From assembly GCA_900469445.1 (NCBI GenBank), contig UBXM01000006.1, positions 186,001-250,000 of the forward strand: a stretch of 64,000 nucleotides of DNA, read 5' to 3'. The position numbers were made by a program, and so were the translations under genes. The stretch comes from Hyphomicrobiales bacterium (GTDB lineage: Bacteria; Pseudomonadota; Alphaproteobacteria; Rhizobiales; Rhizobiaceae). Under the pieces are notes generated by a model. That model saw only the letters and a list, made by a program, of their open reading frames with translations. It was not told the DNA's origin and made no database searches. Below are positions 1-64,000 of this stretch, piece by piece; position 1 is the stretch's first letter; each line of letters begins with the position of its first letter.

Positions 1-299
1 TGCGGTCGCCTCGGGACGTTGGAAGATTGGGGCATTGGTGGGATTTTCGGGTTTGCTTCCCCCCATCCCGGTTTCCCCTGACAGCAAAGACACTCCCATC
101 CTTTTAGTTCATGGCCAGAACGATCGAACCATCCCGCCCTTCGCGTCCACCTTGGCGGCCTCATAATTTCAAACCGCTGGTTTCATGGTTGAATTGAAGA
201 TTGAACCAGGCGTCGGCCACACGATTTCGATGACTGGGGCCCGGCTCGGTCTCGATTTTCTCCGAACCCAGCTCGCCTGATCTCCAGCAGGAAAATCAT
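1..299. other. Non-coding left edge of window
   Basis: No reading frame with protein-like composition starts or ends here. A purine-rich stretch (cagcaggaaa) just before position 300 could serve as the ribosome binding site of the next gene. The stretch may contain the tail of a feature lying outside the window, but I cannot identify one. Confidence 0.5.
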
Positions 300-932
300 A
301 TGCTCGAACTACTTCAGGCCAATGCCCCGATTGTCTCCGCTGCGGCCAGCATCGGCACCCTTTGCATCTGGGCCGTATATCTCCAAATCTTCGTCGGCGG
401 GCATCGCAGGCAGATCAAGCCAATGCTTGTGATCAACCACGGGGAGGGGCGAGCACTCAATGCGCACTGCCTCGTTACCAACATGAGCAAGGACCCCGTT
501 CATATCCAGAGCGTCGTCGCCAGGGTGCTTGCTGGCGGTAAAACCTATTCCGCCTACATCACAGATGCAGAAGACATCCGGCGATCAGGCATCGACACCG
601 GTTGGCAACGAATGACTCGCCAAGGTCCTTTACAGGCCGGAACGATGGCTGACATGGGGACCTTCGATTGCATCATTGAATACGCGGAGGCGTCTGCTCT
701 CGATGCAGGTGAACACTTGTCCGGGAGACTCGACGAGGCAGCCGAAGCGATCGAAATCACCATTCTTGGAATCTACGGTTCTGAAGACTTGCTGATCGGC
801 GCAACGCGGAAGTTCGAGTTGGCGAAGTCCCATACGGGGACCGGGATCCGTGCGTCAGAGGCTCTAACCCGGCAGATCACCCGCAGGCACGAGCGCAAGA
901 GGCTTCTCAAGGAGTTGAACGAGCAGCTTTAA
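300..932 (+). CDS. Hypothetical protein with N-terminal membrane anchor
   Basis: A 210-residue protein I do not recognise. Residues about 10-32 are hydrophobic (SAAASIGTLCIWAVYLQIF) and look like a single membrane anchor, followed by a basic stretch (GGHRRQIKP), which predicts a cytoplasmic soluble part. The rest is a mixed alpha/beta domain without a motif I can name, ending in a very basic tail (RRHERKRLLKELNEQL). An ATG start at 300 follows a purine-rich stretch. The next gene starts 45 bp downstream on the same strand, so the two could be co-transcribed. No function is assigned. Confidence 0.7.
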   Translation: MLELLQANAPIVSAAASIGTLCIWAVYLQIFVGGHRRQIKPMLVINHGEGRALNAHCLVTNMSKDPVHIQSVVARVLAGGKTYSAYITDAEDIRRSGIDTGWQRMTRQGPLQAGTMADMGTFDCIIEYAEASALDAGEHLSGRLDEAAEAIEITILGIYGSEDLLIGATRKFELAKSHTGTGIRASEALTRQITRRHERKRLLKELNEQL

Positions 933-977
933 GACCGTATCTCCGTTGGGAAACGGGCAGAGAGTGGGGAGATACGG

Positions 978-1406
978 ATGAGCACTACTCAAGAAGATGC
1001 AGACTACTCGATCGAGCGACAGACGCCCGACCTCGACGTCTACATGCATCTTCGAAAAACATCAGGCCTGACGCCATTCTCAAGACACGCCGCCGAAGTT
1101 GGGCTCAGGGGAACGATCTTCGCTGTCGTCGTCTTTCACGGTGGTCAAGCTGTCGGTATGGGGAGGCTGATCGGCGACGGCGGGTGCTTTTTCCAGGTGA
1201 CTGACATTGCTGTCCTCCCCGATCACCAAGGGCGTGGCCTCGGGAAGATGATCATGGACACAATCATGGTATATGTGAACAGCGAGTTGCCGAAGACGGC
1301 TTACGTGAGCCTTATCGCTGATGTCCCTGCCAACAAGCTGTACGAGAAGGTCGGTTTCAAAGAAACTGCCCCAAGATCCGTGGGAATGTCCTATATCGTG
1401 AGATAA
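978..1406 (+). CDS. GNAT family N-acetyltransferase
   Basis: A 142-residue GCN5-related acetyltransferase, predicted to move an acetyl group from acetyl-CoA to an unknown small molecule or protein amine in the cytoplasm. The central beta-strand and acetyl-CoA pyrophosphate loop are clear: TDIAVLPDHQGRGLGKMIM (residues about 75-93) carries the Q-x-x-G-x-G/A type signature HQGRGLG. The C-terminal part ANKLYEKVGFKE is the usual motif B region. Length is normal for a single-domain member. The start is preceded by a GGGGAG-like ribosome binding site. The substrate cannot be deduced. Confidence 0.85.
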   Translation: MSTTQEDADYSIERQTPDLDVYMHLRKTSGLTPFSRHAAEVGLRGTIFAVVVFHGGQAVGMGRLIGDGGCFFQVTDIAVLPDHQGRGLGKMIMDTIMVYVNSELPKTAYVSLIADVPANKLYEKVGFKETAPRSVGMSYIVR

Positions 1407-1543
1407 CTCACACAAGGGACGAAAGCTTCAGCGGAACCATATGATCTCTCCGATTGTCCGACATCAGCGCCCTTGAGACAGAATTGGTTTAATTGAGAAG
1501 AGAGGATTTTCGGCTCATCGTAGCTCTATCAAAGGAAGCGAAG

Positions 1544-1918
1544 ATGAGACAGAAAACCGGGCCGCAGACATCGTCGGCCGAGAAGACGATCAAGGATATC
1601 CGCCGGGCGACGCGCAAGCACCATTCAGCCGAGGATAAAATCCGCATCGTGCTGGAAGGCCTGCGCGGTGAAGACAGCATTGCCGCGATATGCCGCCGCG
1701 AAGGGATCGCCGAGAGCCTGTATTATAGCTGGTCAAAGGAATTCCTCGAAGCGGGCAAGAAACGACTTGCGGGTGACACCGCCCGTTCGGCCACCAGCGA
1801 CGAGGTGAAAGCGCTGCGCCGTGAAAGCCGTGACCTGAAAGAGGCGCTGGCCGACCTCACCCTGGAAAACCGCCTGCTCAAAAAAAGCATGATCGCGGAT
1901 GGGGGCGACGACGAATGA
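1544..1918 (+). CDS. IS3 transposase OrfA (helix-turn-helix subunit)
   Basis: A protein of about 124 residues with the HTH_Tnp_1 fold: HHSAEDKIRIVLEGLRGED and SIAAICRREGIAESLYYSWSKEF form the DNA-binding helix-turn-helix. A C-terminal leucine-rich coiled coil follows (EVKALRRESRDLKEALADLTLENRLLKKSM), as used in IS3 OrfA dimerisation. I chose the ATG at 1544; a TTG at 1493 would add 17 residues. The stop overlaps the start of orfB in an ATGA tetranucleotide, so orfB is probably translated by coupled re-initiation rather than only by the classical frameshift fusion. Confidence 0.85.
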   Translation: MRQKTGPQTSSAEKTIKDIRRATRKHHSAEDKIRIVLEGLRGEDSIAAICRREGIAESLYYSWSKEFLEAGKKRLAGDTARSATSDEVKALRRESRDLKEALADLTLENRLLKKSMIADGGDDE

Positions 1919-2895
1919 GATACCCCACCACCGAGAAACTGGAAATCATTCGGCTTGTCGAACAGTCGCATCTGTCGGCCAGGCAAACCCTCGACAAGCT
2001 CGGCATTCCAAGGCCGACCTTCTATCGCTGGTATGATCGCTTCCTGACCCATGGCGTCGAAGGCCTTGAGGACCGGACGTCCGCGCCGTCACGGGTGTGG
2101 AACCGCATCCCCGACGGTGTCCGCAGCCGCATCATCACCATGGCGCTCGATCACGCCGATCTGTCGCCACGCGAGTTGGCGGTGAGGTTCACCGACACGG
2201 AAAGCTATTTCGTCTCAGAGGCTTCGGTCTACCGCCTGCTCAAGGCCCATGACCTGATTACGTCACCAGCCTATATCGTCATCAAGGCCAACGACGAGTT
2301 CAAGGACAAGACCACGCGGCCGAACGAGATGTGGCAGACCGACTTTACCTACCTGAAGGTCATCGGCTGGGGATGGTTTTATCTGTCGACCATCCTCGAC
2401 GATTATTCTCGTTACATCATCGCCTGGAAGCTGTGCACCAGCATGAAGGTGGAAGATGTCACCGACACGCTCGATCTGGCACTGGCCGCCTCAGGCTGCG
2501 ACAAGGTCAAGGTCGAACACCGACCGCGACTGCTGTCGGACAATGGCCCGTGTTACGTCGCCTCCGATCTCGGCGAATGGCTGGAGAAGTACAAGATCGA
2601 CCAGGTCCATGGCGCTCCCGGTCATCCGCAAACGCAGGGCAAGATCGAACGCTGGCATCAGACGTTGAAGAACCGCATCCTGCTCGAAAACTACTTCTTC
2701 CAGGAGGACCTCGAAGCCCAGATCGCGGCCTTCGTCGAGCATTACAATCACCGCCGATACCACGAGAGCCTCGACAATCTCACCCCGGCCGACGTCTACT
2801 TCGGACGCGGCCAGACCATCTTGCTCGAACGCGAAAGGATCAAACGAGACACGATCAAACAGCGCCGCTTGAACCACCAGGCCAAAGCGGCTTAA
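1915..2895 (+). CDS. IS3 transposase OrfB (DDE integrase)
   Basis: A 326-residue DDE recombinase that catalyses strand cutting and joining at the ends of the element. After an N-terminal HTH region (SARQTLDKLGIPRPTFYRWY) comes the rve catalytic core with the three acidic residues in the expected contexts: MWQTDFTYLKV (first D), LLSDNGPCYV (second D) and KIERWHQTLKNRI (E). The C-terminal HYNHRRYHESLDNLTPADVY is the usual IS3 OrfB ending. The reading frame is full length and uninterrupted, so the element may still be active. The start overlaps the orfA stop by four bases. Confidence 0.92.
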   Translation: MRYPTTEKLEIIRLVEQSHLSARQTLDKLGIPRPTFYRWYDRFLTHGVEGLEDRTSAPSRVWNRIPDGVRSRIITMALDHADLSPRELAVRFTDTESYFVSEASVYRLLKAHDLITSPAYIVIKANDEFKDKTTRPNEMWQTDFTYLKVIGWGWFYLSTILDDYSRYIIAWKLCTSMKVEDVTDTLDLALAASGCDKVKVEHRPRLLSDNGPCYVASDLGEWLEKYKIDQVHGAPGHPQTQGKIERWHQTLKNRILLENYFFQEDLEAQIAAFVEHYNHRRYHESLDNLTPADVYFGRGQTILLERERIKRDTIKQRRLNHQAKAA

Positions 2896-2950
2896 ATCAA
2901 CCCGCAGACCGAGCCGGAAACTCCATTCTTCCAGAGCCCAAAAAGTCTCA

Positions 2951-3474
2951 AATCATTCGACGACGGACACACGACGATGAACCAATCGCCCACCAGCGAG
3001 GCGACCACTGCTGGCCCATTCGTGACCGTTCCTGAAACGGGTGCCTGGCGCGTAAGCGACCTGGACGGTAAGGATGTGTACGGGGCGGAGAACGAAAGCA
3101 TCGGAAAGATCAACGATGTGCTCGTCAGCCAAAACGGCAGCGTCAATGCGGTCATTGTCGGTGTGGGTGGCTTCCTTGGCATGGGCGAAAAAAACGTAGC
3201 GGTTGATATTAGCGCACTGCAGCTCGGTCCCGGCAACATGGGTAATCAGGCTTCGGCAGCGCCCGCGACAACGCCGGAGGTTTCAGGTGAGACAACCGCG
3301 TCGACCACAACTGATGCTACTGCCACACCTCCGGCCGCGACTCCGTCTGCCGCGACAGCCGCAGCCGATACCGCTGTGGGCTCCGATGGACTTCCTGAGC
3401 GTATCGTTCTCAACGTCACTAAGCAGCAGCTCGAAGAGGCTCCTGAATTTGAGGGCGTGAAGGCGCAGCAGTAG
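2951..3474 (+). pseudogene. 5'-truncated PRC-barrel protein gene cut by the IS element
   Basis: From ATG 2977 (MNQSPTSEATTAGPFVTVPE) the product matches residues about 46 onward of the intact gene at 21969-22589 almost residue for residue, but the signal peptide and linker are missing. In frame, codons run back to the IS end at 2950 without recognisable leader sequence. The PRC-barrel core (WRVSDLDGKDVYGAENESIGKINDVLV) and the acidic/alanine-rich tail are intact. The likely history is duplication followed by loss of the 5' part at the IS. Without a leader the protein would not reach the periplasm, so I call it a pseudogene, although an open frame of 165 residues persists. Confidence 0.75.
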
Positions 3475-3484
3475 GTTAAGGCGT

Positions 3485-3510
3485 GCGCTTCCGCCAACCG
3501 GTGGAAGCGC
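3485..3510 (+). terminator. Hairpin after truncated PRC-barrel gene
   Basis: GCGCTTCC (3485-3492) pairs perfectly with GGAAGCGC (3503-3510) around a 10-base loop. The same hairpin follows the paralogous gene at 22600-22624, so it was duplicated with the gene. A uridine tract is lacking, so the strength as an intrinsic terminator is uncertain. Confidence 0.6.
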
Positions 3511-4106
3511 TTCCCGCGCCGTAGTCATCTAAATCAGGAGTTCGAGCAGATGAGCTGTAAAATCCAAGGCAATGCCGACGAAATCGGCAAGTGCGTGAAT
3601 GGAAATCAGCTTGAGCATGGCCGTCCGACACTCCTGTTGTCACGAAGGCCTCGAACACTAGGATCTCGGCTGGGAATATCGGACGCCGAGTCCAATCCTG
3701 CAATGCGTCGCACCAGGAACGTTAGCCGCTACCCTGTCTAATATTGCGGGGACCAAAGCCAAAGCCATCGCCGTTACACTCGCGCCTGCGCCAGCACTTC
3801 AGGGCCTGCGTCCTTCGCCCGGACGCTGCTGGATCGTTGCTTGGATGTTGCGTTTAGCGGGAACGTACATCGGAGCCTCGAACCTAAGAACCAGAGGTCC
3901 CTGGTGGAACGCCTCAGTTAGAGCTCTGTCCACCAGCCAAGGTTGCTCTGCTTCCGTGAACCAATATCTACAACCGCGTAATGCAAGCGCACCTCCCGTC
4001 TGATCCGGCTCTATTGGTTTTTGAGGTCTCGCCCAATGAGCCAGCGTGCCGAGATTTGACGTCCTCGGCGACCAGTATTCGCAGCGAGTGGCATGTGGAC
4101 TTGCAG
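3511..4106. other. Gene-free spacer of about 600 bp
   Basis: Only short, compositionally unconvincing frames occur on either strand. I see no RNA gene, repeat or transposon end here. It may be decayed sequence left by the rearrangement around the IS3 copy. Confidence 0.45.
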
Positions 4107-4289
4107 TTAGGCAGCGAACCGGTCGGAGAGCTCCTCTATGCTCTCGGTTCCATCAGCCTCTTCTAGCAGCCGTGCTGCTATCCTCAACGCCTCGTGCCCC
4201 TTCGGATCAATTCTCCTGTCGTGGCAGACTTTTCGGAAGGCGGTCGTTAAATGATCAAGCTGTTCGTTTGTTAGGTGAGGGCGGACCAT
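4107..4289 (-). CDS. Small conserved protein, paralogue of 24974-25159
   Basis: A protein of 60 residues starting at ATG 4289 (MVRPHLTNEQLDHLTTAFRK). It aligns over its whole length with the small protein at 24974-25159: EQL..L..A.K..CD.R.VDP.G....IA.RLL.E.DG.E. No catalytic motif is visible and it is predicted to be soluble and helical. Two dispersed paralogues in one window argue that it is a real family and not a chance frame. It is immediately downstream of the NUDIX gene on the same strand, which starts under the GTACGAAACCGTAC palindrome; its paralogue has the same palindrome upstream. Confidence 0.65.
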   Translation of the reverse strand: MVRPHLTNEQLDHLTTAFRKVCHDRRIDPKGHEALRIAARLLEEADGTESIEELSDRFAA

Positions 4290-4426
4290 ATGAGCTTCTC
4301 GTTCTGCTTTCCTTATAAATGCCGCATTCAAACAAAGGTTTCTCACCGGTCTTTTCGATTGATGTCGGAGTTACCAAAATGTTTAGTATCGCCCCAATGG
4401 CCAAAGAAGCAGATAGCCTTCACGAT

Positions 4427-4999
4427 TCATCGAACTGAGATCGCGCTTCCGGCTGTGGGATGAAGCTGGTTCTTCAAAGTCCGGAACATGCTTTTGAACG
4501 TTTTAGCTGCATCCGTCCGTTTCCGCGTAGAGTGCATCTTGTTTGGTGAAGCCTCAGCAATGGTACCAAATAGCTGGGAGAGCTGCGGTTCGGCGACCAT
4601 GCCCGCGGCAATGGAGGGGTGGACCCAAGTCAGCTGGCGAGCTCCGCGTTCGGTGAACTCCTTCTCTGTCGAACGCGTACGAAGCAGATGGACGCCCACC
4701 CTGGTCGGTTTCACCCTGTCTTTCAGATAAACATAAAAGCCAACGGGTTTCTTCTTCGCATTTCCGACGACACCCGCTTCCTCAAAGGCCTCCCGCTCGG
4801 CGCAACGAAAGGACCGCTCTTTCGCATTCAAATTGCCTTTAGGGATAACCCAACGACCAGTATCAAGGCTGCTGATGAGCAGGACTTCTAGCTCACCTCG
4901 ATCGTTGTACCGACAGCAAATTGCAGCGGCTTGCGAGGCGACATCTGTGGTGGAAGGTTGGTCTGTGTAAGCTTCCACGATATCTCCCCTCGGTAGCAT
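4427..4999 (-). CDS. NUDIX hydrolase
   Basis: A NUDIX-fold pyrophosphohydrolase, predicted to cleave a nucleoside diphosphate linked to another group. The NUDIX box is complete: G-N-L-N-A-K-E, seven residues, then R-E-A-F-E-E-A-G-V, which matches GX5EX7REUXEEXGU. The preceding ISSLDTGRWVIPKGN is typical of the diphosphoinositol polyphosphate phosphohydrolase-like branch found in rhizobia. I chose ATG 4999 (MLPRGDIVEAY); an upstream in-frame ATG at 5101 would place a conserved palindromic regulatory site (5036-5049) inside the coding region. The C-terminal tail after the NUDIX fold (about 45 residues, basic) is unassigned. Confidence 0.85.
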   Translation of the reverse strand: MLPRGDIVEAYTDQPSTTDVASQAAAICCRYNDRGELEVLLISSLDTGRWVIPKGNLNAKERSFRCAEREAFEEAGVVGNAKKKPVGFYVYLKDRVKPTRVGVHLLRTRSTEKEFTERGARQLTWVHPSIAAGMVAEPQLSQLFGTIAEASPNKMHSTRKRTDAAKTFKSMFRTLKNQLHPTAGSAISVR

Positions 5000-5035
5000 C
5001 GCAAATATGTAGAGCGCCCAACGAATAAGGGAATT

Positions 5036-5049
5036 GTACGAAACCGTAC
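5036..5049. promoter_or_regulatory. Palindrome GTACGAAACCGTAC, candidate operator
   Basis: GTACG-AAAC-CGTAC lies 37 bp upstream of the NUDIX ATG at 4999. The same motif (GTACGATACCGTAC) occurs at 14213-14226 and, on the other strand, at 25236-25249, in both cases upstream of a minus-strand gene. The repeated occurrence in front of genes suggests a transcription-factor site; the factor is unknown. Confidence 0.55.
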
Positions 5050-5128
5050 GCGATCTAGCAGTGCGGGGATTAGATGTTGGTTTTGAGTTTTGTCTCCTCA
5101 TTCCCTAGTTAGCCGTGAGATCCGTTTC

Positions 5129-6124
5129 ATGCATAAGGCGTTGGGGTGCGCCGATGACTTTCGTGACGTGGAACCAGCCAGAGGGTCGCGGGTTAATGCG
5201 GTGGGTGCGAGGGGGGCCAAGTTGCGGGTTATTGCCATTTTCAATCAGGAGGGAGGCACCTTCCGAACAACCGATATGGCCGAATATCAGTCGTCGGTTC
5301 TAGAGGTATTCGGCAAGGCTGGGCATCAAATAGAATGTCACCTTGTGCATGGCGAAGAGCTTGTGCCCACTCTTGAAAGGGTGGCCCTGTCGGGCGAATT
5401 TGATTGTCTCGTCGCTGGCGGCGGTGACGGGACCATATCAGCGGCGGCCCGTGTCGCTTGGAAGAGTGGGCTGGTGTTGGGTGTTGTTCCGGCAGGGACC
5501 ATGAACCTGTTTGCTCGGTCCATTGGGTTGCCGTTGGACATATGGGAAGTGTTGGAGACACTCGCGGGCGGACATGTCGCTCAGGTCGATATCGCCTCTG
5601 CAAACGGCCAGAGTTTCATCCACCAGTTCTCAGCAGGCATGCGCCCTCGAATGGTCCGCTTACGCGATGCCATGAACTACGGGTCTCGACTTGGCAAAAT
5701 ACGGGCGACTATCCGTGCCGCTTTCACGGCAATGTTGAAACCACCGCGCTTTGACGTTGATTTCCAGGTCCATGGCGATCGTCATAAGCAGATAATCTCC
5801 GCTATTTCGGTCTCGAACAACGAGTTTGGGCAAGATCCACTCATGTTCGCTGAACATCTGACGGGCGGGCATCTCGGAGTGTATCTCGCAGAACCTCTTT
5901 CGTTTCGGACGGCAGCGCGTCTCGCTTTCGATATTGTTCGGGGGCGCTTGAAAGAAAACGACGCGGTCACCGCGCTGAAAACAACGGAAATACATTTGCA
6001 TTTTCCACGGCATCGTCACGGGATCCGCTGCGTAATGGACGGAGAATTGCTTGCGATGGATCAGGAAATCAGTTTGAAGATTCATCCAGGGGAATTAAAG
6101 GTCCTCACCGGAGCGGCAAGGTAG
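5129..6124 (+). CDS. Diacylglycerol/lipid kinase family protein
   Basis: About 331 residues from ATG 5129 (MHKALGCADDF). The DAGK catalytic domain is recognised by FDCLVAGGGDGTISAAA, where GGGDGT is the ATP-binding signature, and by GVVPAGTMNLFARSIGLP, the second conserved block. The C-terminal half (HLGVYLAEPLSF...VMDGELLAMDQEISLKIHPGELKVL) is the usual beta-rich lid domain. It would phosphorylate a lipid such as diacylglycerol at the membrane face. It is divergent from the NUDIX gene. A TTG at 5090 is an alternative start overlapping the NUDIX 5' region. Confidence 0.85.
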   Translation: MHKALGCADDFRDVEPARGSRVNAVGARGAKLRVIAIFNQEGGTFRTTDMAEYQSSVLEVFGKAGHQIECHLVHGEELVPTLERVALSGEFDCLVAGGGDGTISAAARVAWKSGLVLGVVPAGTMNLFARSIGLPLDIWEVLETLAGGHVAQVDIASANGQSFIHQFSAGMRPRMVRLRDAMNYGSRLGKIRATIRAAFTAMLKPPRFDVDFQVHGDRHKQIISAISVSNNEFGQDPLMFAEHLTGGHLGVYLAEPLSFRTAARLAFDIVRGRLKENDAVTALKTTEIHLHFPRHRHGIRCVMDGELLAMDQEISLKIHPGELKVLTGAAR

Positions 6125-6308
6125 TCCTCGATAGAGTTGAGGCTGGAGTTCTGAGCAAGACCAGCGAGTGGTGGTTCGGCTTTCCTCGAACCCATAGCAT
6201 CCCATTTGTGCAGCAATCAGACTCGCAAAAGTGGTTCAATGAAAATGGCGAACGAGGGACAAATCCCGCTGATATCCGGCCGCCTTCGACCGTGGCTCCG
6301 GATTGAGC

Positions 6309-6842
6309 TCAGTCCTGGGAGGGTGCTGTCCGCGCTGCGGGTAGCGCCTTCCTCTGTTTCACCGCGAACAAATGCTCCAACGATATCGGCTTCAATTCCT
6401 GCGCATCGACGCCGACATCGAACTGCCGCGGCGCAGGTTTCAACCGCCCGTGGGAATGTCCGTGCAGATTGATTGATCCCTTGCCCATCTGGTTCCAGGT
6501 CCGGAACGCGTAGTGGCAGAGGATGAGGTGGTGGCCGTCTGCGCGTATCTTGGCGTAATGCTGGACACTGGCCCAGCCATCCGCACCTGAGGTTGCTGTC
6601 GGATCGTTGTTGCCCACGATCAAATGCTTGCGACCATTCAATCTGCCAAGAAGCTCGGTGCAGTTTCCAGCCTTAGCCGACATGAAATCACCGAGGTGCC
6701 AAACCTCGTCATTCCCGCCGACAACCTCATTCCAGTTTTTGATGAGGGCAGCATCATGTTCCGACATGCTGTTGAATGGGCGGCGATCGATACGGAGAAC
6801 CCGTGGGTCTCCGAAGTGGGTATCTCCGGTGAAAAATATCAT
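6309..6842 (-). CDS. Calcineurin-like metallophosphoesterase
   Basis: A 177-residue protein with the complete two-metal phosphoesterase signature set: GDTHFGD near the N terminus, HLGDF, GNND, LCHYAFR and HGHSHG. Such small members hydrolyse phosphomonoesters or diesters of nucleotides or proteins in the cytoplasm; the substrate here is unknown. The length fits the single-domain family. It lies 9 bp downstream of the DUF2177 gene on the same strand, suggesting an operon read from the EcfG-like promoter at 7290-7314. Confidence 0.88.
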   Translation of the reverse strand: MIFFTGDTHFGDPRVLRIDRRPFNSMSEHDAALIKNWNEVVGGNDEVWHLGDFMSAKAGNCTELLGRLNGRKHLIVGNNDPTATSGADGWASVQHYAKIRADGHHLILCHYAFRTWNQMGKGSINLHGHSHGRLKPAPRQFDVGVDAQELKPISLEHLFAVKQRKALPAARTAPSQD

Positions 6843-6851
6843 GGTGGCGAA

Positions 6852-7256
6852 TTAACCAAAGTACCGGGCGACCATGTATCCGCAGGCACTTGCCACGGAC
6901 GTAAGGATCGTACCCCAAACGAGATCGACGATTGAAAGGGAAATGGGCCACCCCTTCAGCGTCGACAGGTTCGTCATGTCATAAGTTCCATAGGCGGCAA
7001 GCCCAAGAACGGCTCCATAGCCGATCGCCGACCAGATCGCCCCCCCATCGAGCGCTGGACGAACCGCGAGTGCCACAATGGCCGCTGCGAAGAAGAGATA
7101 GAAGACAGCAGCTACAGTGAAGTTCGGTGACGGAAGCATCAACTCGCCAAGCTGATCCCGATAGAAGTTCTTGGCGACCACGCCCAACCAAAGGGCATCT
7201 ATCAGGAGAAAGGAAAGCAGTGTCCCTGCGTAAGCGATGCCGTAAGTCTTCATCAT
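6852..7256 (-). CDS. DUF2177 family membrane protein
   Basis: A 134-residue protein starting at MMKTYGIAYAG, with four hydrophobic segments: about 5-25, 45-65, 75-95 and 105-130. The motifs IDALWLGVVAKNFYRDQLGELM and YDMTNLSTLKGWPISLSIVDLVWG are the hallmark of DUF2177, whose function is unknown. ATG 7256 (with a second ATG at 7253) follows GAGGA at good spacing. An EcfG-type promoter lies just upstream, consistent with a role in general stress response, but that is inference. Confidence 0.85.
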   Translation of the reverse strand: MMKTYGIAYAGTLLSFLLIDALWLGVVAKNFYRDQLGELMLPSPNFTVAAVFYLFFAAAIVALAVRPALDGGAIWSAIGYGAVLGLAAYGTYDMTNLSTLKGWPISLSIVDLVWGTILTSVASACGYMVARYFG

Positions 7257-7289
7257 TTGGTGTCCTCGACCGGTTCCTATTGGGAATTG

Positions 7290-7314
7290 AACATGGCAGC
7301 ACGCGTACGGTTCC
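7290..7314 (-). promoter_or_regulatory. EcfG-type general stress promoter
   Basis: On the minus strand GGAAC (7314-7310) is followed after 17 bases by GTT (7292-7290), matching the alphaproteobacterial EcfG consensus GGAAC-N16/17-cGTT. It sits 34 bp upstream of the DUF2177 start. Confidence 0.6.
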
Positions 7315-7322
7315 AAGACTTG

Positions 7323-7640
7323 TCAGACCGTCTCGAACCAGTCGGCATAAGGCGTGTTGGACACCATGTGGCGATTGTAGTCGGGCGCTCCATCATCCCA
7401 CCAGACCGGACCGCGTTCGCCGAGCTTCGTCTTGGCGTCGTCCACTCTTCGCCTAGCAACTTGCGTTGCGACGCGATCTCCTTTGGCGTCTCGGACTGCG
7501 CGTCGTGCTGACATGAGTTCAGAGACCAGCTCTGCTCGCGTTGCCTCATCGAGGGCAGGGTTGCTCAATCGCCACAGCCGACCGCGCACCACGAAGTACC
7601 GCCCGTCCGGCGTGCTGGGATGTGATCTCGAACCCGACAT
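7323..7640 (-). CDS. Conserved hypothetical protein
   Basis: About 105 residues from ATG 7640 (MSGSRSHPSTPDGRYFVVRG). The sequence GRYFVVRGRLWRLSNPAL followed by a helical region and KLGERGPVWWDDGAPDYNRHMVSNTPYADWF belongs to a protein type I have seen widely in rhizobia, with no known function. No signal peptide or membrane segment is visible. It is divergent from the small gene at 7694. A start at 7658 would add six residues. Confidence 0.75.
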   Translation of the reverse strand: MSGSRSHPSTPDGRYFVVRGRLWRLSNPALDEATRAELVSELMSARRAVRDAKGDRVATQVARRRVDDAKTKLGERGPVWWDDGAPDYNRHMVSNTPYADWFETV

Positions 7641-7693
7641 AGTAACCTTTTGCACCATTGTGCGTTTCCCTGTCAGTCACATAGGAGAACCAG

Positions 7694-7870
7694 ATGTCAA
7701 AGCGAGAGCTGATCGATACCGGAACCGACAAGCGCTACGTCCGCCGTGACGAGGAAGGCAAGTTCAAGGAGTCTGTGGACGTAGGCAGGTCGTTGTCGGC
7801 CGATAAGCGCCACGACGCCAAGAACGTTGCGAAGCCGGGTGAGGGTGACAAGGGCGATCACAAGAAGTAG
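7694..7870 (+). CDS. Small basic hydrophilic protein, 58 residues
   Basis: ATG 7694 follows AGGAGAACC at ideal spacing. The product MSKRELIDTGTDKRYVRRDE... is highly charged and lysine-rich (ending KPGEGDKGDHKK), with no membrane segment. Proteins of this type are common in Rhizobiales and are often near stress genes; function unknown. The stop is 2 bp before the GTG start of exonuclease III, so the two are very probably co-translated. Confidence 0.75.
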   Translation: MSKRELIDTGTDKRYVRRDEEGKFKESVDVGRSLSADKRHDAKNVAKPGEGDKGDHKK

Positions 7871-7872
7871 CC

Positions 7873-8688
7873 GTGCGCATAGCGACCTATAACGTCAACG
7901 GGGTGAATGGGCGGCTCGACGTCCTGCTCCGTTGGCTCGAGGAAGCGGAACCTGCTGTGGTCTGCCTGCAAGAACTGAAAGCGCCTGATAGCAAATTTCC
8001 GGTGAAAGCAATCGAAGCGGCTGGTTACGGCGCTGTTTGGCATGGACAGAAAAGCTGGAACGGAGTGGCTATTCTCGCCAAGGACGCTGTGCCGCTTCAA
8101 ACCAGGCGCGGACTTCCCGGCGGAGATGATGACCTCCACAGTCGCTACATCGAGGCTATCGTCGATGGGATAGTAATCGGCTGCCTGTATCTACCCAACG
8201 GCAATCCATATCCAGGACCGAAATTCGCTTACAAGCTTCGATGGATCGAGCGCCTGACGGCCTATGCGCGGGAGCTGCTCGATCTGGAAGTCCCGACAGT
8301 TCTCGCGGGTGATTATAACATCATTCCGACCGACCTAGACGTCTATAAGCCGGAGAGGTGGGTTAATGACGCGCTTTTCCGCACCGAGGTTAGAGACGCC
8401 TATCGGCAATTGATCGATCAGGGATGGACAGACGCGCTCAGGCATCTTTTTCCAGACGAACGCATTTACACGTTTTGGGATTACTTTCGGAACGCTTATG
8501 GAAGGAACGCGGGCCTGAGGCTCGATCATTCCCTTCTCAGTTCCAACCTCGCCGACCGCCTCTCGGACGTCGGTGTCGACAAGCACGTCCGCGGATGGGA
8601 TCACACGAGTGACCACGCGCCTACCTGGATCGAACTATCAGATAAGCCCCATATAAGGAGAAAGCGTAATGGATTATTGGCGCGGTGA
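7873..8688 (+). CDS. xthA: Exodeoxyribonuclease III family AP endonuclease
   Basis: A 271-residue endonuclease/exonuclease/phosphatase-fold enzyme that cleaves DNA 5' of abasic sites and removes 3' blocking groups in base excision repair. Conserved blocks: MRIATYNVNG with the first catalytic Asn, VVCLQELKAPD with the metal-binding Glu, RYIEAIVDGIVIGCLYLPNGNP, VLAGDYNIIPTDLDVY, GLRLDHSLLS and WDHTSDHAPTWIEL at the end. Full length. The GTG start at 7873 lies 2 bp after the preceding stop. It overlaps the next small gene by 20 bp. Context with ligD and ku supports a repair/stress role. Confidence 0.93.
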   Translation: MRIATYNVNGVNGRLDVLLRWLEEAEPAVVCLQELKAPDSKFPVKAIEAAGYGAVWHGQKSWNGVAILAKDAVPLQTRRGLPGGDDDLHSRYIEAIVDGIVIGCLYLPNGNPYPGPKFAYKLRWIERLTAYARELLDLEVPTVLAGDYNIIPTDLDVYKPERWVNDALFRTEVRDAYRQLIDQGWTDALRHLFPDERIYTFWDYFRNAYGRNAGLRLDHSLLSSNLADRLSDVGVDKHVRGWDHTSDHAPTWIELSDKPHIRRKRNGLLAR

Positions 8689-8887
8689 AATTTCTGATGG
8701 CCTCGAGAAGCTGGTGGACCGCGCGGTTACCGCGGGTGCCAAGCAGGAAGAGGTTTTCGCCGAAATAATGAAGGTCGTCGGGGAGCTTCAGGTCGCCAAC
8801 GAGCGCGATCCCGATCCTGCTGATGCACCGTCGGAGACCGTCCTAAATGAGCCCGCCAACGATTGGCCTGGCGCAGATAAGGGATAG
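8669..8887 (+). CDS. Small conserved hypothetical protein, 72 residues
   Basis: ATG 8669 follows AAGGAGAAAG, a strong ribosome binding site inside the 3' end of xthA, so the gene is translationally linked to it. The product (MDYWRGEISDGLEKLVDRAV...) is acidic and helical in the first 50 residues and proline/aspartate-rich at the end. No known motif. A good intrinsic terminator follows at 8928-8957, which closes the 7694-8887 operon. Confidence 0.75.
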   Translation: MDYWRGEISDGLEKLVDRAVTAGAKQEEVFAEIMKVVGELQVANERDPDPADAPSETVLNEPANDWPGADKG

Positions 8888-8927
8888 ATCAACATGCTGT
8901 TTCGCATTGGGGGGTAGGATGGCGACT

Positions 8928-8957
8928 AAGCGGTGGTCATGTTCATGTCCACCGCTT
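8928..8957 (+). terminator. Intrinsic terminator of the xthA operon
   Basis: AAGCGGTGG (8928-8936) pairs perfectly with CCACCGCTT (8949-8957) around a 12-base loop, followed by cattttgcc. It may also serve the convergent DUF982 gene. Confidence 0.75.
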
Positions 8958-8966
8958 CATTTTGCC

Positions 8967-9227
8967 TTAGTGTCGGCGCTTATCGAACTGCTTGCGAGCC
9001 TCGGCAGCAGCCGCAGCGAATGCGACGCGTGCTTCATCGACGGTCTTGTGACCCGCAATTGCTCCACGGCACGCGCTGCGGGCGCGGACGAAGTCGAGGC
9101 CCTGCGGAGCGGGCCAATTCCCCGTCATATGTGCCAGAGCTTCGAAAGGACCGCTTACGCTGTGCGAACCGGACGGTGAAGCGATTTCAACAGGCTCTTC
9201 CCATCGTGCGTTTGGACCAGACATCAT
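8967..9227 (-). CDS. DUF982 domain protein
   Basis: An 86-residue protein. WEEPVEIASPSG...VSGPFEALAHMTGNWPAPQGLDFVRARSACRGAIAGHKTVDEARVAF is the DUF982 pattern, a family largely confined to rhizobia and relatives, function unknown. A canonical EcfG promoter lies 29 bp upstream of the start, so expression in general stress is likely. Convergent with the xthA operon. The start at 9227 (MMSG) has an ATG doublet, so a start one codon later is equally possible. Confidence 0.85.
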   Translation of the reverse strand: MMSGPNARWEEPVEIASPSGSHSVSGPFEALAHMTGNWPAPQGLDFVRARSACRGAIAGHKTVDEARVAFAAAAAEARKQFDKRRH

Positions 9228-9255
9228 TCAACTCCCTACATATTGGCGGCAAAAG

Positions 9256-9280
9256 AACGTCGAACGACGGGGCAAGTTCC
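9256..9280 (-). promoter_or_regulatory. EcfG-type promoter of the DUF982 gene
   Basis: Minus strand: GGAAC (9280-9276), 16 bases, then CGTT (9259-9256). This is an exact match to the GGAAC-N16-CGTT consensus of alphaproteobacterial EcfG sigma factors. Confidence 0.75.
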
Positions 9281-9353
9281 CGTTGCAGTATCAATATTAG
9301 GCAGATGGAATAAAAACAAAGGCAAGCAGCAGACGACGACCACTTCGGTAGCG

Positions 9354-9620
9354 TCAGTGTCGCCGACCTTTTGATGGCGTGTCACTATCGAAGTTGCCGT
9401 TGCTCAGCACGTCGTAGCTGTTGACGCCCGGTCCACCGCCCCGTGTCCCAAACGCGGTTAGCTCGACCAGGATTTGCTTGGCGTGCGCGACGACCTCCTT
9501 CTCGCTCGTAACCGCTTGGTCGACCACCTTCACCGAGACAGCTTCCCCGTCGTCGCCGACAAAGTCCACTGTCCAATGACCTGCGCCCTCGTGGATTATG
9601 CGTGTGTGTATGAGATCCAT
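9354..9620 (-). CDS. Conserved hypothetical protein, 88 residues
   Basis: Product MDLIHTRIIHEGAGHWTVDFVGDDGEAVSVKVVDQ... is soluble, with a predicted beta-rich N-terminal part and a helix (EKEVVAHAKQILVELTAF). No motif known to me beyond general resemblance to small rhizobial proteins. A GAGAAG ribosome binding site precedes ATG 9620, and an EcfG-like promoter lies at 9644-9669. Function unknown. Confidence 0.7.
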   Translation of the reverse strand: MDLIHTRIIHEGAGHWTVDFVGDDGEAVSVKVVDQAVTSEKEVVAHAKQILVELTAFGTRGGGPGVNSYDVLSNGNFDSDTPSKGRRH

Positions 9621-9643
9621 CAGCTTCTCCTATTGATGCACGC

Positions 9644-9669
9644 AACTCGGTCGCGCCCACTTCTGTTCC
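9644..9669 (-). promoter_or_regulatory. EcfG-like promoter, minus strand
   Basis: Minus strand GGAAC (9669-9665), 18 bases, GTT (9646-9644), giving GGAAC-N17-aGTT. It faces the gene at 9354-9620 and is back to back with a similar plus-strand promoter at 9681. Confidence 0.5.
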
Positions 9670-9680
9670 TCAGGCAAGAC

Positions 9681-9706
9681 GGAACCGAGCCGCCTGCTGA
9701 GATGTT
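9681..9706 (+). promoter_or_regulatory. EcfG-like promoter, plus strand
   Basis: GGAAC (9681-9685), 18 bases, GTT (9704-9706), that is GGAAC-N17-tGTT, 30 bp upstream of ATG 9736. Together with 9644-9669 it forms a divergent stress promoter pair. Confidence 0.5.
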
Positions 9707-9735
9707 TCAAGTCCACCCGCATCAAGGAGATCGAA

Positions 9736-10047
9736 ATGTCCGACACGAGCACGCAAACCATCACGGCATCCTTCAAAACCCGAGAAGCCGCAGACCTTGC
9801 GGTCGAGCACCTGGTTCAGAAATTGGGAATTGAGCGCGCCGACGTATTCGTTCAATCCGTCGGGCCTGCCAATGCGAGTGGGGTAAAACCAAGCGGTGGC
9901 GATGCGCCGACGGCGACCGAGGAGGGAAGAATTGACGCCCAGCTATCGTCGGAAATCGAGGTATCCGTCGATATCGACGTCGATAACGCAGACCGCGTCG
10001 ATGCTGAGATGAAGGCGCTGGGCGCTGCCAATGTCGTCAGGTCTTGA
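9736..10047 (+). CDS. Conserved hypothetical protein with ferredoxin-like pattern
   Basis: A 103-residue protein. The first part, [35 protein letters not shown], has the beta-alpha-beta pattern of small alpha/beta proteins that bring together two adjacent segments, and the C-terminal [27 protein letters not shown] repeats a similar arrangement. No active-site residues can be named. ATG 9736 follows AAGGAGATC, a strong ribosome binding site. Expression is probably from the EcfG-like promoter at 9681. Its end lies 61 bp before the ligD ATG, so it may be in one operon with ligD. Confidence 0.7.
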
Positions 10048-10108
10048 CCTAATCCTATTCGATCGCGGGCGACCGCAGCATCCAATTCGATCGAGATCGA
10101 GAGCCACC

Positions 10109-12745
10109 ATGGTCGACAATCTGAGCAAATACCGCTCGAAGCGCGATTTCAAGAAGACCAGTGAGCCGAGTGGCGATCTGGAGGTGAAGTCTTCCAACAG
10201 AATGCGGTTCGTTATCCAGAAGCACGATGCGAGTCGTCTCCATTACGACCTGCGCCTCGAACTCGATGGCGTCTTCAAGTCATGGGCAGTGACTAAAGGA
10301 CCTTCCCTCGATCCTCAGGACAAGCGATTAGCGGTCGAGGTTGAAGATCATCCACTGGACTACGGTGACTTTGAAGGCACCATTCCTAAGGGAGAGTATG
10401 GCGGCGGTACCGTCATGCTGTGGGACCGCGGATATTGGCAACCGGAAGGAGACAAGTCGCCGGAGCAGGCTCTGCAAAAGGGCGACTTCAAATTCAAACT
10501 GGAGGGCAAGCGTCTGCGGGGAAGTTTCGTCCTCGTGCGGATGCGCGGCAGGGAAAGCGATAAACGAACCAACTGGCTGCTGATCAAACACAAAGATGAG
10601 CACTCGGTCGAGGAGAACGGGGCATCCATCCTCGAAGAGAACGATGTCTCCGTTGCGTCCGGCCGGGCGATGGCCGCGATCGCATCGGGAAAGGGTCGGA
10701 AGCCAAAGTCGTTCATGACCAAGGGCAACCAAGTCGAGGCGGACGCGGTTTGGGACAGCACGGAGGGGCTTGCTGCAGACGAGCGGAAGGCCGCGAATAA
10801 ATCCGGCAAGAAAAAGAGGGCGGCTCCCACATATCCCTCATTCATCCCGCCACAACTTTGCGACACTGTCGATCGGCCGCCTGCGGGCAAAGGCTGGATC
10901 CACGAGATCAAGTTCGATGGCTACCGGATACAGATGGGCGTCGCCGATGGCGAGGTGACATTGAAGACCCGCAAGGGTTTGGACTGGACAGGCAAATTCC
11001 CTTCGATCGCGTCCTCGGCCTCACAGCTTCCCGATGCGATCATCGACGGCGAGATCTGTGCTCTGGATGAGAATGGTGCTCCGGATTTCGCAGCCCTTCA
11101 AGCCGCGCTTTCAGAAGGCAAAACGAACGATCTCGTCTTTTTTGCTTTCGATCTTCTCTTCGAAGGCGACGAAGACCTGCGGGAATTGGCTCTTACGGAT
11201 CGGAAGGACCGCCTGTCCAAACTGCTGTCTGAGGCTGGTGACGATCCAATCCTTCGGTTTGTCGAGCACTTCGAGACAGGCGGCGACGCTGTCCTGAAAT
11301 CGGCATGCCGCCTTTCGCTGGGAGGCATCGTTTCGAAAAAAGCTGATGCCACGTATGAATCTGGCAGGACGGCCACCTGGGTGAAGTCCAAATGTCGCGC
11401 AGGACATGAGGTGGTCGTCGGTGCCTATGCCATGACAAATGGCAAGTTCCGCTCGCTTCTCGTCGGCGTCTACCGCGGCGATCACTTCGTCTATGTCGGG
11501 CGTGTCGGAACGGGGTATGGGGCAAAGGTCATCGAGACCTTGGCTCCGAGACTGAAAGAATGCGAAGCGTCGAGATCGCCGTTTACCGGTATCGGCGCAC
11601 CGAAGAAGACGCCTGATATCGTCTGGCTGAAACCGACCCTTGTCGCCGAGATCGAATTTGCCGGATGGACGGGCGACGGCCAGGTCAGGCAAGCGTCATT
11701 CAAAGGTCTGCGGGAGGACAAGCCCGCCAGGGAGGTGGAGGCCGAAAAGCCTGCCAAACCAACGAAAACAGAAATTCCCGACGCTGAGCCGACACGCGCA
11801 GCTCCCTCAAAACATCGCAAAGGCGCGAAGGTGGAGGTGATGGGTGTTCTGTTGTCGAGCCCGGATAAACCTTTGTGGCCTGATGATGGAGGCGGGGAGC
11901 CTGTCACCAAACTGGACCTTGCACGCTATTACGAGGCCGTTGGACCTTGGCTGATCGATCACATCAGAGGTCGCCCTTGCTCGATCATCCGAACTCCAGA
12001 CGGGATCGAGGGCGAACAGTTTTTCCAACGGCATGCTATGAAAGGCACATCGAACCTCGTCGAGCAAGTAAAGGTCTCCGGCGACAAGCAGGCATATCTT
12101 CAGATTGACCGTGTGGAAGGGCTTGCCGCCGTTGCCCAGCTTGGTGGAGTGGAGCTGCATCCCTGGAACTGCGAACCTGGCCAGCCGGATGTGCCGGGTA
12201 GACTGGTATTCGACCTCGATCCAGCCCCGGATGTCGATTTTGCGGCTGTCATCGAGGCTGCCCGTGAAATCCGGGATCGACTTGAGGAGCTCGGCCTTGT
12301 CAGCTTTTGCAAAACGACAGGCGGAAAAGGTCTTCATGTCGTGACGCCCTTGGCTGTTCCAAAAGGACGAAAGTCGAATTGGGATGCCGCAAAGAGTTTT
12401 GCGCATGATGTTTGCGAAGATATGGCGAGGGACAATCCCGAGCTGTACCTGATCAAGATGTCCAAAGCTCAGCGCAACGGCAGGATCTTTCTCGACTATC
12501 TCCGAAACGATCGGACATCGACAGCGGTTGCGCCATTGTCTCCTCGCGCCCGCCCCGGCGCAACGGTCTCCATGCCGCTCAACTGGACACAAGTGAAGAC
12601 TGGATTGGATCCAAAGCGCTTCACGATTCGATCGGTGCCGAAGCTTTTGTCTGGAAGCACCGCGTGGCAGGATTATTGCGATGGTGAGCGATCGCTCGAT
12701 CAGGCTATCAAGCGCCTTCAGAAATCGCGGAAGCGAGCGGCATGA
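10109..12745 (+). CDS. ligD: Multifunctional ATP-dependent DNA ligase D
   Basis: About 878 residues from ATG 10109 ([14 protein letters not shown]). It repairs double-strand breaks by non-homologous end joining together with Ku. Domains in order: 3'-phosphoesterase (about 1-200, with [15 protein letters not shown] and [15 protein letters not shown]), ATP-dependent ligase (about 240-550, AMP-accepting Lys in HEIKFDGYR at residue 268, and the IDGEICALD motif), and the primase-polymerase domain (about 580-870, with metal ligands in VFDLDPAP). This PE-LIG-POL order is that of Pseudomonas and many rhizobial LigD. Full length. An upstream start at 10031 would overlap the preceding gene. ku genes lie 2 kb downstream on the other strand. 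Confidence 0.95.
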
Positions 12746-12830
12746 CGTTGAGACAACTCGAGCTGATGCGAGCACCAATCCATCGGCGCATTCGCGAAAG
12801 CTTGTGCGATCGCGGTCAAGGGACACTTTG

Positions 12831-13112
12831 ATGGCTTACGAGAAGAAGCCGGGAGACGTGAGCCTGTTCGAGACCGAAAAGATGGGACGAGAAAGCGCTC
12901 CTGATCATCAGGGCTATTTCATCGCGCATCGCGATATCAAGGCAGGTGAAAAGATCGCCATTGCGCTATGGGCTGGAAGGCAAAACAGCGCCCGTTCGTT
13001 CGGTGGCAAGGTGTCAGACTCACCTAAGCCTCAACCGAGCCAGCCAAAGCAACCTACTGATCTGTTCGGAAATCCGGTGTCCATCGAAAAAGACGGCAAA
13101 GGAGGGCGCTGA
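12831..13112 (+). CDS. Small conserved hypothetical protein, 93 residues
   Basis: From ATG 12831 (MAYEKKPGDVSLFETEKMGR). The part GYFIAHRDIKAGEKIAIALWAGR looks like a small beta-barrel segment, followed by a proline/serine-rich stretch (SDSPKPQPSQPKQPTDLFGNPV) typical of flexible linkers. It lies 85 bp after ligD on the same strand and may be co-transcribed. Function unknown, but an accessory role near NHEJ genes is possible. Confidence 0.7.
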   Translation: MAYEKKPGDVSLFETEKMGRESAPDHQGYFIAHRDIKAGEKIAIALWAGRQNSARSFGGKVSDSPKPQPSQPKQPTDLFGNPVSIEKDGKGGR

Positions 13113-13145
13113 CGCGACCAGCACCCACTCGTCATCCCACGAGGC

Positions 13146-13168
13146 GGAGCGGCCACCTGGACCGCTCC
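13146..13168. terminator. Bidirectional hairpin between convergent genes
   Basis: GGAGCGG (13146-13152) pairs with CCGCTCC (13162-13168) around a 9-base loop in the 65-bp gap between the small gene after ligD and the convergent SDR gene. Confidence 0.55.
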
Positions 13169-13177
13169 TCGTTGCAA

Positions 13178-14071
13178 TCATGCAATTCCGGCTCCGCCTG
13201 TCACGCCATAGACTTCACCGGTGATGTAGCTTCCTTCCTGGCTGGCCAGCAGGACATAGATCGGAGCGATCTCGACGGGCTGGCCGGGGCGGCCAAACTT
13301 GCTCTGTTCACCGAATTTTGTGACCTTCTCCTGCGGTTGGCCTCCGGAAGACTGGAGCACCGTCCAGAATGGGCCCGGCGCGACGACATTGGCCCGAATA
13401 CCTTTTTCGATCAATTGGGCGGCGAGTGCCTTAGTGTAGGCGACGATGCCAGCTTTCGTGGTCGCGTAATCGAGCAATATGGCCGAAGGATCATAGGCTT
13501 GAACTGATGCGGTCGTGATCACGGATGCGCCAGCGGGAAGGTGTTTCACGGCTGCCTGCGTGATCCAGTGCATCGCATACAGATTGGTCTTGAGGGTCTT
13601 GTCGAAGTCCTCGGATGAGACCTCGGAAACATTGTCGCGGAACTGCTGTCGTCCTGCGTTGATGACGAGGATATCAAGTCCTCCAAGCGCGGAGTGGGCA
13701 TCGTAGACAAGCTTCTTGCACCAGGCTTCGCTGGTTATGTCACCGGGCAGGGCGACGGCTTTACGTCCCTCAGCCTTGATGAGTTCGATGACCTCGCGAG
13801 CATCAGCCTCTTCGCTCTCAAGGTAGGATATGGCGACATCCGCGCCTTCTCTCGCATAGGCAATCGCAGCAGCTCGCCCAATCCCACTGTCGCCGCCAGT
13901 TATCAGGGCCTTGCGGCCGACCAGCTTCTCAGAACCTTTGTAGCTCGTCTCTCCATGGTCCGCCTTGGGTTCCATGCGACCTGCAATCCCTGGGACGGGT
14001 TGCGGCTGTTCTGGAAAGGGAGGCTTGGGATATTGCTGGCGCGGATCCTGCATCTTCAAACGATCGGTCAT
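13178..14071 (-). CDS. SDR family oxidoreductase, general stress type
   Basis: A 297-residue classical short-chain dehydrogenase with an N-terminal proline-rich extension (PRQQYPKPPFPEQPQPVPG) that is typical of the YghA/GSP39 branch. The NAD(P)-binding motif is ITGGDSGIGRA, the NxG motif VINAGRQQF, and the catalytic site TTASVQAYD...DYATTKAGIVAY gives Ser, Tyr and Lys. The C-terminal GPFWTVL and YITGEVYGVTGG are normal. It reduces or oxidises an unknown alcohol or carbonyl. The palindrome GTACGATACCGTAC lies 142 bp upstream. Confidence 0.9.
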   Translation of the reverse strand: MTDRLKMQDPRQQYPKPPFPEQPQPVPGIAGRMEPKADHGETSYKGSEKLVGRKALITGGDSGIGRAAAIAYAREGADVAISYLESEEADAREVIELIKAEGRKAVALPGDITSEAWCKKLVYDAHSALGGLDILVINAGRQQFRDNVSEVSSEDFDKTLKTNLYAMHWITQAAVKHLPAGASVITTASVQAYDPSAILLDYATTKAGIVAYTKALAAQLIEKGIRANVVAPGPFWTVLQSSGGQPQEKVTKFGEQSKFGRPGQPVEIAPIYVLLASQEGSYITGEVYGVTGGAGIA

Positions 14072-14212
14072 TGGGTCTCCTGTTTTTGTTCCTACGCCCT
14101 TGCAGAGACATCAATTCTCTTCCCAACTTTAAGGGTGGCGATGACGTTCAGCGAATGGTGCAGTCAGCCCAACGAACGGCACGGGACGTCGTTCCACCGG
14201 ACATTGCCAGAA

Positions 14213-14226
14213 GTACGATACCGTAC
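14213..14226. promoter_or_regulatory. Palindrome GTACGATACCGTAC upstream of the SDR gene
   Basis: A 14-base sequence with arms GTACG/CGTAC, identical in the reverse orientation to 25236-25249 and one base different from 5036-5049. It lies in the gap between the hypothetical gene ending at 14277 and the SDR start at 14071. Confidence 0.55.
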
Positions 14227-14276
14227 GCCGTCAGTAATTGGAGGTTGAATAGGTGGACGAAAAGCCCGCTGTCCGT

Positions 14277-14600
14277 TTAGTGACTGCTCATTGTCGGATC
14301 AGTCTGTGAAGGGTGAAAACCCGAGGACTTCGCGGCCAGCACGTCCGCCTCTTGCACCCAAACCTTGTTGTCGGTCGCTTCCCCGCGCTCGATCGCGGCT
14401 GCTGCAAGGTCTCTGTAGAATTCGGCGTAACGGACAAGCCTGTAGAGATTTTTGACCGGAGGGGTCGCGGTCGCCTTCATGGCTTCACATGTCACGATCA
14501 CCATCCAGACCGCCGAGCCGTCCGTCACAGCGAGTTGCCCGTTCTCATAGTAGATAAAGGGAGCTGGCTCACACAGATCGTATTCCTTCACATCGGTCAT
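14277..14600 (-). CDS. Hypothetical protein coupled to ku
   Basis: A 107-residue soluble protein (MTDVKEYDLCEPAPFIYYENGQLAV...). No known motif. Its ATG overlaps the stop of the upstream ku gene (14597) by four bases, so it is translationally coupled and probably the last gene of a ku-ku-hypothetical operon. This position makes a role linked to end joining worth considering, but nothing in the sequence shows it. Confidence 0.7.
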   Translation of the reverse strand: MTDVKEYDLCEPAPFIYYENGQLAVTDGSAVWMVIVTCEAMKATATPPVKNLYRLVRYAEFYRDLAAAAIERGEATDNKVWVQEADVLAAKSSGFHPSQTDPTMSSH

Positions 14601-15412
14601 CCTGATTTCCGATTTTTGAGCTCGTTAGCCACCGACTTCTTGAGCGCATCCATGATGTTGATGACGTTGGAAGCGGGCTTTGCGCCGTCTGTCTTGCTGC
14701 TCTTTGTCGCTTTCTTCGGCTTCAAAGCCCTCTTTTTCTGGGCAATCAGCTTGAGCAGGCTTTCCTGAATTGGATCGCTGACCATGTCAGGCGACCAGCG
14801 GGCGGTCTTCTGCTTGATCAGCTTCTGCACGAGCGGCACGAGATCTGGATCCGCCTTATCGTCGATCTCCTCGAAATAGAAATCTTCCGGCCGCACCTCG
14901 TCGCCGAAGCGCAACGTCCAGAGGACGATCCCGTCATCGCGCGGTTCCAGAACGACGGCGCGCTCTCGACGACCAATGACAAGCTTGGATATACCAACGA
15001 CCTTGTCCGACTTCATCGCATCCCGAATGACAGCGAACGCCTCGTTGCCCACCTTGTCGTCAGGCATGAGATAATGCGGCTTCTCCAGGTAAATCCACTC
15101 GATGCTGTCGGACGGCGCGAACTTCTCGATGTCGATCGTCCGCACGGTGTCCAATGCCACGGCATCGAGATCGTCATCGGTGAGGACGACATAGTCGTTC
15201 TCACCACGCGCGTACCCCTTGGCCTCGTTCTCATCTCGAACCGCCTTGCCCGTAACAGAGTCCACATACTGGGAAACGACCCGGTTTCCCGTCTCCTTGT
15301 TCAAGGTGTGGAAGCGTACCTTTTCGGCTTCGGACGTTGCGGGCGTCATGCTGACGGGACAGGTGACGAGCGAGAGCTTGAGGTATCCTTTCCAGAATGG
15401 ACGTGGTGCCAT
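14597..15412 (-). CDS. ku: Ku protein (first copy)
   Basis: A 271-residue bacterial Ku homologue that forms a ring on DNA ends and recruits LigD. The conserved start WKGYLKLSLVTCPVSM, the central RYxKGYARGENDYVVLTDDDLDAV block, IDIEKFAPSDSIEWIYLEKPHYLMPD and the bridge region are all present. The C-terminal tail is lysine-rich (KKRALKPKKATKSSKTDG), as expected for DNA contact and LigD recruitment. It is 11 bp downstream of the second ku gene on the same strand, so the two may form heterodimers, as in other rhizobia with paired Ku genes. Confidence 0.93.
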   Translation of the reverse strand: MAPRPFWKGYLKLSLVTCPVSMTPATSEAEKVRFHTLNKETGNRVVSQYVDSVTGKAVRDENEAKGYARGENDYVVLTDDDLDAVALDTVRTIDIEKFAPSDSIEWIYLEKPHYLMPDDKVGNEAFAVIRDAMKSDKVVGISKLVIGRRERAVVLEPRDDGIVLWTLRFGDEVRPEDFYFEEIDDKADPDLVPLVQKLIKQKTARWSPDMVSDPIQESLLKLIAQKKRALKPKKATKSSKTDGAKPASNVINIMDALKKSVANELKNRKSG

Positions 15413-15423
15413 TGTCGATCTCC

Positions 15424-16329
15424 TCAGCCTGCCTTGCGCTGCGGGGCAGCCTTCGAAGAGGCGGACTTCGACGCCGCCCCGCGCGCTGCGCGCTGCCTGC
15501 CTCCGCCCTTGTTGGCGTTGGCGGCAGTGCGTTTCGGGTTATCTTCCGCCTTTTTGCCCATGCCAGCGCTTTCACGCAGAGCCGCTAGCAGGTCGTTCGG
15601 TTTGGAGACTTCAACCTTCTTGCGTTTCGGAACAGCCTTGCCCTCAATCTTTGCCTTCACGAGTTCTCCAAGGGCTGCTTCGTAACGGTCGTCAAACGCC
15701 GAAGGATCGAACTCGCCTTTCTTGGTAGAAATGATGTGCTTGGCCAGATCGAGCATTTCGCCCTCGATCTTGATCTTAGGCATGTCTTCGAAGGCTTGCT
15801 TTGAAGAACGGACTTCGTAGTCGTAATTCAAAGTGGTGGCGATTAGCCCTTTGCCATGAGGGCGTATCAGGACAGTGCGCATCCGACGGAACAGAACGGT
15901 CCTAGCGATCGCCGCGACCTTCGACTTCTTCATACCGTCGCGCAGGGCGGAGAATGCATCCGATCCCATCTTGTCCGGTGTAAGATAATACGGCTTGTCG
16001 AAGTAAACATCGTCGACGTCAGTACACGGGATGAAGGCTTCGATCTCGAGGGTTTTGTCGCTCTCCGGAATGGCAGCTGCGATCTCGTCGGGATCTATGA
16101 TGAGATACTGGCCGTTCTCGATCTCGAAGCCTTTGGTCTGAGCCTCTTTCGGAACAGGCTCCTCGGTTTCGCTGTCGATGAAGACGCGGTTGACCCGGTT
16201 GCCAGTCGCCTTGTTTATCGTGTTGAACGTGATCCGGTCCGAGGTAGAAGCGGCAGTGTAGAGCGCGACCCCGCAGGTAACCTCACCGAATTTTACAAAG
16301 CCTTTCCACTGCGCTCGATGCCCTGCCAT
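15424..16329 (-). CDS. ku: Ku protein (second copy)
   Basis: About 301 residues from ATG 16329 (MAGHRAQWKGFVKFGEVTCG). Same family as the downstream copy, with the core RITFNTINKATGNRVNRVFID, KGFEIENGQYLIIDPDEIAAA and AFIPCTDVDDVYFDKPYYLTPD. The C terminus is longer and very rich in Ala, Lys and Arg (KRTAANANKGGGRQRAARGAAS...), a low-complexity DNA-binding tail. Divergence between the two copies is high, so duplication is old. An upstream sequence GGGAAC with a weak CGAT 15 bases on might be a degenerate EcfG promoter. Confidence 0.92.
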   Translation of the reverse strand: MAGHRAQWKGFVKFGEVTCGVALYTAASTSDRITFNTINKATGNRVNRVFIDSETEEPVPKEAQTKGFEIENGQYLIIDPDEIAAAIPESDKTLEIEAFIPCTDVDDVYFDKPYYLTPDKMGSDAFSALRDGMKKSKVAAIARTVLFRRMRTVLIRPHGKGLIATTLNYDYEVRSSKQAFEDMPKIKIEGEMLDLAKHIISTKKGEFDPSAFDDRYEAALGELVKAKIEGKAVPKRKKVEVSKPNDLLAALRESAGMGKKAEDNPKRTAANANKGGGRQRAARGAASKSASSKAAPQRKAG

Positions 16330-16523
16330 GACGCGATACTCCGACTCGATTAGTTCGCGACTCAATCGTTACGGATGCGATTCGTTCCCAATCAAAAATG
16401 AATCCGAAATCAAGGGGTTTGGCTTGCCAAATGTATCAACTTCTTGGGATGTCCACCGACCATTTGTGACATTCGGAAGTGTCGGCACTCGTTTGTCCCA
16501 CGAGAAACAGTAGAGGACGTTCG

Positions 16524-16632
16524 ATGACTAAACGCATCCTGATCGTCCACACGAGGCGCTAAACGCATTGACGGCGGCCGATATGTTGGAGGCACTCGGA
16601 TACGAAGTTGTCGAGGCGCACTCGGATAAGGA
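16524..16632 (+). pseudogene. Response-regulator receiver remnant
   Basis: ATG 16524, preceded by AGAGGA, encodes MTKRILIV, then the frame breaks. One base is missing relative to a receiver domain. In the shifted frame the sequence continues EALNALTAADMLEALGYEVVEA, which is the first helix and second strand of a CheY-like domain. Homology ends near 16625, where the 3' end of the convergent EamA gene begins. Only about 36 residues of a receiver remain, without the phospho-acceptor Asp. The intact single-domain receiver at 18241 is a relative but not the source. Confidence 0.7.
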
Positions 16633-17529
16633 CTATGTCAGCCGCGGTGTCGTCTTTCTCCGCACTGTCAGCGCAAATATCCCGGAGCCGACGACGACAG
16701 CGGAGCCAACCATCGTCCATAGATCCGGACGCTCCTGAAAGACGAAGAACCCAGCGATTACTGCGAATACCAGCCGGGTGTACCTGAAAGGCGTGACTGC
16801 TGCGATCTCGCCCGTCCTCATAGCAACGGTCAGCGCAGTGTAGGCAATGATCCCCGATGCAGATCCGAGAAAAAGTATCCAGATCGTGGTCGTATCCGGT
16901 ACTATCATTGGCCTCGTGAACGGAGCTGCCACGAGACCAGCGGCGATGAGTACCATGAAGCCAAGGACCCCGAGTTGACGATGGGACATATGCAACGGCG
17001 CAGCTCGCGTTGCTAGGTCCCGTCCCGCAAACCCAAGCATTGCGATCACTGCGAGCAATGAGAGCAAACCGAAACCTTCGGTGCCGGGACGCAGAATGAG
17101 TACCACTCCGGCAAATCCGGCGAAGACGGATATCCATCGCCTCATACTGACGCGCTCGCCAAACAGACCCGCGCATCCGATCACGACCAGTGGCGTAGCC
17201 TGGAGTATGGCAGACGCGGTGGAGAGTGGCGTTAGCGCGATGGCCAACATGTAGAATAGCCGTCCGATGATCTCGGAAAGACAGCGAGCCAGGATCAAGG
17301 GAGAGAAGACGTTGGCCGGGAAGGGTTTCTCGTTCGCCAGTAGAGCGAGCCCGCTGAAAACGATCACTCCGGTGCTTCCGAACAGGATGAGGATCTCGCT
17401 GACAGGCAGCGAAGCCGCGACGGCTTTCAAGCAAGTATCCTCGACGGCGAAAAACGCCATTGCGGCGATCATGAAGACCGCGCCACGCGAATTCTTTGCT
17501 GCATCACGTTGTGTTGGATGTTGGCTCAT
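16633..17529 (-). CDS. EamA/DMT family transporter
   Basis: About 298 residues with ten hydrophobic segments in two repeats of five, the drug/metabolite transporter fold. Features: N-terminal RGAVFMIAAMAFFAVEDTCLK, internal RCLSEIIGRLFYMLAIALTPLSTASAI and, in the second half, ASGIIAYTALTVAMRTGEIAAVTPFRYTRLVFAVIAGF. It sits in the inner membrane and exports or imports an unknown small metabolite. ATG 17529 (MSQHPTQRD) is chosen; a GTG at 17541 is possible. It has overrun a receiver pseudogene at its 3' end. Confidence 0.88.
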   Translation of the reverse strand: MSQHPTQRDAAKNSRGAVFMIAAMAFFAVEDTCLKAVAASLPVSEILILFGSTGVIVFSGLALLANEKPFPANVFSPLILARCLSEIIGRLFYMLAIALTPLSTASAILQATPLVVIGCAGLFGERVSMRRWISVFAGFAGVVLILRPGTEGFGLLSLLAVIAMLGFAGRDLATRAAPLHMSHRQLGVLGFMVLIAAGLVAAPFTRPMIVPDTTTIWILFLGSASGIIAYTALTVAMRTGEIAAVTPFRYTRLVFAVIAGFFVFQERPDLWTMVGSAVVVGSGIFALTVRRKTTPRLT

Positions 17530-17678
17530 CAGCAGGTTCACGGTTGATTTGGCGAAGAATTACTTCACCCTCTCGAGAGATAAAGACCGTCAAAAAAGCG
17601 GCTTGTACAGATGGGTCGTAAGATGCCTGAAGGCCGGATGGCTTTTTACTTCTAAAGGACAAGGTGCCGAACATCGGG

Positions 17679-17984
17679 CTATCTGAGGTTCCCCCCATAC
17701 ACCCAGGCCGAAATCACGAAACTACCGAGCGCGATAGCCGCGACTGTGAATGCTCGGTTCATTGAGGCTCGCTCTCGGCTGGCAAGAGCAGCACAAAATG
17801 AACCCAGGGCTAGTGTCCCGGTGAATAGCAACAGCAGTCCCGTGTAAACGAACCTGTCGAGACTATACCCTCCGCCTCCGATCGAAGGCGGACGGACGGT
17901 TCGAAAGTCAGTCAATAACGAGACGAATACTGAGACCGCCAGGCCCAGAGCCAGAAGAGCAAACTTAAACACGGATGACTTCAT
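17679..17984 (-). CDS. Hypothetical three-segment membrane protein
   Basis: A 101-residue protein with hydrophobic stretches at about 5-23, 45-68 and 78-95, the first possibly a signal anchor (MKSSVFKFALLALGLAVSVFVSLL). A glycine-rich loop (PSIGGGGYSLDRF) separates the first two. I do not recognise the family. It lies upstream of the EamA gene on the same strand, with a gap of 150 bp. Confidence 0.6.
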   Translation of the reverse strand: MKSSVFKFALLALGLAVSVFVSLLTDFRTVRPPSIGGGGYSLDRFVYTGLLLLFTGTLALGSFCAALASRERASMNRAFTVAAIALGSFVISAWVYGGNLR

Positions 17985-18240
17985 TGTCTGACATGTACCA
18001 TATGACGATCTGGGACGCAGGTGTGGAGAGCTTCCGGCGGTGGGGCGCGGCCACCCAATGCGGTTCTGTCTGATATGGTTGGAATGTCAACGTTAAACGA
18101 GGAGGGCATCTGCTATCGAGCGTCCGTGCTTGTCGAACGTTCGCATTTTATTAAATATGTTCGCAAAGAGTAGTCGTCGGGGCAGGCCGAACATCGGTCC
18201 GGACGAGTTGTGATTGAACTGACGTCAATGGAGGCCTGCC
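17985..18240. other. Intergenic region before response regulator
   Basis: About 256 bp of divergent promoter space between the membrane protein gene (minus) and the response regulator (plus). An AT-rich patch at 18145-18165 could hold a promoter. No repeat or clear operator was seen. Confidence 0.4.
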
Positions 18241-18639
18241 ATGTCTACGCGTTCTGTGCTTTTGGTCGAAGACGAACCCCTGATCCGCTTGGTACTTGCG
18301 GAAGCACTCATCGATGAGGGCTATCATGTCTCCATGGGCTCCAATGTCCTTGAAGCGATCGGAGTGATCGGTCGCAACCGGACCTTCGACGCACTGATCA
18401 CCGACGTTGATTTGCCGGGCGGCCTCAATGGTCTCGATTTGGCGTCGATGGTCGCATCTCATGCGCCGAGTACGGCAATCATCGTGACATCTGGCCGAGC
18501 TGTGACCGAAGGCCTGCAAGCAGGCTGGACATTCCTTCCAAAGCCGTTTGGCGTGGAAGGTCTCCTACAATTGCTTGACGAGCGATTTGCTGGCGAGATT
18601 TTGCCCGCAAATGATTTTGGCTTCGCTCGAGCGTCATAA
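18241..18639 (+). CDS. Single-domain response regulator
   Basis: A 132-residue CheY-like receiver with no output domain. Acidic pocket residues are in VLLVEDEPLIR (residues 7-17), the phospho-acceptor is Asp55 in ALITDVDLPG, the conserved Thr/Ser is in IIVTSGR and the Lys in FLPKPF. Rhizobial single-domain receivers of this kind often act in phosphorelays or feed the general stress response. ATG 18241 follows GGAGGCC. Partner kinase unknown. The next gene is 33 bp downstream on the same strand. Confidence 0.9.
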   Translation: MSTRSVLLVEDEPLIRLVLAEALIDEGYHVSMGSNVLEAIGVIGRNRTFDALITDVDLPGGLNGLDLASMVASHAPSTAIIVTSGRAVTEGLQAGWTFLPKPFGVEGLLQLLDERFAGEILPANDFGFARAS

Positions 18640-18672
18640 CGTACCCGGGTCGATCCGAGGAAGGCCTTGTTT

Positions 18673-19329
18673 TTGACTACGGAAAAACCTTCTACTGATG
18701 GCTACCTCAAGATCGAGACGGTGATCAGCAAGCACCCGGAGGCGCGTGATGTACTCGATTTCGCTGTCGTTCTTCGGAGATATCACTATGGCAATGAGGT
18801 TGCCGGGCCAAGCCTTGCCCATCTAAAAGGCGTACTTGTTCAGAGAGGCTACCTACCGAACGATGGAGAAGGCGAGGACTATTTCGAGATCTTCGATGAG
18901 CGCAGCCACCATGCCGCGATCGGATACCGGGTCCTGCTTGAAGATCGGGGGCTCATAGCTAAGGCTCTGGAGGAAGATGCCGATCTCGACCAGCTTTCCT
19001 CTGTCGCGTACCTAGAACGGCTTTGGGTAAATCCATCTCTGCGGGGGCACGATATCGCTCTAAGGCTCCTTCGTGAGGCCCAGCATGTCATCAGTCGTGA
19101 TGGCCTGCTCGTGCTTATGAAGGCTCATCCGGATGAGTTTGATGATGGCGATAACGAAAAGCTGGCATCCTACTATCGTTCTGAGAAGCAACTCGGTCTG
19201 CGGGAGATCTCGAAACAGCACGCAGGTTGGCTGGTAGCCGCATGGCAGGAGCCTTTAGTAAATGAAAAGGACGGAGCCTTCCTCCATCTGGAGGTAGAGG
19301 AAGTCGCGGCGAGTGATGAGAATGGGTAA
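18673..19329 (+). CDS. GNAT-like acetyltransferase
   Basis: About 218 residues. The block YLERLWVNPSLRGHDIALRLLREAQ is the GNAT motif A, with RGHDIA replacing the common Q/RxxGxG/A, followed by LLVLMKAHPDEFDD. The N-terminal 100 residues are unassigned. The TTG at 18673 lies eight bases after GAGGAAGG and is the best start; a TTG at 18667 is too close to it. It probably forms an operon with the upstream response regulator. Substrate unknown. Confidence 0.65.
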   Translation: MTTEKPSTDGYLKIETVISKHPEARDVLDFAVVLRRYHYGNEVAGPSLAHLKGVLVQRGYLPNDGEGEDYFEIFDERSHHAAIGYRVLLEDRGLIAKALEEDADLDQLSSVAYLERLWVNPSLRGHDIALRLLREAQHVISRDGLLVLMKAHPDEFDDGDNEKLASYYRSEKQLGLREISKQHAGWLVAAWQEPLVNEKDGAFLHLEVEEVAASDENG

Positions 19330-19592
19330 AGTCGGTCTTCTCATCCTCGTCTCGCTTCCTGCGGCTGCTATCCAGAACACGGTTTGTCGACTGCCGTTAC
19401 TGATGCGTACGCGGTGTATCCCCGGCAAGTTCACCACGTGCGACAAGCAGCTCTGAAGGCTACCGTTGCGACATAGATGGCCGTAATAATGCGCCACAAG
19501 TGGCCGATACGTAAAAAATGTGGTTGCACTCCATAACCATGAGTGGCTGCCGTACTGGGAATGCCTGCGGGCTTCCGCACGTTGCTATCCGA

Positions 19593-19820
19593 TTATGGGA
19601 TGCTCAGGTCTAAACCAAGAGCCGCGCTAAGGGAGAATGCGATTAGTAATACGACGACCAGAGCTATCATGAAGACGGCGACCATCTTTCCGCTCGTGCG
19701 CAACAAAGCCAACGTCTGCCCTTTTTCGCCTTGGTCATAATGCCATTTGATAGCGTAGAACATGGCCGTGGCTAGGGCGACAAATTTGAACGTAGCGAAG
19801 ACGATAGGAACCCAATCCAT
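19593..19820 (-). CDS. Small two-segment membrane protein
   Basis: A 75-residue protein with hydrophobic segments at about 5-24 and 47-70, joined by a polar loop (KWHYDQGEKGQTLALLRTSGK). No known family. The pattern of hydrophobicity and codon use suggest a real gene, but a clear ribosome binding site is absent. The preceding gene on the same strand is 19876-20148. Confidence 0.5.
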   Translation of the reverse strand: MDWVPIVFATFKFVALATAMFYAIKWHYDQGEKGQTLALLRTSGKMVAVFMIALVVVLLIAFSLSAALGLDLSIP

Positions 19821-19875
19821 AATTTAGACCCTTACGCAGATCAGCATGCGTGTTATCGCGCAGCTTCTGTCGATC

Positions 19876-20148
19876 CTACTTTCGGTTGATCACTAGTGCT
19901 TTGGTGTCGCTCGTAAGCCAGCCGTTCAACAGCCGTAGAAGACAAGCCAGAAGCACGGTCGGAAGCGCAATGAAAAGGTGCACCCAGACAGGGGGCGAAT
20001 ACGAGACCTGAATTCGCCATGCTAGGACCAGACCGATTAGGCATATGAAGCCGATCACCAATAACGCCAGGTGATCAATCGGAGCGGCGGACGAGGGGCT
20101 GATTTCCACGGGCGACAGCCGAAGTTTGCGAGGCTTGTGGTTTTTCAT
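19876..20148 (-). CDS. DUF983-like membrane protein lacking zinc ribbon
   Basis: A 90-residue protein with two membrane segments: about 27-45 (LALLVIGFICLIGLVLAW) and 53-75. The stretch YSPPVWVHLFIALPTVLLACLLRLLNGWL matches the C-terminal part of DUF983 proteins, which usually also carry an N-terminal CxxC zinc ribbon; here the N terminus is a basic stretch without cysteines. It may be a natural variant or a shortened gene. Divergent from the MocR-type regulator. Confidence 0.55.
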   Translation of the reverse strand: MKNHKPRKLRLSPVEISPSSAAPIDHLALLVIGFICLIGLVLAWRIQVSYSPPVWVHLFIALPTVLLACLLRLLNGWLTSDTKALVINRK

Positions 20149-20447
20149 TGTTGTAATTTCCGCAATTTGATTGGATTTGATTTACATACAAACTCCGATC
20201 AAAAATCCCATGATGCAGATTGTCGCAGGTTGACTGGTGAATACACTGTGCGACGGAGGCGATATCATCGAAACCTAGCGTTTATCGCCATTATCTACAG
20301 TTATCAGCTTGATTTCGTAAGCGAGTTCAGGATCCCTGGTGGGCGGATCCGTGTTATTTTGAGCGCGACTTTCTTGACATAGCTGCAACCCTGCTATCCA
20401 TATAATTCATACATCATGGCGATTGATTGGAAGGCGTGAAAAGTTTA
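20149..20447. other. Divergent promoter region
   Basis: About 300 bp between the DUF983-like gene and the MocR-type regulator. It is AT-richer than average and contains ttgacatagctgcaaccctgctatccatataat (split: TTGACA at about 20375 and TATAAT at about 20400), which resembles a sigma-70 promoter with longer spacing for the MocR gene. Confidence 0.4.
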
Positions 20448-21824
20448 ATGGGTGCGAAATCATGGAGACCGAAGGTCAGCTCACAGGACGGCCCGATTTA
20501 TCTTGCGATTGCTGACGTAATCGCGGCCGACATCGCCAGCGGAGAGCTTGCCTCGGGCGCTCGCCTCCCGACGCAACGCAGGCTGGCAGAAGACCTCGGA
20601 ATCGACTTCACAACGGTGAGCCGCGCTTACGCTGAAGCTCAGGCTCGGGGCTTGATTGAAGGAAGGGTTGGTCAGGGAACCTTTGTGAAGGCCCGGCGGA
20701 TGGCGGCATCTCGCGTGCAGCCTTCGGGCCTCGTCGACATGAGCATGAACCTGCCGCCGCGTTTTCATAATAGCTCTCTTACTCATAGCATGTGGGACGC
20801 GGTCAGGGACCTTGAGGATCAAGGGCTTGATCTCTTGATGCGATATCAAGAACCGGGCGGGATCATAGATGACAGGATGATCGCGACTTCATGGCTTTCT
20901 CGGAGACTACGTAACGTCACTCCGGATCGTGTCCTTGTCACGGCAGGTGCTCAGGGGGCGATCCATGCCGTACTGAGTGTTCTGACGGAACCGGGCGACC
21001 TGGTGTGTGCGGAACACCTTACATATCCAGGGTTTCGGTCTGTTGCGTCACATCTCAGGTTGAAGATCGCGCCGCTGGAAATGGACGAATACGGCCTACG
21101 CCCAGAAGCGTTCGAGCTGGTATGCCAAAAAATGACGCCGAAGGCGCTGTATTGCATGCCGACGTTGCATAACCCGACGACACGCACCATGCCGCTCGAC
21201 CGCCGTAGAAAGCTTATCGAGCTGGCGCGAGCGTATGACGTTCCTGTGATAGAGGACGATGCCTATGGTGCTTTGGTTCCTAAAGCCCCCGCTCCACTTG
21301 GCGCGCTCGCTCCGGACATCGTGTACCATGTGGCAAGCCTGTCGAAATGCCTGTCTCCTGCCTTGCGGATCGCCTATGTTGCCGTACCGGACGGACGTAC
21401 ACTCAGGGTCGCCAACGCGATCCGGGCGTCTGCATCTATCGTCTCGCCGCTCACGAGCGCAACAGCTTCACGGTGGATCGAAACCGGGTTGGCTGACAGG
21501 GTGCGGGACGAGATCATGCGGGAGACCGCAGCAAGGCTGCAGGTCTTCAATGCAACACTACCCAGCAATGCCGACACCTCACCAGGATGTTTCCACGTCT
21601 GGCTAAGGGTGTCTGAGCCATGGACTAGGGGTGAGCTGGTGTCGAGATTGCGATCGATTGGAGTTGGCGTCGTCGCCAGTGACGCCTTCGCTGTCACGGA
21701 AGCTCCCGAGGCGATCAGGATCGGACTCGGTGCTCCGGCCACCGTTGAGGAACTCAAACGGAGCCTGTCAGTCCTGTCCGACCTCCTGTCGCAGCAGCCA
21801 GCTGTTTCCACGATAGTTGTTTGA
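20448..21824 (+). CDS. MocR-type regulator (GntR HTH plus aminotransferase domain)
   Basis: About 458 residues. The N-terminal winged helix (ARLPTQRRLAEDLGIDFTTVSRAYAEAQARGLIEGRVGQGTFV) is GntR-like. The remainder is a fold-type I aminotransferase domain with TAGAQGAIHAVLSVL, CMPTLHNPTTRTM, IEDDAYGAL and the PLP lysine in YHVASLSKCLSPALRIAYV. MocR proteins use PLP as effector and often control vitamin B6, amino-acid or taurine genes. No target is obvious; the divergent DUF983-like gene is one candidate. A TTG at 20427 is an alternative start. Confidence 0.9.
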   Translation: MGAKSWRPKVSSQDGPIYLAIADVIAADIASGELASGARLPTQRRLAEDLGIDFTTVSRAYAEAQARGLIEGRVGQGTFVKARRMAASRVQPSGLVDMSMNLPPRFHNSSLTHSMWDAVRDLEDQGLDLLMRYQEPGGIIDDRMIATSWLSRRLRNVTPDRVLVTAGAQGAIHAVLSVLTEPGDLVCAEHLTYPGFRSVASHLRLKIAPLEMDEYGLRPEAFELVCQKMTPKALYCMPTLHNPTTRTMPLDRRRKLIELARAYDVPVIEDDAYGALVPKAPAPLGALAPDIVYHVASLSKCLSPALRIAYVAVPDGRTLRVANAIRASASIVSPLTSATASRWIETGLADRVRDEIMRETAARLQVFNATLPSNADTSPGCFHVWLRVSEPWTRGELVSRLRSIGVGVVASDAFAVTEAPEAIRIGLGAPATVEELKRSLSVLSDLLSQQPAVSTIVV

Positions 21825-21968
21825 AGAGGTTGCCTGACCGCTTGGTGGCGAACTGCATTTACTGCTCACGGCTTCAACACGGATCTGTTATAAAGCGTTA
21901 TGTCTCTGATAAGGAACGGAGAACAGGGTTCCCCGTTGCTGACCTGTCAACACAACGAGGAGACTTCC

Positions 21969-22589
21969 ATGTTCAAGCGGACTATTTCGGCACTTATCAT
22001 TTCGGCAGCGATCCCAGCAGCAGCTCTGGCGCAGACGGGTAACACAACGCAGCCTGCGCCCGCCGCGCCGTCCGCGACCGAACAGCCCTCAACCTCCGCG
22101 CCGATGACTCAGTCGCCCACCAGTGAGGCGACTACCGCTGGCCCATTCGTAACTGTTCCTGAATCTAGTGCTTGGCGTGTAAGCGATCTAGACGGGAAGG
22201 ATGTGTATGGAGCGGAGAACGAGAGTATCGGCAAAATCAACGATGTGCTCGTCAGCCAAAACGGCAGCGTCAATGCAGTCATTGTCGGTGTGGGTGGCTT
22301 CCTGGGTATGGGCGAAAAGAACGTAGCGGTTGATATCAGCGCACTTCAGCTCGGTCCAGGCGACATGGGTAATCAGGCTTCGGCAGCGCCGGAAGTCTCA
22401 GGCGAAACAACTGCGTCGACCACGACTGATACTACCGCCACATCCGCAGCTGCGACCCCGTCGGCCGAGACAGCCGTAGCTGACACCGCTGTGGGCTCCG
22501 ACGGACTTCCTGAGCGCATCGTACTCAACGTCACAAAGCAGCAGCTCGAAGAGGCTCCTGAATTTCAGGGCGTGAACGCGCAGCAGTAA
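21969..22589 (+). CDS. Exported PRC-barrel domain protein
   Basis: A 206-residue protein with a signal peptide MFKRTISALIISAAIPAAALAQ and cleavage likely after ALA. A Pro/Ala/Thr-rich linker follows, then the PRC-barrel core (about 70-125, WRVSDLDGKDVYGAENESIGKIND) and a long acidic, alanine/threonine-rich tail. PRC barrels are small beta modules in periplasmic or ribosome-linked proteins; exact role unknown. A strong ribosome binding site (AACGAGGAG) precedes ATG 21969. A near-identical but 5'-truncated copy lies at 2977-3474 beside an IS3 element. Confidence 0.85.
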   Translation: MFKRTISALIISAAIPAAALAQTGNTTQPAPAAPSATEQPSTSAPMTQSPTSEATTAGPFVTVPESSAWRVSDLDGKDVYGAENESIGKINDVLVSQNGSVNAVIVGVGGFLGMGEKNVAVDISALQLGPGDMGNQASAAPEVSGETTASTTTDTTATSAAATPSAETAVADTAVGSDGLPERIVLNVTKQQLEEAPEFQGVNAQQ

Positions 22590-22599
22590 TACGAAGAGG

Positions 22600-22624
22600 G
22601 CGCTTCCACTACCGGTGGAAGCGC
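22600..22624 (+). terminator. Hairpin after the PRC-barrel gene
   Basis: GCGCTTCC (22600-22607) pairs with GGAAGCGC (22617-22624). Same structure as at 3485-3510, but with a changed loop, which supports selection for pairing. Confidence 0.6.
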
Positions 22625-23243
22625 TTCTCGCGATGTGAATGTTCGACGGTAGATTGGCGGATGACAACTTAGCTGCGAAAGATTTTGCTCTGCGGCGAGA
22701 GTGAAGATATCCCATCTCATTTTGCACACCATCGAAAACTACGGGCCGCCTCTCAAAGATATCGACATCGTATACGGATGTTGTTCCCTTGCGGCTGTTT
22801 CCCCTTGTATTGAGCGGCGGCCTTCCGCTATCAAGCGCGTGTCGAAGGCTCTCGCCAAGGAAGCTTCCCGACTAGCGGAAGGCTTTCATTTGAAGCTGGG
22901 ATGCCTTCCGCTTCAAGCCACCTAATCAAACGAGGAGGTGAAGTGTTCGCTGCCCGGTCTGACCCGCCGCGCTCTCGGCGAAAGTGGCCCGCACTGCGCG
23001 GCTACATGGGAGGTTGCTCAATCGTTGAGCGCAGGCCGACTGTTGTTGTTAAGCTGCTCAATGCTGACGCGAATATCGCAATACTCTAAATCGCGCCGAG
23101 CGATCAATTTAAAATTTGGGAAATTTTTCCGAGTAAGTCGAGCCGAATATTTAACCAGTCCAACAGCTTGTGCGCACTATTAAGACATACTTTATCTAAA
23201 TTTCTAATGACTGCCCTCACCGTATCGCTGGGGGCAGCAAGAC
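22625..23243. other. Long leader region before the TadG-like gene
   Basis: No convincing gene. Apart from the alternating GCCTTCCGCT repeats, the last 200 bp are AT-rich (atttaaaatttgggaaatttttcc) and probably carry the promoter of the TadG-like gene. Confidence 0.45.
22820..22916. repeat. Three alternating copies of GCCTTCCGCT
   Basis: GCCTTCCGCTA (22820-22830) and its perfect inverse TAGCGGAAGGC (22873-22883) flank a 42-base spacer. A third copy, GCCTTCCGCTT (22903-22913), can pair with the middle one instead. TTGAAGC (22890-22896) and GCTTCAA (22910-22916) form another hairpin. The set would allow mutually exclusive RNA folds. It lies in the 650-bp gene-free space before the TadG-like gene. 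Confidence 0.55.
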
Positions 23244-24614
23244 ATGAGAACGAATTTCTGGAAGGACCGATCGGGCAACTTCGGTATCCTTACCGCTTTG
23301 GCTTTGGTCCCACTTGTTGGCGCAGCCGGATTGGCTATCGACTTCGGCAGGGCGCTAGCCTTGCGGAGTGAATTAATGGGAGCTGCAGATGCCGCAGCGC
23401 TCGGCGCGGTGGGGCAGACATCGCCGGGGTTCATCGCCATTAAAAAGATGAAGGAAGACGGCAAGGTTACCCTCGCCGAGGATGATGGCAGGAAGCTCTT
23501 CCTCAGCCATCGAGGTATAAATGTTGGTGAGGATGTCAGCGAATGGCCGCTTGAGGTTACCGTCGCTGTCCAGCGAACGAGCGGAGCAATCACCTCGACA
23601 GTCGCCTTCAGCATGGGGATGCCGACCACCTTCACCAAGATATTTGGCCACACCCACATGACGGTGACAGGTGAGGCGGCCGCGGTATATGGCAGCGAGA
23701 GCAAGACGTATACCGACTTCTATATGCTGCTCGACAATACGCCCTCCATGGGCATCGCTGCGACTACAAAAGACATCCAGAAGTTTCAGGCAATCACGAA
23801 GGGAAACGGACAGCGCGGATGTGAATTTGCCTGTCATCTCGGATGGACAGGTTCCAACGGAAAGTTCAACGAGGATGCAAACAGCTCGTACCTCGTTGCA
23901 CGGAAGAACAATATCACCCTTAGGATCGATGTCGTCGCCAAGGCGGCACAGAGGCTGATCGATCGGGTCCGTGAAGAGATGGCGACCTCCGTCGATCAGT
24001 ATCACGTAGCTGCATACTCGTTCGGCAAGGCGGCTCTCAAGGACGGCTACAAGATTGAGAAGGTGTTATCCTCTACTGTGGACATGTCTACTGCGTCACA
24101 AGCTGTTGGCAAAGTGGCGATCCAGACCACCGATCACGATCACTTCCACGAGAATGCGCTCACGAGCTTTGACACAGCGCTGACTGAGATCGGGAAAGAA
24201 ATCATCGGGAATGGTGGAAGCGGGACCAACCGGATGGATCCGCAAAAGGTTGTCTATTTCGTCACGGATGGTGTCGCGGACAGCTTGAAGCTGGGAGGAG
24301 CCTGCGGCGGAAGCTGGTACCAGGACAAGGGTCGCTGTCTTGAGCCTATCGACGTGAAATACTGTAAAGCTTTAAAGGACCGTCAGATCAAGATCGCCGT
24401 CCTATATACGACTTACATTCCGCCGGATGGCGATCACATCTGGGAGACGTATATGAAGAAGCAGTTCGCCAAGCGGATCGCTACCGCACTGAAAGACTGC
24501 GCGAGTGACGATTTGTTCTTCGAAGTCGGTCCAGATGACGACATGAGCCAAGCCATGGCCAACCTCTTCACCAAGGCAGCGAACTCGTACAAGGGCCTAC
24601 GGCTTGCTTTCTAG
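23244..24614 (+). CDS. TadE/TadG-like protein with vWA domain
   Basis: A 456-residue protein. The N terminus (FWKDRSGNFGILTALALVPLVGAAGLAIDFGRALALRSELMGAADAAAL) is the TadE/TadG pilin-like helix. A von Willebrand A-type domain follows, with MLLDNTPSMG replacing the DxSxS metal site, and VVYFVTDGVAD as the second metal region; internal cysteines (RGCEFACHLG, ACGGSWYQDKGRCLE, KYCKAL, KDCASDD) suggest disulfides outside the membrane. TadG normally helps Flp pilus assembly, but no other tad gene is present, so this is an orphan surface or periplasmic protein. Confidence 0.8.
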   Translation: MRTNFWKDRSGNFGILTALALVPLVGAAGLAIDFGRALALRSELMGAADAAALGAVGQTSPGFIAIKKMKEDGKVTLAEDDGRKLFLSHRGINVGEDVSEWPLEVTVAVQRTSGAITSTVAFSMGMPTTFTKIFGHTHMTVTGEAAAVYGSESKTYTDFYMLLDNTPSMGIAATTKDIQKFQAITKGNGQRGCEFACHLGWTGSNGKFNEDANSSYLVARKNNITLRIDVVAKAAQRLIDRVREEMATSVDQYHVAAYSFGKAALKDGYKIEKVLSSTVDMSTASQAVGKVAIQTTDHDHFHENALTSFDTALTEIGKEIIGNGGSGTNRMDPQKVVYFVTDGVADSLKLGGACGGSWYQDKGRCLEPIDVKYCKALKDRQIKIAVLYTTYIPPDGDHIWETYMKKQFAKRIATALKDCASDDLFFEVGPDDDMSQAMANLFTKAANSYKGLRLAF

Positions 24615-24973
24615 ACATCGCGGCTCCGTCAACTGGGCATCTTCGACAAGAATTGATTGAGAGCTCCCGCTGCAAGAAGCAAAAAGCCGCGAGGGGCGCT
24701 TCCGAAGATCGCGAAACCAGTAATTGGCTTCATGGGTATCAGCGTCGGAGTAGATAGCCAAGCAGTGCGAGATTTCGGGTATGGGAATGCAGGACCGAGT
24801 CTGTCAGTAACTTGATTGAGACGACCCGATCACAAATAAGGTCGATTTCTTCGCGAATTGGGCAGGCTGCAGTTGTATATTGAAGCCACTCCAATTCGCG
24901 ATCGCCATTCTAGCAAGTTCAGGAAGGCTACAGGAACGCTGGAGGAGATGCCGAATCCGGATATATCTCGAAC
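24615..24973. other. Gene-free 360-bp spacer
   Basis: Located between the TadG-like gene and the convergent small gene. No protein-like frame, repeat or strong hairpin was recognised. Confidence 0.45.
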
Positions 24974-25159
24974 CTAATGTGCGAAAAGCCGCAATATATA
25001 CGACTGTTCTTCGGAGCCGTCGCACTCGTTCAGTAGGCGGATAGCTATGTCATAGCCGAACGGGCCGCGTGGATCGACGTTCCGGATGTCGCATATCACC
25101 TTATGAGCATTGACCAGGCGTTGAAGCTGCTCAGCTGAATAGACTTGCCGATCGTTCAT
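24974..25159 (-). CDS. Small conserved protein, paralogue of 4107-4289
   Basis: A 61-residue protein from ATG 25159 (MNDRQVYSAEQLQRLVNAHK), preceded by GAGGGAGG at good spacing. It aligns with the small protein at 4107-4289 (shared pattern EQL..LV.A...ICD.R.VDPRG...IAIRLL.E.DGSE). No known function; soluble, helical. The palindrome GTACGATACCGTAC lies 77 bp upstream on this strand, as it also lies upstream of the NUDIX gene that precedes the other paralogue. Confidence 0.72.
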   Translation of the reverse strand: MNDRQVYSAEQLQRLVNAHKVICDIRNVDPRGPFGYDIAIRLLNECDGSEEQSYILRLFAH

Positions 25160-25233
25160 CAAGAACCTCCCTCGAATTGAGCAGTTTCTCGAAACGTATG
25201 ACTTTGCCCGATGATCACAAGTGACGATTGCGT

Positions 25234-25251
25234 ATGTACGGTATCGTACAT
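25234..25251. promoter_or_regulatory. Perfect palindrome ATGTACG-N4-CGTACAT
   Basis: Seven-base perfect arms around GTAT, 75 bp upstream of the start at 25159. Read on the minus strand it contains GTACGATACCGTAC, identical to 14213-14226. Confidence 0.6.
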
Positions 25252-25456
25252 AATGGCCGATCAACGCTCGTGGAGTGGAGTGCTTGTCTGAGCACATACC
25301 GCTGTCGTCCTTGGGGATGAGCGATGATTCGGATCCAACCAACAGGACGGTTTCGTCGAAAAAAATCTGAAATCAGAAATCGGGGTTCTTCGTTCGTCGG
25401 ATCATGCCATCCACATTATCGACCGCGGACTGCGGTATCCGAAACAGGAGATGACA

Positions 25457-25861
25457 ATGGCCGATAACCTGTCGCTTGCCGAACACCCCGAACATATTGT
25501 TCCCTCACTCCGATTGCACCTCAATTCCCTTGATGTCGAAACCATGCTGCGTTTCTATCATCCTGACGCCGTTATCATCGATGCAGCTGGCAACGTGCAC
25601 AGGGGACCTGAGGCAATCGGCGTCGAGTTGGACACTTACTTTAGACTTGGCCTCCAGATGTCTATTACACAGAGGCACTTATTCGTGACAACCGACACTG
25701 CGCTTCTCATCCTCGACTGGTCATATATCGGGACTGCGCGGAACGGTGCGCAAATCAACATGGTTGCAACGGCGACAGACATTGCGCGACGCGGGGATGA
25801 CGGCTTCTGGCGCTATCTTATCGACAATCCGTTCGGTGCCCAACTTCGGGAGCCGATTTGA
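25457..25861 (+). CDS. SnoaL/NTF2-like domain protein
   Basis: A protein of 134 residues with the cone-shaped NTF2-like fold: an N-terminal helix (LRLHLNSLDVETMLRFYHPDAVIIDAAGNVHRGPEAIGVELDTYF) and C-terminal strands (TALLILDWSYIG...ATDIARRGDDGFWRYLIDNPFG). The pattern resembles YybH-like ketosteroid isomerase relatives, with no assignable reaction. AGGAG directly abuts ATG 25451, so ATG 25457 is the better spaced start. The stop overlaps the ATG of the ada fragment (TGATG), so the two were an operon. Confidence 0.75.
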   Translation: MADNLSLAEHPEHIVPSLRLHLNSLDVETMLRFYHPDAVIIDAAGNVHRGPEAIGVELDTYFRLGLQMSITQRHLFVTTDTALLILDWSYIGTARNGAQINMVATATDIARRGDDGFWRYLIDNPFGAQLREPI

Positions 25862-25945
25862 TGGTGGATCCGTCGATCTACATGGAGAATTCGGCAGACA
25901 TACCTGGCGCTCCATGGCGGGGCGTCCTCACCACTGGAATCTATT
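25861..25945 (+). pseudogene. ada: 5' fragment of interrupted ada
   Basis: From ATG 25861 the frame gives 20 poorly conserved residues and then GVLTTGIY, the sequence immediately before the methyl-acceptor Cys in Ada proteins (GIFCRPSC in E. coli). The frame is then cut by the inserted element after the first base of the Cys codon. Joining 25945 to 27470 restores GVLTTGIYCRLNCGSRRP in frame. The N terminus is shorter than in E. coli Ada, so the original start is uncertain. Confidence 0.75.
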
Positions 25946-25970
25946 GGATACCCGGATTGAAATGTGGGAT
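25946..25970 (+). repeat. Left terminal inverted repeat
   Basis: Begins GGATACCC and continues with GGATTGAAATGTGGGAT. Pairs with the right repeat at 21 of 25 positions. Confidence 0.85.
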
Positions 25971-26055
25971 TGGTAGACAAATAGGAATTCTGTCGGCGTT
26001 TGACACCATCTGAATTCTCGGTGTCTCATAGATACATAGGCCCGACAATGTTTCC

Positions 26056-27456
26056 TTGCAGACTATTTCATTTCCATATGCTTGTTCCGATGAAGATCGA
26101 GAATTCCTGAGAAACGTACGGCGCGTTTACTCCGCTGCTGTGCGGACGGCGTATGCGCAGGCGTCGCCGAATGGCATTCCTCTGCGACAAAAAGAATTGC
26201 GCGATCTCGTCAAAGGGCGGTTTGCAGGTGGGATCGTCGACGCTTGGGTTCTCCACTGTGCCACCCTTGAAGGACTGGGTCTGCGCAAACTCAATCCGGA
26301 TGGAGACATACTTTTCGGCTCGCGTAAGGAGTTTGTCCGTCGGTCGAAAGGACTGATCACAAACGCAGAATGGAAAGAGCGGCGACTGGGGCCATTCTGT
26401 TCGAGGGGGGACGCCACACAACTCGGAAACAGGCACTTCCGTCTATCGTCCGATGGGCGAACTTGCATTTTCCAATTGTACGGGCGGAAGATTACACTGG
26501 CGTTGCCCGAGATGTTCGGCAATGCAGGCAGGGTTCTGCGGGAAGCAGCGGCCCTCGCGGCAGCAAAGAAGATCAATCTGACCTTTAGGATCGACAGCCA
26601 GAAGCTCCACGTCACGATCGACCCGCAGGATCTGCCCAAACACCCGGAGCGACGTTCGCCCGTGGCTGCAGTACGAGGTCGCGCCCTTGGCATCGATCTG
26701 AACCCTGAGTTCGTCGGTCTATCGGTCGTGTCGAACACCGTTGACCCATCCAAACTTTCGGAAACGACTTTGCTGGACCATAACCTTGTGCAGGTCGCTA
26801 AAGGTGGCACGCTCCCTGCGGAACTTGTTCGTGAGACGCTGGCCGCGATCTGCGATCGCGCCATTGGCATGTGTCGCAAATGGGGTGCGAACCTCATCGT
26901 GTTCGAGAAAGGCTTGGGCAAGCTGCGCAGCGGCGGCCGCAACCGCTCTCTCAACCGTCTGCTGAACTTTTGGACACGCTCGTTGCTGATCAACATGATG
27001 AAGCGCAAGGCTGGCCTCGCGGATATCACAGTTGTCGAGGTTTGGGGTGGATACTCGTCCACTATAGGTAATTTGGCGTTTGAGGCACCTGATGCGTGCG
27101 CCTCCGCCGCAGAGATTGGCAGACGAGGCTTGGCCTTGTCTGCCAAAAGAAAGGATGTCCTTCCAGAGTTCGAGGAAGGGTGGTTGTCAGGCCGATGGAA
27201 GGATCAGACGCTGCCCGTTGAATTCGGATCTTGGAAGGATCTTCATCAGGCAATTAAAACGGCGAAAATTGGCTACCGCCGTCCGCATCCGACACCGTCG
27301 GATCCTGATACCGTCTGTGGACGGTACGCGGTGCGTCGTCTGAAACATCGTCATCGGCCAGGTCTCGTTTACCTGGCTCGTGACCGTGTCTCGGACGGTG
27401 CGAGTAAACGGTTATGTGCTGGGAGCGATTTTAGTGATCCCACATTTAAATCCTGA
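26056..27456 (+). CDS. TnpB-like RuvC nuclease without zinc ribbon
   Basis: A 466-residue protein related to transposon TnpB and Cas12 nucleases, predicted to cut DNA guided by an RNA made from its own 3' region. RuvC motifs: ALGIDLNPEFVGLSVV (Asp214), LIVFEKGLG (Glu284) and EAPDACASAAEIGRRGLAL (Asp346), so all three catalytic acids are present. The four-Cys zinc finger normally between RuvC II and III is absent; instead there is VEVWGGYSSTIGNLAF, as in the TnpB-related subgroup with YxSxIG. The N terminus (FPYACSDEDREFLRNVRRVYSAAVRTAYA) is TnpB-like. Start is TTG 26056. The stop lies inside the right inverted repeat. The last 60 residues are basic and overlap a hairpin array. Confidence 0.85.
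   Translation: MQTISFPYACSDEDREFLRNVRRVYSAAVRTAYAQASPNGIPLRQKELRDLVKGRFAGGIVDAWVLHCATLEGLGLRKLNPDGDILFGSRKEFVRRSKGLITNAEWKERRLGPFCSRGDATQLGNRHFRLSSDGRTCIFQLYGRKITLALPEMFGNAGRVLREAAALAAAKKINLTFRIDSQKLHVTIDPQDLPKHPERRSPVAAVRGRALGIDLNPEFVGLSVVSNTVDPSKLSETTLLDHNLVQVAKGGTLPAELVRETLAAICDRAIGMCRKWGANLIVFEKGLGKLRSGGRNRSLNRLLNFWTRSLLINMMKRKAGLADITVVEVWGGYSSTIGNLAFEAPDACASAAEIGRRGLALSAKRKDVLPEFEEGWLSGRWKDQTLPVEFGSWKDLHQAIKTAKIGYRRPHPTPSDPDTVCGRYAVRRLKHRHRPGLVYLARDRVSDGASKRLCAGSDFSDPTFKS
27259..27404 (+). ncRNA. Candidate omega (guide) RNA scaffold
   Basis: Four successive stem-loops in the 3' end of the TnpB-like gene. ACGGCG/CGCCGT (27259-27264 with 27277-27282); TACCGTC/GACGGTA with a 4-base loop (27309-27315 with 27320-27326), enclosed by CACCG/CGGTG (27293-27297 with 27329-27333); GCCAGGT/ACCTGGC (27357-27363 with 27371-27377); and CTCG..ACCGT/ACGGT.CGAG (27377-27387 with 27395-27404). 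TnpB omega RNAs overlap the 3' end of the gene in this way. A guide would follow after 27404 inside the element, or after the right end at 27461. Confidence 0.7.
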
Positions 27457-27461
27457 TAGCC
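27437..27461 (-). repeat. Right terminal inverted repeat
   Basis: On the minus strand begins GGCTATCA and continues with GGATTTAAATGTGGGAT. It includes the stop codon region of the TnpB-like gene. Confidence 0.85.
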
Positions 27462-27469
27462 AATCTATT

Positions 27470-28470
27470 GCCGCCTGAACTGCGGTTCACGCAGGCCATC
27501 CGATAAAAACATTCGCTACTTTCATAGTTCCGACCAGGCTGAGGAAGCTGGCTTCAGGCCTTGTAAGGGCTGCAAGCCAAACGAAGGTTCACATGAAGAT
27601 CGAAACAAGGACGCGATTGCAGAAGCCTGCAGGCTTATTGAGAACTCAATGCTTGCCGTCTCGGTTTCGGCTTTGGCGCATTCCCTGGGAATGAGTGAGG
27701 GGCATTTCCATCGAACGTTTCGTAAGTACACGGGGCTGACGCCTCGGGCTTACGCGGAAGGAAAACGTGCGGCTGACCTTCGAGGTAAGCTGGTCAAAGG
27801 CAAGTCTGTCACTGAAACCCTGTACGACGCGGGTTTCGGGTCGAGTGGTAGGTTTTACGCTGTCACGAACAAAGCGCTCGGAATGACTCCGACGCATTTC
27901 GTGCAGGGAGGTGTGCACGAAACCCTCTATTTCGCAGTCGGAGAGACCACTCTAGGCTCGATCCTAATCGCATCGAGTCAGAAGGGAGTCGCGGCTATCC
28001 TGCTCGGAGATGATCCCGATAATTTACTTGTCGACCTGCAGATCCGATTTCCGAACGCGGATCTCATCGGAGGCGATGCCGAGTTCGAGAGCACTGTGGC
28101 GCTTGTTGTCGGATTGGTTGAAAGCCCTCAGAACGCATCTGACCTGCCACTGGATATTAGGGGAACCGTATTCCAGCGGCGTGTATGGCACGCCCTCCGC
28201 GCCGTGCCTGCAGGCAAAACGATCTCCTATGACGAACTTGCGAAGCAAATTGGGCATCCAAGAGCGATCTCGGCTGTTGCGAGCGCTTGCGCAAGTAACC
28301 CACTCGCCGTCGCGATCCCATGCCATCGCGTCGTGAAAAGCGATGGAAGGTTCTTCGGATATACCTGGGGTCTAGAACGGAAGCAGGCTTTACTGGATCG
28401 CGAAAGCAGTCAGGTTACCCAGGGGGCTGAAGGCGGAGCAACAATGTCGCCCCGCCAGGACCAGCACTAG
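27470..28470 (+). pseudogene. ada: 3' part of interrupted ada (AraC HTH and methyltransferase)
   Basis: Starting in the split Cys codon, the frame reads CRLNCGSRRPSDKNIRYF...AEEAGFRPCKGCKP, the rest of the Ada zinc domain with its other three cysteines. Then comes an AraC-type helix-turn-helix (SALAHSLGMSEGHFHRTFRKYTGLTPRAYAEGKR) and the O6-methylguanine methyltransferase domain with active-site IPCHRVVKSDGRFFGYTWG. The joined gene would encode about 361 residues, close to E. coli Ada (354). An internal ATG at 27649 could still give an AraC-methyltransferase protein of 273 residues, so repair of O6-methylguanine may survive while sensing of phosphotriesters is lost. Confidence 0.85.
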
Positions 28471-28471
28471 T

Positions 28472-28921
28472 TCAAGCAGCCTTAGCCGCTACAGGTAGCC
28501 GGAACGGTGCTCCCAGTCGATTGAACGCGTTCATCGCCGCGATCGTGATCGTGAGATCAACAAGATCTTTCGCTTCGAACGCCGCACTAGCCGCAGCATA
28601 GGCTTCGTCCGAGGCGTGGGTTTCGCTGACTAAGGTGACTTCCTCAGCCCAAGCCAGAGCGGCTCGCTCTTGATCGGAAAACAGATGAGGAACTTCATCC
28701 CAAACGGGTACCAGTGCGATTTTGTCCACAGACACAGTCTTTCGCAAGTCGCGGCTATGCAAATCGATGCAATGAGCGCAGCCGTTGATCTGCGATACCC
28801 TTAGGAACACCAGGTGGATGAGCTCTTCCGGGAGGTTCGTGTTCTTCATGATGTAGTTGTGGACGCCGTACAGAGCTTTCGCGCCTTCAGGTGCAACTTC
28901 GTGCCATTTCAAGCGGGTCAT
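28472..28921 (-). CDS. AhpD-like carboxymuconolactone decarboxylase family protein
   Basis: A 149-residue protein of the CMD/AhpD fold with the redox motif intact: VSQINGCAHCIDLHSRD, Cys48 and Cys51. Such proteins act as alkylhydroperoxidases or reductants in peroxide defence. The C-terminal WDEVPHLFSDQERAALAWAEEVTLVSETHASDEAY is standard. Located 90 bp downstream of an Rrf2-type regulator gene on the same strand, and likely controlled by it through the operator at 29650-29692. Convergent with ada. Confidence 0.88.
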   Translation of the reverse strand: MTRLKWHEVAPEGAKALYGVHNYIMKNTNLPEELIHLVFLRVSQINGCAHCIDLHSRDLRKTVSVDKIALVPVWDEVPHLFSDQERAALAWAEEVTLVSETHASDEAYAAASAAFEAKDLVDLTITIAAMNAFNRLGAPFRLPVAAKAA

Positions 28922-29010
28922 TCGATTTCCTTTCCTTGTCAGATGTTTGCAGTTCTTCGTTCGCCGCCACCAATGTGTCGTCGTCCGGATCTCTTGGATG
29001 CCTTAGGCAC

Positions 29011-29634
29011 TTAGCGTGGTGAGCGCCGTCCTTCCTTGAGCGCTGAGACTCGTGCTGTTTCTCGCGCTGTAGCGCGGTCACGAAACCAGTCCGCGACCGT
29101 ATTCTCGAACTCTTCAGGTCGGCCTCCACGAGCGAGGTCGGCTAGGGTGGTTTTCGCCAACTCGGATCGCATACGTTTTTCCGCTCTCAGCATGACGGCA
29201 TGAATGCGACAGACACCATCCACCGACCACGATGGCGGCGCGCCCGCGAATAGGATGCAGCCACGTCGGACCTCCTTGCAGTCGAACAGTTTACGGTCGC
29301 CCTCAATGGCATCCACGACTTCAAGGACGGAGATTACGCCGGGCGACTTCGCTAGCTCGTAGCCGCCTGTGATGCCGTCGCTCGAATTGACGATTCCGGC
29401 TTTCTCGAGTTTCGGCATTATTTTCGCCAGCGTGGCTGCTGGAACTCCCTGCATTTCAGCGAGATCTCGGCTGCTCGCGCGTTTCGGTGTCTCGGTGACG
29501 AGCCAGAGAAGAGTATGGAGGCCATACTCGACGGATACTCCAAAGAGACTTGCCCCTTTCCGACGATCGGATGCCCCGTCCTCCGAGAAGACCAGGTCAC
29601 CGTGGCTTCCACCATCGTTACTACTCGCAGACAT
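29011..29634 (-). CDS. Rrf2-family transcriptional regulator
   Basis: A 207-residue regulator. The Rrf2 winged helix is clear: VEYGLHTLLWLVTE...SSRDLAEMQGVPAATLAKIMPKLEKAGIVNSSDGITGGYELAKSPGVISVLEVVDAIEG. Three cysteines follow (FDCKEVRRGCILF and VCRIHAVM), spaced more widely than in Fe-S members, so ligand type is open. N- and C-terminal extensions make it longer than the usual 140-160 residues. It probably represses itself and the downstream AhpD-like gene. Confidence 0.87.
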   Translation of the reverse strand: MSASSNDGGSHGDLVFSEDGASDRRKGASLFGVSVEYGLHTLLWLVTETPKRASSRDLAEMQGVPAATLAKIMPKLEKAGIVNSSDGITGGYELAKSPGVISVLEVVDAIEGDRKLFDCKEVRRGCILFAGAPPSWSVDGVCRIHAVMLRAEKRMRSELAKTTLADLARGGRPEEFENTVADWFRDRATARETARVSALKEGRRSPR

Positions 29635-29649
29635 AACTGAACCCTATCG

Positions 29650-29692
29650 CATCCGCGTTAAGTTTAACGCAACCTACGTCCATCCGCGTTAA
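29650..29692. promoter_or_regulatory. Candidate Rrf2 operators
   Basis: Exact 12-bp direct repeat CATCCGCGTTAA at 29650-29661 and 29681-29692, three helical turns apart. The first copy is part of a perfect palindrome GCGTTAA-GT-TTAACGC (29655-29670), 21 bp upstream of the Rrf2 start. Confidence 0.65.
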
Positions 29693-29877
29693 AGAGTCAA
29701 CTCGGGCTTGCACCTTTTCGTGGTCGGTGGCTGAGGCTCACTCTGATTATCCGCCTGCTGGGCGGGTTTATTACCATTCGCAGCATCGGACGAATTGTAG
29801 GAAAGGCGCATCTCGATCACTGGATAAGGTGACCGATAGCCACCATATCGTAGGCATCAACCTTACGGAGATTAATC

Positions 29878-30393
29878 ATGGCTAGTGAACGCGCTGTCTT
29901 GGCAGGCGGGTGTTTCTGGGGAATGCAGGACCTGATCCGCAAGCTCCCGGGTGTCGTTTCGACTAGGGTAGGATACACAGGCGGTGACGTCGAAAGTGCA
30001 ACTTACCGAAACCACGAAGGTCATGCCGAGGCGATCGAGATTGATTTCGACCCCACTCGCATTGGATATCGCGATCTCCTCGAGTTTTTCTTCCAGATCC
30101 ATGATCCAAGCACGGCTGACAGACAAGGAAACGACATCGGAACGAGCTATCGGTCTGCTATTTTTTTTACGACAGATGAGCAGAGGGCCATCGCAGCGGA
30201 GACTATCACTGATGTCGACGCGTCGGGACTTTGGCCCGGCAAGGTCGTGACCGAAGTGGTCGCCGCCGGGGATTTTTGGGAAGCTGAGCCTGAGCATCAA
30301 GACTATCTGGAGCGTATTCCCAACGGGTATACATGCCACTTCCCGAGGCCCGGCTGGAGGCTGCCCAAGCGCACGAACGACGTCGCGAATTGA
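29878..30393 (+). CDS. msrA: Peptide methionine sulfoxide reductase A
   Basis: A 171-residue MsrA, which reduces the S form of methionine sulfoxide in proteins. The catalytic motif GGCFWGMQ has Cys12. Other family blocks are [57 protein letters not shown] and [15 protein letters not shown]. The resolving cysteine is probably in [15 protein letters not shown] 29878 follows a TACGGAGATTAATC ribosome binding site. It stands alone and fits an oxidative stress setting. Confidence 0.95.
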
Positions 30394-30478
30394 GCATTGT
30401 AGCTGCGGATTCGTCGACGAAACCAACGGCGGAGGTATCGTCAGCTGTCGTTGGCCGTTAAAGCTAACGGGCACGGGA

Positions 30479-31699
30479 TCACGTGCTTTTGCTCTCATAG
30501 TCGATGGCGGCCGACCGTACTCGGGGGCGAACGATATTTACGAAGGTATTGACGCGTTCCGCCAACCATTCGAACGCCTCGGCCTTACCCTGCGGAGTGC
30601 TGAGCGCGGGAAAAATTTTGCTGTCTGAAACTGTCTTCCGGCCGTCGCGGTCAATGATCTCAGCGGTGCCACCGAACTCACTCCTGATCTCATCCCAGGC
30701 GTCAGCGACGGTCTGCATCGCGAACTCGCCCGCAGTATTCCTGCTCGCAGACAGGAAGATGCCTAATGTGTCCTTTGCCTTCTCTCGATACACGGTAAGC
30801 CAAGAGCTTCCATTAGGAGCAGGCATCATAACCGAGATATAGCCCAATTTTGCCGCCTTAGGCATCGGCTGTTCCGGGTCGTCGAGTCGTAGGTGTCCGA
30901 GGAAATCGGTCCAAAATTGGAAGCGTTCGGCGGCGATGGCTTCGCGATCCGGATCTATATCGCCATTAGCTTCCGCGCCAGTGGGACCATCAACCACTAC
31001 ATACCCATCCGGTGCCGAAACCACGGTCCTGGAGATCGTGGCCGTTTTTGCCAACACACGCGGCGTAACAAGCAGCCCGCCGTCAGGCATGGCAAAAATG
31101 GGCATCTCGACAAGGCCGAGCGAGAACTGTAGTCCCGCGTGGCGCTGAAGGTATTCGGCGATGGTCTCGACGCCTTCGCGAATGCCGTCGCCCACGATCA
31201 ATAGTAGAAAGCGTCCTTTCCGAAGGTTCAAACTCAAAGCATCGTTGAAGGCGATTTCATCGACTGAAGGGTCAATCGCTCTAACTAGGTCCAGTACAAC
31301 ATTGCCGGGTAGCTGGAGACGGCGGCTGACCTCGCGTTGGACATCCGAGGAGGTCCAACGGCTCAGCTCTTTCGCGTAGTCGATGATTTGTCCTACGACC
31401 TCCCTGCGGCTTTCGGGATTCCGCCAAAGCTTGCACTCGACGATGATGGGCAAACCCGACGGTGTCACCAGAAAATTATCGATCGGTCCTGCTGGTGTCA
31501 TCAACTCCCGGCAGATAGCGACCGGTGATTTGTAAGCCGGATCGATCTCCTCTATCGGTAGAGTGCTGGGATGCATGTGTATCAGTTTCTGGATATCGGC
31601 TTCACTTACACCATCCTGTGTTGCGCCGAGTCTCACCTGACGTAGAGAAGTCGAGGTGCCCTGAGTGATTACGACGGGGCTGGCATGCTGTCTGGACAA
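30479..31699 (-). CDS. PD-(D/E)XK nuclease-like protein
   Basis: About 406 residues from TTG 31699, which follows ACGGAG at good spacing. Near the N terminus GPIDNFLVTPSGLPIIVECKLWRNPESRREVVGQIIDYAKEL shows the D...E-x-K core (Asp74, Glu88, Lys90) and a following Gln, the pattern of PD-(D/E)XK nucleases in the DUF91/NucS-like group. The rest (DRFQFWTDFLGHL..., MPAPNGSSWLTVYREKAKDTLGIFLS) resembles DUF4268-type C-terminal regions of restriction-like proteins. No methyltransferase neighbour. It could be an orphan defence or repair nuclease. Confidence 0.65.
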   Translation of the reverse strand: MSRQHASPVVITQGTSTSLRQVRLGATQDGVSEADIQKLIHMHPSTLPIEEIDPAYKSPVAICRELMTPAGPIDNFLVTPSGLPIIVECKLWRNPESRREVVGQIIDYAKELSRWTSSDVQREVSRRLQLPGNVVLDLVRAIDPSVDEIAFNDALSLNLRKGRFLLLIVGDGIREGVETIAEYLQRHAGLQFSLGLVEMPIFAMPDGGLLVTPRVLAKTATISRTVVSAPDGYVVVDGPTGAEANGDIDPDREAIAAERFQFWTDFLGHLRLDDPEQPMPKAAKLGYISVMMPAPNGSSWLTVYREKAKDTLGIFLSASRNTAGEFAMQTVADAWDEIRSEFGGTAEIIDRDGRKTVSDSKIFPALSTPQGKAEAFEWLAERVNTFVNIVRPRVRSAAIDYESKST

Positions 31700-32441
31700 G
31701 ATCGTACTCCGTTGTGACCACCGCTGTAATATTCGGCGCGGGTTGCAATGAATGCCGCGAGTTATGTGACTTCCTGTCTGACTTGATATGGGATGAGCAG
31801 ACGCAAGCATAGTTCGCCTGTTCAGATTTCAGCGTGTAACGCCCATTTCGAGATGAGCCAATGTCGATCGAGGTCTAGAGGGTCGTCTCACACCTGATAG
31901 AAATGAGCCGGAGCGGACGAAAGTATACCTTGCTCACTTGCGTTGCGTGGACCCCGGAACGCCGATGGGTAAGGGTGGCGGATAGAAGTTCTCGCCACTT
32001 CGATCTTGATGCACCCTGCGAAGAGACGTGTTGGGGGGGGGCACGGTCCAGTCATTCCGATCAGAGCCAAAACACCGTCCCTGAAGCGACGTCAGGCTGC
32101 ATTACTCCGTCCAGAATGACGATGCTATTCTCTTGGCTACTCTGTAGCCGCGGCGCTGAGATCAAAAGCATGCCTGCAACTTCCGGGCACGCTGAGAAGC
32201 CGACGTAAACACAAGTGTATGTTGCTGCCACTGCCAAGAAGGAGCAATCGTCTAATGGCGTTACAGCCTTCGTTTCTTCCTGACCTCCGATGAACGTCTC
32301 CATCCTGACCCACACCACCTTTGCAGCAGCTGATGGCGGCGGATAGTGGGGCCGAAGGAGCCTGCAGCTGCGAATGGGTTAGATGAGGCGAGTGCGCTTC
32401 CATGTACGCAGCCTACGGTCAATTTTTATATGGAGAGAAAA
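31700..32441. other. 740-bp region without a convincing gene
   Basis: Short frames exist on both strands but none has protein-like features. A run of nine G lies near 32033-32041. A weak partial copy (GTATACCTTGCTCACT, 31923) of the 16-bp motif described elsewhere is present. Promoter of the CHRD-like gene probably lies in the last 100 bp. Confidence 0.4.
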
Positions 32442-33077
32442 ATGCGTTCACTTAAGATCTCAATTCTCAGTGCCATCGTAACCTTGTGTAGCGGCACTGT
32501 ACTCGCTGTGGGCTCCGCTAGTGCGGAGTCGTATAAGGCACATCTAACCAGTTTGAATGCGGACAAGATCGGCTCGGCCGCCCAAGGGGATGCAATTTTG
32601 ACGGTTCAGGGCGAGCAACTCGAAGTTCGTATCGTCATGAAAGGCGTCCCGGCGAATATCGAGCATTGGGAACACTTTCATGGATTCCCGAATGCCAAAG
32701 ACGCGACTTGTGTGACTGCAAACATGGATAAAAACAGGGATGGCTACATCGATCTGGGCGAGACAGAGCCCCAGTCCGGGACAACGATGGTTCCCTTCAA
32801 CGATAAGCCCGAAGATATGGTCATACCGACCCATACTTATCCTCACGCGTCTGCGAAGGGTGATTTCGAGTACACGAAAATGGTGCCCCTGAAGCAGCTC
32901 GAGCAGACATTCGGCCGCGTTTATGATGGTGCATCACTGGAACTCGACAAACGGGTCATTTACGTTCATGGCGTTCCAAGTGACAGTGATTTGCCCGCAT
33001 CGGTCGGGTCGCTGGGAACTGTGCCATCACATGTTACGATCCCAATAGCTTGCGGCAAAATCGAACGTATCGACTAG
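32442..33077 (+). CDS. Exported CHRD-like protein with EF-hand loop
   Basis: A 211-residue protein with signal peptide MRSLKISILSAIVTLCSGTVLAVGSASA. The body resembles CHRD/superoxide-dismutase-like beta proteins (YKAHLTSLNADKIGSAAQGDAILTVQGEQLEVRIVMKGVP). The loop DKNRDGYIDLGE fits an EF-hand calcium site. Histidines (HWEHFHGF, HTYPHAS, YVHGVP) might bind metal. ATG 32442 follows GGAGAG; an ATG at 32430 is less well placed. Periplasmic location expected. No enzyme activity can be named. Confidence 0.7.
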   Translation: MRSLKISILSAIVTLCSGTVLAVGSASAESYKAHLTSLNADKIGSAAQGDAILTVQGEQLEVRIVMKGVPANIEHWEHFHGFPNAKDATCVTANMDKNRDGYIDLGETEPQSGTTMVPFNDKPEDMVIPTHTYPHASAKGDFEYTKMVPLKQLEQTFGRVYDGASLELDKRVIYVHGVPSDSDLPASVGSLGTVPSHVTIPIACGKIERID

Positions 33078-33144
33078 TAGATGGTCCGATAGATCGTAAG
33101 CGTGGTGGCATTGACTTAACCCGCTAGCCCCAGGAAAAAACCAG

Positions 33145-33170
33145 CGCCCCTCAGGAATTTCAGAGGGGCG
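33145..33170. terminator. Hairpin after the CHRD-like gene
   Basis: CGCCCCTC (33145-33152) pairs with GAGGGGCG (33163-33170). The A-run lies on the 5' side, so a U-tract would exist only for minus-strand transcription. Confidence 0.6.
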
Positions 33171-33299
33171 AATGCGACATGTGCGGTGATATTCGGACGC
33201 GTGACGACCGCCCGAGCCGTACGAGGCGAGGGCAAGGTCCGGGCGGGGCCATACTTCGAGATCGACGGTGTTTCGTCAGCGCACAGCAATGCCCAGAAG

Positions 33300-33315
33300 C
33301 TATACCTCGGTATAC
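33300..33315. promoter_or_regulatory. 16-bp motif copy 1, oxidase operon
   Basis: CTATACCTCGGTATAC, the most symmetrical copy of the recurrent pseudo-palindrome (minus strand GTATACCGAGGTATAG). It lies 140 bp upstream of the ATG at 33455, the first gene of the cytochrome oxidase operon. Confidence 0.65.
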
Positions 33316-33454
33316 GTAGATCGAAAATCTGATCGTCTGTTATCTATCCCGCATTCTGATTGGCGTCGGCGGGCGAGTGGATCGCTCTGGCTGCTGTCGA
33401 TAGCTCTTGTATTTCTTCTGAACTCTGCTCGTCTTTCCGAACGAGACGGTTGAC

Positions 33455-34171
33455 ATGAACCTTTCAAATCTCGCCCTGGGCCTCTGTTGTATCTTACTCC
33501 TAGCTGGAGCTTCACGCGTCAGCGCAAGTGACGACGCGCAGCGAGAGATGGCTAAGCGCCTTGAAGCCTGCACCCCGTGCCACGGTGCGGCGGGGAAGGG
33601 AACAGACGATCCCTACTTCCCGCGTCTTGCTGGGAAGCCTGCAGGCTATCTTTATAATCAACTCCTGGCTTTCCGTAGTGGCAGGCGGAAGTATCCGCCT
33701 ATGAATTATTTGCTTCATTTTCTCCCGGATACCTACCTAAGGCAAATCGCGGAACACTACGCTAGCCAGAGCCCACCACTCCCTGCTCCCGATCCGAGTG
33801 ATGTTAGTGCCGCAATCTTGGCCGAAGGTGAAAAGCTAGCACTAGCAGGTGACGCAGAGCGAGGATTACCCGCATGTGTCAGCTGTCATGGAGCATTCTT
33901 GACGGGCCAGAAGCCCGGAATTCCCGGCTTGCTTGGCCTGAGGGCGAGCTATATCAGCGCCCAGCTCGGCGGGTGGCGCTACGGTACGCGTACTGCAAAT
34001 GCACCTGATTGTATGCAAGTCGTCGCGGGAAATTTGTCGGAAGATGATGTGCGGGCTCTTTCCGCCTGGCTGGCATCCAGACCAGCGCCTGCTAACCGTG
34101 ATCCTGAACCCGAAGGCACATTCGAGCTTCCGTTAACGTGCGGCAGTCAGGTCATGGAGGGACATCAATGA
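33455..34171 (+). CDS. Dihaem cytochrome c (c4-like)
   Basis: A 238-residue exported protein with signal peptide ending near SRVSA and two haem-binding motifs, CTPCHG and CVSCHG. Both halves have the class I cytochrome pattern seen in c4 (GKGTDDPYFPRLAGKPAGYLYNQLLAFRSGRRKYPPMNYLL), with likely Met axial ligands (PMNYL and DCMQVVAGNL). It probably hands electrons to the ba3 oxidase encoded downstream. ATG 33455; the stop overlaps the next start (ATGA). Confidence 0.9.
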   Translation: MNLSNLALGLCCILLLAGASRVSASDDAQREMAKRLEACTPCHGAAGKGTDDPYFPRLAGKPAGYLYNQLLAFRSGRRKYPPMNYLLHFLPDTYLRQIAEHYASQSPPLPAPDPSDVSAAILAEGEKLALAGDAERGLPACVSCHGAFLTGQKPGIPGLLGLRASYISAQLGGWRYGTRTANAPDCMQVVAGNLSEDDVRALSAWLASRPAPANRDPEPEGTFELPLTCGSQVMEGHQ

Positions 34172-35427
34172 GGTCTTCCTTCAAGCTTTTATCGGCCTCA
34201 TGGCTAGCAGCAATGGCGGCTTTCGGCCTGAGTTCTCAGAACGAGGCGCGCTCGGAAGAACGGCTGGCCTCGGTCATCGAAAAGGGCGAATACCTAGCTC
34301 GAGCGGGAGATTGCGTCGCTTGTCACACTTCGCCAGAAGGCAAACTATTCGCTGGCGGGCTGGCGATGCCGACACCGTTCGGTACACTTTACACCTCGAA
34401 TATTACTCCTGATGTAGAGACCGGAATCGGCAGTTGGACCTCTGACGATTTTTACCGAACCATGCATGAAGGCAGGTTTCCGGACGGTGGTTTGATTTAT
34501 CCCGCAATGCCGTTTGCTTCGTATACGAAAGTCTCCCGCGAGGACAGCGATGCCATATTTGCGTACCTGCGGACAATCGCTCCTGTCACTCAGCACAACC
34601 GCGAGCATGATCTCGACTTCCCGTACAATAACCGATCTCTGATACTTGGCTGGCGCACGCTCTTTTTCGAACAGGGTAACTTCAAACCTGATCAATCGAA
34701 GTCTGATGAATGGAACCGAGGCGCATACCTCGTCGAGGGCCTTGGGCATTGCGGTATGTGCCACACTCCGATCAACGCTCTTGGTGGCAATTCAGAAGCC
34801 GATGCTTTCAAGGGTGGCTTGATACCAATGCAGAACTGGTACGCTCCCTCTCTAACATCGAACAAAGAGGCCGGGCTCGGCGATTGGAGTATCGAAGATA
34901 TCACCGACCTGTTGCAGAAGGGGATTTCTCATCGTGGTGCTGTCTACGGGCCCATGGCAGACGTCGTCTATAATAGTCTGCAGTATCTGAACGATGCGGA
35001 TACTCGGGCAATGGCGGTATACCTCAAGAGCATTGCCCAGGATTCTCCTAAACCCGCGACATCTCGACTGCCTCATGCGGAGAGCAGCTTGCTGTTGAGC
35101 CTGGGAAAGTCTGTCTACGATCGTGAGTGTGCGGTCTGTCACGGTGCGAATGGGCAGGGCGAACCGCCTCATTATCCGCCTCTTGCGGGAAATCAGTCGA
35201 TCCAGATGGATTCCGCGGTAAACGCCATCCGTATGGTCTTGAATGGAGGTTTCCCACCGGGAACTTTCGGCAATCCGATGCCGTATGGGATGCCTCCGTT
35301 CTCAATAACATTGTCCGACGATGAGGTAGCTGCGGTCGTAAGTTATATCCGTACGTCGTGGGGCAACTCTGGAGCGCCTATCAGTGCTGCAGAGGCTAAT
35401 CGACTACGTTCAGCACCTTTGCAGTGA
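34168..35427 (+). CDS. Trihaem cytochrome c, alcohol-dehydrogenase subunit type
   Basis: About 419 residues with a signal peptide and three haem motifs: CVACHT, CGMCHT and CAVCHG. The order and spacing, with FAGGLAMPTPFGTLYTSNITPDVETGIGSW near the first haem, match the membrane-bound cytochrome c subunit of PQQ alcohol/gluconate dehydrogenases. No dehydrogenase large subunit is present here, so it more likely acts as an electron carrier for the oxidase. It overlaps the previous gene by four bases. A small gene begins 7 bp later. Confidence 0.9.
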   Translation: MRSSFKLLSASWLAAMAAFGLSSQNEARSEERLASVIEKGEYLARAGDCVACHTSPEGKLFAGGLAMPTPFGTLYTSNITPDVETGIGSWTSDDFYRTMHEGRFPDGGLIYPAMPFASYTKVSREDSDAIFAYLRTIAPVTQHNREHDLDFPYNNRSLILGWRTLFFEQGNFKPDQSKSDEWNRGAYLVEGLGHCGMCHTPINALGGNSEADAFKGGLIPMQNWYAPSLTSNKEAGLGDWSIEDITDLLQKGISHRGAVYGPMADVVYNSLQYLNDADTRAMAVYLKSIAQDSPKPATSRLPHAESSLLLSLGKSVYDRECAVCHGANGQGEPPHYPPLAGNQSIQMDSAVNAIRMVLNGGFPPGTFGNPMPYGMPPFSITLSDDEVAAVVSYIRTSWGNSGAPISAAEANRLRSAPLQ

Positions 35428-35434
35428 GGACACT

Positions 35435-35614
35435 ATGATAAATAACGAGCTATTGGAGCAGGACGCTTCGGCACATGATGCGAAAGTAGATCGCATCGTC
35501 GCGAACGGACCTCGAGGAGCGATAGTCGTGGCCGGGATCGCTACAGCGATTGTCGTAGGTCTTTGGATCCTCTTTTATCTTCTCGTTTTCCTACCGCGGA
35601 GTTCTACTCCATGA
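35435..35614 (+). CDS. Small single-segment membrane protein of the oxidase operon
   Basis: A 59-residue protein, ATG 35435. One C-terminal membrane helix (GAIVVAGIATAIVVGLWILFYLLVFL) preceded by a polar N-terminal 28 residues. Size and position just before CoxB suggest a minor subunit of a ba3-type oxidase, like the short subunit IIa of Thermus ba3, but that is inference from context. Its stop overlaps the coxB start by four bases. Confidence 0.75.
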   Translation: MINNELLEQDASAHDAKVDRIVANGPRGAIVVAGIATAIVVGLWILFYLLVFLPRSSTP

Positions 35615-36171
35615 CATCGGAAGATCACGCCGCGAGCGCGGTAGTCGCGCAGAAGATCGAGCGGCGCTGGGCTGCAATCTCGATATTGATAGTTGTCTTC
35701 CTGACTGCGATGGCAGCGGTCGCCGGAATACACCAAGCCACCATGCCTCAGGCGCGTGTCGAAATAATAGATCCTGAAAAGATCCACCTATCCGGTGAGT
35801 TCGTTGAGACGAATCTCGGATCCGCGATCGAGCCTGATGGTTCGGTGACGGTCCGAGCCGTAGGCCAGCAATACTCCTTCACCCCGCAGTGCATTTTGGT
35901 CCCGGTGGACACGAAGGTTACATTTCGAGCTACGAGTGCCGATGTCGTGCACGGTCTGTTGATACAGCAAACGAACGTCAACACGATGCTTGTACCGGGG
36001 TACGTATCAGAACAGGTGGCGCGCTTCTCGCGTGTCGGAGATCACCTCATGCCGTGCCAGGAATTCTGCAGCGTCGGCCACGAGGGTATGTGGGCGATGG
36101 TAAAAGTCATAGATCGCAACGAGTTTATGTCGCTCGCCGCGAGCAAGCGGAGGGTTAGCTGTGTTGAATAG
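35611..36171 (+). CDS. Cytochrome c oxidase subunit II, ba3 type
   Basis: A 186-residue protein with one N-terminal membrane helix (AAISILIVVFLTAMAAVAGI) and a periplasmic cupredoxin domain. The dinuclear CuA site is complete: His114 in VVHGLL, then CQEFCSVGHEGM giving Cys149, Cys153, His157 and Met160. It accepts electrons from cytochrome c. A single helix rather than two is typical of the ba3 (type B) group. It overlaps both its neighbours: the small gene by 4 bp and subunit I by 11 bp. Confidence 0.92.
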   Translation: MTSEDHAASAVVAQKIERRWAAISILIVVFLTAMAAVAGIHQATMPQARVEIIDPEKIHLSGEFVETNLGSAIEPDGSVTVRAVGQQYSFTPQCILVPVDTKVTFRATSADVVHGLLIQQTNVNTMLVPGYVSEQVARFSRVGDHLMPCQEFCSVGHEGMWAMVKVIDRNEFMSLAASKRRVSCVE

Positions 36172-37783
36172 TAGACGGCTAGTCCTTGCGCATTTCTGGA
36201 TGGCGTTCGGTGGTTTCGGCCTAGCGCTTCTGCTTGGTGCTTGGCAGATGTTTATCCGCAGCCCGTTGGCTGGTTGGATCGGTAATCCAGAATGGTATTA
36301 CCGGTCGGTTACAGCCCATGGCACCATCATGGGATACGTCTTTCCGACGCTTATCGCTATGGGTTTCGGCTATGCGATTACCGAGACCTCACTCAAGGCA
36401 CCTATCGCTGGCGTCCGCTGGGCTTGGGCGGGGATCGCTCTTATTTTGATCGGGTCCATTATGGCTATGATCCCGGTCTCCGCGGGCCTTGCTTCGGTTC
36501 TCTACACCTTCTACCCACCGATGATCGGAAACCCGTTCTACTACATCGGCGTTGTGCTGGTCGTCGTGGGGTCCTGGATCTGGGTGGCGCTCATGTCCAT
36601 CAACCTGATCAGATGGAAGCGCGCCAATTCCGGAAAACCGGTACCCTTAGCGATGTACGCAAATGTTGCAGGATCATACCTTTGGGGATGGACAGCGGTC
36701 GGGGCTGCGCTCGAATTGATCCTGCAGATCATTCCTGTAGCTGTGGGGCTTCGCTCAACGATAGATGCAGGCCTCGCTAGAATTTTCTTCTCCTGGACGC
36801 TACATGCGATCGTGTATTTCTGGCTGATCCCGACTTACATCGCCTACTACACGATAGTTCCCCGAGCGATCGGGGGAAAGCTGTATAGCGACTCCATGGC
36901 TCGTATATCCTTCGTGCTGTTCCTCGTCGTCGCGATGCCGATCGGTATCCATCACACGTTCGCCGATCCGATGGTTGGCGCTGGATTCAAATTCGTGCAT
37001 TCGGTGTTTACTGCGATCGTTGCATTGCCGACGCTCCTCACCGTGTTCACGATCTGCGCATCGGTCGAAATTGCTAGCCGCTTAAGGGGTGGGCGCGGGC
37101 CATTCGGTTGGCTTGTGGCGTTGCCCTGGAATAATCCCACTATGCTCGCGGTGACTTTTTCTTTCATAATGCTCGGCTTTGGCGGAGCAGGTGGCCTCAT
37201 AAACATGAGCTACCAGCTCGATGCGTCTATCCACAACACTCAATGGATCACGGGTCACTTCCACCTGATCTTCGGCGGTGCCATCGTCATAATGTACTTT
37301 GTTATCGCCTACGATCTGTGGCCGCATTTGACTGGTCGTAATTTGGCGAATCTGTCTCTTATGCGCTTGCAGCTCTGGCTCTGGTTCATCGGAATGATCG
37401 TGACCACCTTCCCTTGGCACTACGTAGGGATCCTGGGCATGCCTCGACGGATGGCATACTATGACTACACTCATCCGGCGATTGCCGACCAAGCGCTCCC
37501 TGTTATCCTCTCGGCGACAGGCGGATTGATACTAGTAGTCTCGGCGGCGCTTTTTTTCGTCATTTTGATACGAGGTCACCTTTCCGAAAAGGCGGACCCC
37601 GGTGAATACCGATTTTCGGTCGCGGTACATCCGCCGCAAAGGGTTCCGGTGGCGCTTAACAGCCACGGTCTGTGGGTGGGACTGATGATTGCGCTGACTG
37701 CTACCAATTACGGGTTCCCGATTTTGCAGCTTGCCGTGAGAAGCGACACCTCGGTCCCGGCTGTCTACGTGGGAGTGAAATAG
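36161..37783 (+). CDS. Cytochrome c oxidase subunit I, ba3 type
   Basis: A 540-residue haem-copper oxidase catalytic subunit with at least 12 membrane helices. Haem and copper ligands are visible: His53 in TAHGTIMG, His215 and Tyr219 (LHAIVYFW, the cross-linked pair), His264-His265 in HHTFADP, and His366/His368 in TGHFHLIFGG. The absence of the A-type D-channel and the HxxxY spacing point to family B. It reduces O2 to water and pumps protons. Start is GTG 36161, inside the coxB end. Transcribed with all neighbours from 33455. Confidence 0.93.
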   Translation: MLNSRRLVLAHFWMAFGGFGLALLLGAWQMFIRSPLAGWIGNPEWYYRSVTAHGTIMGYVFPTLIAMGFGYAITETSLKAPIAGVRWAWAGIALILIGSIMAMIPVSAGLASVLYTFYPPMIGNPFYYIGVVLVVVGSWIWVALMSINLIRWKRANSGKPVPLAMYANVAGSYLWGWTAVGAALELILQIIPVAVGLRSTIDAGLARIFFSWTLHAIVYFWLIPTYIAYYTIVPRAIGGKLYSDSMARISFVLFLVVAMPIGIHHTFADPMVGAGFKFVHSVFTAIVALPTLLTVFTICASVEIASRLRGGRGPFGWLVALPWNNPTMLAVTFSFIMLGFGGAGGLINMSYQLDASIHNTQWITGHFHLIFGGAIVIMYFVIAYDLWPHLTGRNLANLSLMRLQLWLWFIGMIVTTFPWHYVGILGMPRRMAYYDYTHPAIADQALPVILSATGGLILVVSAALFFVILIRGHLSEKADPGEYRFSVAVHPPQRVPVALNSHGLWVGLMIALTATNYGFPILQLAVRSDTSVPAVYVGVK

Positions 37784-38568
37784 TGAACCCGGAGCGCCTC
37801 CTCAGCCTCACAAATCGATGGTTTTCAACGAGCGTCGGGCTAACGCTGGTGATCTTCCTATCGTCAGCAATCTGCGGATTTCTCCTCCTTCCTTACGCAG
37901 ATGCTGATAGTCGCTTCTCGGGGATTTGGGATGCGATTTGCAATGCTGCTGGCTTTCCGGTGAAGTCGTCGGCAACCGACATAATCCAGCCGGAGTTCAA
38001 GATCTCAGGAGCCACATTGGGTCTCGCTGAATTGACATCTCCATCACCGCAATCGATCGGGCGAGGTGCAACACTCGCGCAACAATGCGCTATCTGTCAT
38101 GGGCCCGAAGGCGTCAGCCGCGCCGATGCTCCCAATCTTGCAGGTCAATACGCACAGGTCATATACAAGCAACTGCACGATTTTCGTTCTGGTGCCCGGA
38201 CCAACGCGACCATGGGCCCGTTTGCGGCGCACATGAACGACCGAGACATGATCGATCTCGCTGCGTACTATGCCTATCTTCCACGTATCCCTTCCAGTCG
38301 AGATAGCGCTGAAGTGCCATTGATAGTCGCAAGTGGTGCCCCGACACGGGGTATCGCTCCCTGTGGATCATGCCATGGGACTATTGAGAGAAAAATCGGA
38401 AGTCCCTGGCTGAATGGCCAGCCTGCCGCCTATATCGAGGCGCAGCTCAGGTATTTCGCGTCGGGAGCACGTCGCAACGACACCAACCAACAAATGCGGA
38501 ATATCGCCAGGGCGTTGACGGATGACGAGATCAAAGCCGTAGCCTCGTATTATGCTGGGACACAATAG
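37783..38568 (+). CDS. Membrane-anchored dihaem cytochrome c
   Basis: About 261 residues from GTG 37783, which shares its first base with the subunit I stop. One N-terminal membrane helix (SVGLTLVIFLSSAICGFLLL) and two haem motifs, CAICHG and CGSCHG, in a c4-like arrangement (APNLAGQYAQVIYKQLHDFRSGARTNATMG). It is similar to the c4-like protein at 33455. Probably the membrane-tethered electron donor to the oxidase. Confidence 0.9.
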   Translation: MNPERLLSLTNRWFSTSVGLTLVIFLSSAICGFLLLPYADADSRFSGIWDAICNAAGFPVKSSATDIIQPEFKISGATLGLAELTSPSPQSIGRGATLAQQCAICHGPEGVSRADAPNLAGQYAQVIYKQLHDFRSGARTNATMGPFAAHMNDRDMIDLAAYYAYLPRIPSSRDSAEVPLIVASGAPTRGIAPCGSCHGTIERKIGSPWLNGQPAAYIEAQLRYFASGARRNDTNQQMRNIARALTDDEIKAVASYYAGTQ

Positions 38569-38649
38569 AGCGTCTGCGACAGGCTATTGAAACCGCATAA
38601 TTCCGATCCAACTCCTAAACGGCAACATTGATCATGTTCGGAGGGGCAC

Positions 38650-39720
38650 TTGGGACAGATTTGGCGTGGTTTAACGGGCTTCCTGCTTGCCGGGATCGTT
38701 TATGCTTTTGCCGATAAGGTGCCGTTACCCGGATTGGATGTCGAGGCGGCATACCGCTCGGCGCACATCAGTGATCGACTATCCATAAACGCACTCGGTT
38801 TGACGCCGATTTTCACCGCGTTGGCGTATGCCGAGATAGCACGCCTGATTTTTTTCCATACTCCGACGCCGGGAGGCAGCACGCTTGGGCGGCTTGCCAC
38901 TTGGTCGCTAGCGCTCATGATAGCCGGGCTTCAAGGATATGGTGTTGTATCAGGGCTCTCGTCGGCAAATCTTATTAGCTCACCTACGCCTGTTGTTGCC
39001 ATCGTCGGGACGCTGGTAGGAGCCACTGTCATTCTGATCATGATTGCCGAGAGGTTAGAGCTATCGGGCTTTCGGAATGGCTTTTGGACGTTATGGGTCA
39101 TAGCCTACCTGCTGGTATTGCCTAGCGATATCAAGAACTCAGTCAGCGCGACAGTTACTGGTATGGCCTCAATCGGAGAATGGCTGGTTATCCTGGCATA
39201 CGTTTCGATAATTGTCTGCGCGGTCTCCATTGTAAGAGCAGTTTGGATATCCTCACTCGTAAGTGAGAGGCAGTGCGGACCACAAGAGGACGGGTTTGGG
39301 ATTTTGGTTTGGCCACCTTATCTGGCAAATCTCTGTGGTGGCTATCTAATCATGGGATTGGCCGTAGTGAGCCCCGCCGCTATCGATGCGCTCATGCCAC
39401 ATGCGAGAGTAATGGTCTTTGGAGCGATGTGCGCTCTAACACCGGTCTTCACCTACGGGTATTTTAGAAGGGTGCAAAAACGGGCGAATACTGCCATTCC
39501 GATCGCGGTTTTCGTCCTGATTTCTGCTGTCCAGGTTCTAATCGTGGCAGTCGGAGGAGTGATTGACGCCTATCGGACATTACCTATTTGGGTCAGTGGG
39601 CTATCGCTCCTCGTTTTGACGATAGTGATCTTAGACGTCGGGGGTAAGTTGCCGGGTGTGCGATGGATCCGTAGTACAGGCCGAACGACAGGTGAAACTG
39701 GCGTCAATCGCCCAGCCTAA
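38650..39720 (+). CDS. SecY-like multi-spanning membrane protein
   Basis: A 356-residue protein with about nine membrane helices. Near the N terminus, DRLSINALGLTPIFTALAYAEIARLIFF strongly recalls the SecY TM2 plug region (SRFSIFALGIMPYISASIIVQLL), and the order of helices is compatible with a SecY-type fold, though it is shorter than housekeeping SecY (about 440). Start TTG 38650 follows CGGAGGGG. It lies 81 bp after the oxidase operon on the same strand and probably belongs to it. It might aid insertion of oxidase or cytochrome components, but this is a guess. Confidence 0.6.
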   Translation: MGQIWRGLTGFLLAGIVYAFADKVPLPGLDVEAAYRSAHISDRLSINALGLTPIFTALAYAEIARLIFFHTPTPGGSTLGRLATWSLALMIAGLQGYGVVSGLSSANLISSPTPVVAIVGTLVGATVILIMIAERLELSGFRNGFWTLWVIAYLLVLPSDIKNSVSATVTGMASIGEWLVILAYVSIIVCAVSIVRAVWISSLVSERQCGPQEDGFGILVWPPYLANLCGGYLIMGLAVVSPAAIDALMPHARVMVFGAMCALTPVFTYGYFRRVQKRANTAIPIAVFVLISAVQVLIVAVGGVIDAYRTLPIWVSGLSLLVLTIVILDVGGKLPGVRWIRSTGRTTGETGVNRPA

Positions 39721-39739
39721 CCACCTCTTTCAATGGAAT

Positions 39740-39775
39740 GGCGGGGCGTCAGAGGATGTCTCTAAGCGCCCCGCC
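39740..39775. terminator. Bidirectional intrinsic terminator
   Basis: GGCGGGGCG (39740-39748) pairs perfectly with CGCCCCGCC (39767-39775), followed by tcctttc. It lies between the SecY-like gene and the convergent ohr. Confidence 0.8.
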
Positions 39776-39780
39776 TCCTT

Positions 39781-40212
39781 TCAGACTTCCACGATGGATT
39801 TCAGTGATACGCTCTGCTTGATAGCGTTAGAGTAAGGGCAGATGCCGTGCGTGGCGGCCACCAGTTCTTCCGCTGTGGCTTTGTCGAGACCAGGGAGTTT
39901 TACGAGCAGTTCAGCTGTGATTCCGTAACCGCCTTCAGAGCGGGGACCCATGCCGATCGTAGCTTCAACAGACGAGCCGTCGGGGATCTTGGTGCCCGAT
40001 TTCTGCGCTCCGATACGCAACGCGCCCAAAAAGCAAGCGGAGTATCCGAGGGCGAAAAGCTTCTCCGGGTTTGCTCCATCACCGCCCGGCCCACCAAGCT
40101 CACGGGGTACGACTAGCTGGAGAGAAAGCGTACCGTCGGACAGCGAAGTCTTTCCGTCCCGTCCCCCTCCGGTAGCGACTGCGCTGGTAAAATATTTCGG
40201 ATCAACTGACAT
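39781..40212 (-). CDS. ohr: Organic hydroperoxide resistance protein
   Basis: A 143-residue Ohr/OsmC protein that reduces organic hydroperoxides with thiol electrons. The two reactive cysteines are present: Cys60 in GYSACFLGAL and Cys125 in HGICPYSNA. Other features are PRELGGPGGDGANPEKLFALGYSACF and the conserved Arg in VPREL. No OhrR regulator is adjacent. It fits the peroxide-defence theme of the neighbourhood. Confidence 0.94.
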   Translation of the reverse strand: MSVDPKYFTSAVATGGGRDGKTSLSDGTLSLQLVVPRELGGPGGDGANPEKLFALGYSACFLGALRIGAQKSGTKIPDGSSVEATIGMGPRSEGGYGITAELLVKLPGLDKATAEELVAATHGICPYSNAIKQSVSLKSIVEV

Positions 40213-40373
40213 TCCAAACCTCTATCTGTCGAGTGGCACGCTTCATACTGCGTGAGCAAACTGATCGTGGCTCATCAATGCAGCAGGTCCCAGATATACG
40301 AAAGGCTGTCCTGCAGAAGTTGCGCCCGTTAGCGAGTACCTCGGTGTCGTCACGACGTCGGAATACCAAAAGG

Positions 40374-40532
40374 CTAATCATCCGAAGCGGTCTGAGTCTC
40401 GATCAGCCTGGCTTCCACTGCCGCGCGATGCGCGTCATCCATAAATATATCGTAGCCGATGGAATGATCGGCATATTTGAATGCCAGGATGCTAAGGATG
40501 GACAGGGTCATAGCCGTGAGCACGAAGCGCAT
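40374..40532 (-). CDS. Possible small membrane protein, 52 residues
   Basis: From ATG 40532: MRFVLTAMTLSILSILAFKYADHSIGYDIF... One hydrophobic N-terminal helix, then a polar tail. No clear ribosome binding site and no known family, so the call rests on hydrophobic pattern and reading direction only. Confidence 0.35.
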   Translation of the reverse strand: MRFVLTAMTLSILSILAFKYADHSIGYDIFMDDAHRAAVEARLIETQTASDD

Positions 40533-40800
40533 AGATTGGATCCATTTTGATCGGAGCGTGTATCGCAAGCCGGAAGCCGCTAGGGCGCACCGACGCATGT
40601 CCCGTAAGCTGGATCCATCAGCCCGTGCCTGCGTCGGGCGGGTGGCAGAACACGGGATGATGGTATCGAGCAAGAGGACTAACCTGCTCTTTTACCGCTA
40701 GGACTGAACGCTACTCCAGCGGTACCAAAAGATGCCCAAAACAAACGAGGCACAACAGCTATACCAAAGCTATCATCCGACGGGCGGATCGATAATCTCG

Positions 40801-42384
40801 TCACAGGGACTGGCTCCCGAACTCTTGGATATCTAAGTCCTGCTCTAGCTTCCGAAGAATAACGTCACTGATCTCACCGGTACGATACATTCTGAGCAGT
40901 TCCAAACGCCCGGCCTTAATCGCCGCTAACATCGCTGCTGAAGGGCGAGTTGAGCTGCCGTCGGACTTCAATTCTTCTTCCAATACGCTCGAGAGTTGGC
41001 GGGCAGCTCTATTGTGATAGTGATCCAAGAGGCACTTTTCTTCGTGGGTAGGCGGAACGGAACTGAGGGCAGAGAAGGCAGCGAACTGCGCGTCCGATAC
41101 GTTCATCCTGGCCAGAGCTTCATCTTTTGCAAGACGTGTCGAAGTCTGTAATCCCGTAGAAGGCAGGACTTTCACCACCAGAGGTAGTGACGCGCCCTGA
41201 GCCAAAACTGTCACAAATATGACTCCGAAAGCCGAAACCAGGATCACGTCGCGGCCCGGAAAACTCTCCGGCAACGCTAGCGCCGCAGCCAACGTGACCG
41301 GACCACGAATTCCAGCCCAACCAAGGATGAGTGTCACGGATAACGCGGGTGCCCTTTTTACGGGGAACCCGATCCGGCCCAGCGTGAACCAAAGTAGATC
41401 GGAACCGAGAAGCCATACAAAGCGAGACAGTAAGACTACCACCACGATGATAGTCGCGGGCACGATCAGATCGGAGATCGCCTGATCACTGGATTCGATC
41501 CTGTCCAAGATGCCTCTCAGCGACAGCCCAACGAGAATAAAAAGCATCGACTGCATCAAAAAGATAAGGATTTTCCAGAAGCTCCCAGCAGTTATCCGTG
41601 TTGCTGCTGAAAAAATCTCGTGCTGCCGCCAGCCGAGTAGGAGACCAGTCGTGACGGTCGAAAGGACACCGGATAGTCCCAAACGTTCGGCAACGATATA
41701 AGACGATGCAGCGAGGAGCATCGTACCTGTAATCACCAGCTCGCTACTAGCAAGCCTCTGGAGGATCAGTACCCCCACGTAGCCCAGTAAAAAGCCGATT
41801 GCGATACCTCCGGCAGCTACCAAGGTGAACGTGCCAAGCGCATCTAAAGTGCTAAAGGATCCAACGACGGTCCAAGCGACGGCAAAATGAAACAAAACAA
41901 GTCCGCTCGCGTCGTTCACGAGGCTCTCACCACCCAGTACGGTGGTGATCCGCATAGGTAGCCGAAGTTTCTCGAGAACTGCTTTAACAGCAACCGCATC
42001 GGGCGGTGAGACGGCAGCGCCCAGCGCGAGACCCGCCGCCCAAGGGAGATCCGGAAACAGAAAATGAAAAGCAATGCCGACAGAGACCGACGTAAAGAAA
42101 ACAGCGCCGACAGCAAGCGAAATGATTGTCGCGGAGTGGCGTTTAAAGTCGCGCCAGACGGTCGCGTATGCGCTACTGAGCAGGAGGGGCGGTAGAAAAA
42201 CCACTAAGACAAGATGAGGGTCGAAGACGATGGTGGGTAGACCGGGCACGAAAGCCAAAGCCATGCCGCCAACGATGAGAGCTGCAGCAGGCGGAAGGTG
42301 AAGGCGTCGCGCCGCCAGCTCCAAGACGATGACCGCCATGAGCAAAAGCACAAGGAACTCGTATTGTGATTGCAATGACATCAA
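40801..42384 (-). CDS. Na+/H+ antiporter, CPA1 family
   Basis: A 527-residue inner-membrane protein with about 12 helices of the NhaP/NHE type. The ion-binding ND-type motif and flanks are recognised: GAAVSPPDAVAVKAVLEKLRLP and GESLVNDASGLVLFHFAVAW, followed by the arginine-containing GWAGIRGPVTLAAALALP. The C-terminal 120 residues are a cytoplasmic helical tail. It exchanges cytoplasmic Na+ or K+ for protons in pH and salt tolerance. Transcribed alone on the minus strand. Confidence 0.92.
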   Translation of the reverse strand: MMSLQSQYEFLVLLLMAVIVLELAARRLHLPPAAALIVGGMALAFVPGLPTIVFDPHLVLVVFLPPLLLSSAYATVWRDFKRHSATIISLAVGAVFFTSVSVGIAFHFLFPDLPWAAGLALGAAVSPPDAVAVKAVLEKLRLPMRITTVLGGESLVNDASGLVLFHFAVAWTVVGSFSTLDALGTFTLVAAGGIAIGFLLGYVGVLILQRLASSELVITGTMLLAASSYIVAERLGLSGVLSTVTTGLLLGWRQHEIFSAATRITAGSFWKILIFLMQSMLFILVGLSLRGILDRIESSDQAISDLIVPATIIVVVVLLSRFVWLLGSDLLWFTLGRIGFPVKRAPALSVTLILGWAGIRGPVTLAAALALPESFPGRDVILVSAFGVIFVTVLAQGASLPLVVKVLPSTGLQTSTRLAKDEALARMNVSDAQFAAFSALSSVPPTHEEKCLLDHYHNRAARQLSSVLEEELKSDGSSTRPSAAMLAAIKAGRLELLRMYRTGEISDVILRKLEQDLDIQEFGSQSL

Positions 42385-42490
42385 AGCGGTAGTCCTTCGG
42401 TAGACAATGATCGCGAAAGTTGGGCCAACGGACGACGGTCTACCGAAACCACATCACGCCCCGTCTATCATCTCGAGCCGGGCACATCGG

Positions 42491-44791
42491 CTACGTGGAA
42501 GCGCGGATAGTCACCGGCGTCGCCTTGTACGATGGAGTTCCCGACTTCTTGTCGTAGTGCCCGAAAGCCACCAAGCTATTCATCTCCGGATAGTAACCGG
42601 CTGCCGTTCCACGAGCTATTTGATACTCGACCGCAATAAAGCCGCTTAGAACACGTTGCGAACTTAGACCTTCACCTTCGTCCGGGACCGCAGCAATGTC
42701 TATTCTCGATCCGTCCGAGAGCCCGCGCTCCAAAAGATCATCAGAGTTCATGAACAGGACATCCCGACGACCAAAGACCCCGCGATATCGGTCATTCAAT
42801 CCGTAGATGGTTGTGTTGTACTGATCATGGCTTCTCACGGTAGTCAGAGTAATTATGCCCGGAATGGAAAGACGCGTGTCTTCGCTCAAGCGATCGGCGA
42901 TTATGAAGCGCGCTTTCCCATTTGGTGTTTTCCACTCCCGTCGTGATGCGGGAATATCGAGGTGGAAGCCGCCTGGGTGCCTAACACGCTCGTTGAAATC
43001 GCAGAAATTCGGAAAGACCTTTTCGATCTTATCTCTAATTCGGTCGTAGTTAGATACCATCCCTCGCCAATCGATATTGTATTTGCCACCCAAGGTCGCT
43101 TCGGCAATGCCCGCAATAATAGCGGGTTCGGACCGTAGGTGTTCACTCGGCGGGGTCAGGAAGCCTTTGGAGGCGTGGACCATGCACATCGAGTCCTCGA
43201 CCGTTACGGCCTGGCGTCCGTTCTCCTGGATATCGATGTCGGTGCGTCCTAGAACAGGCAGGATAAGGGAGTGTTTCGCGACCAGCAGGTGTGAGCGGTT
43301 CAACTTTGTCGATAAATGCACTGCCAGTTCGAGGTATCTCATTCCGGCAAAAACCTTGTCAGGATCAGACATCGCGACGGCCAGATTGCCGCCGAGGCAA
43401 ATTAATGCCTTCGATCGGCCGCCAGCGATGGCATCGATCGCTTCGATAGCATTGTGACCCTTGTCCGATTTGGGCCGAAATCCGAAAGCGCGCTCTATGC
43501 CATCCAATAGGGGTTTACCGGGGATCTCCGTGATGCCGACTGTTCGATCACCTTGGACATTCGAATGACCTCGAAGCGGACAAATGCCTGCGCCGGGCTT
43601 GCCGATATTCCCTCGCATGAGCAAAAGGTTTGCCAGGTGTTGGACATTGGACGTTCCGTTCCGATGCTGAGTGATGCCCATGCCATAGCAAACGATCACC
43701 TTCTCCGAGCGGACATATACGTCAGCAACACTCTCTATTGCCTCCTTCGTCAAGCCTGACGCCTTCGTTATATTTTCCCAACTGGTCTTTGATAAATCCG
43801 CAAGAAATGCATCGAAGCCGGAGGTGTGCTCGTCGATGAAATCCCAGTCGATGAAGCCATTTCCGCCCGCTCGCATGTTCTCGTCGTCGAGTTCTGCTAC
43901 CCGCTTCATGATCCCTTTTAGAGCAGCAACATCACCTCCACTCTTAACTTGGTGATAGGCGGACGCGATAGGCGTGGATGACAGAGTTACCATTTCCACT
44001 GGGTTCTGCGGCGCGGCAAACTTCTCGAGAGAACGTTCCTTCAGCGGGTTGAATACGATTATGGGTACGCCGCGGCGAGACGCATTGTACAACGTGGTCA
44101 TCATCCTGGGATGATTGGTGCCTGGATTATGACCGAAGCTGAAAATCGCATCGCACTGATCGAAGTCCTCTAGCACCACCGTGGCTTTCCCGACGCCGAT
44201 GGATTCCGGAAGCCCGACGCTTGTTGCCTCGTGGCACAAGTTAGAGCAATCAGGGAAGTTGTTCGTGCCATAAGCCCGAACGAAAAGCTGGTAGAGAAAC
44301 GCAGCCTCATTAGATGCGCGTCCGGACGTATAGAATTCCGCCATATCCGGGCTAGGAAGCTGTCGGAGTTGAGCTCCGACCAAAGCGAAGGCCTCGTCCC
44401 AAGCTATCGGAATATATCTGTCTCTATCGCTATCATAGACGAGAGGGTGTGTAAGACGCCCTTGGCCCTCCAGCTCGTAGTCGGTCCACGTCCACAATTC
44501 GCTGACAGTGTGGTTCTCGAAGAATTCAGGGCCGACCCGTTTCGCTGTCGATTCCCAAGTGACGGCTTTCGCGCCGTTTTCACAGAACTCAAACGAGGAA
44601 GTGTGTTTGGGGTCCGGCCAGGCGCAGCCGGGACAATCGAAGCCGTCGGGTTGATTGGACTTCAGGAGTGTCAGCGAACCCTTGATGACTACTTGCTGGC
44701 TGGCGAGTGCTTCTGCCGTAGCTTTTAAAGCATCCCATCCACCAGCTGGTCCTGTGTAGTCCTCGATACCTTCCGGACGAACGTCGCTCAT
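42491..44791 (-). CDS. FdhF/YdeP-type molybdopterin oxidoreductase
   Basis: A 766-residue molybdopterin enzyme of the YdeP/FdhF-like group. The N-terminal CPGCAWPDPKHTSSFEFCENG holds the cysteines expected for an Fe-S site. The molybdopterin domains follow (EFYTSGRASNEAAFLYQLFVRAYGTNNFPDCSNLCHEATS, QCDAIFSFGHNPGTNHPRMM, GNIGKPGAGICPLRGHSNVQGDRTVG) and a C-terminal dinucleotide-binding domain. YdeP in E. coli is linked to acid resistance; the natural substrate is unknown. No FdhD or cofactor gene is nearby. A copy of the 16-bp motif lies 53 bp upstream. Confidence 0.9.
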   Translation of the reverse strand: MSDVRPEGIEDYTGPAGGWDALKATAEALASQQVVIKGSLTLLKSNQPDGFDCPGCAWPDPKHTSSFEFCENGAKAVTWESTAKRVGPEFFENHTVSELWTWTDYELEGQGRLTHPLVYDSDRDRYIPIAWDEAFALVGAQLRQLPSPDMAEFYTSGRASNEAAFLYQLFVRAYGTNNFPDCSNLCHEATSVGLPESIGVGKATVVLEDFDQCDAIFSFGHNPGTNHPRMMTTLYNASRRGVPIIVFNPLKERSLEKFAAPQNPVEMVTLSSTPIASAYHQVKSGGDVAALKGIMKRVAELDDENMRAGGNGFIDWDFIDEHTSGFDAFLADLSKTSWENITKASGLTKEAIESVADVYVRSEKVIVCYGMGITQHRNGTSNVQHLANLLLMRGNIGKPGAGICPLRGHSNVQGDRTVGITEIPGKPLLDGIERAFGFRPKSDKGHNAIEAIDAIAGGRSKALICLGGNLAVAMSDPDKVFAGMRYLELAVHLSTKLNRSHLLVAKHSLILPVLGRTDIDIQENGRQAVTVEDSMCMVHASKGFLTPPSEHLRSEPAIIAGIAEATLGGKYNIDWRGMVSNYDRIRDKIEKVFPNFCDFNERVRHPGGFHLDIPASRREWKTPNGKARFIIADRLSEDTRLSIPGIITLTTVRSHDQYNTTIYGLNDRYRGVFGRRDVLFMNSDDLLERGLSDGSRIDIAAVPDEGEGLSSQRVLSGFIAVEYQIARGTAAGYYPEMNSLVAFGHYDKKSGTPSYKATPVTIRAST

Positions 44792-44843
44792 TTAGATCTC
44801 CCTATCTTTTGTAAGGAGATCACAGTGGGTTAGTCTTCGTCAG

Positions 44844-44859
44844 CCATACTCAGGTATGC
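44844..44859. promoter_or_regulatory. 16-bp motif copy 2, FdhF-like gene
   Basis: CCATACTCAGGTATGC (minus strand GCATACCTGAGTATGG), 53 bp upstream of the FdhF-like start and 173 bp upstream of the divergent EF-hand gene. Confidence 0.55.
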
Positions 44860-45031
44860 GTAGAGCAGACAGCAGTTTTGAGGATGTCGATACCGCCCAC
44901 ATTACAGAGAGCTCGCATATGGCGTGATCAGTTTCACGGATGATCTCTGCGCGTCGACTAGCACGCAGAAAGTCAGGCTCACACAAGTTTGCACGCGCAC
45001 TCATCGTCTGCAACCATTGAGGGAGATTCCC

Positions 45032-45451
45032 ATGCGGGTCGGTTCATCTTCAGATATTTATTCACTTCTGGTTCCAAGAGCCAAATCAAAGGACAACAGT
45101 GAAGGGCCATCCGAGTCCGTTGCGTCTCTGATGGGCAGAAGCGGGAGTGCCGTAGGCAGCGTTTCGGTAAGCAATGACGATGCTGCTGCAGCATTCTTAG
45201 CTCGGCTTGCAAAAAACAATTTCGAGCGTAACGACACCAATGGCGATGGCATCGTCGAACGTCAAGAATACATCGACCGTGCAATGCAAGCGCGCTCCGA
45301 TGGATATCAACCTGATCTGGCCGACGTCGAAAAGACTTGGAGTGAGCTGGACAGAAATGGAAAAGGAAGTCTCACCGAGCAGGACTACGCTTCCGGTTTT
45401 TCCTCCGTTTTCCAAGCAGCCACAGGAAGTTTCAGTAAACCGCTGCGTTAA
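45032..45451 (+). CDS. EF-hand calcium-binding protein
   Basis: About 139 residues from ATG 45032 (MRVGSSSDIYSLLVPR), preceded by GAGGGAGA. Two EF-hand loops: NDTNGDGIVERQE (complete DxDxDG pattern with N replaced at the first position) and LDRNGKGSLTEQD. No signal peptide is evident, although the N terminus is polar and low in structure. It probably senses or buffers Ca2+. Divergent from the FdhF-like gene. Confidence 0.78.
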   Translation: MRVGSSSDIYSLLVPRAKSKDNSEGPSESVASLMGRSGSAVGSVSVSNDDAAAAFLARLAKNNFERNDTNGDGIVERQEYIDRAMQARSDGYQPDLADVEKTWSELDRNGKGSLTEQDYASGFSSVFQAATGSFSKPLR

Positions 45452-45469
45452 GCATCGGATGCCAAGGCA

Positions 45470-45497
45470 GGGGCACGCGATCTCTTTTCGCGTCCCC
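45470..45497 (+). terminator. Terminator-like hairpin after the EF-hand gene
   Basis: GGGG-C-ACGCGA (45470-45480) pairs with TCGCGT-CCCC (45488-45497), with one bulged C and a short loop rich in T. Confidence 0.65.
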
Positions 45498-45608
45498 TCC
45501 AGCATATCCGCCGCCTGACGAGCCCGCTCACGCGAACCTTATGCGCTCATCATAAGGCATGCCGATAATGTCGTTGGTTCAAGGTCTGTTCGAATCGACG
45601 ACAGCAGC

Positions 45609-48323
45609 TTAGGCGAGAACCGGAAAGCAGACTTTGGAAGATCGCAAGGCCTCCTTCAAGGCAGCAGCGGCGTTAAGTTCGTACATAATATTCCCGTTAG
45701 ATTTGGCGATTTCGCAAGCATGCCGTAAGTCCTCTAATGCCTCAGCCTGCGCTGCCGGATCCGATACTCGTATTCCTCCTCTGATCCGCAGCAAATCAGA
45801 TAACTGAAATATCTCTCCACCTTTTTCCGCCATGCCGATCGCCACATCAATCTCGACAACGGCTTTTTGCCGTTCACCGAGAGCCATATGAGCTTCCGCC
45901 AGTGATGCATGGAAACTCACGAGCATATGCTCGTGGTTGCGTAAGGCCATAATGTCTATCGCTTGTTGGATCATGTTTACGGCCTCTTGCGGGAAGCCTT
46001 GCCTAATCCGGATTTCTCCTGCTAACGCTTTACTGACGGCTTGAAATCCGTGAAGTGAATGGCGTTCGGAGATCAGAGATAATTCGGACCTCATATCTTC
46101 CGCGCTGGTGAGATCCTCCAACCAAATCGCCGTAGATGCTCCGTAAGCCAGCGCAATGCAGAGCGGTATCGGATGTCCATATTGGGACGCGGCGTCTATC
46201 GCGCCTTTAGCGGCGAACAGTGCCTGCTCGTCTGAGCCCTGAAAGAGCAAGACGCGAGCGAGCTGAACCTTCGCTCGGATGTACTGGGTGAACACCACGA
46301 GGGTCAAATCGAGAGGTGCGAGATAATCGGCCGGGCATCCATTCTCCAGAACTTCTCGCGCGCTTGATACGTGCCCAGCATAGGCATAGCTAATACCTTT
46401 CATCCACAGGACGAGGCGGTTAGCCAGTTCGTCGTTCGAGGTGCTGCTTGCACTTTGCCCCTCATCCGCGATTCGAGAGCCGTGATAGCAGTCGCCCGCT
46501 CGCATCACGAAGATATTGTATCCCGCCATCGTATCGAGCCGGAGGCGGAGGTTATCGTGGTTCTTGGCTATCTCCAGAGCCCGCTCGAACGAGGCCGTCA
46601 CAGTTTCTCGCGCATCCTTAACGATGATGCCCGATACGGCTCGGGCCTGGTGCAACATAGCTTCAGCTATACTGCCACTTAGGACGGACGGTAGCGCGGA
46701 CAGCGCAAGATCACACCATCGGAAGCATTCATCAAGCAGGGAGAGTTCAAGGAACAGTGGAGACGCGTACGCGACGAGACGCGCGCCGAGGATAGGGTCG
46801 TCACCGTCGCCGTAGCACCAGCTGATCGCGGCCCTAACGTTAGCTAGAGCATCCGGATTTGATCTCGACATTCCTGTCAGATGAAATGAATCTGCCTTTT
46901 CGGCGTGACTCTTCATGAGGTGGAGGAAGTAAGCTGCATGCGCGGCCGCCACTTCGAGAACCTCGTTTTGATCGGCTTGAAGCCTTTCGAGTGCGTAGGC
47001 TCTGGTGGTTTCTGCCAGGCGATATCTTGGAGCAGCGTTCCGATCTATGATCCGCGTGATCAATGACTTGTCGGCCAATGTGTCGAGGACTGATTCGCTA
47101 TCGCCGCGTGACAGGGCCGCTGCTGCGTCAGCGGTAAATGTTCCGCTCAACCATCCAATTCTCCTGAGAAGAGCTTTCTCCTCCAAACTGAGCAAATTGT
47201 AGCTCCAGTCGTGCAGGGCGAGTAGGGTTTGATGGCGTGGAAGAGCTGTGCGCCGACCACCCCAGTGAATGCCGAAGCGCTGCTCGAGCAATTCGAGAGT
47301 TCGTGCTAAGCCATGTGAAGCGGCCCGGGCAGCCGTTAGCTCGATCGCCAACGCCATACCATCGAGACGGCGGCAAATCTCAGCCGCCAGTTCCAATTCC
47401 GTGTCGTCGAGCTCCTGGTTGGCCCCCGCGGCGAAGTGCCTATCTAGAAAAAGCTGCATCGCCGGGTATGACCGACTATCCTCGGTCGAGCATTCCGGTG
47501 TCGGCGTCTGCAGCGCTTCGATCTTGTAGATATATTCGCCATCGGCTCGTAAAGCCTCGCGGCTTGTGGAAAGGATGCAGACGTCGAGGCAGTGGGTGTG
47601 GATCATCTCCGCGAGCGCGGCAATTGCGTCGACAACCTGCTCGCAGTTGTCGAGAACCAGGAGCAGCTTTTTCCCGTTTAGAAATGAACAAATAACCGAG
47701 GCAGCCGTATCGACGGGAACGGCTACGCCGAGGTTCGAGGCTATGGTAGTACTCAAGAGGCGTCCGTCATTCAACGGAGCTAGATCAATGAATACTACAC
47801 CGTCAGGAAAGGATGTAGCCAGACGGTTTGCGACGGATACTGCCAGTGTCGTTTTCCCCATTCCGCCCGCACCGAGCACTGTGACGAAACGATGTGCCTC
47901 AATCCGGTTGGCTAACTGGGTGATAGCCTCGCTTCTTCCCACGATACGCGCCAGCGGCGGGGGAAGGGAGTTTCGTGCAGCTGTGGCAGAGACCTCATGG
48001 GATATCGCGTTTCCATCCCGCTGCATAACCGCGGCCAGCATATACCCTCTACCGGACACATTGGTGATATAAGGATTGCCCGCGTCGTTCTCGCCCAGTA
48101 TCTTCCTAAGACCTGAAATATGGACCCTGAGACTCACTTCATCGACAACGGTGTCCGGCCATGCCTTGGCGGTCAGCTCCTTCTTCGTGACCACGGCTCC
48201 GGCGTTCTCGACCAAAACGGCCAACAAATCGAATGCCCTGCTACCGATAGAAACAGAAGCACCGTCTCGCTCCAAGCGCCGCTCGCTCGGCGACAGTCGG
48301 AATGGTCCGAATTGGTAAGCCAT
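45609..48323 (-). CDS. STAND-type ATPase transcriptional regulator
   Basis: About 904 residues from ATG 48323 (MAYQFGPFRLSPSERRL). Domains: OmpR/PhoB-type winged helix (1-100, with VSLRVHISGLRKILG and ITNVSGRGYML), NTPase with Walker A GAGGMGKTT (151-159) and Walker B LLVLDNCEQV (about 221-230), winged region, and a long C-terminal TPR-like array. STAND regulators keep closed in ADP form and open when a ligand binds the repeats. A 16-bp motif copy lies 145 bp upstream. The gene downstream of the FixJ-type regulator (48499) reads in the same direction. Targets unknown. Confidence 0.88.
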   Translation of the reverse strand: MAYQFGPFRLSPSERRLERDGASVSIGSRAFDLLAVLVENAGAVVTKKELTAKAWPDTVVDEVSLRVHISGLRKILGENDAGNPYITNVSGRGYMLAAVMQRDGNAISHEVSATAARNSLPPPLARIVGRSEAITQLANRIEAHRFVTVLGAGGMGKTTLAVSVANRLATSFPDGVVFIDLAPLNDGRLLSTTIASNLGVAVPVDTAASVICSFLNGKKLLLVLDNCEQVVDAIAALAEMIHTHCLDVCILSTSREALRADGEYIYKIEALQTPTPECSTEDSRSYPAMQLFLDRHFAAGANQELDDTELELAAEICRRLDGMALAIELTAARAASHGLARTLELLEQRFGIHWGGRRTALPRHQTLLALHDWSYNLLSLEEKALLRRIGWLSGTFTADAAAALSRGDSESVLDTLADKSLITRIIDRNAAPRYRLAETTRAYALERLQADQNEVLEVAAAHAAYFLHLMKSHAEKADSFHLTGMSRSNPDALANVRAAISWCYGDGDDPILGARLVAYASPLFLELSLLDECFRWCDLALSALPSVLSGSIAEAMLHQARAVSGIIVKDARETVTASFERALEIAKNHDNLRLRLDTMAGYNIFVMRAGDCYHGSRIADEGQSASSTSNDELANRLVLWMKGISYAYAGHVSSAREVLENGCPADYLAPLDLTLVVFTQYIRAKVQLARVLLFQGSDEQALFAAKGAIDAASQYGHPIPLCIALAYGASTAIWLEDLTSAEDMRSELSLISERHSLHGFQAVSKALAGEIRIRQGFPQEAVNMIQQAIDIMALRNHEHMLVSFHASLAEAHMALGERQKAVVEIDVAIGMAEKGGEIFQLSDLLRIRGGIRVSDPAAQAEALEDLRHACEIAKSNGNIMYELNAAAALKEALRSSKVCFPVLA

Positions 48324-48467
48324 CAGCCTTCTCCACAGCAGCGAAACTGCATTCGGCCCGCATTTGGGCACTAGGAGATGCAAATCCCTGTCGGTGTGCT
48401 CTCGCGGCAGAAATAGTACCGCAAGGATCAAAAAGTGAGACTAACCGACAGAGATCGCGGAGACGAT

Positions 48468-48483
48468 GTAAACCAAAGTATAC
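48468..48483. promoter_or_regulatory. 16-bp motif copy 3, STAND regulator
   Basis: GTAAACCAAAGTATAC, 145 bp upstream of the STAND regulator ATG (48323) and just after the end of the FixJ-type regulator gene. Confidence 0.6.
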
Positions 48484-48498
48484 GCTAGCCAAAAACTC

Positions 48499-49167
48499 CT
48501 AGTTGAGGGCGAGCACGTCCAGCGATTCGGAATGGCTACCCTTGATCGCCTGAACGACATCATATTTTCTCACGAGATCGGGGAGGGTACGGGAGCCCAT
48601 TTTTCGCATCACTCTTCCCCGATGAATCTTCACCATGATCTCGCTGATGCCCAGCTCGTAGGCGATCTGCTTGTTCATCAGACCACTCGTGACCGCCTTG
48701 AAAACTTGACGCTCACGAGGGGTAAGCTTTTGCTCGCTCAATGAAATGGCCTCCCTAGCCACGCGGCGTTCTCGGATCCTGCCCTCCATCTCGAGAGCGA
48801 CACCGATGGCGCGAAGGAGCGCGTGACCGTCGAGTGGCTTCATGAGGAAATCTACTGCGCCAGATTTCATGGCGTCGACGCTTGCGCGTACGTCCTCCAC
48901 ATGGCTGATGACGATCACGGGCAACGGCAAGCTCGTGTAAGGCACCATGCCATCAGCTTCCGCAGTCATCACAACACAACCACCGTGCATCTCAGTGGGG
49001 CTCATCACGTATTCCTGCTGGTCGTCATATTCAGCGACATCGTAGCCGTTATCTCGTAGAAACTGAGCCATCGTGTTCCGCGCGTCGAGATCGGGTTCGA
49101 TGAAATGAACGGTCTGGCAAGGTGTAGGAAGCTGGTTTGCAACATTGATACTGGTGCTGATTTGCAT
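48499..49167 (-). CDS. FixJ-type response regulator with degenerate receiver
   Basis: A 222-residue protein with receiver and LuxR-type HTH (LTPRERQVFKAVTSGLMNKQIAYELGISEIMVKIHRGRVMRKM). The receiver lacks the phospho-acceptor: where FixJ-type proteins have GCVVTDVRMPG, this one has GCVVMTAEADG, with Thr68 at the Asp position. The acidic pocket is reduced to HFIEPD, while the Lys (FLMKPLDG, Lys110) remains. It is thus probably an atypical receiver not switched by phosphorylation, though its DNA-binding part looks intact. It is a candidate for binding the recurrent 16-bp motif. Confidence 0.85.
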   Translation of the reverse strand: MQISTSINVANQLPTPCQTVHFIEPDLDARNTMAQFLRDNGYDVAEYDDQQEYVMSPTEMHGGCVVMTAEADGMVPYTSLPLPVIVISHVEDVRASVDAMKSGAVDFLMKPLDGHALLRAIGVALEMEGRIRERRVAREAISLSEQKLTPRERQVFKAVTSGLMNKQIAYELGISEIMVKIHRGRVMRKMGSRTLPDLVRKYDVVQAIKGSHSESLDVLALN

Positions 49168-49436
49168 GGTCGATCTCCAAGCTCTTGGTTGCGTTGCATG
49201 ATGACCTCATTGTTGGCGACCGAAGATCATTGAGCGAGTTCAGAGACGTTAGGGTTCGATAAGGGATGTTGGCCGTCGAACATAATTGTTGCGGTCGTAA
49301 AAAAGGTTGGATGCCTTAAAGTGGCAAGGATATTAACTGAAGCAAATCAATGGAATAACGAAATTTAACGAGGATTAACTGCACGGCAGAGCACTTGTCG
49401 CGATATCTCTGGATCACTGAACCCGGAGATATCGAG

Positions 49437-49826
49437 ATGGCATTACTGACATCGGAAAGACACGTTCAACACACTCAAATGGACCCTATGCCACCTTTGA
49501 TTAGGTCTTTCTTTTCCACGCTAAATGCCGGGGATATCGAAGGTCTTCTCGGGCACTTTACCTCGAACACGGTCATCAACGACCAGATGTTGGAGTTGAC
49601 GGGTGAGAGGGATCTTAGGAGGTGGGCGGAACGAGACGTCGTCGGTCTTGATATGAAGGCCGAGATACTTAGCGTTCGTGCCCGGAAGACGGGGGCTATC
49701 GTCTCTGCAAAGGTAACCGGGAACTTCGACGCGCCGGGTTTGCCGGAGCCACTGGTTCTTCTTTTCTACTTCGTTGTCGGCGTCGAAGGCATCGAGCAAC
49801 TTATTATTCTGCGAGCCGATTTTTAG
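49437..49826 (+). CDS. NTF2-like/SnoaL domain protein
   Basis: About 129 residues from ATG 49437 (MALLTSERHVQHTQM), eight bases after CGGAG. The pattern IRSFFSTLNAGDIEGLLGHFTSNTVINDQMLELTGERDLRRWAERDV and the strands AKVTGNFDAPGLPEPLVLLFYFVV fit the NTF2-like fold. These domains occur in isomerases and accessory proteins; function here is unknown. Next to an NmrA-like oxidoreductase 80 bp downstream. Confidence 0.75.
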   Translation: MALLTSERHVQHTQMDPMPPLIRSFFSTLNAGDIEGLLGHFTSNTVINDQMLELTGERDLRRWAERDVVGLDMKAEILSVRARKTGAIVSAKVTGNFDAPGLPEPLVLLFYFVVGVEGIEQLIILRADF

Positions 49827-49905
49827 CTGCGCTGTCTTGCTATCCGGTACGATCTCGATCGGCCACGGTTGGTTCCACCTAAAACATCAACAAAGGAGAG
49901 TGAAC

Positions 49906-50733
49906 ATGTCGAAAGTCATGAAAGCCGTCGTTCTCGGCGGTAGCGGTATGATCGGGTCGATCGTTGTCCGGCGGCTTAGGGAGTCCGGTATAGAGGTCGT
50001 TGCGGCATCGCGTCGATCAGGTGTCGACACCATGACTGGTGTGGGGCTGGAGGCCGCTTTCTCGGGAGCCGACGTTGTGGTCGACACATCTGATGTTCAC
50101 TCTTTCGATGAGGCCACGCTTCGCGAGTTCTTCTCGGTCTCCGGCGAAAATGTCTCCAAGGCGGAACGACAAGCTGGCGTGAGGCACCACGTCACTCTCT
50201 CGATAGTCGGTGTCGACCAACTCCCAGGGAACCCTTACTACAAAGCTAAGTTTGCGCAGGAGAACGTCGCTCGGGCATCCGGCATCTCATGCACCATCGT
50301 GCGGTCCGCGCAGTTCTTCGAGTTTCTCCCGACGATCGCTGGAGGTTTTACCAAAGGCGTTGCAGTCAATCCGCCGGACGCGTTACTGCAGCCGATCGCT
50401 GCGGAAAACGTCGGAGAGATCCTTGCCGACGTAGCGGTTGGACAGACCATCGAGAGCTTGCTCCAGATTGCTGGACCGGAACGTGCCTCGATCGGCAACT
50501 GGCTTGAACGTGCATTTGCCGTCACGAATGACGGTCGAAACGTTGTTGTCGATCGAGACGCAACATGGTTCGGCGCGCCGCTCGAACAGGGATCACTGGT
50601 TCCCAAGCATCCTGACCGTGTCAGTGCTACGCCGTTCAGCGAGTGGGTTTCGACGAGCGAGGCAAAACGTGTACTCGGCACCAATCGGTATGCTGAGGCC
50701 TCTGTCGATCTAGCGAAGCAGGTGGTGAAGTAG
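49906..50733 (+). CDS. NmrA-like NAD(P)-binding oxidoreductase
   Basis: A 275-residue atypical SDR from ATG 49906. N-terminal dinucleotide motif AVVLGGSGMIGSIVVRRL. The middle part, HHVTLSIVGVDQLPGNPYYKAKFAQENVARASGISCTIVRSAQFFEF, is of the kind found in quinone reductase and NmrA-like sensors. It shares about half of its residues with the paralogue at 59917. It may reduce a quinone or simply sense the redox state of NADP(H). Confidence 0.85.
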   Translation: MSKVMKAVVLGGSGMIGSIVVRRLRESGIEVVAASRRSGVDTMTGVGLEAAFSGADVVVDTSDVHSFDEATLREFFSVSGENVSKAERQAGVRHHVTLSIVGVDQLPGNPYYKAKFAQENVARASGISCTIVRSAQFFEFLPTIAGGFTKGVAVNPPDALLQPIAAENVGEILADVAVGQTIESLLQIAGPERASIGNWLERAFAVTNDGRNVVVDRDATWFGAPLEQGSLVPKHPDRVSATPFSEWVSTSEAKRVLGTNRYAEASVDLAKQVVK

Positions 50734-50743
50734 GCCATCGCAG

Positions 50744-51709
50744 TCACGTAGAGTGCGGTAACTTCATATAACCGCCGGAGGACGGCACTCGCCCTTCGGC
50801 TGCACGATCAAGGTCCGTTAATTCCCTTGGCGACGATCCGAATACCCTTTTGAAGGCCGCCCCGAAAGCTGCTTCCGAGCCATAGCCCATCCTTTGCGCC
50901 ACCTGGGCTATCGTACCTGACCTGCTGACGAGAGCATCGCGCGCGAGCGCCATTCGCCATTTAGTCAGATACTCGAGCGGCGCTTGTCCAGCAACATGCG
51001 CGAACCGTGCTGCGAACTGCGATCTAGAGAGGCCCGACAGTGAGGCCAACTCGTCAAGTCTCCATTTATGGCCGGGGTTGCCGTGCATAGCTTGTATGGC
51101 CTTGAAGATTTTTCGATCCGACTGAGCAGCAAGCCAGCCGCTGGCTAGATCCTCCCTTGGGAACACCCTGATCATTTCGATGAAGATCATATGCATGATT
51201 TGCTCCGACATTGCCTCAGAGCCGAGTCTCCTAGAAGAAACTTCGTCCTTCAACCTATCGAGCAGCCATCTGACTTTCACCGCTGCCGGGTCTGTGTGCC
51301 TGAGAACAAGGACAGGAGGCAGTCCTGCGGTCAGCAATGACATGCTGCGGTCGGAGGTCATTTTACCGCCTATGAATGTCACTTCAGGTGCGTCACCTGT
51401 CACGAGCGACGCGAACCCATCTGGTGCATTGGCGAAAACTTCATCCGCCCGAAGGGGCCAGCAATTCGGATCGTTACCGACGATAAAAGGTAGCCCTTTG
51501 GTCAACAAGAAGCAGTCCCCTGGAGAGAGATCATAGACTTTCCCATCGTCCGTTCGCAAAAAGCACGAGCCATCGGTAACCGCGTTGAACTTCATGCCCT
51601 CATGCATATCCACCCTGACGGCAAAGTTTCCACGAATCCTCAAACCAGTCGAATTAACTCCGCGTGCCTTGGTCAACTTGAGTATGTCGGATAACGGGTC
51701 GGTAGTCAT
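50744..51709 (-). CDS. AraC-family regulator with cupin domain
   Basis: A 321-residue regulator. The N-terminal half is the cupin-6 sensor domain (GLRIRGNFAVRVDMHEGMKFNAVTDGSCFLRTDDGKVYDLSPGDCFLLTKG). The C-terminal two-part HTH is WRLDELASLSGLSRSQFAARFAHVAGQAPLEYLTKWRM and IAQVAQRMGYGSEAAFGAAFKRVFGSSPRE. Full length. It is divergent from the SDR at 51803, its likely target; this pairing is common in rhizobia. Tail to tail with the NmrA-like gene. Confidence 0.92.
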   Translation of the reverse strand: MTTDPLSDILKLTKARGVNSTGLRIRGNFAVRVDMHEGMKFNAVTDGSCFLRTDDGKVYDLSPGDCFLLTKGLPFIVGNDPNCWPLRADEVFANAPDGFASLVTGDAPEVTFIGGKMTSDRSMSLLTAGLPPVLVLRHTDPAAVKVRWLLDRLKDEVSSRRLGSEAMSEQIMHMIFIEMIRVFPREDLASGWLAAQSDRKIFKAIQAMHGNPGHKWRLDELASLSGLSRSQFAARFAHVAGQAPLEYLTKWRMALARDALVSRSGTIAQVAQRMGYGSEAAFGAAFKRVFGSSPRELTDLDRAAEGRVPSSGGYMKLPHST

Positions 51710-51802
51710 AATCGGACGTTCGCTATATCAATCAAGTATCCCGAATATAGATAATCCGGATTTCGTCCGCCATATCTGTGACGGAACAAAAGTGAGGCTA
51801 AT

Positions 51803-52768
51803 ATGTCAAATCAACAGATTCCTCTTGGTACCAATTGGGGGCCTGCGGCTACGGCTGAGCAGGTAGCTGAAAATATCGACATGACCGGGAAACTTGTGGT
51901 GGTCACCGGAGGTGCGTCCGGGCTGGGCTTGGAGACCACTCGCGTACTGTCGTTACTCGGTGCGCAGGTCGTGGTTCCAGTGAGACGCGTCGCTGAGGCC
52001 GAGAAAGCCCTCGAGGGGATCTCACGGACGGAAGTGTACGAGCTAGACCTCGTCGACCGCGGTTCCGTCCGAAGGTTCGCTAGCGAATTCCTGCAGTCTT
52101 CCCGCTCGATCGACAGGCTAATACTAAATGCAGGTGTCATGGCTACCCCGCTTTTCAGGGATAACGAAGGCAACGAGGGACAATTCGCAACCAACCACCT
52201 CGGCCACTTCGCGCTCACCGTAGCTCTGTGGCCTGCCTTACTACAAGCGAAGGATGGGGCAAGGGTGGTCGCCCTGTCGTCAAGAGGACACCATATCTGC
52301 GGGATCGATCCCGAGAATCCGAATTTCTTGCAGCGCCCGTATGATAAGTGGCAGGCTTATGGTCAGTCCAAGACTGCCAACTCTCTTTTCGCGGCCGCCG
52401 TGGACACTCGGGGACGCAAAAACGGCATCCGGGCATATTCGGTACATCCGGGCTCGGTGGTCGGCCCATTGGCCCGACATCTATCTTCCGAAGAGATCAA
52501 TTCTTTCGGAGCGCTCGATGAAAATGGCTCGCCAGTAATTGATCCGAAATCGGATAAGAAAAATTTTGCGCAGGGCGCAGCAACGTCGGTTTGGTGTGCG
52601 ACTTCCCCGAGCCTCAACGACATCGGAGGCGTCTATTGTGAGAACAGTGATGTCGCTAGCCTTGAGGAAACAGTGCGCAAGGGTGTACGTCCATATGCGG
52701 TAGATCTCGAGGAAGCGGAAAAGCTCTGGAAGCTGAGTGTAGATCTGACCGGGGCCAACATCAAATAA
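51803..52768 (+). CDS. SDR family oxidoreductase
   Basis: A 321-residue short-chain dehydrogenase of the retinol dehydrogenase/WWOX-like group. NAD(P) motif VTGGASGLGLETTR, NxAG in LILNAGVMATP, catalytic Ser in VVALSSRGHH and YGQSKTANSLF (Tyr and Lys). The N-terminal MSNQQIPLGTNWGPAATAEQV is typical. It is paralogous to the enzyme at 55852. Under likely control of the divergent AraC-type regulator. The substrate is unknown. Confidence 0.9.
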   Translation: MSNQQIPLGTNWGPAATAEQVAENIDMTGKLVVVTGGASGLGLETTRVLSLLGAQVVVPVRRVAEAEKALEGISRTEVYELDLVDRGSVRRFASEFLQSSRSIDRLILNAGVMATPLFRDNEGNEGQFATNHLGHFALTVALWPALLQAKDGARVVALSSRGHHICGIDPENPNFLQRPYDKWQAYGQSKTANSLFAAAVDTRGRKNGIRAYSVHPGSVVGPLARHLSSEEINSFGALDENGSPVIDPKSDKKNFAQGAATSVWCATSPSLNDIGGVYCENSDVASLEETVRKGVRPYAVDLEEAEKLWKLSVDLTGANIK

Positions 52769-52787
52769 GTGCGGGGAAGCTCTCCGA

Positions 52788-53069
52788 TCAATCGAACGGC
52801 ACCATGTTCGTCGCGATCTGGCGATATTTCGCTGGGTCGCGCGACGCGTTTTCCCGAGGACTGGATTGGGCTCGCTGTAAAACAACCACCTGAGACGGAT
52901 CGGCCGATTCCCATTCCTCGGCTAAGTATACCCGCGTACGCTGGGTTCCTTTCGTCGAGGAGATAAAAATGGCTGCCGAAGCCATAGCTATCATTACGGT
53001 CACGAGCGCTAGATAGGCCGATGTCGGAATGAGAGGCTTGCCGGACTTCAATTCATAATGTCTGCGCAT
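52788..53069 (-). CDS. Hypothetical membrane-anchored protein, 93 residues
   Basis: MRRHYELKSGKPLIPTSAYLALVTVMIAMASAAIFISS... One membrane helix (about 16-38), then a charged periplasmic or cytoplasmic tail. No known family. It is convergent with the SDR gene and 97 bp downstream of the AhpD-like gene on the same strand. A fairly good frame, but the evidence is limited. Confidence 0.5.
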   Translation of the reverse strand: MRRHYELKSGKPLIPTSAYLALVTVMIAMASAAIFISSTKGTQRTRVYLAEEWESADPSQVVVLQRAQSSPRENASRDPAKYRQIATNMVPFD

Positions 53070-53133
53070 GCTGCCGTACTCCCGAATGGTCGTGAGCGTT
53101 GAACATCTGTGCTTGTTTTGATGGATTTGTCAG

Positions 53134-53154
53134 CGTGACGGTCTCACCGTCACG
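53134..53154. terminator. Strong hairpin after the AhpD-like gene
   Basis: CGTGACGGT (53134-53142) and ACCGTCACG (53146-53154) form a perfect 9-bp stem with a 3-base loop, in the gap downstream of the minus-strand gene ending at 53166. Confidence 0.65.
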
Positions 53155-53165
53155 GGAAGCCGTGC

Positions 53166-53648
53166 TTAGAATGACGGAGATCTCGGTGTAAACGTATCTC
53201 GGCTACGGCGATTGGTATGCGGGTCCGTCTTCGCTAGATGAGCCAACTGACACCACATCCTTGCCGCTCCGATCGCGAGGACCAGCTTGGCAATGTCACT
53301 AGGAATGAAGAGGTGCCGAAGGGCGTCGTAGGCATAGTCCGTCACCTCTCCTCTGTTGATCGCGATGTAATCGGTGAACTCCAGGACGGCCTGCTCGACG
53401 GGAGTGTAGATCGAGGATTTGCGCCACGTTGCCACGGAAGCAACCCATTGAGCCGACTTGCCCATCTCCAGAGCTCGTTCCGTGTAATGAGCTATAGACG
53501 GCAGGCTGCCATCGAGTTCGGAAATTCTCAGGCTAACCAGAGCCACAAGCCCGTCGTTTAGCCCAGAAAAATCAATAAAGCGGTCGAGAGCTGCTATGGC
53601 AGCCAGGCTGTCCCTGCAGTCTTTAAGGATGTCGAAACGTCGTGTCAT
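53166..53648 (-). CDS. AhpD/CMD-fold protein without redox cysteines
   Basis: About 160 residues from ATG 53648 (MTRRFDILKDCRDSL). The CMD fold pattern is intact (LVALVSLRISELDGSLPSIAHYTERALEMG), but at the CxxC site both cysteines are replaced by serine (Ser48 and Ser51 in DGSLPS). It cannot therefore act by the usual thiol mechanism. A copy of the 16-bp motif lies 102 bp upstream. A functional relative with both cysteines is at 28472-28921. Confidence 0.75.
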   Translation of the reverse strand: MTRRFDILKDCRDSLAAIAALDRFIDFSGLNDGLVALVSLRISELDGSLPSIAHYTERALEMGKSAQWVASVATWRKSSIYTPVEQAVLEFTDYIAINRGEVTDYAYDALRHLFIPSDIAKLVLAIGAARMWCQLAHLAKTDPHTNRRSRDTFTPRSPSF

Positions 53649-53749
53649 GGGGTGTCTCCGCAAGCGCATTTCCGGCGCTGCACGGAGGGTTCCGCGGACG
53701 ATCGCTAGATAGCTGCATTAGGTGTGCACGCAATGGGATATTTCCGTAA

Positions 53750-53765
53750 CTATACGTAGGTTTGC
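53750..53765. promoter_or_regulatory. 16-bp motif copy 4, AhpD-like gene
   Basis: CTATACGTAGGTTTGC (minus strand GCAAACCTACGTATAG), 102 bp upstream of ATG 53648. Confidence 0.68.
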
Positions 53766-53898
53766 GGGTCGATTGCTAATTGGGAGTACCGCCGAAAAAT
53801 CGGGAGATAGCTGGATAAGGTTGTCGAAACATCTTGGGCGGCAGGTCGTCTGAAGTACGGTGCATCCGGGCCAAGGGGTAGTCTTGGCGACGATACCT

Positions 53899-53914
53899 GT
53901 AAACAGAGGTATAG
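53899..53914. promoter_or_regulatory. 16-bp motif copy 5, gene 54011
   Basis: GTAAACAGAGGTATAG, 97 bp upstream of ATG 54011. With copy 4 it makes a divergent pair in the 360-bp intergenic region, one copy per gene. Confidence 0.62.
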
Positions 53915-54010
53915 GTCGACCAGCGCCGTATTCCGACTATCATCTTAGGTAAAGAACGTCGTGATCTGCGGACCGCTGATCCGATACGTCAAGCTAAGGA
54001 TGAGCGAGCG

Positions 54011-54658
54011 ATGACCGCACTTTCATACCGAGAATATGCGACGGACCTGCACAGCAGGATCAGGCAACTCCGTACTTCGGAAGATGCTTCCGCGTCGATC
54101 GAGATAGCGATATGTCGCAACGCCTACTGCTACAAAAGCGAAGAAGTTACTGGCCCAAAAAGCTTCAGTCGTTGTTCGACCGGTCCGCTCAACTCCGCCG
54201 AGGGCCTCGTCGAGCGGGATAGCACCGAAACAATGAATGAGATCGAAGCTTTTTTCTCTCTCTCGGAGATCTACGCCTATTCGGATGTCGCACTCGCCAA
54301 TGGCAACTCGCCATTGTCGCGGTCTCACTGGGATGGGACAGTCGCCTTGATAGAGGTTACCTACGAAACCGAAGTTACCCGGTGGCATCAGCGTATGCTC
54401 TTCATTGGCTTCTCCGATCCCATACATGCGGATTTCACAGTCGGTCTCAACCGCGACCTGTTTATTCATGAGCACAACACTGGAAAGCATCTCTTCGAGT
54501 GGCGTAGTACCGAGGTCCCTGCTGCGGTTCTTGAGATCGTCGCCACCGGTCCGGGATCCGTGAACGAGATCGCGACGCCCCATACGTCCGGGCTTTGGAA
54601 ACGCCGGGCTACGCCCGCGAAACAAAAATGGCTCGATGCAACGCAGACCATTAGCTAA
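54011..54658 (+). CDS. Hypothetical protein, 215 residues
   Basis: No family recognised. The product is soluble and mixed alpha/beta (MTALSYREYATDLHSRIRQL...). I prefer this strand over a 200-residue frame on the minus strand, because a member of the 16-bp motif set lies at the same distance as for the neighbours and the ATG at 54011 has a purine-rich region (aaggatgagcg) before it. The minus frame looks like an antisense shadow. Confidence 0.55.
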   Translation: MTALSYREYATDLHSRIRQLRTSEDASASIEIAICRNAYCYKSEEVTGPKSFSRCSTGPLNSAEGLVERDSTETMNEIEAFFSLSEIYAYSDVALANGNSPLSRSHWDGTVALIEVTYETEVTRWHQRMLFIGFSDPIHADFTVGLNRDLFIHEHNTGKHLFEWRSTEVPAAVLEIVATGPGSVNEIATPHTSGLWKRRATPAKQKWLDATQTIS

Positions 54659-54838
54659 GTGTCATCGAGTCTAATGTTCGGTGCGAAGATGCTGACCTAT
54701 GAAGCTCTAAACGTTCCATAATTCGGCCACTGGCTCACATCAGATGGCGATGGCTTTGTTTATGGCAGCGTTTTGCGGACGAAGGGCGGCCAGACGAACA
54801 GCTTGCAGGATTCAAGTTGGTTATGGCGAGGAACAGTC

Positions 54839-55000
54839 ATGCAGCGAAGCGCGGGCTTCATATTTGTCGCCGTAACGATCATCTTCGTCTCGATCGGGGG
54901 AAAGATTGCCAAGGCGGTCGAGGAGCCAACTATGGTCCGGGTGATCTCTGTCAAATCGGTCACGTCGTCTCACGTCGCCACTTTTTTACTTGTGAGATAG
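54839..55000 (+). CDS. Possible small membrane protein, 53 residues
   Basis: MQRSAGFIFVAVTIIFVSIGGKIAKAVEEPTMVRVISVKS..., from ATG 54839 after GAGGAAC. An N-terminal hydrophobic segment could be a signal or anchor. Tail to tail with the dehydrogenase at 55010. Evidence is weak. Confidence 0.4.
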   Translation: MQRSAGFIFVAVTIIFVSIGGKIAKAVEEPTMVRVISVKSVTSSHVATFLLVR

Positions 55001-55009
55001 GAGCTTGGG

Positions 55010-55855
55010 TCAGGGGTAGGTCTGACCTTTTATTAGTCTGTTGACTGCAGTCACCAAACCCGCAGCTCCGCCCATCGCCCACGCCTCAAGTTCGGAAACA
55101 TCTCGACCGCGTCGCTTCGCCGCCGCGGCAAATTCCTCTACGTCGGCCCGGTTCAGCGTTGCGATATGCGATGCGATCTCGGGCGTGACCTTGGTTCCGA
55201 GCGCGTCGAGTATGAAGCTGCCTCCGCTGCTATGCGCGAAAGCCTTCTGAAGGCTCGCGGGTTCGATCCCGAAGGCATCGGCGATCGAGAACACCTCGAC
55301 AATGTTGCGGAGATTGGAGACGGTTAGCGCATTATTGCACAGTTTCGCGGCCTGTCCGGTTCCGGCGGCTCCCATATGCACGACGTGCTTACTGTGTGTG
55401 GAGATAACCGCTCGGCACTTCTCCAGTATATCGGGAACCGTGCCGACGAAGCATGTCAGCGTCCTTGCCAAAGCACCCGGACGCCCACCGCTGACGGGTG
55501 CATCGACAAAGGAGATACCTTTTGCGGCGCAGAGTTCGCGGAAGCCATTGGCCTCGCCAGGATCACCTGTAGCGTGGTTGATAACAATGGCGTCGGCGGG
55601 CAACGCGTCCAGGACACCGTTACTCAGCAACTCAGTCAGGTCGGCGTCTGTTCGTAAGCATACGCACAAAATGCTTACGGCAGCGGCCAGCTCTACTGCG
55701 GTCGTGTGCCGAGTAAATGGCACGTCCCCGAGTGCCGCATAGGAAGTATCGCGTCGCGCCCAAGCATGCAGCCTGAAGCGCTCCGCGATTGCCGCGGCCA
55801 TCGGAGCACCTTGGTCCCCCAGACCGATAAAACCTACTTCCGGCTCGTTACTCAT
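55010..55855 (-). CDS. NAD(P)-dependent 3-hydroxyacid dehydrogenase family
   Basis: About 281 residues from ATG 55855 (MSNEPEVGFIGLGDQGAPMA). GFIGLGDQGAPMAAAI is the N-terminal NAD(P) motif of the beta-hydroxyacid dehydrogenase (3-hydroxyisobutyrate, tartronate semialdehyde) family. FVDAPVSGGRPGA is the substrate-binding motif and GQAAKLCNNALTVSNLRNIVE carries the catalytic Lys. Its ATG overlaps the SDR stop by four bases, so the two are an operon, and probably work on related substrates. Confidence 0.9.
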   Translation of the reverse strand: MSNEPEVGFIGLGDQGAPMAAAIAERFRLHAWARRDTSYAALGDVPFTRHTTAVELAAAVSILCVCLRTDADLTELLSNGVLDALPADAIVINHATGDPGEANGFRELCAAKGISFVDAPVSGGRPGALARTLTCFVGTVPDILEKCRAVISTHSKHVVHMGAAGTGQAAKLCNNALTVSNLRNIVEVFSIADAFGIEPASLQKAFAHSSGGSFILDALGTKVTPEIASHIATLNRADVEEFAAAAKRRGRDVSELEAWAMGGAAGLVTAVNRLIKGQTYP

Positions 55856-56775
55856 GCTTTTACGCCTAGCATGGCGGTCGCCATATCCCACAGCCTCGAC
55901 GCATTACCTTCATTGATCGCGTACGGTGCCACTCCCTTAAACGGCCCATTGCCGCGCTCTTCTACGACCGGGGCCTGCTGGCAGTCGTCGTAGTATTTAC
56001 CGGAAACACCGTCGATGATCGGCGAAGCCGTCAAAAGCACTGTAGTCGAAGCGCCCTGTTCGGCGGTTTTTCTCAGGTGCTCGGGTGTTCGCAGGCCACC
56101 GGTATGTTTCTGGAGATTGGTCGCGATAGCTCCAGGGTTCAGGGCATTCGACGTGATGCCGTCGTCTGCCCACTTCCGAGTGATGCCTACCGACATCAGA
56201 ATGCACGCGGTTTTGGACTGTCCGTAGCCGAGGAGGGGATCATACGGAATAAAGCGGAAGTCCGGGTCGTCCCAGAAGACCGGTGCAAACAGGCTTCCTA
56301 CAGACGCCACCGATACGACGCGAGCCCCATTCGCTTTTGCTAAGTGACTGCGCAGACCGATAGCGAGCGCGAAATGGCCGAGATAGTTGGTCGCAAACTG
56401 CATTTCGCGACCTTCTGGCGTCCGCTGCAACTCGGGAATTGCCATCACGCCAGCATTGTTGACAAGGGCGTCTAGCTTCTCGTCCCAATTTTCGACGAAC
56501 GATCGAACGGAGGAAAGGTCGGCTACGTCAAGCTTGCGGACGTGGACCGATCCTCGCGGTGTTTCCGACGCGATCTTATCTGCGAGGGTCTGTGCTTCGT
56601 CCGAGCGACGCGCGGCGATTGTCACGGCTGCTCCTGCTTGGACCAGTGCTCTCGTGGTCTCCAAACCGATGCCGCTCGCACCTCCGGTGACGATAATCGT
56701 TTTCCCCGACAGATCGACGCCTCCCAAAACTTCCTTTGCCGTGGATGAGAATCCGAATGGGTTAGTCGCGGTCAT
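55852..56775 (-). CDS. SDR family oxidoreductase
   Basis: About 307 residues from ATG 56775 (MTATNPFGFSSTAKEV), seven bases after GGAG; an ATG at 56787 lies within that site. NAD(P) motif VTGGASGIGLETTR, LVNNAGVMAIP, and the active site YGQSKTACILM. A paralogue of 51803-52768, same subgroup. First gene of an operon with the hydroxyacid dehydrogenase. The divergent LysR-type gene at 56837 is its likely regulator. Confidence 0.9.
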   Translation of the reverse strand: MTATNPFGFSSTAKEVLGGVDLSGKTIIVTGGASGIGLETTRALVQAGAAVTIAARRSDEAQTLADKIASETPRGSVHVRKLDVADLSSVRSFVENWDEKLDALVNNAGVMAIPELQRTPEGREMQFATNYLGHFALAIGLRSHLAKANGARVVSVASVGSLFAPVFWDDPDFRFIPYDPLLGYGQSKTACILMSVGITRKWADDGITSNALNPGAIATNLQKHTGGLRTPEHLRKTAEQGASTTVLLTASPIIDGVSGKYYDDCQQAPVVEERGNGPFKGVAPYAINEGNASRLWDMATAMLGVKA

Positions 56776-56836
56776 GGCTTTCTCCATTTGTGAAAGTGGT
56801 TGCCCAACACATACTCCTGTGACATTCGTGAACTAG

Positions 56837-57766
56837 ATGGCAAAAGATACACGCATTGATGAGATATATCGGACAGTGAGCTCATTGCCGCCCGGTGAGC
56901 TTGCAGCCTTCCTTGCTGTTGCGGAGAACGGGGGATTTCGAGCGGCGGCGAGGACGCTCGATCAAAGCGCATCTGCCCTCAGTCATTCCGTTGCGGGCCT
57001 TGAACGCAGACTTAAAGTCAAACTCTTCCATCGATCGACACGAAACGTATCCTTGACCGAGTCCGGCAGACGTTTTGCGGCGCGGCTGGTGCCCGCGATC
57101 AGCGAAATAGGCCAGGCAGTCGAGGAACTTGGGGACATGAACGCTGCCCCTACGAGCCTGCTTCGGATCAATTCTGACGCCAACGCGGCCGAGCAAGTTT
57201 TGATGCCGTTGCTCACGAGCTTTCTGGCGTCCCACCCGGATATGCGTTTCGAAATTGTGTCCGACAGTGGGTTGGTCGATATTGCAGAGGGAGGGTTCGA
57301 CTGCGGCATCCGGCTTAGAGAGTTGGTTCCGGATGATATGATCGCTATTCCGATTGGTCGTGAGCAGCAGCATATCGTCGTAGGCTCCCCGTCCTATCTC
57401 GAAAACGCACCCGTTTTGGTCCAGCCTTCTGATGTGATCCACCATCGATGCGTTCAACTTCGTATGTCGAGCGGCGCGATCTACAGATGGGAGTTCCAGC
57501 GCCGTGGTGAGGCCTTCTCCGTGGATACCGTGGGCAATATCGTCGTTGACCATTCAAGGCTCCTTTTGGCCGCAGCGGTAGAAGGCTACGGCTTGGCTTA
57601 CGTCACCAAGTGGATGGCAATGCAGAGCTTGACGAACGGCTCACTGAAACAGGTGCTGGTGGACTGGACGCCGCCGTATCCCGGCCTCTGCCTCTATTAT
57701 CCCCGCCACCGTCACATCAGCGCCGGGATGAGGGCTTTTCTCGATTTCCTGAGGGCGGCGCGCTAA
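56837..57766 (+). CDS. LysR-family transcriptional regulator
   Basis: A 309-residue LysR regulator. The N-terminal winged HTH is ELAAFLAVAENGGFRAAARTLDQSASALSHSVAGLERRLKVKLFHRSTRNVSLTESGRRF. The C-terminal effector domain has the periplasmic-binding-like fold (MRFEIVSDSGLVDIAEGGFDCGIRLRELVPDDMIAIPIG). Such divergent LysR-SDR pairs are usually regulator and target. Full length. Confidence 0.93.
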   Translation: MAKDTRIDEIYRTVSSLPPGELAAFLAVAENGGFRAAARTLDQSASALSHSVAGLERRLKVKLFHRSTRNVSLTESGRRFAARLVPAISEIGQAVEELGDMNAAPTSLLRINSDANAAEQVLMPLLTSFLASHPDMRFEIVSDSGLVDIAEGGFDCGIRLRELVPDDMIAIPIGREQQHIVVGSPSYLENAPVLVQPSDVIHHRCVQLRMSSGAIYRWEFQRRGEAFSVDTVGNIVVDHSRLLLAAAVEGYGLAYVTKWMAMQSLTNGSLKQVLVDWTPPYPGLCLYYPRHRHISAGMRAFLDFLRAAR

Positions 57767-57806
57767 TATTTCGAACGGCCGCCCCAATAGACAGCAAAAG
57801 GTGACG

Positions 57807-58868
57807 CTAAAGCCGTAGTCCGCACATCGCGAGCATGATGACTGTGGAGAGTAGAGCGCCGCCCGCCGTCCCGAGCCACCAGATACGATTGGCAAACGGC
57901 TGTTGCCCACCATGAGCGAGCATGACCACCCGAAGTCCAGAAAATAGGTGGCCGATGACCAAGAAGACAGCCAAAGCGTAGTGCGGGATGAGACGAGCGC
58001 TCCACCAGTCGTGAATAAGACCGTTCGGCGCTCCTGTCGCGAAGTCCCATCCTGTGGGAATGCCGAAGTAGAGGCGGGCGAGGACAAACACCGAATTCAT
58101 ATGCCCGAGAATGTAAATAGAGAGGAAGAACCCCGACGCGACCTGAAACGTCTTATAGAAGCCGAGTCTGTGGGAACTCCAACGCCAAGCCAGAATGAGG
58201 CCTGAAATTGTCTGGAAAAGCATAGCTGCAACCAAGATTGGCTCGCCGATAGGTGATCTATACACCTTGCGGCCCATCTCCATTACGGTGGCGTGGGCGT
58301 CTTGGCCGCTGAGTGCGAACAAGTGGTTAGTGAGGTGGAACGCGATGTAGATCAGGACGATCAGCGCCGATATCCCATGGGCAACACGTAGCCACGGAAG
58401 TGGATGTGCGGGCGCTTTTGCGAGCTGCCGAGCTTCCTCCGGCGTGGCCCAAAGCCAAAGGAGACCAAGACACCATAGTGCGCCCCAAGTGACTTGGTCG
58501 GGTATAGGGCTGGACACCAAGATTTGGATCACGCCGACCATACAATACATCGTCGGTGCGGCAACAACTGCGTAGGCCATGCGCCTTGCGCGCGTCTCGA
58601 ACAAGGGACAGTGGGACGACGCAACGCCGCGAACGGCGAAAACGAAACCGGTCAATGGTACGGAAAACATTAGGATCAGCATAAGGGCGGCAGTCACTCC
58701 TCCGCTTAACGAAACTGCGCTGCCCGCGTCGCCGACGGAGTAGTGGAAGATGTCGATGAACCCCGGATAAAACAGGGTGTAGATGACAGGTATGGCCGCC
58801 CGCAGTAAGGGGCGATGCCGAACATCCGGCTTTGCCAGATTACCTTGCAGTCTCTCTGAATAGGCCAC
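57807..58868 (-). CDS. Membrane protein resembling a haem b-binding protein
   Basis: A 353-residue protein with about eight membrane helices. Histidines inside helices, HGISALIVLIYIAFHLTNHLF and FLSIYILGHMNSVF, with PHYALAVFLVIGHLFSGLRV near the C terminus, suggest haem b ligation as in succinate dehydrogenase or DUF4405-type cytochrome b proteins. I cannot assign a family with certainty. A 16-bp motif copy lies 87 bp upstream. A role in respiratory electron transfer is plausible by context only. Confidence 0.6.
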   Translation of the reverse strand: MAYSERLQGNLAKPDVRHRPLLRAAIPVIYTLFYPGFIDIFHYSVGDAGSAVSLSGGVTAALMLILMFSVPLTGFVFAVRGVASSHCPLFETRARRMAYAVVAAPTMYCMVGVIQILVSSPIPDQVTWGALWCLGLLWLWATPEEARQLAKAPAHPLPWLRVAHGISALIVLIYIAFHLTNHLFALSGQDAHATVMEMGRKVYRSPIGEPILVAAMLFQTISGLILAWRWSSHRLGFYKTFQVASGFFLSIYILGHMNSVFVLARLYFGIPTGWDFATGAPNGLIHDWWSARLIPHYALAVFLVIGHLFSGLRVVMLAHGGQQPFANRIWWLGTAGGALLSTVIMLAMCGLRL

Positions 58869-58954
58869 AGGTTTCTCCTTGATGCACCCTCACGCAATGA
58901 GTTTCGCGCTAGTGAGTTATCAGGAGACTGCCATATGTCTTGGGGACGGTTAGC

Positions 58955-58970
58955 TTATACCTTGGTTTGC
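58955..58970. promoter_or_regulatory. 16-bp motif copy 6, membrane protein gene
   Basis: TTATACCTTGGTTTGC (minus strand GCAAACCAAGGTATAA), 87 bp upstream of ATG 58868. Confidence 0.68.
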
Positions 58971-59024
58971 TTTAGAGATGGCTGAGGGGCCGACATCGGC
59001 CGAGGACGCGGCTCACCCGAACGC

Positions 59025-59040
59025 GCAAACCAACGTATAT
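59025..59040. promoter_or_regulatory. 16-bp motif copy 7, cupin gene
   Basis: GCAAACCAACGTATAT, 81 bp upstream of ATG 59121. Paired with copy 6 in a divergent intergenic region. Confidence 0.68.
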
Positions 59041-59120
59041 CTGAACACTTTCATCACTCCACCTTAGGTTCGACAAGTGAGCCGCAATAAGCGGACCTGA
59101 CCGTTTCAAAGGAGACACCC

Positions 59121-59534
59121 ATGCTTAAAAAGATCGCACTCATCGCGGCAATTGCATTCGTCGCTGTCGGCCCAGTGTCGGCGCATGACGCTGGCAAGAA
59201 TGCCAAGGTTACGCTTGTTTTCGACCATGTGCTACCTAATGTTCCGGGAAAGAGCATGCGCGGCGTGCTCGTCGAATATGGACCCGGCGGCTATTCGCCC
59301 TCCCACACACATGCCAAAAGCTCGTTTATCTACGCTACTGTTCTTGAAGGTGAGATCCGGAGCCAGGTCAATAAGGGCGAGGAGAAAGTTTACAAAGCTG
59401 GCGAGAACTTCGTCGAAAATCCCGGTGATCATCACGGCGTCAGTGCGAATGGAAGTGACACGAAGCCTGCTAAGCTGCTGGCGGTATTTGTGGTCGATAC
59501 GGATGACACGGAACTCACGACACCCGACAAGTGA
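59121..59534 (+). CDS. Exported cupin domain protein
   Basis: A 137-residue protein with signal peptide MLKKIALIAAIAFVAVGPVSA. Cupin motif 1 is GGYSPSHTHAKSSFIYATVLEGEI (His-x-His and Glu) and motif 2 is ENPGDHHGVSANGS with His. This set could bind a metal. Periplasmic single-domain cupins are often of unknown activity. A ribosome binding site AAAGGAGA precedes ATG 59121. Confidence 0.85.
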   Translation: MLKKIALIAAIAFVAVGPVSAHDAGKNAKVTLVFDHVLPNVPGKSMRGVLVEYGPGGYSPSHTHAKSSFIYATVLEGEIRSQVNKGEEKVYKAGENFVENPGDHHGVSANGSDTKPAKLLAVFVVDTDDTELTTPDK

Positions 59535-59543
59535 CCTGATTTC

Positions 59544-59569
59544 ATGGGCGCTCACAGCTGACCGCCCAT
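59544..59569 (+). terminator. Hairpin after the cupin gene
   Basis: ATGGGCG (59544-59550) pairs with CGCCCAT (59563-59569), 10 bp after the stop codon. Confidence 0.55.
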
Positions 59570-59787
59570 TCATCAGCACCCAGTCTGTGGCAAGCGGTTT
59601 GTGTGGTGCCGTTTTACATAATCTAATCGGCCGGGTTATTGACCTGGCCGATTATCGTGTCTGAGACATATCAGATAGGCGATGGGCTGATGGGAGCAAT
59701 TTATTGATCCCAATTCTCGACCTCATGGCCGAAGTTCGGTTGGAAGACGACCTCAGACGGCAGGCGTTATGGAGCGCGCATACTCGC

Positions 59788-59803
59788 GTATATCTAGGTT
59801 CGT
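59788..59803. promoter_or_regulatory. 16-bp motif copy 8, NmrA-like gene
   Basis: GTATATCTAGGTTCGT (minus strand ACGAACCTAGATATAC), a less perfect copy, 114 bp upstream of ATG 59917. Confidence 0.5.
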
Positions 59804-59916
59804 GCACGAAAGCGGGAAATCTTAAGCTGCGGCTGCCAGCTTAAACCCAACCTCGAAGCTGGGAAGCCGACGATCCGCGCAGATAGTTGCAGCGGGCAGG
59901 TTCAGGGAGATACCCA

Positions 59917-60663
59917 ATGAAAATCGTTGTTGTTGGTGGAACCGGATTTATCGGGTCCAAAGTCGTAGCAAAGCTGACAGATCTCGGCCATGAGGCGATC
60001 GCGGCGGCTCCGAATAACGGTGTCAACACTGTCACCGGTGAAGGTTTGGATGAGGCTATGGCGGGAGCGCACGCCGTCCTTGACGTGACAAATTCACCGA
60101 CTTTCGATCCGCAGGGTATTCTCGATTTCTTCCATAAATCCACATCGAACCAACTTGCCGCGGAAAAAGACGCCCACGTTGGCCATCACGTGGTGCTGTC
60201 GATCGTTGGCACAGAGAAGCTTCCGGACAACGCATATATCAAAGGCAAGGCCACACAGGAGAATTTGGTCGAGGGGTCTGGTATTCCTTACACGATAGTC
60301 CACGCCACGCAGTTCATGGAGTACCTTGGGACGATTGCCGATCATGGTGGCTCGGGCACTGAAACACACATCTCGACAGCAAACGTCCAGGTTATCGCCG
60401 CGCAAGATCTAGTAGATGCTCTCTGCGACATACTCGTTGGAGAGCCAGCAAACGGTATCGTGCAGATTGCTGGGCCAGAACGTGCACCGATGAGCGATGT
60501 CGTGGCTCGCTATCTGAGGGCGAAGGGTGACCCCAGGATAGTCAAGGCCGACGCCGACGCGCTTTACTTTGGATCGCGGCTGGAGCCGAACATGTTGGTC
60601 CCGGAAGGAAAAGCTCTCCTCGGGCACACCACCTTCGATCAATGGATAACCAACATTCGCTAA
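59917..60663 (+). CDS. NmrA-like NAD(P)-binding oxidoreductase
   Basis: A 248-residue atypical SDR from ATG 59917 (MKIVVVGGTGFIGSKVVAKL), after GGGAGA. The middle HHVVLSIVGTEKLPDNAYIKGKATQENLVEGSGIPYTIVHATQFMEY aligns closely with the paralogue at 49906. It lacks the classical YxxxK. Likely binds NADP(H) and a small quinone-like substrate. A terminator hairpin at 60691-60721 follows. Convergent with an Rrf2-type regulator. Confidence 0.85.
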   Translation: MKIVVVGGTGFIGSKVVAKLTDLGHEAIAAAPNNGVNTVTGEGLDEAMAGAHAVLDVTNSPTFDPQGILDFFHKSTSNQLAAEKDAHVGHHVVLSIVGTEKLPDNAYIKGKATQENLVEGSGIPYTIVHATQFMEYLGTIADHGGSGTETHISTANVQVIAAQDLVDALCDILVGEPANGIVQIAGPERAPMSDVVARYLRAKGDPRIVKADADALYFGSRLEPNMLVPEGKALLGHTTFDQWITNIR

Positions 60664-60690
60664 TCGGTTATAGATAGCTATCGCTCGACG

Positions 60691-60721
60691 GGCAGAGGGT
60701 AATCGTTATTTATCCTCTGCC
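60691..60721. terminator. Bidirectional terminator hairpin
   Basis: GGCAGAGG (60691-60698) pairs with CCTCTGCC (60714-60721), between convergent genes. Confidence 0.65.
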
Positions 60722-60796
60722 TTCCAACGTCAGATACCCATTTGTGATCTCCGCCCGTACCTCTGAGGCATCTGCTCGTCCGGTAGCGCTCTCACA

Positions 60797-61234
60797 TCAT
60801 TTTCGGCCAATCGTCCGGGAAGCGCGCAGATCTTGAAGTGTAATCTTGAGAGCGGCACGCCATTCATGTTCGGCAGCCATCATCACCTTATTGATTGGGC
60901 ATAATGAGGCTGCGGTCATACTGGTCGTGAGCTTGCCTATTCCGGTATCTTGGAAGAGCGGACCGTTGCCCTCGATCGCTTCCACAATGTTCAGAACTGT
61001 GATTTCATTGTCCTGCCTGGCAAGGCGGTAGCCGCCCATCGGACCCATTGCTTTAGCTAAAACGCCTGCTCTCGAGAGTGCCTGTAAGGCCTTGGCGAGA
61101 TACGGCTTCGGCAACCGGTAGGCTAGTGCCAGATCTTTTGCCGATAGAAACTCGTCATGCGGCAACTCGGCGAGGGTTAGGCAACAATGGAGACCCCACT
61201 CTACTTGCTTTCTAAGCTGCATTTCTGGTGCCAC
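60797..61234 (-). CDS. Rrf2-family transcriptional regulator
   Basis: A 145-residue regulator: MQLRKQVEWGLHCCLTLAELPHDEFLSAKDLALAYRLPKPYLAKALQALSRAGVLAKAMGPMGGYRLARQDNEITVLNIVEAIEG is the Rrf2 winged helix. In the C-terminal region only one cysteine (SLCPINK) remains of the usual three, so an iron-sulfur cluster is unlikely. It is divergent from the PAS kinase gene. Targets unknown. Confidence 0.9.
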   Translation of the reverse strand: MAPEMQLRKQVEWGLHCCLTLAELPHDEFLSAKDLALAYRLPKPYLAKALQALSRAGVLAKAMGPMGGYRLARQDNEITVLNIVEAIEGNGPLFQDTGIGKLTTSMTAASLCPINKVMMAAEHEWRAALKITLQDLRASRTIGRK

Positions 61235-61423
61235 TGACGCCGATCATTTCTGACAGGTTAGAAATTACCAACTCAGTGGCGAAAGGTGTACGAGAGTTTG
61301 TCTTGACCGTTCCCGCGACATTAAATGTGTGAGACGGAGGCAGTGGACACTCCAGCCTAAGCCTTGACATGAGGGAGGCGGTATCTTCCTGTGTTTTGCA
61401 TTTTGTTGCGGGGAGACAAGAGG

Positions 61424-63373
61424 GTGGTGGCATCGACGATCTCGGTCGAGGAGATCAAGGCGCTGGTAGATGCGATGCCCGGTCTCGGGTGGGCGGCTTG
61501 GCCTAATGGCGATTTCATTTGCCAGAGCGCGTCCATGGAGGAGTACACGGGCTTCCCGAGTTCAAGGTTTGTAGAGCGCGAGCCCCACAGCGGAGAATTT
61601 GCTTGGAGTGAGTTGCTTCATGGCGATGACTACCCCCGGCTTGAAAAGGCGTGGTTGACCGCAGTTGGAAGTCAAGGGATATTCGACGTCGCGCACCGAG
61701 TTCGAACGGGAGAAGGGGGCTTCCGCTGGCTTCGAACTGCCGCCCGCGCTCAGAAGGACTCAGCCGGAACGATCATCTATTGGCTTGGTACGTGCTTGGA
61801 TATCCATGACGCCGTCTCCGAGATGCAAGCATCCAAAGAACGCGAAAGGGCGCTTCAAAATTTTATCGACGCCGTACCTGTCCCGATTTGGGCGGCGGAT
61901 GAAGTCGGCGATCCACTATATTTCAATCAAGCGCTAAAAAGCCAAGTCGGCATAGACGCTGGAAATGCCGAACACAGATCCTCACTCACCTTGGACGAAG
62001 TGCTGTCGAAGGTGATCCATCCTGAAGATCTCCAAAGCGTTTCGGAAGCGCTCAAAGCTGCCTTTGCCGGAGGCGAGCGTTTCAAGCAGAAATACAGGCA
62101 GGTGCGCGCCGACGGGAGCTTTCGATGGACAGCGGGCGAGGCTAATGCCTTAACCGATAAGCAGGGCACCATAGTGCGGTGGCTTGGCGTAGCACACGAT
62201 ATCGACGATGAAGTCTCAGCTCAGACAGCGATTCTAGAGCGCGAAGCAAGGCTTGCTTTGATCATTGAGACTATGCCGGGTTTGCTTTGGGTCTCGTCGC
62301 CGGATGGGCAGCCCACCTATTTCAGTCGACAGTTGGAAGAATGGTCGGGTCTGACGATCGACCAGATCGCACGCGACGACGTCGATACGTTGACGGCCAT
62401 CATAGAGGCAACGATACATCCAGAACATAGACAAGAGGTCGAGGCTACGATCCGCAGGAGCTTCGAAACGGGCGAGCCGTGGTTCAGAAGGTTTCGACAG
62501 CGTCGGTTCGACGGTACGTGGCGGTGGTTAGAGGCGCGAATGGAGCCCCTGAGGGACGATAGCGGCCGCATAATCCAATGGTATGGGCTCCAAGTTGACA
62601 TCGAGAATGAATTCCGTGCCCAGGAATCCCTCAGGATCTCGCAAGAAAAATTGACGCGAGCCTCAAGCTATGCCGGGATGGCGGAGCTGTCAGCGTCGAT
62701 CGCTCACGAGCTTAGTCAACCTCTCGCCGCCGTCATTATGAGCGCGGATGCGTGCAAACGCTGGTTAGATTCCGATCCGCCGAAAATCGAAAAGGCAAGG
62801 CACAGTGCGGATTGTGTCGTTAGAGACGCTAACCTAGCAAGCGAGGTTGTTCGGAGGATTAGAGCGCTTTTCCAGCGAACGTCGGAGGAGCGACAGATCG
62901 TTGATATCAATCAGCTTGTACACTCCGTCACGAAACTGATGGCTGATGAATTGAAATCCAGCAGCATTCGGCTTGAACTGGATCTCGATAGTTCGCTGAG
63001 GCAGCTTTCGGTTGATAGTATGCAAATCCAGCAAGTTCTCGTAAACCTGATTCACAATGCTGCAGAGTCTTTAGCGGACGTTACAGATCGCGAGCGCCTG
63101 ATCACCGTGAAAACCTCCGCATCCGAAGCAGGTGCACGCGTCGAGGTCACTGATGTTGGTCGTGGGATTGAAGATATCGAGCGGATTTTCATGCCCTTCT
63201 TTACCACCAAGTCCAGCGGCTTAGGGATGGGGCTTTCGATTTGCGAGACGATAGTGCTATCGCACGGCGGAAGGATATGGGCTGAAAACACGGCGACAGG
63301 TGCGCGCGTGCTCTTTACGCTCGACGACGAAACTGCAGAAATGCAACTAAGCAGCACCCAGAAGCATTCGTAG
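61424..63373 (+). CDS. PAS-domain sensor histidine kinase, FixL type
   Basis: About 649 residues. Three PAS domains (about residues 10-130, 145-265 and 275-400), each ending in a PAC-like signature (FRWLRTAARAQKDSAGTIIYWLGTCLDI, FRWTAGEANALTDKQGTIVRWLGVAHDI, WRWLEARMEPLRDDSGRIIQWYGLQVDI). The HisKA helix ASIAHELSQPLAAVIMSADACKRWL holds the phosphorylated His and is of the FixL/DctB type. The ATPase domain has QQVLVNLIHNAAESL, DVGRGIEDI and SSGLGMGLSICETIVLSHGG. No membrane segment, so a cytoplasmic sensor. No partner regulator is adjacent. GTG 61424 is the favoured start. Confidence 0.88.
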   Translation: MVASTISVEEIKALVDAMPGLGWAAWPNGDFICQSASMEEYTGFPSSRFVEREPHSGEFAWSELLHGDDYPRLEKAWLTAVGSQGIFDVAHRVRTGEGGFRWLRTAARAQKDSAGTIIYWLGTCLDIHDAVSEMQASKERERALQNFIDAVPVPIWAADEVGDPLYFNQALKSQVGIDAGNAEHRSSLTLDEVLSKVIHPEDLQSVSEALKAAFAGGERFKQKYRQVRADGSFRWTAGEANALTDKQGTIVRWLGVAHDIDDEVSAQTAILEREARLALIIETMPGLLWVSSPDGQPTYFSRQLEEWSGLTIDQIARDDVDTLTAIIEATIHPEHRQEVEATIRRSFETGEPWFRRFRQRRFDGTWRWLEARMEPLRDDSGRIIQWYGLQVDIENEFRAQESLRISQEKLTRASSYAGMAELSASIAHELSQPLAAVIMSADACKRWLDSDPPKIEKARHSADCVVRDANLASEVVRRIRALFQRTSEERQIVDINQLVHSVTKLMADELKSSSIRLELDLDSSLRQLSVDSMQIQQVLVNLIHNAAESLADVTDRERLITVKTSASEAGARVEVTDVGRGIEDIERIFMPFFTTKSSGLGMGLSICETIVLSHGGRIWAENTATGARVLFTLDDETAEMQLSSTQKHS

Positions 63374-63763
63374 TTCCGGCTTCCGTATAGTCAGGTCGGC
63401 AACCGTATATTTGTCGAACACAGCTGCAAAGGCTGCTGAAGCTTCCGCCAAAATAGGGGGCAGCCCACATGCTGGCCTTACCGGGCAAGCCCCGCAGACT
63501 ATCATTTCGTCAAGACCTTCCGTGTGACGAAGGACCTTCCCAAGGTTGATCTCCTTGGCAGGCCTTGCCAAACGAATCCCTCCATTTCGGCCTCTTACAG
63601 ATTCGATAAAGCCAGCAGCAGAGAGGTCCTGTACGACCTTTTTTAGGTGATCTTGTGAGATGTCGAACGCTTGCGCGATGCCACGGATCGAGCCTAGCCC
63701 CTCCGCTGTACCAAGGTGTATCAAGACCCGGATGCTGTAGTCGGTGTATTTGGTTAGTCGCAT
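63347..63763 (-). CDS. nsrR: NsrR-like Rrf2 repressor
   Basis: About 138 residues from ATG 63763 (MRLTKYTDYSIRVLIHLG). The Rrf2 fold is standard. Three cysteines, CGACPVRPAC (Cys90, Cys93, Cys99), fit the Fe-S ligands of NsrR, a nitric oxide sensor. Two NsrR-like palindromes lie between it and the divergent truncated haemoglobin gene. It overlaps the tail of the kinase gene by 27 bp, tail to tail. Confidence 0.9.
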   Translation of the reverse strand: MRLTKYTDYSIRVLIHLGTAEGLGSIRGIAQAFDISQDHLKKVVQDLSAAGFIESVRGRNGGIRLARPAKEINLGKVLRHTEGLDEMIVCGACPVRPACGLPPILAEASAAFAAVFDKYTVADLTIRKPELRMLLGAA

Positions 63764-63794
63764 AAGACCCTGCGTCAAAACGCCCACATTTTAA

Positions 63795-63815
63795 AGGTGT
63801 ATTTTAATAGCACCT
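63795..63815. promoter_or_regulatory. NsrR-like operator 1
   Basis: AGGTG-N11-CACCT with an AT-rich centre (TATTTTAATAG); the arms extend to AAAGGTG/CACCTTT. It lies 32 bp upstream of the nsrR start and would allow autoregulation. Confidence 0.75.
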
Positions 63816-63831
63816 TTTTGCGGAACGTAAT

Positions 63832-63852
63832 AGGTGTATTTCAGATGCACCT
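63832..63852. promoter_or_regulatory. NsrR-like operator 2
   Basis: AGGTG-N11-CACCT (centre TATTTCAGATG), directly before the ribosome binding site TTTTGGAGG of the haemoglobin gene. Same spacing as operator 1, centres 37 bp apart. Confidence 0.75.
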
Positions 63853-63865
63853 TTTGGAGGTTGAC

Positions 63866-64000
63866 ATGCCGCTCAAACTTACGGAAGCCGATATCTCGCT
63901 CGTGTTGAGCCGTTTTTACGATCGGGTGAAAGTTGACGATCTGATTGGTCCGGTTTTCGCCGTCGTCCACGATTGGGACGAACATCTCAACAGACTGGCG
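63866..64000 (+). CDS. Truncated haemoglobin, group III, cut by window end
   Basis: Only the first 45 residues are present: MPLKLTEADISLVLSRFYDRVKVDDLIGPVFAVV then HDWDEHLNRLA. The RFYxRVxxDxLIGPVF and DWDEHL patterns are those of group III truncated globins, which handle nitric oxide or oxygen chemistry. TGGAGG precedes ATG 63866. Likely repressed by NsrR through the operators just upstream. Confidence 0.85.
   Translation, partial: MPLKLTEADISLVLSRFYDRVKVDDLIGPVFAVVHDWDEHLNRLA

Follow-up and report, generated by a model that had tools for sequence, protein, structure and literature searches.

The window, that is, the whole 64,000-nucleotide stretch of DNA analysed here, contains an ada gene that is split exactly by a compact insertion. 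The 5' part of ada (25861–25945, forward strand), delimited from the frame of the joined gene, its Pfam match and the alignment to empty sites, ends with an 8-bp target duplication, AATCTATT (25938–25945, forward strand), and the same eight bases recur perfectly beyond the insertion (27462–27469, forward strand), directly before the 3' part of ada (27470–28470, forward strand). The unit proper spans 25946–27461, or 1,516 bp, and is bounded by inverted ends of 25 bp, a left repeat of ISL3 type at 25946–25970 (forward strand; like ends flank an ISL3 transposase at locus L146, described below) and a right repeat at 27437–27461 (reverse strand). When the flanking repeat is counted in, the inverted arms show 82% complementarity over 33 nt. 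The core repeat, GGATTnAAATGTGGGAT, is found at the two ends of the unit only in the whole 6.3-Mb genome, with up to 2 mismatches allowed.

A short non-coding leader (25971–26055, forward strand) separates the left repeat from a tnpB-like gene encoding 466 amino acids (26056–27456, forward strand), which starts with TTG, fills the unit and has its stop codon inside the right repeat. This ORF is the sole gene of the unit, within which neither a recombinase ORF nor a PF01610 transposase is encoded, and its TnpB-like product is encoded once in the host genome. A GAA motif (25937–25939, forward strand), predicted to be a target-adjacent motif or a transposase target, starts 9 bp to the left of the unit. 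A 17-nt direct repeat (88%) also links the region of the tnpB start (26084–26100) with ada (27587–27603), possibly by chance.

Joining the ada flanks with one copy of AATCTATT gives a single open ada frame, and the N-terminal 176 residues of the joined product match Ada_Zn_binding (PF02805, E 8.3e-21). Both flanks were found as two neighbouring pieces in 7 of the 15 listed plasmid records (18 matched), six of them from Agrobacterium and one from Rhizobium, and in these the span is shorter than the query by 1,523–1,533 bp, the unit plus one duplication amounting to 1,524 bp. In two of these seven records (L215 and L216, 61–62% overall identity), the ada junction is gap-free within 30 columns. 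A first-pass annotation of this DNA had described 25-bp inverted repeats, a perfect 8-bp direct repeat and the exact restoration of ada on removal of the element; the repeats lie where it placed them, and the open joined frame and the gap-free relatives bear out the restoration. The empty sites that it proposed to look for exist as natural, uninserted ada loci.

The TnpB-like protein and its relatives

Residues D214, E284 and D346 are invariant across 38 sequences and correspond to the RuvC catalytic residues D, E and D. A TnpB/Cas12f fold, including the N-terminal part as well as RuvC, is predicted for the protein. Against the NCBIfam guided_TnpB profile it scores 15.5 bits, below the cut-off of 100, and for this reason it is called TnpB-like here. 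C-terminal zinc-finger cysteines are typical of TnpB, and across the 38 sequences no invariant or near-invariant cysteine occurs beyond residue 68. Searching PDB sequences with the protein returned four weak Cas12 matches, with E values of at least 0.31, while some relatives are named 'IS605 OrfB family transposase' in their source records. The protein thus differs from the TnpB of IS200/IS605 elements (e.g. ISDra2) and from Cas12f in its very low similarity to them and in lacking conserved zinc-finger cysteines. We infer that it is an RNA-guided nuclease, which would both use a guide RNA and cut DNA.

Relatives were located in Rhizobium, Bradyrhizobium, Methylobacterium and Acetobacter; in a 297-genome sample of the window's own family, a relative was present in the window genome only. 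Viral and phage searches placed the nearest relatives outside this alphaproteobacterial group at approximately 27% identity over 87–88% of the length. The phage-side relatives are L026/L027 and ISCaje4 of Campylobacter phage CP220, with which the window's protein shares the motifs GIDLNP and IGN..RRG and a lysine-rich C-terminal part. In contrast to the recombinase-free window unit, a resolvase gene (PF00239, E 1.8e-19) immediately precedes the relative in the IS607-like L026 and L027, two of the four viral loci; a short resolvase-like ORF is present in CP220, and none was seen at the viral loci L025 and L028. These comparisons suggest a descent of the window's TnpB lineage from IS607-type elements. 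TnpB-like proteins are also encoded at six cyanobacterial loci (L019–L024), with 21–24% identity, GIDLNP and an IARRG motif, and a simple motif scan found no recombinase upstream of these six.

A family of tnpB units with common ends

A script that pairs repeat-like ends in the collected loci yielded 16 tnpB copies with both ends, all from alphaproteobacteria: that of the window, seven carried by a single A. persici plasmid and eight from further records. Exact 8-bp duplications flank 12 of the 16 (the window copy, L004, L006, L007, L009, L011, L029, L032, L033, L034, L035 and L100), two of which, L035 and L100, are internally deleted. The duplication of L010 is 7 bp long, L008 and L012 have imperfect duplications, with 1 mismatch in 7 and in 8 bp, respectively, and L013 has neither a duplication nor GAA at −8/−9. 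Copies L005 and L014–L018, with unpaired ends, lie outside this table. The recurrence of the same architecture at other sites and in other species is beyond chance.

In the copies read, the unit contains no gene other than tnpB. The tnpB stop codon falls within or at the right repeat in 9 of 14 copies and earlier in L006, L008, L009, L010 and L034. The end repeats are of one type with clade variants, GGCTATYCGGATTTnnnTGTGGA in rhizobia, GGCTATCCTGCATAACGGGTTGATG in Acetobacter and GGCTATCGGGCAGCTTGGGGTGA in Methylobacterium. With 1 mismatch allowed, the end pattern matched once each in 2 of 397 genomes of the order, without forming a pair. The A. persici plasmid (NZ_CP014688.1, L004) carries its seven paired tnpB units at different sites, together with 13 right-end matches, and no PF01610 protein was found on it.

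With every unit oriented so that its left end comes first, a GAA begins 8 or 9 bp ahead of the unit in 15 of the 16 copies and at the mirrored position in 3 of 16 (background 3.6%), and six of the eight Acetobacter copies have TGAAA. In L008, L010 and L012, the copies with imperfect or 7-bp duplications, GAA is kept in the left copy and lost in the right. The tnpB-less units L146 and L147 described below also have GAA on the side of the left-type end, and L148 and L209 are without it, the ends having been typed by a small score matrix that misassigned several tnpB ends in leave-one-out. Because GAA is seen in L146 and L147, it need not be the motif of the nuclease, and an origin of its orientation in the nuclease alone is unsupported; the motif may belong to the transposase. 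The one-sided GAA is nonetheless predicted to act as, or to overlap, a target-adjacent motif. For IS605 elements, the nuclease motif is described as the preferred site of the transposase in the sections of PMC11870625 that treat it.

Matching ends around an ISL3 transposase

When 394 genomes of the family were scanned for the rhizobial end, allowing at most 2 mismatches, it matched at 29 places in 20 of them, compared with 4 places for the reversed pattern used as a control, and four inverted end pairs emerged in three genomes. The pair at L146, in a rhizobial genome, encloses a 448-aa protein with the PF01610 domain DDE_Tnp_ISL3 (E 5.6e-53), an ISL3 zinc ribbon and an ISL3 HTH. Its ends fit the rhizobial tnpB pattern with 0–1 mismatch on both sides and are flanked by an 8-bp duplication, GAATAGTA. 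L147 (1001–2056) is a unit of 1,056 bp with the same ends, the duplication GATTTTTC and no recognised transposase; L148 (1001–2101), which has a second copy in L149, measures 1,101 bp, has a 7-bp repeat and likewise holds no recognised transposase. The cargo of L147 and L148 consists of small HTH or unclassified ORFs.

In B. badius (L211, 1799–6257), the same end type encloses an ISL3 transposase together with three other genes, with no exact duplication. In E. faecium, one located end of this type lies close to an ISL3 transposase gene, and related ends were seen at a Pseudoalteromonas ISL3 gene. This end type also bounds a 1,107-bp unit in Bradyrhizobium (L209, 3501–4607), with a Phd-type antitoxin gene and an unclassified 207-aa protein, and a 339-bp unit on an Aneurinibacillus plasmid (L208, 3501–3839), with the duplication AAAATATT. 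Since matching ends surround an ISL3 transposase in L146 and transposase-less cargo elsewhere, we describe the window unit as transposase-less with ISL3-type ends. In Acetobacteraceae, transposase-less ISL3-type ends were seen around a BrnT-type toxin (PF04365, E 1.8e-18) and an HTH protein (L191, 3913–4597, and also L192 and L193).

With a cut-off of E 1e-40, the L146 transposase found matches in 6 of 394 genomes, namely itself and five relatives at 27–34% identity. PF01610 was absent from 6 of the 10 tnpB genomes searched and from both Acetobacter plasmids, which were searched as plasmids alone. The window's own genome yielded no helper transposase whose ends match; its single ISL3 copy (L150, 3898–5594) has the ends GGGATCTTCCTCAATTTCTGTGAT and no duplication and was rejected. 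Among the ISL3 copies of the other tnpB genomes, an exact 8-bp duplication flanks only L105 and L154, both in genome G305; their ends, GGCTCTCCCGC..., are of a similar type and do not match, and they were set aside as partners. The same applies to L152, L153, L155 and L158, which have inverted pairs without an exact 8-bp duplication, and to L151, L156 and L157, which have no convincing ends. The Acetobacter-type end, with up to 3 mismatches, matched in 51 of 249 Acetobacteraceae genomes, many of these matches plausibly arising by chance. Three ISL3 queries detected no ISL3 transposase in ten end-matching stretches of Acetobacteraceae, nor did a plasmid search with the Acetobacter end. As PF01610 is missing from many tnpB genomes and plasmids and the window genome's own ISL3 copy has other ends, the helper is a putative one, which may have worked in a previous host or have disappeared since.

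Signals of an RNA at the 3' end of tnpB

In TnpB elements, the guide RNA overlaps the 3' end of tnpB. Synonymous codon identity was compared with expectation in 29 copy pairs of less than 55% protein identity, which were drawn from ten copies and are hence non-independent. Ratios of 0.87–1.23 over codons 1–372 rise to 1.74 at codons 373–400 and 1.91 at codons 401–420, and fall to 1.16–1.22 beyond; the peak was reached by none of 20,000 random column sets. Codons 373–420 (27172–27315, forward strand) are accordingly marked by excess synonymous conservation and would form the core of the predicted guide-RNA scaffold. In four of the five pairs for which dS was computed, it drops from 0.28–1.32 in codons 1–370 to 0.17–0.26 in the next 60, the fifth, L004–L029, running the opposite way (0.086 to 0.206).

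The last 420 nt of the unit (27042–27461, forward strand), the predicted scaffold region, fold on the sense strand well beyond shuffled sequences. Relative to dinucleotide shuffles, the last two 220-nt windows have mean z values of −3.7 and −2.8 over ten copies, and the five windows upstream −0.1 to −1.3. Individual copies range from −7.0 to −1.5 in the last window, with weak values in L004 (−1.5) and L009 (−1.8), and a second folding tool gave −3.3 for the copy in the window. An alignment of 14 copies supports short helices with 94% of cells paired, compared with 34–50% when slid, and with 7 doubly changed cells compared with 2.0 in shuffles (0 of 500), the structure being derived from the same alignment. 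Pairs with changes on both sides are not beyond shuffles (3 compared with 1.7; 84 of 500).

Between the right repeat and the scaffold start, more than 1.5 pairs are expected in five of ten copies and at most 0.52 in the other five, the block having been placed blindly in seven copies without the start motif. Rfam returned one sub-threshold match (18.4 bits, threshold 93). Two separate signals, synonymous conservation and folding, support a predicted RNA that overlaps the 3' end of tnpB, and the right target duplication would then supply the first bases of the scaffold or guide. In TnpB elements the non-coding RNA belongs to the right end, as described in portions of PMC10711439.

Discussion

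The sequences themselves establish the ends and the duplication, the uninserted ada site, the repeated independent insertions and L146 with its matching ends and duplication. Building on them, we consider it probable that the locus holds a 1,516-bp, single-gene, ISL3-ended unit, with a predicted TnpB fold and a predicted 3'-end guide RNA, that has been moved in trans by a DDE transposase of the ISL3 family. It is likely a bacterial case of a TnpB-like nuclease changing its carrier. An ISL3-type helper transposase acting in trans would cut and paste the unit. A transcript that crosses the tnpB 3' end and the right repeat and continues into the flank would provide both the scaffold and a guide that matches the insertion site, with which the nuclease would cut element-free copies of the site, be it the excised donor, the sister chromosome or a plasmid. 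Repair from an occupied copy would then put the unit back, following the same retention logic as for IS605 TnpB, for which retention and plasmid drive are described in parts of PMC11870625.

The nuclease might instead be plain cargo of an ISL3-ended cassette, moved by ISL3 and with no role in homing, serving for example in defence or regulation. Such a role would fit the transposase-less units with the same ends that carry toxin–antitoxin-like genes (the Phd antitoxin of L209, the BrnT-like toxin of L191), as well as the GAA orientation seen without tnpB in L146 and L147. However, a structured, synonymously conserved 3' end that reaches the right repeat, as in TnpB elements, and the standing of tnpB as the only gene in the copies read both argue against it, and we regard it as unlikely. 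The lack of a matching ISL3 helper in the window genome, and of any found for the Acetobacter-type ends, is what would be seen if another DDE family with 8-bp duplications moved the unit and the ISL3 likeness of the ends were superficial. This is very unlikely given that the ends of L146 agree with the rhizobial pattern so closely on both sides of an 8-bp-duplicated insertion, and that the B. badius ISL3 element and the Pseudoalteromonas ISL3 gene have related ends.

Units in genomes without PF01610 (6 of 10) and on PF01610-free plasmids, and the variation of the end repeats between clades, could also mean that the unit is an autonomous RuvC-based element transposed by the TnpB-like protein itself, with ends that resemble those of ISL3 by chance. 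We hold this to be highly improbable, as the same ends and 8-bp duplication surround an ISL3 transposase and several tnpB-less units, and the predicted fold is that of the TnpB/Cas12f nucleases, for which, to our knowledge, no strand transfer is known. An ordinary IS605- or IS607-type element with coincidental repeats, as the source name 'IS605 OrfB family transposase' of some records would have it, is contradicted by the perfect duplication, the empty sites and the independent copies with the same ends, and the core repeat is found nowhere else in the genome; to such an element we give practically no credence.

The first-pass annotation had seen an apparently non-autonomous unit of DDE style with a TnpB-like nuclease as its only gene. 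The single ORF with its intact RuvC triad and predicted TnpB/Cas12f fold, the missing transposase and the ends shared with the ISL3-family element L146 all agree with that description. The search that it suggested for further copies recovered the 16 paired ones, with the same kind of boundaries, and the DDE relative with shared ends that it looked to was found for ISL3, in L146. None of the 16 paired copies turned out to be of IS605 type, the outcome that would have spoken against it.

Elements of the IS200/IS605 group have no inverted-repeat TIR and no target duplication, whereas the window unit has a 25-bp TIR and an 8-bp duplication and is without a Y1 partner. IS607 elements have a serine recombinase and make no duplication; the window unit, by contrast, has a duplication and no recombinase gene. 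With ISL3 insertion sequences it shares the end type (GGSTATNCGGATT...) and the 8-bp duplication, and with the ISL3-ended L146 and L147 the side on which GAA lies relative to the end type, but it has a TnpB-like nuclease in place of the transposase gene. Mobile insertion cassettes (MICs) carry cargo between IS ends without a transposase. The window unit resembles them in its inverted repeats, duplication, cargo gene and lack of a transposase, and differs in that its cargo is a predicted RNA-guided nuclease and that no helper with the same ends is present in the same genome.

For TnpB of bacteria, PMC10711439 and PMC9956272 describe Y1 or serine recombinases as partners. The first-pass annotation knew of no bacterial precedent for a TnpB on such ends, and in the open-access literature, the scope of our search, no example of a TnpB between DDE or ISL3 ends in bacteria was found. 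In eukaryotes, the TnpB-type nucleases Fanzor1 and Fanzor2* reside on transposons with TIRs and TSDs, which are predicted to form part of the guide-RNA scaffold (both from portions of PMC10711439). Unlike the eukaryotic Fanzors, the window family is alphaproteobacterial and has ISL3-type ends. A more specific version of the ISL3-moved, RNA-guided unit that we prefer is one in which an IS607-type nuclease lineage switched to ISL3, its scaffold running through the inverted repeat and GAA doubling as the target-adjacent motif, in an independent bacterial replay of the Fanzor switch; we propose it tentatively, as falling just short of probable.

With a TnpB-like nuclease between DDE-type ends, the unit would demonstrate that a cut-and-paste transposon can take on RNA-guided retention; in such a transposon, the 8-bp duplication between repeat and flank must be absorbed by the scaffold or the guide. 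The unit would be a small bacterial system in which to model the change of partner that has been inferred for Fanzors. Its nuclease lineage is compact, has a recognisable RNA region and a candidate motif, and lends itself to direct tests. The occurrence of toxin–antitoxin-like genes and a nuclease as alternative cargo of the same end type suggests that genes promoting retention are a recurring content of transposase-less ISL3 cassettes. A further feature of these units concerns their gene ends: in the L146 transposase gene (1003–2349), one ORF of L147 and several tnpB genes, the reading frame extends into the end repeat, whose translation in a common frame gives their last residues (such as STPKSE, PTSKSE and STRKSG).
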